Assembly (NCBI GenBank): GCA_022844015.1
Contig: JALHMO010000050.1
Location: forward strand, 1 to 40,721
Direction of reading: 5' to 3'
DNA from: Reyranella sp.
GTDB lineage: Bacteria; Pseudomonadota; Alphaproteobacteria; Reyranellales; Reyranellaceae
Length of the DNA stretch: 40,721 bases
The stretch's first letter is position 1; each line of letters starts with the position of its first letter. The translations under genes were made by a program, and so were the position numbers. Below are positions 1 to 40,721 of this stretch, one piece after another. Under the pieces are notes generated by a model. It was not told the DNA's origin and did not search any database. It worked only from the letters and a program-made list of their open reading frames with translations.

Positions 1-264
1 GTCGACGCGGAGGCGCGGATGGCGACCGGCGAGCCGGCGCGCGCGCGCGAGGCGCGAGGCGAGCGGCTCCATGCCGTCGCCCGTCTTGAGCGGGTTCTGC
101 GGCGAGACCAGCCACCACACCTCGTCGAGCCCGAGCCGCTTCAGCGCCTCGAGGCTGATGTGGCGATGGCCCTCGTGGGCCGGATTGAACGAGCCGCCGA
201 GCAGCCCGATGCGGCGCGCGGTGTCGCGCGGCACGCCGGGCATGGGGAGGGAGGGGGAGGTCAT
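1..264 (-). CDS. nadD: Nicotinate-nucleotide adenylyltransferase, N-terminal part
   Basis: The first 88 codons are present; the gene runs off the left edge of the window. The enzyme adenylylates nicotinate mononucleotide in NAD synthesis. The nucleotide-binding motif of this family is visible as [11 protein letters not shown] about 20 residues in, followed by helix and strand positions typical of NadD ([20 protein letters not shown]). Two in-frame ATGs are possible, at 264 and 243; I chose the first. It is the last visible gene of the obgE-proB-proA-nadD series, an order common in Alphaproteobacteria. The gap to proA is filled by repeat elements. Confidence 0.88.
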
Positions 265-290
265 GGCCGGGCGCGCGCCTACTCGAACAT

Positions 291-515
291 CTCACCCTGA
301 GGAGGCCGCACAGCGGCCGTCTCGAAGGGTGGGCACCAGCACGGTGCCTGACGCGTGCTGCGCGTGTTCCTCGGCATGAAGCGATGTTGGTTCGTGGAGT
401 TCCCTTCGAGCTCATCCTGAGGAGCGCCCCGAGGGCGCGTCTCGAAGGATGGGATCGCGCATCGCGTTTGCAGCGCCCCTTCGAGATGGCCGCTGCGCGC
501 CCTCCTCAGGGTGAG
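291..515. repeat. REP-like palindromic elements between proA and nadD
   Basis: Two direct copies (291-333 and 411-453) of a palindromic element, beginning CTCACCCTGAGGAG or CTCATCCTGAGGAG and ending TCTCGAAGG(G/A)TGGG, are followed by one inverted copy (477-515). The second and third form an inverted doublet as in a REPIN. A truncated half-element (CCCTTCGAG) lies at 402-410. The same element recurs in the other gaps of this cluster. No gene is seen in 265-550. Confidence 0.85.
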
Positions 516-550
516 GTTGGTTCTGGTGCACGAGCTTCTTGAAGGGCGCC

Positions 551-1831
551 TCATGGCCGCACGGTGCCGTTGCCGCGCACGATGTTCTTGTAGGTCGTGA
601 GCTCGACCAAACCCACCGGCCCGCGCGCGTGCATGCGGTTGGTCGAGATGCCGATCTCGGCGCCCAGGCCGAACTCGCCGCCGTCGGCGAACTGGGTGCT
701 GGCGTTGTGCATGACGATGGCGCTGTCGACCTGGTCGAGGAAGCGCTGCGCGGTCGCTTGGTTGGCGGTCACGATCGATTCGGTGTGCTGGCTGCCGTAG
801 CGGGCGATGTGGGCGATCGCGCCGTCGACGCCGTCGACCGTCGCGACGGCGATCACCGGGGCGAGATACTCGGTGCGCCAGTCCTTCTCGCTCGCCGCCA
901 CCGCCTGGGGATCGCGCGCCAGCACCTCGGCATCGCCGCGCACCTCGCAGCCCAGCGCGTGCAGGCGCTCGAGCACCGGCGGCAGGTGGCTGTCGAGCGC
1001 GGCGCGATCGATCAGCAGGGTCTCGGCGGCGCCGCACACGCTGACGCGGCGCATCTTGGCGTTGGCCACCACCTCGCGCGCCATCGCGACATCGGCGTCG
1101 CGATCGACATAGACATGGCAGATGCCGTCGTAGTGGCGCAGCACCGGCACGCGGCTCTCGGCGGTGACGCGGTCGATCAGCGAGCGCCCGCCGCGCGGCA
1201 CGATGAGGTCGAGCCAGTCCTGCGCCTTCAGCAGCTCGCCGACGGCCGCGCGATCGGTGGTCGGCACCAGCTGCACGCAATCCTGCGGCAGGCCCGCGCT
1301 CGCCAGGGCCGTGCGCAGAAGCTCGACGATGGCGCGCGAGGAGTGGAAGCTGTCCGAGCCGCCGCGCAGCACCACGACGTTGCCCGACTTGAGGCAGAGC
1401 GCGCCGGCATCGGCGGTGACGTTGGGCCGGGCCTCGTAGATCACGCCGATGATGCCGATCGGCACGCGCACGCGGCTGATGACCAGCCCGTTGGGCCGCG
1501 TCCAGCGCTCGATCTCCGCGCCGACCGGGTCGGGCAGGGCCGCGATGTCGTCGAGCCCGCGCGCCATCGCCTCGATGCGGGCATCGTTCAGCAGCAGGCG
1601 GTCCTGCAGCGCGGCCGTCATGCCGGCGGCCCGGGCGGCCGCGATGTCCTTTGCGTTGGCGGCGAGGATCGCCGCGGCATCGCGGCGGATCAGGCGTGCC
1701 GCCTCGGCGAGCGCGCGGTTCTTCGCCTCGGTCGAGGCGGTGCGCAGCCCCGCCGCCGCGGCCCGCGCGCGCGCGCCCAGCGCGGCGATCAGGGCAGCGG
1801 TGTCGTCGGCGGGCAGGGTCTCGGCGTTCAT
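551..1831 (-). CDS. proA: Glutamate-5-semialdehyde dehydrogenase (gamma-glutamyl phosphate reductase)
   Basis: The 426-residue product is full length for ProA, which reduces glutamyl-5-phosphate with NADPH in the second step of proline synthesis. The aldehyde dehydrogenase fold is recognisable through the region [16 protein letters not shown], which carries the catalytic cysteine, and through the conserved C-terminal stretch [20 protein letters not shown]. It follows proB on the same strand with a 328-base gap. The start ATG at 1831 has a GGAG ribosome-binding site. An exact 101-bp tandem duplication lies over this start, so a second copy of the ribosome-binding site and first codons sits just upstream and opens a short leader frame ending in an ATGA overlap with proA. 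This arrangement probably affects proA translation, which is inference. Confidence 0.96.
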
Positions 1832-1992
1832 CGCAGGCTCCGCAGATTGGCGTCAGCGACCCCTAAAACCTCACCCTGAGGAGCGGCCCGCAGGGCAGCG
1901 GTGTCGTCGGCGGGCAGGGTCTCGGCGTTCATCGCAGGCTCCGCAGATTGGCGTCAGCGACCCCTAAAACCTCACCCTGAGGAGCGGCCCGC
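1791..1992. repeat. Exact 101-bp tandem duplication over the proA start
   Basis: Two adjacent copies (1791-1891 and 1892-1992) read identically. Each contains the first codons of proA, its ribosome-binding site, and the outer arm of the REP-like element upstream. One end of the unit lies in the repeat (sequence GCAGGGC), which also occurs within proA, so slippage or recombination at this short match (CAGGGC) is a plausible origin. Confidence 0.93.
1828..1932 (-). CDS. 34-codon leader frame coupled to proA
   Basis: This small frame starts at the duplicated copy of the proA start (ATG at 1932-1930, same GGAG site upstream). It reads the first 13 proA codons, [13 protein letters not shown], then leaves the proA frame because the duplication is 101 bp, not a multiple of three. 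It ends in TGA at 1830-1828, overlapping the true proA ATG as ATGA. The geometry is seen directly. Whether it is translated, and whether it raises or lowers proA expression by coupling, is unknown. It may simply be a by-product of the duplication. Confidence 0.5.
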
Positions 1993-2107
1993 AGGGCCGC
2001 GTCTCGAAGGGTGGGCAACAATGCAAGTGTCGCAAACGGGTCGCTCTTGCGATCTCGTGTGTGGCTCATCCTTCGAGACGGCCGCTGCGCGGCCTCCTCA
2101 GGATGAG
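1971..2107. repeat. REPIN-like inverted doublet between proB and proA
   Basis: One element at 1971-2015 (CTCACCCTGAGGAG to GTCTCGAAGGGTGGG) faces an inverted copy at 2067-2107. The pair spans 137 bp, nearly the same length as the doublets at 3333-3469 and 5058-5195, which suggests one mobile unit. Each element is itself palindromic (GGCCCGCAGGGCC). Confidence 0.87.
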
Positions 2108-2159
2108 GTGATCTTGTAGCGCGCGTCCGGTCATGACTGCTCATTCCACCACCAGCCTC

Positions 2160-3308
2160 TCACTCAACGACAAGATCGTCGCGATGGACAATCTCGTCGC
2201 GGCCGCGGAAGCCCAGCAGGCGCTCGATCTCGGCGCTCTTGCGGCCGGCGATGCGGCGGGCGTCGTCGGCGGCGTAGGCGACCAGGCCGCGCGCCAGCAT
2301 GCGGCCGGTGCGGTCCCTGACGTCGACGACGTCGCCGCGGCGGAAATCGCCGTCGATCGCGGTCACGCCGGCCGGCAGCAGGCTCTTGCCCGACGACAGC
2401 GCGCGCACCGCGCCGTCGTCGACCGTGAGCGTGCCCGTGGTCTTGAGCGAGCCCCTGATCCACTTCTTGCGCGCCGACAGGGGCGAGCCTTCCGGCACGA
2501 ACCAGGTGCAGCGCGCGCTGCCGTCGATCAGCCGGCCGAGCGCGCCGACCGGGCGGCCGTCGGCGATCGCCATCCGGCAGCCCGCCGCCATGGCGATGCG
2601 GCCGGCGATCAGCTTGGTGGCCATGCCGCCGTTCGACAGCTCCGACGCCGCGCCGCCTGCCATCGCCTCGAGCGCCGGCGTGATCTCGCGGATCTCCGGG
2701 ATCAGCACCGCGTCAGGGTCGTTGCGCGGATCGCCTGTGTAGAAGCCGTCGATGTCGCTCAGGAGCACCAGCGTGTCGGCCGAGATCATCTCGGCGACGC
2801 GGGCGCCCAGGCGATCGTTGTCGCCGAAGCGGATCTCGTCTGTCGCCACCGTGTCGTTCTCGTTGATCACCGGCACGGCGCGGAGCCCGAGCAGGGTCGC
2901 CATGGTCTGGCGCGCGTTGAGGTAGCGCCGCCGCGCCTCCGAATCGTCGAGCGTGAGCAGCACCTGGGCGACCGTGATGCCGTGCCGCGCCAGCGCCGCC
3001 TGGTAGGCATGCGCCAGCCGGATCTGCCCGGTCGCGGCCGCCGCCTGGCTCTCCTCGAGCCTGAGCACGCCGTTGGCCAGCCCGAGGCTCGCCCGGCCCA
3101 GCCGGATCGCGCCCGACGACACCAGCACGACCTCACAGCCGGCCCTCCCGTCGACGCCACGGTGCAGGCGGGCGACGTCGTCGGCGAGCGCCTCGAGCCA
3201 GTCGCGCCGCACCTCGCCCCGGGCTTCGTCGACCAGGATCGACGAGCCGATCTTGACGACCAGCCGGCGCGCCGCGGCGAGAGGGGAGGCGGGGGACATG
3301 GGCGTCAT
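2160..3308 (-). CDS. proB: Glutamate 5-kinase
   Basis: The 382-residue product phosphorylates glutamate with ATP, the first and feedback-regulated step of proline synthesis. The amino-acid kinase domain begins with VVKIGSSIL near residue 17 and contains SSGAI, the NENDTVAT segment and DNDRLGA, all typical of ProB. A C-terminal PUA domain follows from about residue 280 ([13 protein letters not shown]...[20 protein letters not shown]). The start at 3308 has no clear ribosome-binding site; an in-frame ATG at 3299 is the alternative. It lies between obgE and proA on the same strand, with a REPIN-like doublet in each flanking gap. Confidence 0.96.
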
Positions 3309-3332
3309 CTGTGGTCGAAGCCCAATACAATC

Positions 3333-3469
3333 CTCATCCTGAGGAGGCTGCGCAGCGGCCGTCTCGAAGGATGGGCCTCACGGGAGATCGCTGGCAAAGC
3401 GGTGTGGCGACACACCGCCTGTTGCCGACCCTTCGAGACGCCGCGCTCCGCGCGGCTCCTCAGGGTGAG
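3333..3469. repeat. REPIN-like inverted doublet between obgE and proB
   Basis: An element at 3333-3375 and its inverted partner at 3428-3469 enclose a further perfect 8-bp hairpin, GCGGTGTG-GCGA-CACACCGC, at 3399-3418. Similarity with the doublet at 5058-5195 extends beyond the elements on both sides (CGAAGCCCAATACAATC against CGAAGGCCCAACAAAATC, and CTGGCGTCC against CTGGCGCCC). The full repeat unit is therefore probably about 175 bp. Confidence 0.87.
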
Positions 3470-3510
3470 GTTTCTTTGTAGTCTGGCGTCCATGGGGAGG
3501 AAGGCGTCGC

Positions 3511-4998
<1,488 letters not shown>

Positions 4999-5057
4999 TC
5001 ACGGCCGGGAACGCGCCACTCATGGGTGCCAACGTTGGCCGAAGGCCCAACAAAATC

Positions 5058-5195
5058 CTCATCCTGAGGAGGCCGCGTAACGGCCGTCTCGAAGGATGGG
5101 CGACACGCGACATCGCTGAAACAGCGGTATCGCGGCACCCGCATTGTTGGCCACCCTTCGAGACGCGGCCCTTGCGGGCCGCTCCTCAGGGTGAG
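5058..5195. repeat. REPIN-like inverted doublet between rpmA and obgE
   Basis: An element at 5058-5100 (CTCATCCTGAGGAGGCC to TCTCGAAGGATGGG) faces an inverted copy at 5152-5195. Total length is 138 bp, the same layout as in the other gaps of this cluster. Confidence 0.87.
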
Positions 5196-5286
5196 GTTCC
5201 CTCGTGAGCTGGCGCCCGTGAACGGCGCGCTTCCAGCCATGACACCCTCCGGCCAATCGCGCTGCAAGCAGCGCCTGAGCGGGTCA

Positions 5287-5309
5287 CCTCCCCGGCAGTG
5301 CCGGGGAGG
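5287..5309. other. Perfect 10-bp hairpin
   Basis: CCTCCCCGGC and GCCGGGGAGG are separated by AGT. No T-run follows on either strand, so it is not a standard terminator. It sits just beyond the rpmA terminator and may be a second transcription stop or an RNA end protector. Confidence 0.6.
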
Positions 5310-5316
5310 ACAAACG

Positions 5317-5346
5317 AAAAAAGGGGGAACGGCGAGCCGTTCCCCC
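5317..5346 (-). terminator. Rho-independent terminator after rpmA
   Basis: Read on the minus strand, a 10-bp stem (GGGGGAACGG / CCGTTCCCCC) with a CGAG or CTCG loop is followed by six T residues. It starts about 25 bases after the rpmA stop and would separate rplU-rpmA from obgE. Confidence 0.9.
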
Positions 5347-5371
5347 TGAAACTCCGAGCGATCGGGAACGG

Positions 5372-5659
5372 CTATTCGGCGGCGAGCTTCTCCGGCGCCG
5401 GCGCCGCCGGCGGCACCACGTTCACCTCGACCTTGCCGCCCGAGCGGGTGCGGAACGCCACGACGCCGTCCGCCAGCGCGAACAGGGTGTGGTCGCGCCC
5501 GACCCCGACATTGTTGCCGGCGTTCATCTTGGTGCCGCGCTGGCGGACCAGGATGTTGCCGGCCAGGACCTTCTGCCCGCCGAAGCGCTTGACGCCCAGC
5601 CGCTGGCCGTCCGAATCGCGGCCGTTGCGCGAGGAGCCGCCTGCTTTCTTGTGTGCCAT
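5372..5659 (-). CDS. rpmA: Large ribosomal subunit protein bL27
   Basis: The 95-residue protein begins [20 protein letters not shown], the invariant N-terminus of bL27, whose tail reaches the peptidyl transferase centre. It also contains GVKRFGGQ and RQRGTK, as expected. The C-terminus has an alanine/proline-rich extension common in alphaproteobacterial bL27. It follows rplU by about 50 bases and is followed by a clear terminator. Confidence 0.97.
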
Positions 5660-5710
5660 CGTAACTCTCCAGTCGCTCTCTGCCGCTCTCCGATCAGCCC
5701 GAAGACCCGA

Positions 5711-6010
5711 TCAGGCGACGATCTGCTCGATCTTGACCACCGTCAGATCCTGGCGGTGGCCGTTCTTGCGCCGCGAGTTCTGCCGGCGGCGCTTCTTGAA
5801 GACGATCAGGTGCGGTCCGCGCGCCTGCTTGACGATCGAGCCGACGACCTTGGCCCCGGCGACCGTTGGCGTGCCGACCCTGTCGCCGACCATCAGCACG
5901 TCGGTGAACTCGATCGAGGCGCCGGCCTCGCCCGCGATCCGCTCGACCGTGAGCGTGTCGTCGGCGGCGACCGTGTATTGCTTTCCACCCGTGCGGATAA
6001 CGGCGATCAT
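5711..6010 (-). CDS. rplU: Large ribosomal subunit protein bL21
   Basis: The 99-residue protein has the bL21 start [14 protein letters not shown] and the basic RNA-binding segment [17 protein letters not shown] near the C-terminus. An upstream in-frame extension to a further ATG exists but lies in the leader and does not match the family, so the start is set at 6010. No strong ribosome-binding site precedes it. A promoter lies about 130 bases upstream, leaving a leader long enough to hold regulatory RNA structure. Confidence 0.97.
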
Positions 6011-6142
6011 GAGGACACCCGATTGAGGCTCCCGGCGGCGAGCGGCCCGCCCTCCCTTGGGGGATCGGCGGCACCCGGACCCGACATACCGGAAGACACG
6101 AAAGAACGCGGCGGGCCACATCGACCCGCCGGAAGAGCGCGG

Positions 6143-6170
6143 AATATACGCAGGAACCGGCATGAGTCAA
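6143..6170 (-). promoter_or_regulatory. Sigma-70-type promoter for rplU-rpmA
   Basis: On the minus strand TTGACT (6170-6165) and TATATT (6148-6143) are separated by 16 bases, a near-consensus promoter. Transcription would begin near 6136, about 125 bases before rplU. Confidence 0.75.
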
Positions 6171-6491
6171 CGCCGCCGGCGCGCCGACGGGGCGGTTCTG
6201 GCCGCCGGGCGTCGCGGCGGGGTTGGGGAAACGCTGATGCCCGTATCGAAATGTCGGTCCCGGCTCCGGCGGCGGCGCGAAGGCTGGCCGCAAGCCATTG
6301 ATCTGGCGTAAGAAAAGTGTGCCGAGCACCCTGGCTGGACGGGCCGTGGAGCATCGGTACAGCGAAAGTTGACAGGGAATTGCGCGCACCGGAGCAGGGG
6401 TTTCGACTCACCGTTGCAGGGAAGCCGGAGCACGGATCAGGGACCGAAGAGCTGGACAGCGCCGGCCTGCCCGGGCCCGGGCGCCTTGCCC

Positions 6492-6606
6492 GCGTGAAGA
6501 GCCGTGAAGAATCGCGGCCGAATCTTTGCGTCATTTGCGTCTTTGCGTCACCAGCCTTTGGAATCAAAGAGTTGGCTGTGACGCACCCAACAGTGGCTGC
6601 GTCACC
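6492..6606. repeat. Short repeats and a hairpin built on TTTGCGTCA
   Basis: CGTGAAGA occurs twice (6492-6499, 6503-6510). TTTGCGTC then occurs three times at 9-10-base spacing (6525-6549). The last copy starts an imperfect stem, TGCGTCACCAGCC (6544-6556) with GGCTGTGACGCA (6574-6585), and TGCGTCACC recurs at 6598-6606. This lies in the 880-base stretch between rplU and the tRNA, where I see no gene on either strand beyond the rplU promoter. It could be a regulator array or a small RNA. Confidence 0.5.
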
Positions 6607-6888
6607 GGAGAGGCGGCTCGGGTCGGTGCTGCCGATCATGGTCGGGGCTTCGGGTTCGGTCGGCATACTTGCCAAGCAGCTATCACGCCCTCGCGCGCGA
6701 CGGCAGGCGCGCCGCCTGCGTTGGCTCTATACTGCGGCCACGACCTCGTGGACCGATTGCCTGCGTCGCCGTCCCGGCGGCGACGCCGCCGGGTTCCGGC
6801 CACGGCCACCGTCGACGAGAAGGCAAGACTCGCCAGCCGTATCGTGCCGGTTGCTCCGACAGGAGCGCGCCCCTATAAGGCGGGCCCC

Positions 6889-6979
<91 letters not shown>

Positions 6980-7042
6980 TATCGACAACCTCATTTCCCT
7001 TTGGCCGCGATGCCACGAAGCAGCCGGGGGCGGAGGGGTGCC

Positions 7043-7297
7043 ATGCGCCGAGCAACGACGTTGACGGTCCGCCTGACCGAAGCGCTCAGCGAGTTCGTCG
7101 CCGCCAGGGTGGGCGAGGACGGGGCCTACGACAACGCCGGCGAGTACGTTCAGGACTTGATCCGCCGCGACAAGGAGCGAGCGGAACGCGAGCGCTTCGA
7201 GATGCTGAAAGCCGAGTTCCAGCGTGCCTTCGCGGAGCCGGAGTCCTCCTATCGGCCATTGACGGCCGAGGACGTCATCGCCCGCAACGACAGCTGA
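7043..7297 (+). CDS. ParD-like ribbon-helix-helix antitoxin
   Basis: The 84-residue product starts MRRATTLTVRLTEALSEFVA, an N-terminal ribbon-helix-helix DNA-binding segment, and continues with DNAGEYVQDLIRRDKERAERERFEML, as in ParD/CopG antitoxins. The start at 7043 has a good GGAGGGG site; an in-frame ATG at 7010 is less likely. The toxin partner expected directly downstream is broken (7305-7434), so this antitoxin appears orphaned. The function call rests on family resemblance. Confidence 0.8.
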   Translation: MRRATTLTVRLTEALSEFVAARVGEDGAYDNAGEYVQDLIRRDKERAERERFEMLKAEFQRAFAEPESSYRPLTAEDVIARNDS

Positions 7298-7304
7298 GAA
7301 CAAG

Positions 7305-7434
7305 ATGGCCGTCGTCCGCTTTCAAAGCGCGGCCGCCCATCGCCTCGACGAGATTTTCTCGCTTCACCCGAGTTCCGGCCGAAGGCGCCTTCGATCGCTA
7401 TGCACGAGTGGAGCATCCCGATTCCGTTGGGCAC
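7305..7434 (+). pseudogene. Broken ParE/RelE-like toxin
   Basis: It starts seven bases after the antitoxin stop. The reading frame MAVVRFQSAAAHRLDEIF matches the N-terminus of ParE-family toxins. Immediately after this the sequence in another frame reads TRVPAEGAFDRYARVEH, similar to the later part of such toxins (P-A-E then R-Y-E-H). The open frame ends early, at TGA 7437-7439. About 40 codons seem to be missing and the frame has shifted, so no active toxin is expected. The second match is weak and is inference. Confidence 0.5.
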
Positions 7435-7500
7435 TTTGAGCCGCCAGTCGTGACACATCCGCCAGTCGTCACCCGGCAGGATGCGATCCATTGGACCTCC

Positions 7501-8313
7501 TTATCGCCTCCCTCCATCTCTCCAAGAGGAGCGGGCGTCGAGTGCGGCGAGCAGTTCGTCGTCATCGATGGTCAATGCGCCAACGAGCCGTTCGTCGAGT
7601 GCCTCAAAGGCGAACGTCATCGTGACCCCCCGCTCCCGGCCAATCGCTCGACATCCTGCGTCCAACGCACCTTCGAGTTCGGTGAGTTCGTAACGTGCAT
7701 AGTAGCGGTGAGGAGCCAGCACTCTCAGATCGACGTGATCGGCCTCGACTATTGCGCTCCTTAGAGTGGGCGGGGTTGCGCGAGCGAGCAACCAAACAGA
7801 TCCATAGCCTATGATCTCGACGGCAGCATAGAGCGGTGTATCGCTGGCGATCTTGAGCTCGATGAACTCGAAGTGTCGTTCATCGCACCGGTGGACGAGG
7901 TCGACCGCACGCCGCCGGTCGGCAGCGCCGCCCATCAATCCAGAGGCAACCGGCACCTGGTTCGCCCACTCGGTATGACCGACGCGCTCACACGCCGCAG
8001 CTATCGCACGTTCCAACACTACTTCGGGACTCTTGTTGTGTGCCGCGATCCGGGACTTGAGTTGCTGCCAACGCCAGTTCTCTTTCGATTGGTTCCGATT
8101 GCCTGCGGCATTCCCCCGCTCGTAGTTGTCAGAAATCGTCTGGAAAATCAGTTCGACCACATCCAGTCCGGCTGTCAGACGTAGCCCTTGTGTTGCAGAA
8201 CGATGGCGCGTGCTGACGATTCCCAACGCCCTGCTGACATTCTCCTCGACGCGCTCGACTATCGACCGTGGAGCGCGGGGAGGAGCCTCGTCGAATCCTT
8301 GCTCTCTCTGCAC
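7501..8313 (-). CDS. PD-(D/E)xK-like protein at the end of the BREX operon
   Basis: The 270-residue protein is not one I recognise by name. Residues 136-154 read AVDLVHRCDERHFEFIELK: D138 and the E152-x-K154 pair fit the core of PD-(D/E)xK nucleases, with a hydrophobic strand before E-L-K and a helix after (LYAAVEIIGYG). An upstream helix with glutamates (VVLERAIAAACER, residues 98-110) could supply the first metal ligand. The GTG start at 8313 has the site AAGGGGAG. It follows brxL by 63 bases on the same strand and is probably the last gene of the operon. Nuclease activity is inference; the fold also occurs in non-catalytic proteins. Confidence 0.7.
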   Translation of the reverse strand: MQREQGFDEAPPRAPRSIVERVEENVSRALGIVSTRHRSATQGLRLTAGLDVVELIFQTISDNYERGNAAGNRNQSKENWRWQQLKSRIAAHNKSPEVVLERAIAAACERVGHTEWANQVPVASGLMGGAADRRRAVDLVHRCDERHFEFIELKIASDTPLYAAVEIIGYGSVWLLARATPPTLRSAIVEADHVDLRVLAPHRYYARYELTELEGALDAGCRAIGRERGVTMTFAFEALDERLVGALTIDDDELLAALDARSSWRDGGRR

Positions 8314-8376
8314 CGGCTCCCCTTCAGTCGATCAGTTCTGTCTCGACTTGTCGACAGCTCGCGGCGGCGCCTTCAT

Positions 8377-10431
8377 CTACCCCATTCCCATCGCGAGGAT
8401 TGCCGCCTTCGTGGGCGAGTCGTAGAACTGCCACTGGATCGCCGTGAGGATTGCGTCGGGCACCTCGGCAAGGTCGCGCTTGTTCTCGCTCGGGATGAGG
8501 ATGCGCTTGGCCCCAGCTTCGACGGCGGCCTGCATCCGCTCGGGTAGCGCTGCCACCTTCAGCAGCATGCCCTGCACGCTCATCTCGCCCAGCACGACGG
8601 TCCGATCCAGAATCGGCTTGTCGAGGATCGCCGAAACCAATGAAAGGAAGAACGCGACCGCCGTCTCGGAGCCTTCCTTTGCCTGGTTCAGATTGATGGC
8701 TTGAACCGTGAAGTCGTACGCTTTGAGGTCATGGTCGATACCGAGGTTCTTCAGGTTGGCCTTCAGGTAAGCGTCGGCGGTCTTGATCGCCTCCTTCATC
8801 TTGCTCGACAAGTTGCCGAGCGGGACGATGCGACCTGAGCCACGGTTCATCTGCGTCTGGAGCAGGAACATCGCGAGGCGATTGTTCATCACGTCGGTGC
8901 CGATCGTGTAGACGCTGCCCGGAGGAAGCCTGCCCTCGGCGATGATGCTGCCGCTGCCCATCTCGGTGACAGGAACGAAAGTCTCCTGACCGCTCTCCAT
9001 ATCGACATAGGAGAACGTCGTGTCCCAGTACTCGAGGCCGCCCATCTTCTTCAGCTGTTCCTTGACCCGACGCCGTCCCTCCATCGCATAGGCGAGATAC
9101 TCCTCGACCTCCGGCTTCGAGACATTGCCGTCGGGATGCAGCAGCTTGATGAGACCGGATACCGTCTTGCGCACCGCCTTCTGGTCGCGCCCGCCGAGGT
9201 GCTGCCCAAAACGGAAGTGACGCTCGGCCAGGTCGCCGTAGCTGCGCTTGCGCACCTCGCGGAAGACCTCCGCGAGGTAGTCGGTGACGAGCCCGAAATG
9301 GTTCGTGTACGCGGCGTCGGAGGTCTTCTGAAACTCCCAGCCTGGGACGTACGCGTGTATGCGGTCGTAGAACGCGGTGTCCATCTCCTTCGGCATCGGA
9401 TAGAAAAGATTGGATGTGCGGATGATGGTCTCGATGTCGCCGTCGATGTTGCCCACGAAGACGACCGAGCCCTCGGCGGTGATCACGTCACTGCCGCGGC
9501 TGAAGGCGCCGTCCTCCATGTAGCCCTTCATGATGTTGATGCCGTTCTTGTCGGTGAACCTGATCCCGGCGGCTTCATCGAAGGCGACGACGTCCCACAG
9601 CGCGACGAGGCCACGCTGCCCGGTGCTGAGGTTCACGAACATCTGGGCCGTCGTCGTCTGGCCGCCGGAAATGAGGTGGCAGTACGGGCTGAGCTGCTGA
9701 TAGACGAAGCTCTTGCCTGTGCCTCGTGGTCCGAGCTCGATCGAGTTGTAGTTGCGCTCGACGAGCGGCACGAGCCGCTGAAGGTAGTGAAGCTTGCGCC
9801 GCTTCGTGTAGTAGGGATGGTCGGGTTCGTAGCCCATGGATCGCATGAGCAGGTCGAGCCACTGGTCACGCGTGAATCGCTTCCGCCCCTCGACGAAGCG
9901 CTCGATGTTGCGGGTCGAGAGCTGGATGGGCCGGATACTCTCGACGAACAGCGGCCGGTTCTGACCCTTGAAGACGTAGGAATCGTCGTAGCGGAGCCTG
10001 ATCTCTGCCCACACGCCGCCCATCAGCAGACGGTCGTGCTCGCGCACCAGGCTCTCCTCGACGTTGATGAAGTCGAGGTCGAGATTCGAAAGGCGCGCCC
10101 AGTACTTGTCGTGCGTCTCGACGAGGCGCACGGAGATCTTGTCGATGATCTCGTAGGTGCTGTGCTGCTTGATCGCCGACTTCACTGCCTCCCGCTCATC
10201 GGGCTTCACGAACTTGCTGCTGAGCGTCTCGCGGACGAACTCCAATCCCTCGCGGATCGCCTCCTCGTCAGTCGATGCGCAGTACTTCCCGAGCAGGAAC
10301 TCGATCACGAACGCAGGGACGCCGAATGCGCTCCGCATGCGCCGCAACAGGTCCTTGCGCACGACCAGACCGGGGAACGCTTCGTTCGCCATCCGGTCCA
10401 GCTCGTCGAGCTCGATGGTTGCGTTACTCAT
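8377..10431 (-). CDS. brxL: BREX protein BrxL, Lon-like AAA+ ATPase
   Basis: The 684-residue protein has the length and layout of type 1 BREX BrxL: an N-terminal region to about residue 220, an AAA+ ATPase with Walker A GPRGTGKS (residues 234-241) and Walker B-like ALWDVVAFDEA, and a Lon-protease-like C-terminal domain from about residue 580. In that domain the serine region is GSETAVAFF, but the position of the Lon catalytic lysine (in G-L-x-E-K) seems to be arginine (ALPERMQAA). Known BrxL forms DNA-binding ring complexes required for phage restriction. It starts six bases after the pglZ stop. Confidence 0.93.
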   Translation of the reverse strand: MSNATIELDELDRMANEAFPGLVVRKDLLRRMRSAFGVPAFVIEFLLGKYCASTDEEAIREGLEFVRETLSSKFVKPDEREAVKSAIKQHSTYEIIDKISVRLVETHDKYWARLSNLDLDFINVEESLVREHDRLLMGGVWAEIRLRYDDSYVFKGQNRPLFVESIRPIQLSTRNIERFVEGRKRFTRDQWLDLLMRSMGYEPDHPYYTKRRKLHYLQRLVPLVERNYNSIELGPRGTGKSFVYQQLSPYCHLISGGQTTTAQMFVNLSTGQRGLVALWDVVAFDEAAGIRFTDKNGINIMKGYMEDGAFSRGSDVITAEGSVVFVGNIDGDIETIIRTSNLFYPMPKEMDTAFYDRIHAYVPGWEFQKTSDAAYTNHFGLVTDYLAEVFREVRKRSYGDLAERHFRFGQHLGGRDQKAVRKTVSGLIKLLHPDGNVSKPEVEEYLAYAMEGRRRVKEQLKKMGGLEYWDTTFSYVDMESGQETFVPVTEMGSGSIIAEGRLPPGSVYTIGTDVMNNRLAMFLLQTQMNRGSGRIVPLGNLSSKMKEAIKTADAYLKANLKNLGIDHDLKAYDFTVQAINLNQAKEGSETAVAFFLSLVSAILDKPILDRTVVLGEMSVQGMLLKVAALPERMQAAVEAGAKRILIPSENKRDLAEVPDAILTAIQWQFYDSPTKAAILAMGMG

Positions 10432-10437
10432 GGGCCC

Positions 10438-13020
10438 TCACATGTCTCTCCCGACGGTCAGCTTGATCCCGCCCGGAGGGAACTGTTCAGTGGTCTCGAC
10501 GTCGCGAATGTCGAGCTCGAGCAGCTCGCCCTTCCGAAAGGTCAATGCCGTGTGGAAGAAGAGCGTCGCGCTCTGCTCCTTGTCATTGGGCTCGACGCGG
10601 AGCTCTTTCGCTTTACTGGCCAACACCGTCGTCGCCGTGCCATCCGCGGCCCTGCGAAGCACCTCGAGTGAAAGCGTGCGCCCAGCGTCCGGGAAGAGCG
10701 GAAGCTGCGCTTGCTTTGGCGCTGTCGACGAAGCTACGCGCACCGTGACCTTCACCGCCGGGCGCTGCAGCTCGAACGTCGGCAGGATGATCTCGAGCGC
10801 AACGCGCCTGCCCTGGGGCGCGTGGCTTCGCGACACGAGATGTGGAATCACCAGCTCCTGGAGCGTCGCACCTCCGTGCGAAAACGACTTCTCGGCTTTG
10901 AAGAAGGCAAGGCCCGGCGGCACCGCGACGCGATGCTCCGGTGCCCACGGCAGGGGCAGCGTGACAAGCGGCAGGTCCGCGCTCGCGGGCACGATGGCGT
11001 AGCGCTCCTTGAGGACATTGCACCACGACTTGTCGCACGGCACCTCGCTCGGGAGCTTCTGCTCGTCGATCAGGATGAAACCATGGTCCGTGACTATGTG
11101 AACCTGGCCGTAGCCCCAGCGATGAAGCTTTCGCACGAGGCGCGCGAGGCGCTCGACCTCGAGGTGAACATGCCGGATCAACGTCTCGGCCTGTCCATGA
11201 CCGATGCTGTCGACCTCCTCGTGACCGTAGACGACGAGCAGGTCGCCGGCATCGGGAAGCGAGGATGCCGCCTCCACTGACGAGATGTCGCGGCAATCCG
11301 CTCCAAACTCACTGAGGAACTCGAGGCGGGCCGCGCGCGCGGCGAAGTCCTTGCCGCCCACTCTTGGATGTAGCGAGTTCTGCTTGAGCTCCAGTTCCAC
11401 CGTGGCGCCCAGGAGAGGCAGCATTGCCGTCATGCCGACCGGCGTGATCGTCGGCAACATCGCCAGGATAGGCGTGACCTCGATGTTCTGCCCGTGCAAG
11501 TATCGGCCAATTGCAACGGCGCAGTCGTAGCGAAGCGCGTCGACGATGACCACCGCACGGCGCCCGTGGCCCTTCCAGACCGACGCTTCGAGGTGTTCCG
11601 TCGCCCCCGGGATGCCCAAACCATCGAGGTTCCTCGCGGCCGCCACGTGCTTGAAGAACGCCTCATTGAGCGTGTTGGTGTAAGAGGCGTAGGCGCGGTC
11701 CGCGACCCGCGCGATAGCACCCAGCCCGGCCTCCTCGGCCGCGTAGCGAATGGCAAGGTGGGCACCGTCGATCTCGCTTGCGTGCTTCACGAACAGCTCG
11801 ACGAGGGCCTGTGCAGTCTCGGCGCTCAAGACCTCTTTGCGCGCCGCAGTGCATGTCATGACAATCCGATCGAGGTCGCGCAGGAGTTGCCAATGCCCGA
11901 TCTCCTGCTCACGCGCCTTCAGGAACTCAGCCTGCTCCGCAAGGCCGCCCCGTGTCTTGGCGAAGATGGCTTCGGTCGACGACTCCTTCTCCGAGGCCGC
12001 CTCGAACTCCTGCCATGTCCGGCGCCAACGCCACAGGACGAGGTGAGGGAACGCGACGGAGCGTCCGGACGGGTGCCCTTCGGACCATGATGTCAGGTCG
12101 ACATCCGTCTCGACCTCTTCAATGCGCCGGTCCCAGGCGGACCGGTACTCGGCGTCTCGAAGCCAGCGTTGCACCAATGCGACGTGATTCGCGCGAACCG
12201 GCAGCGGCGGCAGCTTGTTCTTGAAGGGGAAGTCGGATGGCTCTCCATAGCCAAGGAATGTCTCCGTGAGTGCAACTGTGGTCACGAGCTCGCGGATCCA
12301 GTCCGCTGGCGAGCGGCCAGGCGCCTCGAAGCCGTAGCGCTCCCTCACCATCGCGGTGAATTCCTGGTCGAGTCCCTTGTCGGCCAGCGCCGCCCACTCG
12401 GCGTCGGGATCGGCGGCAACCTCGAAAATGGTCTGGTCCAGGTCTCCGATGAGGCGCGACTGAGCGACGTCAGACGTGAGCGTCGTCTCCCAGAATACAG
12501 GAGGCCGGTCGACGAACTTGACGCTGTACTTCGCGAGAAGAGAGCCACGACCACCCTCATAGAGACGGCGCTGGTCGGAGGGGCTATCCGGCAAAGCAAC
12601 GCCGGCCTGCTTCAGGAAGCTGAACAGTGTCGGTCGCTTACCACCGATGCGGAAGAAGACGCCGATGGCGCGAAACTCTTCGAGCAGCTCGAGGCTCACC
12701 TCGTCGTCTCGACCGCCGGCGTCAAGGCGTTCCTCGGGCAGCGGCACGTAAATGACGAAGCGGAGCGACGCCCGTTTGGCCGCTTCAGCCGCTTCGAGCC
12801 GCTGATGCACCTGGTGCTTCAGCCAAAGCTGGCCATGACGCTGCGTCTTGTCGTAGGCGAGCAGCACGAACGGCGGCTTCGAGCGCAAAGCGACGTGTGC
12901 CTCGAGCAGAGGAAGGAGGCGGGCGAACTCGCTGCGCTCGTCGAACCAAAGGCAGACGCGCGCGCGTTTCTCGTGCTGGAAGCGCTGCTCGAGCTGGCTG
13001 ACCAATGCCTCGAAGATCAT
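10438..13020 (-). CDS. pglZ: BREX phosphatase-like protein PglZ
   Basis: The 860-residue protein matches PglZ of type 1 BREX. It has an N-terminal helical region starting MIFEALVSQLEQRFQ and an alkaline-phosphatase-superfamily core. Metal-site segments are visible: VIVDALRYD near residue 490, YGHEEVDSIGHG, and the later VTDHGFIL near residue 645. PglZ is needed for both methylation and defence in known BREX systems. Its ATG overlaps the stop of the pglX 3' half by four bases, so it is likely translated with it. Confidence 0.93.
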   Translation of the reverse strand: MIFEALVSQLEQRFQHEKRARVCLWFDERSEFARLLPLLEAHVALRSKPPFVLLAYDKTQRHGQLWLKHQVHQRLEAAEAAKRASLRFVIYVPLPEERLDAGGRDDEVSLELLEEFRAIGVFFRIGGKRPTLFSFLKQAGVALPDSPSDQRRLYEGGRGSLLAKYSVKFVDRPPVFWETTLTSDVAQSRLIGDLDQTIFEVAADPDAEWAALADKGLDQEFTAMVRERYGFEAPGRSPADWIRELVTTVALTETFLGYGEPSDFPFKNKLPPLPVRANHVALVQRWLRDAEYRSAWDRRIEEVETDVDLTSWSEGHPSGRSVAFPHLVLWRWRRTWQEFEAASEKESSTEAIFAKTRGGLAEQAEFLKAREQEIGHWQLLRDLDRIVMTCTAARKEVLSAETAQALVELFVKHASEIDGAHLAIRYAAEEAGLGAIARVADRAYASYTNTLNEAFFKHVAAARNLDGLGIPGATEHLEASVWKGHGRRAVVIVDALRYDCAVAIGRYLHGQNIEVTPILAMLPTITPVGMTAMLPLLGATVELELKQNSLHPRVGGKDFAARAARLEFLSEFGADCRDISSVEAASSLPDAGDLLVVYGHEEVDSIGHGQAETLIRHVHLEVERLARLVRKLHRWGYGQVHIVTDHGFILIDEQKLPSEVPCDKSWCNVLKERYAIVPASADLPLVTLPLPWAPEHRVAVPPGLAFFKAEKSFSHGGATLQELVIPHLVSRSHAPQGRRVALEIILPTFELQRPAVKVTVRVASSTAPKQAQLPLFPDAGRTLSLEVLRRAADGTATTVLASKAKELRVEPNDKEQSATLFFHTALTFRKGELLELDIRDVETTEQFPPGGIKLTVGRDM

Positions 13021-14939
13021 CCCGCAATTCCTGTGACGCGCAGGACCCCGGCTCGATCGAGCGGCGCGATGTTCACCTTCACGCCGTCATCGAGGTCAGG
13101 CGCCCAGCCACGAGGACGCGCGCTTGGCTCCTTCCACGGCGTGAGGATGCGGAAATCGAGCTCGCCACCCTCTGGGCCTTCGTGCTGCCCCTCCTGGATC
13201 CGCTGCAGGTTTCGGTCGAGCGCCTGCACCTCCTCGAGCTTTGCTTGCAGCTCGACACGGTCGTCGCCGCGGCCAGCCTTGTCAGCAAGCCCTACCTCGC
13301 GGCGAAGCTCGTCGATGGTGTCTCGCACGTAGCTCGCGCGAAGCTTCGCCATGCGATTTCTGTCGAAGCGGTGATAGTGCACCAGTGCACCGAACGCGAA
13401 CGGTGCGGTGCCTTGGGCCGAAGCGATGTGCCAATAGATGGGGCAGCTTTTGTAGAGTCCTGCATGGTACTCGGAGAAGGCGTTCGCCAGCCATTCGTCG
13501 AGGCTCGCGCACTTCCGGTAACCCTTCACGCTCCGCTTGAGCTCGTTGACGATCTCGACCTCGAGCTGGCTCTCCTCACGACCAGGCAAGAGCGCAACGA
13601 GTTCTTGGCGGACGCGCTCAGCGAGTGGCGTTTCGCCGGTGCTGCGGTTGAAGGGTACGATACCGTCGTCGTCGGCCTCGATTACTCGCTTCACCGCGAA
13701 CGAAAGAAGGCGCCAGACATGTTCCATGCGTTTTTGTTCGGTGGTTTTGCCCTCCATTTGGGGCCAGAGGAACTCCGGCGGCCGTTCGCGAACGGCTATC
13801 CTCATCGTCTTCGCCACGTCACCACGCATGCCGAACGCCGAATAGACTTCTTCGTTCAGCGTAGTCGCGAGCGTCCTTATCCGCTCCTCATCGATCGACT
13901 CGCGGCGAGCGACGCCCTCAAGCCGCTCAGCAAGAGTTCCTTTCACTCCGAGTACCCACGGCGTCTCAAAGCCGGTGGAAAGCTCATTTCCGGCATCCCA
14001 AGCCGCTTTGGCATCATGAATTGCACGGGCGGCCGCGGCGATAGCTCGACGCTGGTTCGCACCACAGGACGGAACAGGAAGACGCTTGATGACCCCAACC
14101 TCCCATGAACCGAACGACATGAGTCCTCGAAGAATGAACTCAGCGCATTCTGAACTCAGCAATCCGAGGACGAAATCTAGCTCGGCAGGTTGCTTCGGGA
14201 ATACCGCGGGCCCTTTGTCGGCAAAGATATGACCGGGCGGCATCTTTCGAATGTTGAATCCGCGCTGAGTCCTCCTCGGCCACGTCAGACCCTCAAGTCC
14301 ATAGCGGTCGCGACTCCTAACTTGGCGCGACCAGGACCCCTCTCCGTAGAGCTGTTCATTGAATCGTTTAATGGCGTCGCCATCATCTTTCCACAGCACG
14401 ACTAGATCAAAGGACTGATAGAAGCGCGAAAACTCGCCTCCCTTAGCGAATGGCGCCCAGCCATTGCCTATACCAACGTCCGTGCTGAGGACCTCCCATC
14501 TGAAGCGTACAAAGCGAGAGTCGTCTGCAGTGGACAGTCCCTGCCGAACGTCGGCTATTGCCGGTTCCAAAGGAGGATTTTCTCGAAAGAGATGCGCAAC
14601 CAAACCCAGGCGCTGGTAGTTCAGTGGCGCGCCATCAATCGCGGAGAAATCCCTACGCGCGACGTCGTGCCGAACGCCATCGTCCTCACCCCGCAGCGCC
14701 TGAACGAAGATCTCGTGGCGCTTGTCTTGCTCCTCTTTCTTGCCGCCCTTGAAGCGCTCAAGCTCGAAGAACGCCGCTCGTTCGGCCTCAGTGACGACGT
14801 AGTAAGCGCGGTCCGCTTGTGCGAGGCTCGTCTCGATGCCCTCGCGGGCCTGCGTGGCCTGGATTGTCGAGACCATCAGCTTCCGGCGGAGGTCGGCGTC
14901 CGCAAGGATGGCCTTCACGTTCACGCGCTTACTGGCCAC
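13017..14939 (-). CDS. PglX C-terminal half with Fic-antitoxin-like N-terminus
   Basis: The 640-residue protein corresponds to the target-recognition and C-terminal part of a BREX PglX methyltransferase (WAPFAKGGEFSRFYQ, GLTWPRRTQRGF, IFADKGPAVF). It has no catalytic NPPY motif of its own; that is in the gene at 15783-17900. The first 55 residues are helical and differ from ordinary PglX. They contain STIQATQAREGIETS, with T29-x3-E33-G34 matching the (S/T)xxxE(G/N) motif by which class I antitoxins such as VbhA block Fic enzymes. The GTG start at 14939 overlaps the end of fic by 11 bases. I infer that this protein both completes PglX and restrains Fic. Confidence 0.85.
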   Translation of the reverse strand: MASKRVNVKAILADADLRRKLMVSTIQATQAREGIETSLAQADRAYYVVTEAERAAFFELERFKGGKKEEQDKRHEIFVQALRGEDDGVRHDVARRDFSAIDGAPLNYQRLGLVAHLFRENPPLEPAIADVRQGLSTADDSRFVRFRWEVLSTDVGIGNGWAPFAKGGEFSRFYQSFDLVVLWKDDGDAIKRFNEQLYGEGSWSRQVRSRDRYGLEGLTWPRRTQRGFNIRKMPPGHIFADKGPAVFPKQPAELDFVLGLLSSECAEFILRGLMSFGSWEVGVIKRLPVPSCGANQRRAIAAAARAIHDAKAAWDAGNELSTGFETPWVLGVKGTLAERLEGVARRESIDEERIRTLATTLNEEVYSAFGMRGDVAKTMRIAVRERPPEFLWPQMEGKTTEQKRMEHVWRLLSFAVKRVIEADDDGIVPFNRSTGETPLAERVRQELVALLPGREESQLEVEIVNELKRSVKGYRKCASLDEWLANAFSEYHAGLYKSCPIYWHIASAQGTAPFAFGALVHYHRFDRNRMAKLRASYVRDTIDELRREVGLADKAGRGDDRVELQAKLEEVQALDRNLQRIQEGQHEGPEGGELDFRILTPWKEPSARPRGWAPDLDDGVKVNIAPLDRAGVLRVTGIAG

Positions 14940-15786
14940 TTTCCACCTCCCAACGGTTCTGCGCGGCCTGCTCCCACTCGGCTATGAGCTTTGCAAGTGG
15001 TGCGTAGTTCTTGTGGACTCGAATGTCCTCGCACGCTGCGTAGTACCGGTCCTGGTCCGCGCGACGATCGTAAACGTCGAGTGGCAAAAGGTCGTTCTGC
15101 ATGAGAATCAGATTGCCGACAATGAAGGCTGTGCGACCGTTGCCCTCGCGGAAAGGGTGGAGGGCAAGGATTTCTCCCATCACCTCGCTGACGAAGTCGA
15201 AGACTTTGGCGTCATCGCTGGAGATCAAAGGCGACCGCGACAACACATCACGCTCGAGTAGCTCCATCAGTGGAGCGATGCCGCGGGGAGGCAGCGGCCA
15301 CTTCGTCGGGCCGTCACCCTTGTGCAGCGAGACTTCTCGCCATTTCCCCGCAAACGGGTAGATGGCACCCATGAGCTCGCTATGAACCCGCTGAACCAGC
15401 GCAGACGACAGGGCGACTGGCTCGGCGCGATCAAGATACGACGCTACCAGCTCCATGGCGCGCGCCACACCTTCATCCTCTCTGCGATGGATTTCTTCGT
15501 GGTCAAGGCACCCGGCGAAATTCAGAAGGATGCCGTCCGCCGTCGTGATCCAGTCCCAGTCCCGTTCATACTCCTGCCACGGAATCGGCACGACGCGCGG
15601 CGACGTGGGTGCAGCGGCGGCAAGATTCTCGATGTGCTCCTTCGTCAGTTTACGGTGCTTGGCAGGTACCGCATAGAAGGCTCCCAGCTCGCTCGCCTGG
15701 TAGTACTCGGCCTTGGTTCTGCCCCTGCCACTTCGGAAGCGGAAGCCAAAGTCTTTCTCGGCCCATCTCCACTGCACGCGGCTCAC
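14929..15786 (-). CDS. Fic-domain protein inserted between the PglX halves
   Basis: The 285-residue protein has the full Fic active site HPFREGNGR (residues 210-218; catalytic His210, acidic Glu214, Arg218) and the preceding conserved IYPFAGKWRE (142-151), where the flap over the target site begins. Fic enzymes usually transfer AMP to proteins. I find no (S/T)xxxE(G/N) inhibitory motif within it, the pattern expected of class I enzymes, which rely on a separate antitoxin. The GTG start overlaps the stop of the pglX 5' half by four bases, and its end overlaps the start of the 3' half by 11. The N-terminal 90 residues are of unknown role. Active AMPylation and its target are inference. Confidence 0.93.
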   Translation of the reverse strand: MSRVQWRWAEKDFGFRFRSGRGRTKAEYYQASELGAFYAVPAKHRKLTKEHIENLAAAAPTSPRVVPIPWQEYERDWDWITTADGILLNFAGCLDHEEIHRREDEGVARAMELVASYLDRAEPVALSSALVQRVHSELMGAIYPFAGKWREVSLHKGDGPTKWPLPPRGIAPLMELLERDVLSRSPLISSDDAKVFDFVSEVMGEILALHPFREGNGRTAFIVGNLILMQNDLLPLDVYDRRADQDRYYAACEDIRVHKNYAPLAKLIAEWEQAAQNRWEVESGQ

Positions 15787-17900
15787 GGGACGCCTCCGTG
15801 AACGACGAGGGCGGCCGCCTCTACGGTCGCGTCGTCGAGGATGCCAAAGCCGAGATCAAGCATGACGATAAGGGGGTTGCGCTTGAGCAGTATCTCGGTG
15901 CGGAACTTCTCGAAGGTCGTGAGGTTCACGAAGGTCGCGGAGACCAGTGCACCGACGTAACCCTCGGGCTCGGTCAGCTGCGTGCCGCGATCGACGAATG
16001 CAGCGTAGATATCGTTCGAAGTGAGCGGATACGCAGCCTTCACGAACTCCTTCACCTTCGGTACGAATGATCCGTAGGGCGGGTTCATCACTGCGATGTC
16101 GTAGCGTCGGGCCAGCATCTGCAGGAGCTTGAGCCCCCGCGCGGTGTCCTCCGCGAAGAGGCGTTCTGCCGGCTCCGCGGCGGACTGTGCGGCGGCATCT
16201 TCGATGGCAATGAGCAGTTCCTGCTGGAGCTGCGTCGCCTCACTCTCGAGCAACCTTCGCTCGAGCTCGAGCTGTCTTGCCTTTGCGCGGTCTGAATCGG
16301 TGAGAATGCTGCCGAGCTCCAATTGGGCGCCAGCATTGCGGCGACGGATGAGCGTTGTGAGGCCCTTGTCCCTCGCCCGTGCGTTCACCCACTCGTCGAG
16401 GACCTGCCCCACGCCTTCGCGCACCTGGACGAGGCTGCCCAACTCACCAACATACTGCATGTTGTCCCACAGCGTCTTGAACAGCCGCTGGCGCAGCTCC
16501 GGCGAGCCCAGACTGCTGCCGACGCGTTCGACGAGTTGGCGAAGGCGATCGGCGCCGAGGTCGACGACGTTGGCGACCACGAGGTTGCTCCGCCGGATCT
16601 TCACATCGAGCGGAGAGAAGCTGTGGCGAAGGGCTGCCTCCTTTGCCGTCAACATCAACGACAGCGAAGCAATCTGGATCGCACGCGGGTCGATATCGAT
16701 GCCGAAGAGATTGCATTCCAGGATGGTTGCCGGGATTTTGCGCGCATCGCTGACCGATGGTTCCGAGGGCCAACCTGGCTTTCCTGCGTTCTCGATTTCG
16801 TCGAGGTACATGGCATGGAAGACGCCGAAGGCGTACTGGCCAAAGTGCATCGTGCCACAGGCCGGATCGACGAGCGCAATGTCGATTGCGCGCTTGAACT
16901 CCTCGATCTGCCCGTCGTCGGTAAGGCGCTGGTAGCGAATGCGCTCGCCGGTCCGTGGCACGAGGTAGTCTGCGACCGCCACGTCACTCGTGCGCTGCCC
17001 AGGCAGCGGCGGCGGTCCCTTCGCTGCAAGCGAAGAGTCTGGGTGCATCTGCAACCAGAGGCGTCCAAGGGTATTATCGACGAGCGCCTTCACCACCCAG
17101 GACGGCGTGTAGAACTGATTGATGACAGCCAGCTCGTAGGAGGAGCGTGGCGTTCCCTTGTTCTCGCCCCGAACCCGCTTCCTCTCGTCCCGGTTGAAGA
17201 ACTGGTAGACCCAGCCGAGGAAGTCCTGCGCGCGGAATGCATCGGCAGGCAGCCCCTCATTGATGAGTCCAATCACGTCGCTGAGCGCAGCGTGCGTAGG
17301 CCAGACGCACGCATACTCGTGCTCAGGATCGAAGAGGACCCGTATCTCGCTCGTGACCTGCCGGAACGCCGACGTGAGCCCGTCGCGCAACAGCGCCTCC
17401 TCGGCGTCGTCCTCGTACTTGTAACGGCTCCCCCTCGACTCGCGGAAGTCACGCAGGTACCGGGACCGTGCCTGGCCGGGCACCGGCGTGATGACCTCGG
17501 TCTCCTCGGGCGCGGCGCTCTTATCACCGGGTGGCGTCAGGTAGAGCAGCTTGCGAAGTTCCATCGCCTTCAGGCCGACAAGCCTGTTTAGCATCGTGTA
17601 GGTGAGCTCACGAATGACGTTGTCATAGCCACGTTCCGGCGTCCCTTCGGAGAGCGACTCGCGCGTTACGAGCGCCTCCACGCGATGGCGCACAACGATT
17701 GACGCCGCGGGGAGGTTCATTTTGTCGAGCGGGAAGTGCCTGCCGTTACGGCGAAGGCCGATCCGCCCGAGCTGGGCCCCGAACTCATCGTCGAGCACCT
17801 TGCGGACCTTGGGCACCCACGACTTGACGGCCTCCTTGAGGCCGTCCGAGAGCGCCTGCGCCGATGCCGGGCCGTTGCTCGTCTGATCGCTTGAACTCAC
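15783..17900 (-). CDS. pglX: PglX N-terminal half: adenine-specific DNA methyltransferase core
   Basis: The 705-residue protein carries the catalytic core of a BREX N6-adenine methyltransferase. SAM-binding motif I is DPACGTMHFG (residues 345-354), an acidic-strand segment FGIDIDPRAIQIA follows at 399-411, and catalytic motif IV is NPPYGSF (606-612). It stops after LDLGFGILDDATVEAAALVV, where a normal PglX (about 1,200 residues) runs on into its target-recognition domain. That domain is encoded separately at 13017-14939. The GTG start overlaps the brxC stop by four bases. Since both halves have coupled starts and intact frames, I read this as a stable two-gene arrangement rather than decay. 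Confidence 0.9.
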   Translation of the reverse strand: MSSSDQTSNGPASAQALSDGLKEAVKSWVPKVRKVLDDEFGAQLGRIGLRRNGRHFPLDKMNLPAASIVVRHRVEALVTRESLSEGTPERGYDNVIRELTYTMLNRLVGLKAMELRKLLYLTPPGDKSAAPEETEVITPVPGQARSRYLRDFRESRGSRYKYEDDAEEALLRDGLTSAFRQVTSEIRVLFDPEHEYACVWPTHAALSDVIGLINEGLPADAFRAQDFLGWVYQFFNRDERKRVRGENKGTPRSSYELAVINQFYTPSWVVKALVDNTLGRLWLQMHPDSSLAAKGPPPLPGQRTSDVAVADYLVPRTGERIRYQRLTDDGQIEEFKRAIDIALVDPACGTMHFGQYAFGVFHAMYLDEIENAGKPGWPSEPSVSDARKIPATILECNLFGIDIDPRAIQIASLSLMLTAKEAALRHSFSPLDVKIRRSNLVVANVVDLGADRLRQLVERVGSSLGSPELRQRLFKTLWDNMQYVGELGSLVQVREGVGQVLDEWVNARARDKGLTTLIRRRNAGAQLELGSILTDSDRAKARQLELERRLLESEATQLQQELLIAIEDAAAQSAAEPAERLFAEDTARGLKLLQMLARRYDIAVMNPPYGSFVPKVKEFVKAAYPLTSNDIYAAFVDRGTQLTEPEGYVGALVSATFVNLTTFEKFRTEILLKRNPLIVMLDLGFGILDDATVEAAALVVHGGVP

Positions 17901-20900
17901 TTCACCACCACCGTGAAGCCTTCACGCACGCGGGCCTTGAGTTCTTTGGAAAGCAAGTCGAGCGCAGAGTCGACGTCCGCCTCGGTGGCAAATCGCCTGC
18001 CGGCGAGGACGGAGCCAGGGCGCCATTCGAAGACCCTCTGATCGGGCGACGGGGGCGGCAGGACGAGCGCAACCAGGTCGGACTCCACCTGCGAGCGGTA
18101 TGCGGGAAGTGCGACGAGCGCCTGCTCGAGCGTCGTCAGGCTTCGCTTGCCCGCTGCATCGAGGAGTGATTCGACCGACGACAGCGTCAGTTGCGGGTAA
18201 TGGCACACCCGCCCTGGGCCGAAGACCTTGGCGACCACAGCTTCACGCTGCCCGGCAGGTGCCTTCCGGAAGGCGTCGCTGTCGTGGACCGCAGCAACGG
18301 TGGCTTCGGCCACCCGGCGTACCTCGTCGTAGCTCTGCACGAACGCGTCGCGGTAGGCCGCGAACGCGGCGTCGATCGCCGAGCGATAATCCGGCCAGCG
18401 AGCGACCACGGCCTTCTCCGCGGCGATCGCAGCGAGGTCCTTCTCCGCCTGCACTAAAGCAGCTCGCTTAGGATGAGCATCCGGGAGAGGATGGTCGGCA
18501 GCGAGCGACAACAGCCGACGCGACAGCTCGAAGTCCTTGTGCCGGTTTGCATCGAGGAAGTGCCGCAGGGCTTCGACCGACTGGAAAAGGGTCTTCCAGA
18601 CGTCCTCCTTCGCAAGGAATGCAGTCACCGCCGCTGTCGGGTCCTTCGCCGTCATAGGCTCCGTCAGCGCGCTCTCGGCTTCCAGGATGACTGCAGGGAT
18701 CGGAAGCCCCTGCTGTGCCCGAATGCGTGCATCGTCGATGCGGGATTTCAGTGCGACCCCCAAGCTGCGTATTGCCGCCGCGATGGCATTCCCGGATTCC
18801 GGAGTGCCGCTCACGCCCATCGCAATGAGCGCCTTGCTCGCTCGCTTGATCTGGTCGACCGAGAGGCTCGTCTCCGCAATGCAGAATGTGGCCTTCTTGA
18901 ACGACGTGATCTTCGAGAAGATATCGTCGGTACCCTTGTAGTCGTAGAGCGTGGTCGGTCCGGCGGCGCTTTGCTGCTCGATGTAGACGCCACCCGCGCG
19001 GAAGCATGCCGCGAGGACCAGTCGGACCAGCTCGTCCGGCCACCCGAATGGCGCGCGGGAAAAGCCTTTGAAGCCCTTGTCGTCCCTGGCATCCAGGAGG
19101 CGGGCCCCGTCCGCGTCAGCGCCCTCGTCACGGAGGTCCGTGAGAACCTCCAGCACCTGCGACACGAGCGCCGCCTCGCTCTGCAGGCTGCCCTGCGTAT
19201 CGAAGAGGCTGAGGTCGGGGGCAACCTTGTGCAACTCCAGCGTCGCCGGACTGAGGAGCGACTTGAGGTTCTTGGCGAACTCGAACTGCCGATCCGCGAT
19301 CGAAAAGCGCGGGTAGACGTTGGGGATGACCGACGAGAGCGCACTCTTGATCGGGTCCTTCAGGTCGGAGACGCCCTCGAGGCTGATCTCCTGCCCGCCC
19401 TGGAACAGCGTGCCCGCGATGAAGGAACGTTCGAGGTCTTTCACCAGCGCGTTTTTCAGCTCGTCGCGCTCCTTGCGCTTCTCCGAGAGGGCATCCTGCG
19501 TGTCCGTGGAGCTGTCCTCGGTGAAGCGCTTGTCGGTGGTGACCTTGACCAGCGCTTCGTATCGCTTGAAGCGGGCCTCGAGGTTGTCGGGTGCATCCGC
19601 CACCCACCACACGGTCTTACCCTTCGCGCCCGCCGCCTGATTCTGACGACGCAACTCTTCGAGGTCCTGCTTGCGCCCCGGAGCGAGCGGGCTCGTGAAC
19701 GAGACCGCCAACTCGGGGCCCGTCTCGACCGCTTCGCCGTCGAGGTGCACGCCGAAAGAGAACGGAACCTTTGTCGTTCCGTGCGTCACCGCGAAGTTCG
19801 CGAGCTTCCTTCGCGTGACAACCTCGTCCTTGCACAGCTGCTGCGCGGTTCGCCGCACCGCTGCGATGCTGATGCTCTTCGTGCCGCCGGGCCGGACCAT
19901 CTCCTGGATGGCCTGCTCGATAGTGCGCTCACGTTCGTTGAGGAATTTCCACTCGCCGGTGGCCTCGTCGCGCGCGACGTAACCCGCCTCCTGGAGCGCG
20001 ACGAGGGTCGCTTCGACCTGGGCGCGCAGCGGCACGATTTCCGTCGTGAGATCGCGAACGAGCAGCTTGGCGAGCGTCTCGGGCACGCGAGGGACCCAGG
20101 TGATGCGCTGGAGCAACCAGAGGACCTTGAGGACTCGTGACGACTCCACCGGCATGTTGGGCACACGCTCGTCGGACTCGTAGATCGAGCGCACGCCCGA
20201 CGCACCCAGGTACTCCTGCGAGAGGAGGTCATTTTCCACGGCGTCGAAGACCTGGTCGAAGCTGACGACAACACCGAGCTGCCTGTCAGCGAGGTCTTGA
20301 AGCGCCTCCATCACGACAGCGATCATCGAGCGAACGCCGCCCGAGATGCGGAAGCCCGAGAGCGCCTCGAAGATGTCCTGCGCGAGGCGAACCTGATGGG
20401 GAAGGAATGGGTAGGCGTCGATGAACGAGCGCTCCGTGATGCTCGCGAGGCGACGGCTTGCCTTGATGTCGGCGAGGTCCGCGATGTGGCCTTCGTGCTT
20501 GGCGTAGAGGGACTTTAGGTTCCCCTCTTCGGCCGGGCGCTTCTTGAGGATGCGCTCCGACACGACCTTGTTGATTTCGTCGGAGATGAGGTGCGGTTTC
20601 AGCTCGAAGCGCGCGTTCAGGCGGCCAACCAGAGTCGGCTGGAAGTTGGTACGGTCAACGACCTTTTCGAGGTCCTGCTGGCTCGTGGCGATGAGCCAAA
20701 CCTTGCCCTTGCCCTTGTTGGCGATCATCTCGGCGAGGCTGTTCAGCTCGCCGATGCGCTCGTTCGAGTCGCCGATGAACGTGCCCATCTCGTCGACGAC
20801 TAAGACGAGGTGCTGCGTCTTGCCGCCCGTGGTCTTTTGGGCATCGACCCAGGCCACGAGCTCGTCTGCGATACCTTCCGCCGTGAGCTTCTCGTGACGG

Positions 20901-21628
20901 AACATGTCGGTCAGCGCTTGCAACGCAGACGGCTCGTCCGGGTACTCTTTCGGGTCGATCTTGGGTAGAACCTTCGAGAGGCGCCGGCGGACCGTCATGA
21001 GGTCGTCGCGTCCTTCCGCACTTCGCCACGGAACACCGTGAAGGGACTCGAAGGTCGCGGCGAGCTTCTCGAGGAGACCCCGCTGCTGGAGTCGGCGCTC
21101 GACGCGAGCGACGATGAAGTTGTCGCCATATCCGATATCCCTGTAAAACTCGGAGAGAAGGATCTCTCCCACCGAGTTGGGATTGGTCAGCGACTGGCGG
21201 CTCTTGATCTCGAAGGCGATGGTTCGAACCTGCGTGTTCAGCTTTATCTCCCCGAGGCGCAGACGGACATCCTTGCCGCGCTGGCTGTCTGAGAGGTGCT
21301 TCACAAAGGCGTCGATGCAGCGCTCGCCACCAGAGCCAAGCTCGTCGTTCTGCAAGAGGTAGCCGAGCACCTTTGCGAAGTGCGATTTGCCCGAGCCAAA
21401 GAAGCCGGACACCCATATCCCGACGACGTCGCGCGAGGCACCGCCGCGCCGGATCGTCTCGCTCACCTGCGTGAAGGTGTCGACGATACGCTTCAGCTCT
21501 TCTTCGATCTTGTCGGTGACGACGTACTCGCGGACCTCGCTGGCCAGCGCCGAACGATCGAATACCTTGACGACGCCTTCGATCTTTTCGCCGATGTCGC
21601 GCCTGATGATTTCTCGAACGGTCGTCAT
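17897..21628 (-). CDS. brxC: BREX P-loop protein BrxC
   Basis: The 1,243-residue protein has the expected length of BrxC. The Walker A motif GFFGSGKSH lies at residues 75-83 and a Walker B-type segment, HLVLVVDEMGTFI, about 200 residues later. The long C-terminal part is mainly helical. BrxC/PglY is the large ATPase of BREX, required for both defence and methylation. It follows brxB by 37 bases and its stop overlaps the pglX 5' half by four. Confidence 0.94.
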   Translation of the reverse strand: MTTVREIIRRDIGEKIEGVVKVFDRSALASEVREYVVTDKIEEELKRIVDTFTQVSETIRRGGASRDVVGIWVSGFFGSGKSHFAKVLGYLLQNDELGSGGERCIDAFVKHLSDSQRGKDVRLRLGEIKLNTQVRTIAFEIKSRQSLTNPNSVGEILLSEFYRDIGYGDNFIVARVERRLQQRGLLEKLAATFESLHGVPWRSAEGRDDLMTVRRRLSKVLPKIDPKEYPDEPSALQALTDMFRHEKLTAEGIADELVAWVDAQKTTGGKTQHLVLVVDEMGTFIGDSNERIGELNSLAEMIANKGKGKVWLIATSQQDLEKVVDRTNFQPTLVGRLNARFELKPHLISDEINKVVSERILKKRPAEEGNLKSLYAKHEGHIADLADIKASRRLASITERSFIDAYPFLPHQVRLAQDIFEALSGFRISGGVRSMIAVVMEALQDLADRQLGVVVSFDQVFDAVENDLLSQEYLGASGVRSIYESDERVPNMPVESSRVLKVLWLLQRITWVPRVPETLAKLLVRDLTTEIVPLRAQVEATLVALQEAGYVARDEATGEWKFLNERERTIEQAIQEMVRPGGTKSISIAAVRRTAQQLCKDEVVTRRKLANFAVTHGTTKVPFSFGVHLDGEAVETGPELAVSFTSPLAPGRKQDLEELRRQNQAAGAKGKTVWWVADAPDNLEARFKRYEALVKVTTDKRFTEDSSTDTQDALSEKRKERDELKNALVKDLERSFIAGTLFQGGQEISLEGVSDLKDPIKSALSSVIPNVYPRFSIADRQFEFAKNLKSLLSPATLELHKVAPDLSLFDTQGSLQSEAALVSQVLEVLTDLRDEGADADGARLLDARDDKGFKGFSRAPFGWPDELVRLVLAACFRAGGVYIEQQSAAGPTTLYDYKGTDDIFSKITSFKKATFCIAETSLSVDQIKRASKALIAMGVSGTPESGNAIAAAIRSLGVALKSRIDDARIRAQQGLPIPAVILEAESALTEPMTAKDPTAAVTAFLAKEDVWKTLFQSVEALRHFLDANRHKDFELSRRLLSLAADHPLPDAHPKRAALVQAEKDLAAIAAEKAVVARWPDYRSAIDAAFAAYRDAFVQSYDEVRRVAEATVAAVHDSDAFRKAPAGQREAVVAKVFGPGRVCHYPQLTLSSVESLLDAAGKRSLTTLEQALVALPAYRSQVESDLVALVLPPPSPDQRVFEWRPGSVLAGRRFATEADVDSALDLLSKELKARVREGFTVVVK

Positions 21629-21665
21629 GTGCCGGCTCTCTTCCTCGATGGCATCGTCCAGGCCC

Positions 21666-22205
21666 TCAGCGCGCGAACAGCTTGATGGCCAGGTAGTTTG
21701 CGCCGTCCGCCTGATTCATGAAGTGAAGCTTGCCACCGCGTTCCTCCCCCGGGAATCCGAGAACGATGCGCGCTTCGAGGTCTCGCAGACCGCGAAGAAC
21801 CTCTCCGTACCGGACCAGGGGATACAGCGCGACGGTCGCGTACACGAACACGTTCCCGCCCGGGACCTTGGCAGCTTCTTCCGTGAGGCGCGCTTGCAGG
21901 GCGGCCTCGGACCGCTTCGAGAGCCCCTGCTGCATCCAGCGGTAGTCCTCGAACTCATCCTCCTGGAGCGATTCGATCTGTTCCTCGCTGAGGCCCGCGA
22001 AGAGGAACCCGGTCAGGTCCAACAACCGATACCCAATGCCTTTGGCATCGAGCTCTGGCACGAAAGTGTCGAGGAGGTACTCGCGGAAGTCGAGCTCGCG
22101 GCCGGGTGGATAGATCAGCAGGATCGAGCTGTCGGTCTTCACGCCCCGATCGTGGCGAAGCGGCGTTTTCAGGATCTCGAGAAGCGCGGTGAACATGCTC
22201 TCCAT
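21666..22205 (-). CDS. brxB: BREX protein BrxB (DUF1788)
   Basis: The 179-residue product fits DUF1788: VKTDSSILLIYPPGRELDFRE, then VFVYATVALYPLVRYGEVL and the C-terminal NQADGANYLAIKLF. Its ATG at 22205 shares one base with the brxA stop (TGATG), so translation is coupled. A longer in-frame extension upstream is the antisense-free overlap with brxA and was discarded. The role in BREX is structural or unknown. Confidence 0.92.
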   Translation of the reverse strand: MESMFTALLEILKTPLRHDRGVKTDSSILLIYPPGRELDFREYLLDTFVPELDAKGIGYRLLDLTGFLFAGLSEEQIESLQEDEFEDYRWMQQGLSKRSEAALQARLTEEAAKVPGGNVFVYATVALYPLVRYGEVLRGLRDLEARIVLGFPGEERGGKLHFMNQADGANYLAIKLFAR

Positions 22206-23026
22206 CAGGCGCCCCTCACGTCGAGGTCGACGACATCGCCCTGCATGCGAAAGCGCAGTGCGCCGGCACGGTTCATCTCGCCGAGAGCATCGATCACCTC
22301 GGTGGTGTCGAGGCAAAGCAGCTTGAATGCGGGTGCCCGAACGATGTCGAGCGGCGCCACGCCGGCCAGTCGAAGGGCCCGCACCAGAAGGCGCATCGGA
22401 GCACCGTAGAGCGCGGGTCGGACAGAGGTCTTGCGGATCGTGCCCCGAGCGAGGCCGAAGTCTCGAATGCTCGCCATGTACTTCTGAGCGACAGCCACAC
22501 GTGTCTCGTCCGACCACGCGCGCGCTTCCGGGTGCAAACGATATGCGCGCTCGATGAAGGCGAGCACATCCGCGAGGCGGATGTCGGTGGGGGCGCGACG
22601 AAGCAGCGGGAAAAGCAGCTCGAGACCGAGGTCCGTCACGAGGCGGTCGTTGAGGGCGAAGAACACGTACGCGGTGAGACTGCGCTCCGGTTCTGAGGCA
22701 CTCCGCTGCCACTCGGTCCAGAACGCTGCGAAGAGTGGGTCTTCGGCGTCGAGACGATAGCGCGCCTTGAGCTCCTTCCACAGCTTCTCCCGCGCCGCCT
22801 TGGATGGCTTTGCCAGCCGGTTCTCGTCGACCACCCGGCGCCGGTATTCGGCCGAGGTGAGGGCCTTCGTCTCGCCGTCGAGCAGCTGGTGAAGCTCCGT
22901 GAACAAAGCCGAGCGCGCGGAGAGTCTCGACGAGTACGGTGCTGCCGGATCCAAACCGGCCACTGCCGCGGCACGGGCCACCGCATGTGCACCATTGGCC
23001 TTTGATTGTGGCTGGTGGAACGTCAT
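22205..23026 (-). CDS. brxA: BREX protein BrxA (DUF1819)
   Basis: The 273-residue product matches DUF1819 (BrxA), a small helical protein that is the usual first core gene of type 1 BREX. Visible parts include YSSRLSARSALFTELHQLLDG near the N-terminus and LTAYVFFALNDRLVTDLGLELLFP in the middle. Its ATG overlaps the stop of the HTH gene by four bases (ATGA). Confidence 0.92.
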   Translation of the reverse strand: MTFHQPQSKANGAHAVARAAAVAGLDPAAPYSSRLSARSALFTELHQLLDGETKALTSAEYRRRVVDENRLAKPSKAAREKLWKELKARYRLDAEDPLFAAFWTEWQRSASEPERSLTAYVFFALNDRLVTDLGLELLFPLLRRAPTDIRLADVLAFIERAYRLHPEARAWSDETRVAVAQKYMASIRDFGLARGTIRKTSVRPALYGAPMRLLVRALRLAGVAPLDIVRAPAFKLLCLDTTEVIDALGEMNRAGALRFRMQGDVVDLDVRGA

Positions 23027-23241
23027 CGTCCCTCGTCAGCGTCAGGGTCGATGTCTTGGCGATCTGCCGCTCCTCCTGCCTTCACCCAACCGTCCACCTC
23101 GTCGCGCTTGAACTTCCACAGACGACCCACGCGATGGGCTGGCATGCTCTTCGCGCTGATCCACGTGTAGACCGTGTCCTTGCTGAGGCCCAGGTACTCG
23201 GCAATTTCGTCCACGGAGAGCCATCGGTCGTCGATGGTCAT
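23023..23241 (-). CDS. Excisionase-type helix-turn-helix protein heading the BREX operon
   Basis: The 72-residue protein is an HTH_17/MerR-like DNA-binding domain: WLSVDEIAEYLGLSKDTVYTWISAK forms the helix-turn-helix, and PAHRVGRLWKFKRDEVDGW is the conserved wing seen in excisionases. It lies first in the operon, overlaps brxA by four bases and has three direct repeats just upstream (23265-23322). I infer an autoregulator of the BREX operon, in place of the WYL-type BrxR often found with BREX, which is absent here. Confidence 0.88.
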   Translation of the reverse strand: MTIDDRWLSVDEIAEYLGLSKDTVYTWISAKSMPAHRVGRLWKFKRDEVDGWVKAGGAADRQDIDPDADEGR

Positions 23242-23264
23242 GTGGCCCGCGCCGACAGAAAAGC

Positions 23265-23322
23265 GATTGAGCCCATAGGATCGTATTGGCTTATGTATGG
23301 TTTAATTGGGTTTCATAGGGTT
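23265..23322. promoter_or_regulatory. Three operator-like repeats with 20-bp period
   Basis: Imperfect copies at 23265-23282 (ATTGAGCCCATAGGAT), 23284-23302 (ATTGGCTTATGTATGGTT) and 23304-23322 (ATTGGGTTTCATAGGGTT) lie at about two helical turns. They sit between the inferred transcription start and the HTH gene. Proteins of excisionase type bind direct repeats cooperatively, so this is a plausible operator. Confidence 0.55.
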
Positions 23323-23328
23323 CCCAAG

Positions 23329-23357
23329 GATATAGCCCGCCTGTGTCTGGTGCTCAA
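23329..23357 (-). promoter_or_regulatory. Promoter of the BREX operon
   Basis: On the minus strand TTGAGC (23357-23352) and TATATC (23334-23329) are separated by 17 bases. Transcription would begin near 23322 and run through the whole operon. Confidence 0.65.
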
Positions 23358-23417
23358 TCTGGCTCCCATGCGCCTCGCCAGTCCGTTGACCACAGTCCAA
23401 CAAGTGTACTCTCTGTG

Positions 23418-23450
23418 GGGTACTAGATTACCCATTGGTAACTAATACGC
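23418..23450. other. AT-rich palindrome at the right edge of the island
   Basis: TTACC-CATT-GGTAA is a perfect 5-bp inverted repeat at 23428-23441 in an AT-rich stretch, next to GTAC at 23419-23422. To its right the base composition returns to that of the chromosome. It could be an operator or an element border; nothing in the sequence decides which. Confidence 0.35.
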
Positions 23451-23517
23451 TGGATTGACCTCGGTCCATCCCGACCACGTCGAGGTGCTGCATCGTCGCC
23501 GACCCTGGCGGCGCCCC

Positions 23518-24141
23518 TCACCGCCGCTTCCACGTCAGCCGCACCGCGAACAGGCAGAAGCCACCGAGGGCGAGGAACAGCAGGCTGCTGACCAGCCAGC
23601 TGGCCCAGCGCCAGCCGAGCTCGCCGAAGCCCCAGACAAGGCCGACGCGGCGCGGCTCGTCCTTGCCCGACAGGATGCGGACAGCGGGGAGCTCGCCGGT
23701 GCGGTTGGTGGCAAGGCGGCGCTCGATGCGGTTCGACGCATGCGATCGCGATCGCTGCGCGCCCATCGCCTCGATCTGGGCGTTGATACGCCGGGAATGC
23801 TCGGCCATCCCTTCTTCCCAGCTGCGACCGGCCCAGGCGTTGTCGGTCGGCGCCTGGTAGGCCTTCTCCTCCTTCTCCGACAGGTCGATGACGCAGGCGT
23901 ATTCGGTCATGCCGATCCCGCGACTCGAATTGGAGCCGGAGCGTTCGCGCACGCAATCGACATGGGCGGCCTTCAGCCTGCCCGCGTCGCTGCCGGCACC
24001 GAACGCCGCGCGCGTGTCCTCGACGATCCCCCAGCCGCCGGGCAACGTAAGCCGGTAGAACGGAAAGCCGATGCAGATCAGCCCGGCCGGGAGCAGCAGG
24101 AGCAGGGCGACGGCCCGCGCGATCCGGATCCGCAAAGGCAT
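23518..24141 (-). CDS. Membrane protein with two transmembrane helices, function unknown
   Basis: The 207-residue product has a transmembrane helix at residues 9-28 (AVALLLLLPAGLICIGFPF), a polar domain of about 150 residues with paired cysteines (HVDC and YACVIDL), and a second helix near the C-terminus (WLVSSLLFLALGGFCLFAV). It ends in a basic tail, WKRR. I do not recognise the family. It is divergent from the DUF3833 gene. Confidence 0.75.
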   Translation of the reverse strand: MPLRIRIARAVALLLLLPAGLICIGFPFYRLTLPGGWGIVEDTRAAFGAGSDAGRLKAAHVDCVRERSGSNSSRGIGMTEYACVIDLSEKEEKAYQAPTDNAWAGRSWEEGMAEHSRRINAQIEAMGAQRSRSHASNRIERRLATNRTGELPAVRILSGKDEPRRVGLVWGFGELGWRWASWLVSSLLFLALGGFCLFAVRLTWKRR

Positions 24142-24309
24142 GTCAGAGCAAGTCCTCAATCGGCGCTGAATGATGTGACGCAAGAGCTGGTCGGCGAAGC
24201 AGGGATTGGGAACGCCAAGCAGGATCCCAGGCACGCCGATGAGCGTTCGGCCGGATGACGCGTACCGGCCGACGGTGATCCTCCCGGGCGCCGCCCGCGT
24301 ACAAGCCTC

Positions 24310-24849
24310 ATGGAACATGCCTCGAGACGCGCGCCGCCGAGACTGTTGCTGGCATCGGCGATGATCCTTCTGGGCGCTTGCGCCTCGCCGCCACAGATCG
24401 CGACCCAGCCGGCCGAGCAGCCGTTGGTGATGGAAGAATTCTTCGCCGGCGTAACCGACGGCGAGGGCGTGTTCGTGAACAGCTGGAGCGGGGCGGAGCG
24501 GCGGTTCCGGGTCGTGATCGCGGGCTCGTGGGACGGCAAGGAGCTCACGCTGGTCGAGGATTTCGACTATGCCGACGGCGAGAAGGATCGCAAGACCTGG
24601 CGGCTGCAACGCCACGGACCGGGCACCTTCACGGGAACCCGCGAGGACGTCGTCGGGCAGGCACGCGTGTGGACCGAAGGGCGGCGCGTACGATTGGAGT
24701 ACTCGGTCGAGCTCGGCGGCTGGACCGTCGACTTTGCCGACCTCCTGGCAGTGCGCGCCGACGGCAGCGTGCTGAACCGGGCCATCGTCGCGAAATGGGG
24801 GCTGCGGATCGGGCGTGTCGAGCTGGTGCTGCGCAAGCGTTCGCCCTGA
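24310..24849 (+). CDS. DUF3833 family lipoprotein
   Basis: The 179-residue protein has a lipobox ILLGAC with Cys24, so it is probably a lipoprotein. The mature part fits DUF3833: EFFAGVTDGEGVF, RRFRVVIAGSWDGKELTLVEDFDYADGEKD and the terminal NRAIVAKWGLRIGRVELVLRK. Function is unknown. It is directly followed by tspO. Confidence 0.85.
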   Translation: MEHASRRAPPRLLLASAMILLGACASPPQIATQPAEQPLVMEEFFAGVTDGEGVFVNSWSGAERRFRVVIAGSWDGKELTLVEDFDYADGEKDRKTWRLQRHGPGTFTGTREDVVGQARVWTEGRRVRLEYSVELGGWTVDFADLLAVRADGSVLNRAIVAKWGLRIGRVELVLRKRSP

Positions 24850-24850
24850 C

Positions 24851-25345
24851 ATGATGGCCGCCTCCTCCCGCTACAGCGGCGGCCGCCAGGTGGTTGCGCT
24901 GCTCGCCTTCGTCGCCGTCTGCCTGGCGATCGGTGCGATCGGTGGCGCGGTGACCTCGACCAGCGTCGACACGTGGTACAGGGCGCTGCATAAGCCGGCC
25001 TTCAATCCGCCGGACTGGGTCTTCGGGCCGGTCTGGACCGTGCTCTATGTCGCCATGGCGGTTGCCGCATGGCGAGTCTGGCGGCGACCCGGTCCGGGGG
25101 CACGGACTCTGTTGTGGCTTTTCGCGATTCAGCTGGCTCTCAATCTGATGTGGAGCATTGTGTTCTTCGGGTTCCGCCAGATCGGAGTGGCCCTGGTCGA
25201 GATCGTCGTGCTGCTCGCCGTCATCGCCATCACGGCCGTCGCCTTCTGGCGCGTGGACAAGGCGGCCGGGCTGCTGTTCGTTCCCTATGTCGCCTGGGTC
25301 GGGTTCGCGACCGTTCTCAATGCCGCTCTCTGGCACCTCAACTAG
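24851..25345 (+). CDS. tspO: TspO/MBR family tryptophan-rich sensory protein
   Basis: The 164-residue protein has five hydrophobic segments and the TspO signature WYRALHKPAFNPPDWVFGPV plus WTVLYVAMAVAAWRVW and LNLMWSIVFFGF. TspO is a membrane protein binding porphyrins and linked to stress responses in alphaproteobacteria. It begins with adjacent ATG codons at 24851 and 24854, one base after the stop of the preceding lipoprotein gene, so the two probably form an operon. Confidence 0.93.
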   Translation: MMAASSRYSGGRQVVALLAFVAVCLAIGAIGGAVTSTSVDTWYRALHKPAFNPPDWVFGPVWTVLYVAMAVAAWRVWRRPGPGARTLLWLFAIQLALNLMWSIVFFGFRQIGVALVEIVVLLAVIAITAVAFWRVDKAAGLLFVPYVAWVGFATVLNAALWHLN

Positions 25346-25532
25346 AGGCGTGTGGTGCCGCGGCGAGGTTGCGGAAGCGCCAAGCAGCCGATGACGGTGT
25401 GACGGCGGCGCCGCAAAGGCTGTGCTCGCGGCTCCTTGGAAATTCGAGCCGAAGCAAGGTCGTGGCGGATTGGGACCGCGCTGCAGGGCGTTCGGCCCGG
25501 CCGGAGTTGCCGTCGGGCCAGCCGCCCTCTCG

Positions 25533-26531
25533 CTACCCGGCGGGCCGGGCCTGGCCCGGCTCGACGCCGAGCGTCCGGCAGAAGAAGGCCGTCATCTCGG
25601 CGCGGAACAGCGCGGCCTGGGTGCCCTGCGAGCCGATGGTGGCACCGCGCACGCCGTACCCGGCCTTCAGCGCATAGACCGCGAGATCGCGGTCGGTGAG
25701 CCTGGGGTCGGGCCTTTCCCCGGTCGGATGGACGAAGGCGCCGTCGTCGGCGAGATAGCCCGTCGGCGCCGCCGGCGACACCGAGGCCTCGGCAATGTGC
25801 TGGATCGGCTCCTCGCGATCGAAGCTGTGCTCGGCGCCGGCGACGATGCGGATCGTGGCGGCAGCGCCGCGCAGACGGAGCGCCTGGACGTAGCCCTGCG
25901 CCTGCTGTGGCGACACCCAGTCGTCCTGGTCGCCGACCAGCACGCGAACCTCGGTCCGGCCGACATCGGGATCGAGGAACTGATGGCCGCACCAAGGATA
26001 GGCCGCCAGCACCGCGCGCGCCCCGAGGTCGCGGCCGTGCACGGTCTCGCAGAAGCGGCGCGTCGCGGCGGTCAGCGCCGCGGAGCCGCCGCGGCTGTGA
26101 CCCTGCAGGCCGATGCGTGCCGGATCGAGGGCGGGGTGGCGGGCCAGGACCCCGACGGTCGCGGCAACGTCGTAGGCGGATGCCGCGAAGGAGAATTGCG
26201 CCTGGTTGGCGACGGTCGAGGTAACGCCCCTCGCCCCGAAAGGATCGAGGACGAAGGCGGCGAGGCCCAGGCTCACCAGCGTCTCGGCGTGCTTCAGGTG
26301 TGACGGCGCGATGCTGAGGCTGCCCGGCACGATGACGACGACCGGCACCCGGGCCTTCGCCTCCGTCGGCAGGAACAGCTTGCCATCGACCGTGACGCGC
26401 GGCATCGCGGCGGGCGCGCTGATCGTCTGCCAGTAGTTCACCGGGCTGGCGCTGGGGATGTCGATCGTCTCGCCGCGCGCGCCGCTGGCGAAGACGACCT
26501 CTCGATCGCGAAAGCGCTGGTGGGTGCTCAT
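25533..26531 (-). CDS. Dienelactone hydrolase-like alpha/beta hydrolase
   Basis: The 332-residue protein has the alpha/beta hydrolase nucleophile GHSRGG near residue 145, an acid at VGDQDDW and a histidine at AEHSFD. An oxyanion-hole strand, VPVVVIVPGSL, lies before. It resembles the dienelactone hydrolase family, but the substrate cannot be told. There is no signal peptide. It is divergent from the ABC binding protein downstream. Confidence 0.85.
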   Translation of the reverse strand: MSTHQRFRDREVVFASGARGETIDIPSASPVNYWQTISAPAAMPRVTVDGKLFLPTEAKARVPVVVIVPGSLSIAPSHLKHAETLVSLGLAAFVLDPFGARGVTSTVANQAQFSFAASAYDVAATVGVLARHPALDPARIGLQGHSRGGSAALTAATRRFCETVHGRDLGARAVLAAYPWCGHQFLDPDVGRTEVRVLVGDQDDWVSPQQAQGYVQALRLRGAAATIRIVAGAEHSFDREEPIQHIAEASVSPAAPTGYLADDGAFVHPTGERPDPRLTDRDLAVYALKAGYGVRGATIGSQGTQAALFRAEMTAFFCRTLGVEPGQARPAG

Positions 26532-26809
26532 GACGTTCCGGATGGCAGGAGTAGAAGGGGAGGGAGGTGCAGGCCGTCGAGCATACCGACACTGCAGCCG
26601 ATCCGGTACCGTCGTGCGGACGGTCGATGATGCGGTAATCGTGGTCTGCCTGTGCATGGCGGCCGGCAAGGGAACAGGACCTTCGCCGCCGCAGCGATTT
26701 TCAGCGGCCTGCCAGGCCGCTTTGAGCGCTTGGCCGTTTCACACGATATGCTAACGTCGTCGCAACGGGGAATAAACCCGCTATCGCGTGAGTCTGGGAG
26801 GACACAGCT

Positions 26810-28411
26810 ATGCGCGCACGCTCGGCATTCGTGGTCGGCACCTTGGCTGCTTTCGTAACGGCAGCGTCACCGGTATTTGCCCAGAAGCAGGGCGGAACCC
26901 TTCGGGTCACTCATCGCGACAACCCGCCCAGCGCCTCGATCCACGAGGAGGCGACGAATTCCACCATCATGCCGTTCATGGCGGTATTCAACAATCTCGT
27001 GATGTTCGATCCGCGGGAGAAGCGGAATTCGGCGGACAAGATCGTGCCCGATCTGGCCGAGAGCTGGTCGTGGAATGCCGACGAAACCAAGCTCACATTC
27101 AAGCTGCGTTCAGGCGTGAAGTGGCACGATGGCAAGCCGTTCAGCGCCAAGGACGTAAAATGTACCTGGGATGCATTGACCGGCAAGGCAGACGAGAAAT
27201 CGGATCTGATCCGCAAGAACCCGCGCAAGATCTGGTACATCAACCTCAAGGAAGTCACGGTCGGCTCGGATACAGAGGTGACCTTCCATCTCGGCCGGCC
27301 GCAGCCGTCGTTCCTGTCGATCCTGGCCGCGGGCTACTCGCCGGTCTATGCCTGCCACGCCAACGGCCGCGACATGCGATCCAAGCCGATCGGCACCGGG
27401 CCGTTCAAGGTGGTGGAGTTCAAGCGCAACGAGTCGATCAAGCTGGTGCGCAATCCCGAGTATTGGAACAAGGGGCTGCCCTATCTCGACGCGATCGAGT
27501 ACAGGATCGTGCCCAACCGCAGCACGCGCGTGCTGGCCTTCGTCGCCGGCGAACTGGACCTGACATTCGACGCCGACATCACTTTCCCGCTCCTGAAGGA
27601 CGTGAAGAGCCAGGCACCGCATGCAGTCTGCGAGGCTCGCACCACCAACGTGAGCTCGAACCTGATCGTCAACCGCGACGCGCCGCCGTTCGACAATCCC
27701 AAGCTGCGCGCGGCCCTGGTCCTCGCGCTCGACCGCAAGTCGTTCAACGAGATCCTGTCGCAGGGCAACGACGTGGTCGGCGCCGCCATGCTGCCTCCGC
27801 CGAGCGGCGTCTGGGGCATGCCGCCGGACGAGCTCGCGAAGCTGCCGGGCTACGGACCGGACATCGAGAAGAATCGGGCCGAAGCGCGCAAGATCATGGA
27901 GGAACTGGGCTACAGCGCCGCCAAGCCGCTGAAGGTCAAGGTGTCCACCCGCAACATCGCTGTCTACCGCGATCCCGCCGTCATCCTGATCGACCAGCTC
28001 AAGACCATTCACATCGACGGTGAGCTCGAGCCAATCGACACCACCGTCTGGCACACCAAGGTAACGCGCAAGGACTACGCGATCGGCTTGAACCTGACCG
28101 GTCTCGGCATCGACGATCCCGACGTGAACTTCTACGAGAACTATCACAGCAAGTCCGACCGCAACTACACGGGCTACAACAATCCCGAGGTCGAAAAGCT
28201 GATCGAGGCGCAATCGGCCGAGCGCGATCGTGCCAAAAGGCTGAAGATCGTGGGTGAAATCGAACGACTGCTGGTCGAGGACGGCGCGCGGCCGATCATC
28301 AACCACGGCGCCGCCAATACGTGCTGGCAACCGGCGGTCAAGGGCATCGTCTTGCAGCAGAACAGCATCTATAACAGCTGGCGCTTCGATACCGTCTGGC
28401 TCGACCGCTAG
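26810..28411 (+). CDS. ABC transporter substrate-binding protein, family 5
   Basis: The 533-residue periplasmic protein has a signal peptide (AAFVTAASPVFA-Q). The family 5 signature follows: VPDLAESWSWNADETKLTFKLR, SGVKWHDGKPFSAKDV, then GTGPFKVVEFKRNESI and NPEYWNKGLPYLDAIEYRIV. Such proteins deliver peptides, opines or other small solutes to an ABC importer. No permease or ATPase genes of this transporter are in the window. The start at 26810 has GGGAGGA. It precedes a nitroreductase gene by about 30 bases. Confidence 0.93.
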   Translation: MRARSAFVVGTLAAFVTAASPVFAQKQGGTLRVTHRDNPPSASIHEEATNSTIMPFMAVFNNLVMFDPREKRNSADKIVPDLAESWSWNADETKLTFKLRSGVKWHDGKPFSAKDVKCTWDALTGKADEKSDLIRKNPRKIWYINLKEVTVGSDTEVTFHLGRPQPSFLSILAAGYSPVYACHANGRDMRSKPIGTGPFKVVEFKRNESIKLVRNPEYWNKGLPYLDAIEYRIVPNRSTRVLAFVAGELDLTFDADITFPLLKDVKSQAPHAVCEARTTNVSSNLIVNRDAPPFDNPKLRAALVLALDRKSFNEILSQGNDVVGAAMLPPPSGVWGMPPDELAKLPGYGPDIEKNRAEARKIMEELGYSAAKPLKVKVSTRNIAVYRDPAVILIDQLKTIHIDGELEPIDTTVWHTKVTRKDYAIGLNLTGLGIDDPDVNFYENYHSKSDRNYTGYNNPEVEKLIEAQSAERDRAKRLKIVGEIERLLVEDGARPIINHGAANTCWQPAVKGIVLQQNSIYNSWRFDTVWLDR

Positions 28412-28442
28412 CCCCGATGCCATAGCAGCACCGGAGGCTTTC

Positions 28443-29117
28443 ATATCGAACGATTTCCCGCATCGGCCGCTCGACTTCCTTCCCGTCCCCGCGGCCGAGA
28501 TGACACCGCGCGCCCGCGCCTTTGCCGACGAGCTCATGCGTCGCCGCACCGTGCGAGAGTTCAGCGACCAGGGGGTCGATCGTGCCATCATCGAAGCCGC
28601 GATAGACGCGGCGCGCCACGCACCCAGTGGCGCCAATCACCAGCCCTGGCATTTCGTCGCCGTGTCCGATCCCGTCGTGAAGGCACGGGTCCGCGAAGCC
28701 GCCGAGGTCGAGGAGAAGGCCTTCTACGACGGCAAGGCCACCGAGGAATGGCTGCGCGCGCTGAAGCCTCTGGGCACCGACTGGCGCAAGCCGTTTCTCG
28801 AGACGGCGCCATGGCTGATCGTGGCGTTCGCCCAGCAATGGGGAAACTGGCCCGATGGATCGCGGAAGAAGAACTACTACGTGCCCGAGTCGGTCGGCAT
28901 CGCCTGCGGCTTTCTGCTCGCGACCCTTCACCATGCCGGCCTGGCGACGTTGACGCATACGCCCAACCCGATGGGATTTCTCGGCACCCTGCTGGGCAGG
29001 CCCAGGAACGAGAAGGCCTACATGATCGTCGTCGCCGGCCATCCTGCACCCGACGCGGTGGTGCCGCTGCATGCGCTGGCCAAGAGGCCGTTCGACGAGG
29101 TCGCGACGTTCGTCTAA
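28443..29117 (+). CDS. Nitroreductase family protein, possibly starting at AUA
   Basis: The protein has the flavin-binding core of nitroreductases: RRRTVREFSDQ, AARHAPSGANHQPWHFV, then the later GIACGFLLATLHHAGLATLTHT and RPRNEKAYMIVVAGHP. The frame is open from before the core, but the sequence ISNDFPHRPLDFLPVP belongs to it and resembles the family N-terminus. A strong GGAGG (28433-28437) lies five bases before ATA at 28443, with no ATG, GTG or TTG near. The first ATG is at 28500 with no clear site. Either an AUA start, a mutated start or a sequencing error is possible. It is probably co-transcribed with the binding protein gene. Confidence 0.85.
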   Translation: MSNDFPHRPLDFLPVPAAEMTPRARAFADELMRRRTVREFSDQGVDRAIIEAAIDAARHAPSGANHQPWHFVAVSDPVVKARVREAAEVEEKAFYDGKATEEWLRALKPLGTDWRKPFLETAPWLIVAFAQQWGNWPDGSRKKNYYVPESVGIACGFLLATLHHAGLATLTHTPNPMGFLGTLLGRPRNEKAYMIVVAGHPAPDAVVPLHALAKRPFDEVATFV

Positions 29118-29181
29118 CGGCCGCGCCTGGCGGCTGCAGGCCGCGCCGCCCAGCACGCAGAGCCTGGCGCAATGCGGGCGG

Positions 29182-29808
29182 TCAGCGCCGAGGCCATTTC
29201 CCGGCATAGGGCCGGGCAAGTGCGCGCTCGACCATCTCCAACCGATCCTGCCCGTAGAACATGTCGCCGTCGACGAAGTAGGTCGGCGAGCCGAAGACCG
29301 AACGGCGGATCGCCTCCTCGGTGTTGGCCCGATAGGTTGCCTGCACCTCGGGGGCCAGGGCGAGGTCGAGCAGCGGCGCCGGATCGAAGCCGGCGTCACG
29401 GCCGATGGCAGCCAGGGTCGATCGATCGGCAAGGTCGGCATCGTGCAGCCAGTGGTTCTCCAGCAGCGCGTGGGCCAGCCTGTCGATATCGAGACCGAGC
29501 CTGAGGCCCGCGATCAGCATGCCGTTCGGAAGAGCGATGTCGTTGGCATGATGCGTTGGAATCCGGCCGATCCACGGCGCATCTCGTTCCTCGCTCCAGC
29601 GTTCGATCTCGCGATCGAAGTAGTATGCGACATGCGCCTTGCTGCGGCGGCCGAAGGGCACGGCACCCGCCTCTGCCACGACGCGGCGGAGATCGACTGG
29701 CCGGTGCGCAATCCGCCGGCCGGAGGCCGCGGCGATCGCCATGAAGCGCGCGGAGCCGAGATAGGCGAAGGCGGAATGCGCAGCGTAGAAATACTCGATC
29801 TCCTTCAC
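29182..29808 (-). CDS. DsbA-family 2-hydroxychromene-2-carboxylate isomerase-like protein
   Basis: The 208-residue protein matches HCCA isomerases of the DsbA/thioredoxin-like superfamily: N-terminal EYFYAAHSAFAYLGS, with serine where DsbA has cysteine, FGRRSKAHVAYYFDREIERW, and the C-terminal GSPTYFVDGDMFYGQDRLEMV. Such enzymes work in aromatic degradation, but many members have unknown substrates. The GTG start has the site AGGAGAGGAC. Confidence 0.88.
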   Translation of the reverse strand: MKEIEYFYAAHSAFAYLGSARFMAIAAASGRRIAHRPVDLRRVVAEAGAVPFGRRSKAHVAYYFDREIERWSEERDAPWIGRIPTHHANDIALPNGMLIAGLRLGLDIDRLAHALLENHWLHDADLADRSTLAAIGRDAGFDPAPLLDLALAPEVQATYRANTEEAIRRSVFGSPTYFVDGDMFYGQDRLEMVERALARPYAGKWPRR

Positions 29809-29880
29809 GTCCTCTCCTCTCGCGTCCGGCGTCGACCTCCGCTGGGCAACGCAGTGAGGTCTACCTGAGGCTCGCTCGCC

Positions 29881-30870
29881 CTATTCGGGCTCGAGACCGA
29901 TCTCCTTCAGCACGGCCAGCATCACCTCGGTGTCGCGCTTGAAGCGGGCGTTGGTGGCGGCGAAGTCGAGCGGGCCCTTGATCAGGTAGTTGGTGAGGAG
30001 CTGCTGCACCTTCGGGTCGGTGCCGGCCTCGAACAGCGCGTCGGCGAGCTTCTTGACGATGTCGGGCGGCGTCGCCGAGGGAACGGCGAAGGCGGCGAAG
30101 GCGCGCGTGCCGTAGAAGCCGCCCTTGGCACCCTGCTCCTCCATCGTCGGCGTATCCGGCCAGGCCGACAGGCGATCGCCCACCACGGCGATGATCCGGC
30201 CCTTGCCGGAGGCGATCACCGGCGACGCTCCGGCGGGGCTGCCCGAACCGCCATCGAGCTGCTGGCTCGTCACGTCGGCCCACATCGCGGCCTCGCCGCG
30301 ATACTGCACGATCTCGACCTTGAAGCCGTATTGCTTGGCCATGCTCTCGATCAGCACATGCGGCGTCGAGCCGGCGCCGTAGGCGCCCCAGTTCACCTTG
30401 TCGACCTTCTTCGCGTAGGCAACGAACTCGGCGAGGTTCCTGGCGCCGGTCTTCTCGGCCGCCACGACGGGACCGCCGGTGCTGGTCGTCATCGCGAGGT
30501 AGGTGAAGTCCTTCTCCGGGTCGTAGGGCAGGTCCTTCACCGTGACGCGGTTCTGGATCAGCGACGAGGATATGGTGCAGAGGATCGTGTAGCCGTCGGG
30601 CGCCGCGCGCTTGACCTCGACGGCACCGATGGCGCCGCCGGCGCCGCCCTTGTTCTCGACGATGACCGTCTGGCCGAACTTGCGCGCGAGGAAGTCGCCG
30701 AACGAGCGGGCGATGCCGTCGGTCTGGCCGCCGGCCGGATAGGGCACGACGATGCGGATCGGCTTGGAGGGGAAGGCAGCGTCGCCTTGCGCGAAGGCGC
30801 GGGTGAACAGGGCGGGCGTCGCCAGGACGCCGGCAGAGGCCGCCAGGATGCGGCGGCGAGTCGAATTCAA
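29881..30870 (-). CDS. Bug-family tripartite tricarboxylate transporter receptor
   Basis: The 329-residue protein has a Tat-like signal (TRRRILAASAG...TRAFAQ) and the Bug family pattern FPSKPIRIVVPYPAGGQTDGIAR, VIVENKGGAGGAIGA, then APDGYTIL. These periplasmic proteins bind carboxylates for TctAB-type transporters; no such permease is seen here. The start is TTG at 30870, preceded by GAGG. Confidence 0.93.
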   Translation of the reverse strand: MNSTRRRILAASAGVLATPALFTRAFAQGDAAFPSKPIRIVVPYPAGGQTDGIARSFGDFLARKFGQTVIVENKGGAGGAIGAVEVKRAAPDGYTILCTISSSLIQNRVTVKDLPYDPEKDFTYLAMTTSTGGPVVAAEKTGARNLAEFVAYAKKVDKVNWGAYGAGSTPHVLIESMAKQYGFKVEIVQYRGEAAMWADVTSQQLDGGSGSPAGASPVIASGKGRIIAVVGDRLSAWPDTPTMEEQGAKGGFYGTRAFAAFAVPSATPPDIVKKLADALFEAGTDPKVQQLLTNYLIKGPLDFAATNARFKRDTEVMLAVLKEIGLEPE

Positions 30871-31166
30871 GTTGTTGCCTCGCTTACGATTTGGCGGGAC
30901 CTTAGGTCAGCGCGTGCGATGTGGGCAAGCGAAGCTTGGCCACATGCTCGTTGTGATGCCGATGAAATTGCCCGCTGGCCCGTTCTTCCCGCTCCGCTTC
31001 TCGCGTCGATGCAGAACCGAATCATCGGTACACACAGCGGATTTCTGTTATTCAAGCTTTCGGTTGGCTTGGCTGCAATCGATAGCGTCGGTGCGACGTG
31101 ACCCGGCTGCCGATCGAGATGACGGGCAGTTGGGGGCAAGCGGCATGGGCAGCGGGGCAGAGGATC

Positions 31167-31384
31167 GGTGTTTTCGATTTCATCGTCTCCGGCGCGGGTT
31201 CCGCGGTGCGGCGGTGGCGGCGCGGCTTTCGGAAGATGGCCGCCATGCGGTGCTGTTGCTGGAAGCGGGGTCGCCGGATCGTAGTTCCTGGTTTCATATC
31301 CCGTTCGGCCCGGGTTGCGGATTCTTCCATCATGCCATCGGTGAAAAGGCCGCAGCCATGATCCTGGAGGATGCGCGCGCATGA
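31167..31384 (+). pseudogene. Remnant of a GMC oxidoreductase (N- and C-terminal pieces)
   Basis: The FAD-binding start FDFIVSGAGSA is followed in another frame by VAARLSEDGRHAVLLLEAG and then PDRSSWFHIPFG, as in choline-dehydrogenase-like GMC enzymes. A single base seems lost near 31202. After this the sequence jumps to the C-terminal motif VADSSIMPS and then [15 protein letters not shown] in yet another frame. The middle, usually over 400 residues, is gone. The rest of 30871-31505 shows no gene. Confidence 0.75.
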
Positions 31385-31505
31385 AGCGAGATGGCTCGAG
31401 GTCGGCCGCGACCATGGGGCGGCGAGGCGGCGCTGCTCCCTCGGGAAGCGTTGGGTCGAGAAGGGGGAATCGCCGCTTAACGTGGTCGGATCGAAGGGAT
31501 CGCGT

Positions 31506-32075
31506 ATGCGTGGGTTGCTGACTGTCGCCGACACGATCGAGCGCGTGTTGCGCACCATCGCCGAGTGGACGGGCTGGCTGATGGTCGTGCTGATGGTCGT
31601 CATCTGCTTCGATATCATCAGCCGCAAGCTGGGCTACCAGATCCCCGGCATGGGCTCGACCCGGCTGCAGGAACTCGAGTGGCACCTGCACACCATCCTG
31701 TTCTCGATGTGGCTCGGCCAGTGCTACATCCTCAACGCCCACCCGCGCGTCGACACCCTGACGGCCAACCGGTCGCTGCGCACGCGGGCGTGGGTCGAGA
31801 TCGTGGGCTGTCTTGCCTTCGCGCTGCCCTACGCCGGCGTCGTCGCCTGGTTCGGCCTGGGGTTCGTCGCCACCTCGTACCTGATCGGCGAGAGCTCCGA
31901 AGCCGTGGTCGGCCTGTCGCAGCGCTGGATCATCAAGGCCTTCTTCGTGCTCGGCCTGTGGATGCTGGTTGCCGCCATCGTCGCGGTGATCCTGCGGCTG
32001 ATCGTCTTTCTTTCCGGCGGGGTGGCCGGCCGTCGCGCCGACCTCAACATCGAACGCTTCGTCGACCCGACATGA
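31506..32075 (+). CDS. TRAP transporter small permease (DctQ-like)
   Basis: The 189-residue protein has four hydrophobic helices with the DctQ motif RLQELEWHLHTILFSMWLGQC. It forms the membrane complex with the large permease 19 bases downstream. The start at 31506 has AAGGG upstream. No TRAP receptor (DctP) gene is seen in the window. Confidence 0.93.
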   Translation: MRGLLTVADTIERVLRTIAEWTGWLMVVLMVVICFDIISRKLGYQIPGMGSTRLQELEWHLHTILFSMWLGQCYILNAHPRVDTLTANRSLRTRAWVEIVGCLAFALPYAGVVAWFGLGFVATSYLIGESSEAVVGLSQRWIIKAFFVLGLWMLVAAIVAVILRLIVFLSGGVAGRRADLNIERFVDPT

Positions 32076-32094
32076 TGTCCTGCGGTGTGCCGTC

Positions 32095-33477
32095 GTGATC
32101 GCCTGGCTGAGCGAGAACCTGGCGCTCGTCATGTTCGTGACGATGTTCGCCATCATCTTCTGCGGCTATCCCGTGGCCTTCGTGCTGGGCGGCACCGGCC
32201 TCGCCTTCGGCCTGATCGCCTGGAGCGTGGGCGACTTTCCGCTGGTCAAGCTCACCAACATCCTGCTGCGCATGTGGGGCGGCGTCGCCGTCGATCCCGT
32301 GCTGGTGTCGCTGCCCATGTTCATCTTCATGGGCGCGCTGCTCGAACGAAGCGGCGTGGCCAAGGACATGCTCGACGCCTCGCAGGTCATGCTGCGCCGC
32401 ACGCCGGGCGGGCTGGCCGTCGCGGTCATGGTGATGGGCACCATCCTGGCGGCGCCGATCGGCGTGGTCGGCGCCTCGGTCATCATGCTGTCGCTGATCT
32501 CGCTGCCGCCCCTGCTGGCGGCGGGCTACGACAAGCGCCTGGCGATCGGCACCATCGGCTCGGCGGGGACGCTCGGCATCCTGATACCGCCATCGATCAT
32601 GCTCGTCGTGATGGGCGAGATGCTCAACACCTCGCTCGGCGCACTGTTCGCGGCGGCGACCATCCCGGGCTTCCTGCTGTCGGGTCTCTATCTCGCCTAC
32701 ATCTGGGGTGTCGCCATCGCCAAGCCCGGCTGGGCGCCCAAGATGCCGAAGGAATCGGGGCCACAGACCTGGGGGGCGCTCCTGAAGGTCGTGGCCTTCG
32801 GCATGTTGCCGATGACCGTCCTGATGGTGGTGGTGCTCGGCTCGATCTTCGCCGGCTTCGCCACCGCGACGGAGAGCGCCGGTGTCGGCTGCGCCGGCGC
32901 AATCCTGATCGCGTGGATGAACGGCCGCTTCAGCCTTCGGATGATCAGGGAATCCATCAGCGACGCCTGCCGCGCCAACGGTCTCGTCTTCATGGTGGTG
33001 CTGGGCGCCACCGGCTTCTCGCTGATCTTCCGCGAGCTGGGCGGCGACGAGCTCATGCTGAGCGTGCTCCTGCAGCTCGGCGTCGACACGCCGTGGGAGA
33101 TGCTGATCTTCGTCATGATCCTGATCTTCCTGCTCGGCTTCCCGTTCGAGTGGATCGAGATCTGCCTGATCGTGCTGCCGATCTTCGCCCCGATCCTGGC
33201 CAGGATGGATTTCTCCAGTCACATCGGCAACAACGCCTGGTTCATGCCCTGGTTCGCCACGCTGGTGGCGGTGAACCTGCAGACCTCCTTCATGTCACCG
33301 CCTTTCGGGGCCACGCTTTTCTACATGAAGGGCACCGTGCCGCCCGGCGTGTCGATGACCGACGTCTACCGCGGCATGTACCCGTTCCTCATCCTGCAGG
33401 TCATCGGCCTCTTCCTCTGCCTCTATTTCCCGAGCCTGTCGCTGTGGCTGCCGGAAGTCACCGGCATGCTCGACTGA
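32095..33477 (+). CDS. TRAP transporter large permease (DctM-like)
   Basis: The 460-residue protein has about 12 transmembrane helices and the DctM features FIFMGALLERSG, GTLGILIPPSIMLVVMGEM, and GFPFEWIEICLIVLPIFAPI. Together with the small permease it imports organic acids or other solutes using a sodium gradient. The GTG start is at 32095, right after the small permease. Confidence 0.95.
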   Translation: MIAWLSENLALVMFVTMFAIIFCGYPVAFVLGGTGLAFGLIAWSVGDFPLVKLTNILLRMWGGVAVDPVLVSLPMFIFMGALLERSGVAKDMLDASQVMLRRTPGGLAVAVMVMGTILAAPIGVVGASVIMLSLISLPPLLAAGYDKRLAIGTIGSAGTLGILIPPSIMLVVMGEMLNTSLGALFAAATIPGFLLSGLYLAYIWGVAIAKPGWAPKMPKESGPQTWGALLKVVAFGMLPMTVLMVVVLGSIFAGFATATESAGVGCAGAILIAWMNGRFSLRMIRESISDACRANGLVFMVVLGATGFSLIFRELGGDELMLSVLLQLGVDTPWEMLIFVMILIFLLGFPFEWIEICLIVLPIFAPILARMDFSSHIGNNAWFMPWFATLVAVNLQTSFMSPPFGATLFYMKGTVPPGVSMTDVYRGMYPFLILQVIGLFLCLYFPSLSLWLPEVTGMLD

Positions 33478-33500
33478 TCCCGTCGACGAGTCCCCCTGGC

Positions 33501-34010
33501 TCACGTGCCAGAGCGAACCTCGACCCACTGGTCCTTGATCTTCAGCCGGTGACGGACGACGCCCGGCTTCAGCGCGGCTTCGATGAAACAGCCCTTCTCG
33601 GCCGCCGCGAGCAGCCGACGCTGATCCGCCTCCGGCACGGCGGCGCCAAGGTCGATGTCCATGGTGAAGGCGACCGGTGCGCTGACATAAGGCGCACTGC
33701 CCTGCTGCACGCGTTCCCAGTGGCAGCGCGTGTCCACCGCGATGTCGTCCACCTCGATCTTGAGGCGTCGCGCGAAGGCACGGAGTTGCACCATGACGCA
33801 GGCGGTCAGGGCGGAGGTGAAATAAGCCAGCGGATAAGGTGCGCTGGAATTGCCGCCATGCCCGGGCCCTTCATCGGTGGGCAGGTCATAGACTTCGCTG
33901 GGCAGGCCGCCGGGTCGGCGGACGGTGATGTCGTTGCGGAAGCCGCCAGTGTTGCGGCCCTCCGCGTCGAAGATGACGTCGCCGCGGATCGTCGCCGGTG
34001 CGTCGGCCAT
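33501..34010 (-). CDS. OsmC/Ohr family protein
   Basis: The 169-residue protein has the two cysteine sites of the OsmC family, SALTACVMVQL and AAEKGCFIEAAL, and the substrate-side glycine region GPGHGGNSSAPYPLAYF. Such proteins reduce organic peroxides. It converges with the TRAP permease gene, with only 23 bases between their ends. Confidence 0.9.
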   Translation of the reverse strand: MADAPATIRGDVIFDAEGRNTGGFRNDITVRRPGGLPSEVYDLPTDEGPGHGGNSSAPYPLAYFTSALTACVMVQLRAFARRLKIEVDDIAVDTRCHWERVQQGSAPYVSAPVAFTMDIDLGAAVPEADQRRLLAAAEKGCFIEAALKPGVVRHRLKIKDQWVEVRSGT

Positions 34011-34199
34011 GTTGGTCTCCCCGATTTTCCGTTCCGGGCATACTCCAGCACAGGCGGGGCATGTGGCGCCACCCCGGCCGGCTGTCCTCGCTCATGAAGC
34101 CATTCGGCCACGGGATCGCTTTGTCGTTGGATGTGTCGCGGGCAAGGAAGCGCGCGGCGGGCTCGAGCCGCAAGCATCCGCCGATCGCGTGACGTCGGA

Positions 34200-34655
34200 T
34201 CAGGCGGCGAGACGTCTGCGCCAAAACCTGTTGCCGATATAGACGATGGCAAGCATGCCGAGGCCGACGAGGTCGGTATAGAGACCCGGCGCCAGCAGCC
34301 CGAACGCGCCCACGACCAGCAGCGTGCGCGAAAGCCAGCCGATCGCCCCGGCGCCGTAGAGCCATCCTTCGAGCCCTGCCGCCAGCAGCCAGACCGCGAA
34401 GCAGGCGGTCGTGACGTCATGGACGATGTGCAGCGGCGTGCCGATCAGGATGAGCGTCGGGTTGAGCACGAACAGGAACGGCAGCACGAAGTTGATCAAC
34501 CCCAGCCGCATCGCCCAGATGCCGGTTCGCCAGGGATCGGACTTGGCGATGCTGGCCGCGGCGATGGCGGCAAGCGCCACCGGCGGCGTGATGAAGCTGA
34601 TCAGACCCCAGTAGAGAATGAACAGATGGGCGCCGATCGGATTGAGCCCGCCGCC
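34200..34655 (-). pseudogene. C-terminal piece of a TRAP fused permease
   Basis: The sequence reads [34 protein letters not shown], then [16 protein letters not shown], and ends RRRLAA. This is the tail of a TAXI-type TRAP fused permease, whose full protein exceeds 600 residues. The 5' part is missing: at about 34655 the sequence changes into a GMC oxidoreductase remnant on the other strand. Confidence 0.7.
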
Positions 34656-34778
34656 GAAGGGCTGCGGGTGGCAGATGCTTCCATCATGCCATCCGTGGTC
34701 GCCGGCAACACCAATGCGCCTTCCATCATGATCGGTGAGAAGGCCGCAGCCATGATCCTGGAGGACGCGCGCGCATGA
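34656..34778 (+). pseudogene. C-terminal fragment of a GMC oxidoreductase
   Basis: The frame reads [19 protein letters not shown], then [21 protein letters not shown] before the stop, the conserved C-terminus of GMC enzymes. The 3' part and about 60 bases beyond are also present at 31314-31430. This piece lacks the rest of the gene. It lies nose to nose with the TRAP permease tail. Confidence 0.75.
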
Positions 34779-34898
34779 GGCGCGATGGCTCGAGGTCAGC
34801 CGCGAAAATTGAGCGGCCAGGCGGCGGCTGCTTCCTCATGCACTCCATGCCTGTGGGACGAACCCGAAAAGGCGAACAATGATCGAGGATAGGTCGCG

Positions 34899-35399
34899 CT
34901 AGCGCAGGGTCTTCGCGCAGTCCTCGAGCGCCGCGAAAACCGCGGCGGCGTCGGTGACGTCGAAGTAAAGCCTTCCCGTCACGCCCTCGGCGCGGACCTC
35001 CATCTCGCCTTTGGGCGCATTGGCTACGTCGCCGCGAAAGCTCGCGCCGATGCTCGACAGGATCACCAGATATTCGTCGGCAGCCTTGCCCAGCGCCCTC
35101 ACGTCCTTCGCTCCGCCAAAGCGGAAGACGAGCGGTATGTCGGCATCCGGCGTGAAGGTTTTCGGCCAGAAGTGGACCATGAAGTTCCAACGCCCCTGCT
35201 TGCTCAGCCGGACGGAGAGCGCATTGAACGGCGAGGCGTTCAGCTCGTAGGCCGGGCGGTTGAACGCGATGCAGGATGTTCCGCCGGCGCTGATGCGCCA
35301 GTGGGCGATGCGCTGGTCGAACGCGGATTGCGCGGCCGCCGCCGACGGCAGCACGGCGGCGGCAAGCACGGCGATGCGAAGCCAAGGGCGCATGCTCAT
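34899..35399 (-). CDS. Secreted protein of unknown function
   Basis: The 166-residue protein has a signal peptide ending ALPSAAAA-QSAFDQR. It contains a lone cysteine in GGTSCIAFNRP and a second near the C-terminus (ALEDCAKTL), which could form a disulfide. I do not recognise the family. Two starts, ATG 35399 and 35393, are both possible. Confidence 0.75.
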   Translation of the reverse strand: MSMRPWLRIAVLAAAVLPSAAAAQSAFDQRIAHWRISAGGTSCIAFNRPAYELNASPFNALSVRLSKQGRWNFMVHFWPKTFTPDADIPLVFRFGGAKDVRALGKAADEYLVILSSIGASFRGDVANAPKGEMEVRAEGVTGRLYFDVTDAAAVFAALEDCAKTLR

Positions 35400-35688
35400 C
35401 TCCTGCGTGTCAGTTCGCCGACCACGTCGGACAACTCCTTGATCGACGCGGAAGCCCGGCCAAATCCGGCATCGGCTTGCCCCGCTCCAGGCAGCCGAGG
35501 TCGGCTATCGGCTCATCCTGCTCCTTGCCTCGCGTTGTAGCGAGGTCATCTTCCTGGAAAGCCGCGACGTGGCCGGCAAGGGCAGCCTGATCAAGGTTCC
35601 CGTTCAGGGGCCGCACGGTGCCCGCAAAGGAGATTGGCCGTCAGCCCGATCGAGCTCGCGACGGCGGCCCTCGCCGTGGAGCCGCGCG

Positions 35689-36351
35689 CTAGCCACCGAG
35701 CGGCACCGCCACCAGGACCAGCGCCGTCCCCAGCAGGGCAACGGACAAGCCGATCTGCCCGCGATTGCCTCCCGAGTAGTGAGCCCACCAGTAGCCAACG
35801 AGGAACAACAGCCCGACCTGGAGCGCATTGGCCACGCGCAGGGCAACGAATCCGTCCTGCAGCAGCAGAAGCGGGATCAACCCGGGGATCGCTGTCGCAC
35901 TGACCAGGACCGCGATCAGGATGGCTGCAATCCAATCGTCTCGCCGAAGGCGCGCCCGTGCCGTGCCGGCATGCCTGAAGAGCTCGAGCAGGGACGCGTG
36001 GAGACTGGCCCTGTCCTCGGCCCGCATCGACGGTTCGTCCCGCAGGTCGAACTCGTCTCTGACGATGGAGAGGGCCTGCGCGTCGTTCGACGCAGCCTGC
36101 AATTTTTTCACGAACTGAAGGCGTCGGTTCCGGTTGAACAGCGTGCCCAGCAGGTAGAACGCCGCGTCGATCACTCCCCAGGCGACGTTGCAGCCGAGCA
36201 GCGCCAGAGCGAGCTCGAGACCGACGATGTCGGCCCGTGGCGAGAGCAACCGCGCCCCGGTGGTTATCGTGAGCGCCATGATCAGGCCGAACAGCACCTC
36301 GAGCAGCGTTTCCGACGGGTCGAGATAGCGTTCGACGAAGCGCGCGATCAT
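35689..36351 (-). CDS. Membrane protein, VIT1/CCC1-like
   Basis: The 220-residue protein has four or five hydrophobic helices. The pattern LEVLFGLIMALTITTGA, LLGCNVAWGVIDAAFYLLG and IPGLIPLLLLQDGFVALRVANALQVG resembles VIT1/CCC1-like metal transporter family members. Its ATG overlaps the stop of the gene at 36348-37328 by four bases (ATGA), so the two are an operon. The family call is from memory of patterns, not a search. The 289-base gap downstream (35400-35688) shows no clear gene. Confidence 0.7.
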   Translation of the reverse strand: MIARFVERYLDPSETLLEVLFGLIMALTITTGARLLSPRADIVGLELALALLGCNVAWGVIDAAFYLLGTLFNRNRRLQFVKKLQAASNDAQALSIVRDEFDLRDEPSMRAEDRASLHASLLELFRHAGTARARLRRDDWIAAILIAVLVSATAIPGLIPLLLLQDGFVALRVANALQVGLLFLVGYWWAHYSGGNRGQIGLSVALLGTALVLVAVPLGG

Positions 36352-37328
36352 GGCGCCCTGTCTCCCGGGCGCCGCGCCCGCGACAGTGACACGGTGAAGT
36401 AGACGTTCCAGCCTTCCGGGCGATTTTCGACAGCGAACTCCTTGTAGCCCCTGACGTTGAAGTCGGTCGCCAGCCCGCCGACCTGCATTGACCAGCCGAT
36501 CTGCGGTCCCACGCCTGCCACGCGAGACCGGAAGCCGCCCGCCAGGGTCGAGCCGCCCGTGTCGGCGCTGAGCTGATTGAAGAGATAGCCGACGGCACCG
36601 ACATAGAAGTCGTCGCTGAACGAATAGGACGTGCCGACGTCGATATGGGCATCCACCCCGCTCTGGTATCGCGTCACCGGGTTGATGAAATTGTAGGTCA
36701 TGCCGGCCGTCACCGAGAGCTCGAAGCCCGATGGCGGCATGTAGGTGTAGCCCATGCCCCAGTCGATCGCCCAATGACCAAGTCCGACGCCGGCCAGGCG
36801 ATTGGGGTCGTAGGCGCCGAGCGGCGCGCTGCCCATGACGTAGACCATGGCGTTGTGGCTGCCCGTCTGCCACTTGAGCGAGGCCATGGGATAGAGATCG
36901 CTGATCCCGGTGGCGGTATCGCTGTTGCCAGCCGAGAATGTGCCGCCACCTGGGCCGGCCAGCACACCCCACACGGACGTGTCGGCCCGGCCGGCCGAGA
37001 AGGTGACGCCGAGCCACAGCTGCCCGTTCAGCACCGCATCGGCAAAGGTGTAGCCGGGCGTCAGGTAGAGATACTGCTCGGTGGTTTCGTAGCCGAGCAG
37101 AAGGCCGCCGCCGCGCGAGAAACTGGTGCCAGCCGTGGCGCTCGCCTTGCGGAGGTAGAAAAGTCCTTCGAGCGAGAAGCCCGGATCGCCCGGCACCGAA
37201 GCGAAGCTCGCGAACTGGCCCGGGAGCCATACGCTCGATCCGCCCTCGTCGGCGAGAGCGGCCACGGGGAAAACCCCCGTGCAAAGCGCCACAGCCAGGG
37301 GCAGGACCACACCGGCGCTGGACCGCAT
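36348..37328 (-). CDS. Outer-membrane-type beta-barrel, MetA phenol-degradation pathway family-like
   Basis: The 326-residue protein has a signal peptide (AVALCTGVFPVAALA-DE) and then aromatic-rich alternating strands with glycine and serine turns to a terminal strand WNVYFTVSLSRA, as in an outer membrane barrel. It resembles the Phenol_MetA_deg family (COG4313). The start at 37328 has GGGAG. It is followed, with a four-base overlap, by the VIT-like gene. Confidence 0.75.
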   Translation of the reverse strand: MRSSAGVVLPLAVALCTGVFPVAALADEGGSSVWLPGQFASFASVPGDPGFSLEGLFYLRKASATAGTSFSRGGGLLLGYETTEQYLYLTPGYTFADAVLNGQLWLGVTFSAGRADTSVWGVLAGPGGGTFSAGNSDTATGISDLYPMASLKWQTGSHNAMVYVMGSAPLGAYDPNRLAGVGLGHWAIDWGMGYTYMPPSGFELSVTAGMTYNFINPVTRYQSGVDAHIDVGTSYSFSDDFYVGAVGYLFNQLSADTGGSTLAGGFRSRVAGVGPQIGWSMQVGGLATDFNVRGYKEFAVENRPEGWNVYFTVSLSRARRPGDRAP

Positions 37329-37603
37329 TCGATCTCCCGTTCCAGGTCGAAATGTAACACAGGAGGCGCCCTCGAGGCATCGCGACTGTCGACAGGTGCG
37401 CGCCTTCGACCTGCGCGGCAGGGGTAGCAGGCCGCACCCATGACGCTCCTCGCCTGCGTCCTGGCACGCTGGGGCAGGCTCCGCCACCGGCGTGCGCGAC
37501 GAGCCGCTGCCAATGGGGAACACCTCGAACAGGCTGGCGGCGACATTGGCCGACTAGGCCCACCATGTCCTGGTCGGGATCGACGGGCCGGCCGAGGCCG
37601 GTG

Positions 37604-38470
37604 CTATCCCGTCGCCACCGACTGCCGTTCACGACGCCGGGTCCATTGCATGTACACCGTCGTGACGGCCACGCACACGACCAGGTAGAGCAGCACCGCG
37701 GGCACCACCAGCCTGTCGTCGGGGAAGTTGGCGTGGGCCAGGGCGACGGCCACTGCCGGATGCCTCGAGCCGCTGGCGAGCGCCAGCATGGTGCGTTCCT
37801 CGGGCCGCGGACCGCCGAGCAGATGGCCTGCCGCGAGCCCGACCGCGACGAGCGCCGCGAGCGCGACGATCGTGCCGTTGCCGACGAGGGACGCGATTGC
37901 CGGCAAGGCGATGACCAGCACCGGCAGCAACGCCGCGGCGAGCAGCACCACGGCCACCACGAGGACAAGCCTCGCGGCTCGCTCGGCGAGCCGGGGCACC
38001 AGGAATCGCACCGCTATGCCGGCGGCCAGCGGCACGAGCACCGAGGTCGCCACGGCCTTTGCGACCGTTACCGGTGACATGGCGAGCGTCGCCGGGGAGA
38101 ATCGGTCGAGCAGCGCCATGACGAGCGGTATGTAGGCCACGGACAGCACGGCCGCCGCCACCAGCAGGCCGATCGTGTACGTCCTCTGCTCGCCGACCTG
38201 CATCGCCTTGATGGGCAGGAACGGCGGCACCGGCGAGAGCGCGATCGCGACCAGCGCGATCTCTACCGCGCGGTGGAAGTCGAAAGCCAGAACCATCGCC
38301 ACGGCAAACGCCGGGACCACGACATCCATGGCGGCGACCATGCGCAGCAGCTTGCCCGGATGGCGGAACATCGACATGGCGTCCTGTGCGGTCGCCGTCA
38401 GCCCGATGCTGAGAACGAGCAGAAAGATGCTCGTCTGCAAGATGACTGGTATCAGGTTCGCCAGGGTCAT
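37604..38470 (-). CDS. Bile acid:sodium symporter-like (BASS) transporter
   Basis: The 288-residue protein has eight to ten transmembrane helices. Segments such as LSIGLTATAQDAMSMF, ALSPVPPFLPIKAMQVGEQ and SGSRHPAVAVALAHANFP resemble the BASS family. Substrate unknown. The start at 38470 has a GGAGG site. Confidence 0.85.
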   Translation of the reverse strand: MTLANLIPVILQTSIFLLVLSIGLTATAQDAMSMFRHPGKLLRMVAAMDVVVPAFAVAMVLAFDFHRAVEIALVAIALSPVPPFLPIKAMQVGEQRTYTIGLLVAAAVLSVAYIPLVMALLDRFSPATLAMSPVTVAKAVATSVLVPLAAGIAVRFLVPRLAERAARLVLVVAVVLLAAALLPVLVIALPAIASLVGNGTIVALAALVAVGLAAGHLLGGPRPEERTMLALASGSRHPAVAVALAHANFPDDRLVVPAVLLYLVVCVAVTTVYMQWTRRRERQSVATG

Positions 38471-38859
38471 GGTCCTCCAGGCGTCTCCCGGAGCGATGCC
38501 GTGGCGCGCCGGAACGACCACCCATCTTACTACGACAGTACCTGCATGGCCTCGGGCCACCTGTGCCGGCTGGCGTCAGGAATGCCGAGTTCCTCATCGA
38601 GAACCACACCTGGGCACGCGAGACTGCGGTCGCGAACGCTGCAGTGTGCGGAGACCGTTGGATTTCAGGTCCTCCCGCTCCGCCACTGCTCCCTCTGTCC
38701 GGCACGTTGCGTCACCCCTGTCGGCCCGTGCAAATGTCGGCAAGCGTCCCGAAGCCGTGATCGGCGCCTGCACGGCGGGCAGTCGGCAGCGCCCAGGGTC
38801 GGGTTGCCGCTGCCGGCTGATCGGGCTTACTGTCCGGCCAGGCTTCAAGGAAACCCTCG
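38471..38859. other. Gap without recognisable gene
   Basis: Nothing with protein-like frame or RNA-like structure is seen on either strand between the transporter and the aldolase remnant. Confidence 0.5.
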
Positions 38860-38997
38860 ATGCGTCACGATCGCCTGCGGGCACTGCTCAACGCCGGTGA
38901 GCCTTCGATCGGCACCGGCCTTCTGTCGCGCTGGCCCACGCGCGTGTCGCCGGCGGCGGCGATGGGCGCCGCCCTGACGGGCGAGGCCCGGCCATGA
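38860..38997 (+). pseudogene. HpcH/HpaI aldolase remnant, middle deleted
   Basis: The 45-codon frame begins MRHDRLRALLNAGEPSIGTG, then LLSRWPT, the N-terminus of HpcH/HpaI-family aldolases, which are normally over 250 residues. It then switches to an alanine-rich C-terminal stretch, AAAMGAALTGEARP, and ends in TGA overlapping the larA ATG. The catalytic core is missing, so no activity is expected, but the tail and its coupling to larA survive. Confidence 0.6.
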
Positions 38998-40289
38998 CCG
39001 ACTCGACGATCGACCTGCTGTTCGGCAAGGGTCACCTGCCGGTCAAGGTCCCGGCCGGCGTCCGTCCCACGGTCATCCGCAAGGGGGCGATGGCGAAGCT
39101 GCCGGACCCGAGCGGCGCCATCGCCGCCGCGCTCGCCGGCCCGATCGGCGCGCCGGCGCTGGCGGAGCTGGCACGGGGCAGGAAGAGCGCCTGCATCCTG
39201 ATCTGCGACATCACGCGCCCGGTGCCGAACCGGCTGTTCCTGCGCCCGATGGTGCAGACCATGGTGGCCGCCGGCATCCCGCTCGGCGCCATCACGATCC
39301 TGGTCGCGACCGGCCTGCATCGCCCTAACGAGGGCGAGGAGCTCGCCGAGCTGGTCGGCGATCCCTGGGTGATGGCCAACGTACGGGTCGAGAACCACGA
39401 CGCGCGCGACGAGGCCATGCACGTCCATTTCGGGCACACCGCGACGCGCGGCACGCCGATCGGGCTCGACCGCCGTTTCGTCGAGGCGGAGCTGCGCATC
39501 GCCACCGGCCTGGTCGAGCCGCACTTCATGGCCGGCTGGTCGGGCGGCCGCAAGGTGATCGCCCCTGGCGTGGCGCATCACGCGACGATCCGCACCTTCC
39601 ACTCCGCCCGCTTCATGGAGGATCCGCTCGCCGTGCAGTGCAACCTCGTCGGCAACCCGCTGCACGAGGAGCAGCTCGAGATCGTGCGCCGGCTCGGCGA
39701 CTGCTACGCGCTGAACACGGTGATCGACGAGGACCGCGATCTCGTGCACGTGACGTTCGGCGAGGTCATCGAGAGCCACATGGCTGCCGTCGACTTCGTC
39801 ACCGCGTCGACCCGGATCGGCATCGGCCGGCGCTACAGGACGATCGTAACGTCCTCGGCCGGCTACCCGCTCGACAAGACCTACTACCAGACGGTCAAAG
39901 GCATGGTGACGCCGCTCGACATCCTGGAGCCCGGCGGCACGCTGATCATCGCCTCGTCCTGCTCCGAGGGCTTTGGCTCGCCCGAGTTCCGGGAAGCGCA
40001 GGCCCGCCTGGTCGCCATGGGGCCGGAGCGCTTCCTCGCCACCCTGACCGCGAAGTCGCTGGCGGAGATCGACGAGTGGCAGACCGAGATGCAGATGAAG
40101 GCGATGCGCGTCGGGCGCATCGAGCTCTACACCACGGGCCTCGACGCCGAGGAGCGCCGCATCACGGGCGTCGCCCTCACGCCTGACGTCGATCACGCGC
40201 TGCGCGAGGCGGTCGCCCGCCACGACGATCCGAACGTGGCCTTCATTCCCGAAGGTCCCTACGTCGTGCCGGTGTTCGCCGGCGAATGA
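38994..40289 (+). CDS. larA: LarA-like nickel-pincer-dependent racemase
   Basis: The 431-residue protein fits the LarA (DUF2088) family. The first histidine lies in LVATGLHRP; the second His and the Lys that binds the nickel pincer nucleotide lie in VEPHFMAGWSGGRKVIAPG, and a third His follows in TIRTFHSARF. Whether the substrate is lactate or another 2-hydroxy acid cannot be told. Its start overlaps the aldolase remnant, and its end overlaps larC by four bases (ATGA). LarB and LarE are not in the window. Confidence 0.9.
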   Translation: MTDSTIDLLFGKGHLPVKVPAGVRPTVIRKGAMAKLPDPSGAIAAALAGPIGAPALAELARGRKSACILICDITRPVPNRLFLRPMVQTMVAAGIPLGAITILVATGLHRPNEGEELAELVGDPWVMANVRVENHDARDEAMHVHFGHTATRGTPIGLDRRFVEAELRIATGLVEPHFMAGWSGGRKVIAPGVAHHATIRTFHSARFMEDPLAVQCNLVGNPLHEEQLEIVRRLGDCYALNTVIDEDRDLVHVTFGEVIESHMAAVDFVTASTRIGIGRRYRTIVTSSAGYPLDKTYYQTVKGMVTPLDILEPGGTLIIASSCSEGFGSPEFREAQARLVAMGPERFLATLTAKSLAEIDEWQTEMQMKAMRVGRIELYTTGLDAEERRITGVALTPDVDHALREAVARHDDPNVAFIPEGPYVVPVFAGE

Positions 40290-40721
40290 CCCTCGCGATC
40301 CGCCTCGACGCCGTGGGCGGCATCGCGGGCGACATGTTTGCCGCGGCCATGGTCGATGCCCTGCCGGAGCTGCGGGCCCGCGTGCTGGCGGATGCCGCGG
40401 CGGTGCTGCCGCCCGGCACCGGCACGCCGGTCTTCACGCCCGGCACCAGCGCCGGCCTGCACTGCCTGCGCTTCGGGCTTTCGGCTCCCGCCGGCGATCA
40501 CCATCATCCTCACCATGCTCACGACCACCATCACCACGACCACGCTCACGCCGGCTTTCGCGACATGGTGGCGCGCCTCGCGGCCGCGCCGCTCAGTCCC
40601 GGCACGGCCGCGCACGCGACCGCCATCCTGCGCCGCCTGGCGGAGGCCGAGGCGGCGATCCACCATGTGCCGGTGGACGAGGTGCATTTCCACGAGATCG
40701 GCGACTGGGATTCGCTGATTG
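40286..40721 (+). CDS. larC: LarC-like nickel insertion protein, N-terminal part
   Basis: The first 145 codons are present; the gene continues beyond the window. LarC inserts nickel into the pincer cofactor of LarA. The start MTLAIRLDAVGGIAGDMFAA fits the family (DUF111). Residues 72-89 are a histidine-rich segment with 12 His, a likely metal store. The later VPVDEVHFHEIGDWDSLI is the conserved LarC motif. Confidence 0.93.
   Translation, partial: MTLAIRLDAVGGIAGDMFAAAMVDALPELRARVLADAAAVLPPGTGTPVFTPGTSAGLHCLRFGLSAPAGDHHHPHHAHDHHHHDHAHAGFRDMVARLAAAPLSPGTAAHATAILRRLAEAEAAIHHVPVDEVHFHEIGDWDSLI

Follow-up and report, generated by a model that had tools for sequence, protein, structure and literature searches.

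A Fic-linked segment with a conserved antitoxin-like motif begins the second half of a split BREX PglX and is a candidate brake on the Fic protein encoded between the halves

The second half of PglX in a type 1 BREX operon of Reyranella sp. begins with an addition of about 55 residues that carries a conserved (S/T)xxxE(G/N) motif, the signature of class I Fic antitoxins. Comparison of loci shows that this segment, hereafter EXT, occurs with fic and, to judge from the sequences, that PglX of fic-less loci does without it, in its split form as in its unsplit form. Our preferred reading is that EXT is a short helix-turn-helix-like segment serving Fic, grafted on PglX and probably inhibitory; we give this a probability of roughly 0.5. 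That EXT binds Fic, and would thereby fix it to the DNA-recognition half of PglX, we consider likely, and whether the binding also restrains Fic is a call on which the odds appear level.

The window, by which we mean the whole 40,721-nucleotide stretch of DNA analysed, contains a complete type 1 BREX set on the minus strand in the order BrxA, BrxB, BrxC, PglX N-half, Fic, PglX C-half, PglZ and BrxL (Table 1), with BrxA, BrxB, BrxC, PglX, PglZ and BrxL, the six genes of the type, all recovered by profile matches. The BrxB match covers the end of the listed ORF and the true start is therefore probably further in. PglX is not a single chain here; it is encoded by two ORFs with fic between them, as it is in related fic loci. 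Against the NCBIfam model of BREX-1 PglX the N-half reaches position 608 and the C-half runs from 616. The C-half ORF occupies 13017-14939 on the minus strand with a GTG start at 14939. It shares 11 bases with the fic ORF, which in turn shares 4 with the N-half ORF, and these overlaps suggest coupled translation. A ribosome-binding-like GGGAGG is found at window positions 14946-14951, within the end of fic and just upstream of this GTG. In solved PglX a short hinge, residues 654-659, joins the two large domains (PMC11341690). For the model of a natural fusion of Fic to the C-half, alignment with solved PglX/BrxX begins only at residues 648-655 of those chains, and the model is weak there (pLDDT below 50 over 327-379), so that the split can be placed near the methyltransferase/TRD hinge, not exactly.

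Table 1. Positions of the operon genes and of the features discussed in the text (window coordinates).
Feature	Position	Strand	Basis
BrxL	8377..10431	-	profile matches
PglZ, nearest BREX-1 type B	10438..13020	-	profile matches; NF033450 below its cut-off
Rest of PglX C-half: TRD, spacer, C-terminal region	13017..14774	-	
EXT, about residues 1-55 of PglX C-half, Fic-linked segment	14775..14939	-	locus comparison and entropy
Predicted second helix, residues 39-54	14778..14825	-	AlphaFold2, same model of residues 1-92
Motif T29-Q-A-R-E33-G34 (TQAREG)	14838..14855	-	[S/T]xxxE[G/N]; row conservation
Predicted helix, residues 15-32, directly preceding E33 (putative inhibitory helix)	14844..14897	-	AlphaFold2, residues 1-92
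fic gene	14929..15786	-	PF02661 E 1.1e-12; best solved sequence match VbhT 3zcb E 1.3e-8
Fic motif H210-PFREGNGR218-TA-F221; R2 position = Phe	15124..15159	-	Phe at R2 in 120 of 120 homologues examined
PglX N-half (N-terminal and methyltransferase parts)	15783..17900	-	PF07669; NF033452 positions 1-608
BrxC/PglY	17897..21628	-	profile matches
BrxB, ORF as listed	21666..22781	-	PADLOC BrxB E 4.4e-10; Pfam BrxB slightly below cut-off
BrxA, ORF as listed; overlaps listed BrxB ORF	22205..23026	-	PF08849 E 3.4e-18

The original prediction, made from the sequence of the window, held that the first 55 residues of the C-half are missing from ordinary PglX and carry the antitoxin signature at residues 29-34. 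Both statements stand, with the motif reading TQAREG and the boundary correct to within one or two residues. Split C-halves from loci lacking fic start at around window residue 54, and the Phe conserved among them corresponds to F57. In the 20 listed of 284 records of BREX-1 PglX from plasmids, the match to the C-half begins only at residues 70-97. Profile models begin earlier in the C-half, the NCBIfam BREX-1 PglX model at residue 51 and one PADLOC PglX model at residue 16. A single instance of the motif is weak evidence, because the eight operon proteins (5,061 residues) contain it three times and it arises in 1.8% of EXT shuffles; it is conservation across rows that identifies it as real. 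The conservation set comprised 139 rows, namely the window, 18 loci and 120 listed of 710 homologues (one being the window's own record), and is biased to close relatives. One row is gapped; among the other 138, E33 is found in all, G34 in 136, S/T29 in 125 and the full motif in 123; position 29 is I, L or V in 13. Moreover, E33 and G34 are invariant in 22 rows made up of the window and 21 loci. EXT is far better conserved than the TRD region: mean entropy is 0.66 bits at residues 1-40, against 1.35-2.01 bits for 40-residue blocks over residues 121-360, and the C-terminal 120 residues of the C-half are comparable to the former (0.64-0.77 bits).

Association with fic was assessed in a set consisting of the window, 27 loci from a scan of a genome collection and 4 loci from viral contigs, a scan of this kind finding only loci that hold the patterns used. 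EXT is present on 23 C-halves (the window, 19 genome loci and 3 viral contigs), and an open, full-length fic accompanies 20 of these, adjoining EXT in 19 and separated from it by two genes in one (L031). The expectation that such halves always occur with fic is borne out for 20 of the 23; two of the others, L019 and L027, lie at contig edges and in L052 fic is truncated. EXT of L019 is seen from residue 32 only, where the contig starts, whilst L027 has a divergent Fic-like tail recognised by eye, with no BLAST match. L052 (4307-7914) retains only the last ~33 codons of fic beside unrelated genes, phage-like by eye, and its EXT and C-half are open. The truncation looks like a later loss, which would leave L052 with a brake and no toxin.

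Ten PglX C-parts come from nine loci without a fic match and EXT is absent from all ten. Three are unsplit (L032, L039 and L055) and seven are C-half ORFs from six loci (L034, L035, L036, L037 twice, L038 and L040), the contig of L034 showing just 872 bases upstream of its C-half. The unsplit ORFs, over the length that their contigs cover, contain no motif and give no EXT match, and the seven split C-halves contain no motif within the 130 residues read. The observation named beforehand as counting against an antitoxin role was the occurrence of this segment in PglX of fic-less operons; it was found in 0 of 10. As split C-halves without fic also lack EXT, the segment belongs with fic and not with splitting as such. 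L032 is otherwise close to the window (64% identity in PglX-N, 69% in PglZ). It groups with the fic loci in the PglZ tree, whereas the PglX-N tree sets it apart from them with weak support. In the PglX-N tree the fic loci form one group, and the five split loci without fic that were placed form another, distant one. The association may therefore be one ancient event, kept since. Loci with EXT are labelled as five phyla: Myxococcota, Pseudomonadota, Acidobacteriota, Verrucomicrobiota and Schekmaniibacteriota.

Several loci carry further genes in or near the split. In L038 (6195-7820), a cyanobacterial BREX with a split PglX and no fic, genes for PIN (PF13470) and TumE (PF20126) proteins lie between the halves and, with their small neighbouring ORFs, resemble two toxin-antitoxin modules at the PglX junction. 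Between fic and the C-half with EXT, L031 (4788-7861) has a large P-loop NTPase gene and a HEPN-like gene, the latter scoring below its Pfam cut-off. A PD-(D/E)XK gene (PF13366; GxxExxY type by eye) separates the PglX N-half from fic in L033 (6404-6829), and in L029 (9924-11870), a Verrucomicrobia locus, an OLD-like ATPase gene, assigned by eye, and a partner lie between PglX-C and PglZ. L037 (4408-8213) has, after a single N-half, two consecutive C-halves without fic, which may represent two interchangeable DNA specificities.

The protein encoded between the halves is a clear Fic (PF02661, 49.1 bits against a cut-off of 24), and its departure from the canonical motif is confined to one position. 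The canonical Fic AMPylase motif is HxFx[D/E]GNGRxxR. The window Fic reads HPFREGNGRTAF and does not match it, everything except the second arginine, R2, being present. Phe occupies the R2 position in 120/120 Fic homologues (120 of 822 matches) and also in 19 Fics of the locus set, and these R2-less proteins keep the catalytic His and GNGR1. Four distant Fics were found besides the window's own in 398 genomes (E up to 1e-10) and R2 is kept in 4/4. Replacement of R2 by Phe with the remaining motif intact suggests an altered substrate or chemistry in this Fic subfamily. The window Fic contains no [ST]xxxE[GN] of its own, as had been predicted, and only two scattered chance instances occur among the 120 Fic homologues listed of 822. 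The contact proposed for E33 finds no support in its original form: Arg218, named as its partner, is the first arginine, R1, and the R2 position is Phe221. In class I pairs it is R2 of the partner Fic that is bound by the Glu; the first helix of EcFicA ends with the motif, whose Ser and Glu bind R2 of Fic (PMC5033356). With Phe221 in the window this salt bridge cannot form, and E33 would have to use other contacts, such as ribose, R1 or the anion nest. The inhibitory Glu is described as binding the ribose 3'-hydroxyl as well (PMC3667792), a contact that would not depend on R2. Loss of R2 may also explain why position 29 is sometimes I, L or V, since it is this position that binds R2 in EcFicA.

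Residues 1-92 of the C-half were modelled with AlphaFold2 from a 22-row alignment (overall pLDDT 70.6); folding also drew on a 42-row set. Confidence is high over residues 21-40 (mean pLDDT 92-94) and drops beyond residue 50 (47 over residues 51-60). The model places E33 directly after helix 15-32, so that the motif closes a helix, as it does in class I antitoxins. Moreover, two natural Fic-EXT-PglX-C fusions, P0083 and P0242, which are 56% identical, were found among 120 listed of 726 matches. In both of them EXT is located after the last Fic helix, and the inhibitory helix of class III Fics is located after the last Fic helix too (PMC3667792). The model of the P0083 fusion has a helix matching EXT helix 15-32 at lower confidence (EXT has pLDDT 71-78 over model residues 291-320 and 49 over 321-330) and, with these values, does not establish docking; the structural comparison of its Fic part ends at model residue 281, before EXT. 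An apparent fusion could arise from an error of one base where the genes overlap. A real fusion is favoured for P0083, as ~10 junction residues are missing too; P0242 is without such loss.

Alignment of EXT with VbhA-like domains, which the original prediction had proposed as a check, was carried out with profiles. VbhA is first of 103 by hhalign (P 0.0019) and the reciprocal best at P 0.0045, with the next at 0.01. Once the six motif columns are masked it falls to rank 38, and with 22 diverse rows VbhA (P 0.0055) is tied with pieces of Fic (P 0.0054). As the likeness goes with the motif, homology to VbhA is not claimed. The Pfam VbhA family (PF18495) was not matched by any EXT member (15 and 22 scanned), a fold search with the EXT model gave no significant match and no Fic antitoxin, and the best match of the EXT profile among solved structures was chance-like (E 0.015). 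We therefore do not class EXT in the VbhA family; its function is probably like that of VbhA. An origin from a duplicated last methyltransferase strand, an idea prompted by PADLOC PglX models that overlap at the split, was rejected, six tiles of the N-half tail giving P 0.21-0.35 by profile comparison. Partial matches to DUF4132 below the cut-off (best E 3.9e-4, 10/22 members; hhalign P 0.016 against the one sequence found in 60 genomes) were taken as chance. A search for EXT elsewhere in 398 genomes gave matches in seven besides the window's own (E up to 0.05), of which none is taken as real; those of four genomes were inspected, the best being a 647-residue ORF, by eye like a periplasmic folding protein. 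Plasmids gave no match to C-half residues 1-92 at E up to 1.

Taken together, the association with fic, the invariant E33, the predicted helix ending before it, the fusions, the lack of a motif in Fic itself and the likeness of that Fic to VbhT argue for a brake. Against a plain antitoxin stand Phe at R2, the variable position 29, a VbhA likeness that goes with the motif, the low pLDDT of the fusion model and an association that may be a single event. The original claim that PglX restrains Fic thus keeps its link to fic and a helix topology and fusions that fit an inhibitory helix, but lacks the usual partner, R2. Mechanistically, the end of helix 15-32 and E33 would enter the nucleotide site of Fic, much as the inhibitory helices of class I antitoxins and of class III Fics do, and PglX would be antitoxin and DNA reader in one. 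A broader form of this proposal, in which the BREX DNA-recognition subunit is the antitoxin of the R2-less Fic coded inside it, any phage protein or DNA event that draws PglX off frees Fic, and the PglX hinge, where other BREX loci have PIN, TumE or HEPN-like genes, is a general dock for toxins, we put forward tentatively, at clearly less than even odds. The last step, that Fic is set free and growth arrested when PglX is disturbed, be it by a phage DNA mimic, by foreign DNA or by loss of the operon, as a guard or as addiction, is speculative and we rate it as unlikely. T7 Ocr had been suggested as such a trigger; in the Salmonella PglX:Ocr structure, as described in PMC11341690, Ocr touches the C-terminal domain and stays out of the hinge.

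It is this guard step alone that competes with the best-placed alternative, a selfish insertion, in which pglX was invaded by a Fic toxin-antitoxin cassette that survives as an addiction module of the island, unrelated to phage sensing; an EXT brake is compatible with it. We think it improbable, though the strongest of the rivals. The PIN and TumE genes with small neighbours at the same junction of a split pglX of another lineage (L038), and the HEPN-like and P-loop NTPase genes of L031, speak for it, while EXT is fused to PglX and strongly conserved across five phyla, beyond what a recent insertion needs. Toxin-like genes at the split junction of other loci fit repeated guard building and repeated addiction equally. 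Somewhat further down we place a dock only, with EXT holding Fic on PglX so that it modifies BREX proteins, phage or host at the DNA, and with no inhibition. Linkage to fic requires nothing beyond binding, the R2 partner is lost and the likeness to VbhA comes from the motif alone, all of which suit a dock; it does not account for the helix-ending Glu-Gly being more constant than any other feature, or for the lack of an inhibitory motif in Fic itself. Less probable again is that EXT completes the active site, E33 supplying a residue to the R2-less Fic in a two-protein enzyme that reverses the modification or performs other chemistry. Here R2 is uniformly Phe and yet the catalytic His and GNGR1 are kept, the inhibitory Glu is able to bind ribose (PMC3667792), and the title of PDB entry 8wt0 names a Fic/antitoxin pair, Fic-1/AntF, as a deAMPylase; the motif, however, has the form of that in inhibitors. 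Lastly, a purely structural role for EXT, capping the hinge of the split PglX and bearing the motif by coincidence, is very improbable, for although EXT lies near the hinge between the PglX domains and ~2% of such segments are expected to hold the motif by chance, seven split C-halves without fic manage without EXT, albeit in another PglX lineage, and EXT has no similarity to the N-half tail.

On our preferred reading, that of a Fic-serving and probably inhibitory segment, EXT-Fic-PglX joins BREX, whose mode of stopping phage is not understood, with Fic toxins, few of whose natural triggers are known. Restraint of Fic by PglX would give BREX a built-in second line against anti-BREX proteins, and an inhibitory Glu acting without its Arg would change the recognition rule for Fic antitoxins. 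The restraint is directly testable, since operons with and without fic, split and unsplit PglX and the fusions provide natural controls.

We found no description in print of a Fic inside PglX in a partial literature search, with subscription papers and bioRxiv largely outside it. The words "fic" and "split" occur 0 times in the main text of a 2026 BREX survey (PMC12839542), and the paper that this search gave on BREX with Fic and PglX concerns a plasmid with a separate fic/yhfG pair. The class I pairs VbhT-VbhA and EcFicT-EcFicA are alike in that the window Fic is nearest VbhT by sequence, and by structure too, there tied with other Fics such as FICD, and in that [S/T]xxxE[G/N] ends a helix, here a predicted one, in a partner protein. 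They differ in that the partner segment here starts a large DNA methyltransferase subunit, coded downstream, and that R2 is Phe, and homology of EXT to VbhA is undetectable beyond the motif. With NmFic and other class III Fics the window shares, through the two natural fusions, a segment after the last Fic helix; unlike them, EXT is normally on a separate chain and its Fic lacks R2. Type 1 BREX of E. coli and Salmonella has the same six core genes and the C-half aligns to its solved PglX/BrxX, whereas PglX of the window is split near the hinge by fic, with EXT added. Sofic-AS1 is a Fic in phage defence with a small antitoxin coded downstream (PMC12249575); Sofic, however, is a class II protein with its own helix and AS1 a free protein of 47 residues. 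The closest working analogue of the proposed guard would be PrrC-EcoprrI, in which PrrC is silenced by the EcoprrI enzyme and freed by a phage inhibitor, T4 Stp (PMC2610378). There, as apparently here, a toxin is tied to a DNA modification system, in our case by a toxin-like gene inside the operon; PrrC is an anticodon nuclease acting with a type Ic restriction enzyme, whereas the silencing of Fic by PglX and its release are putative here.
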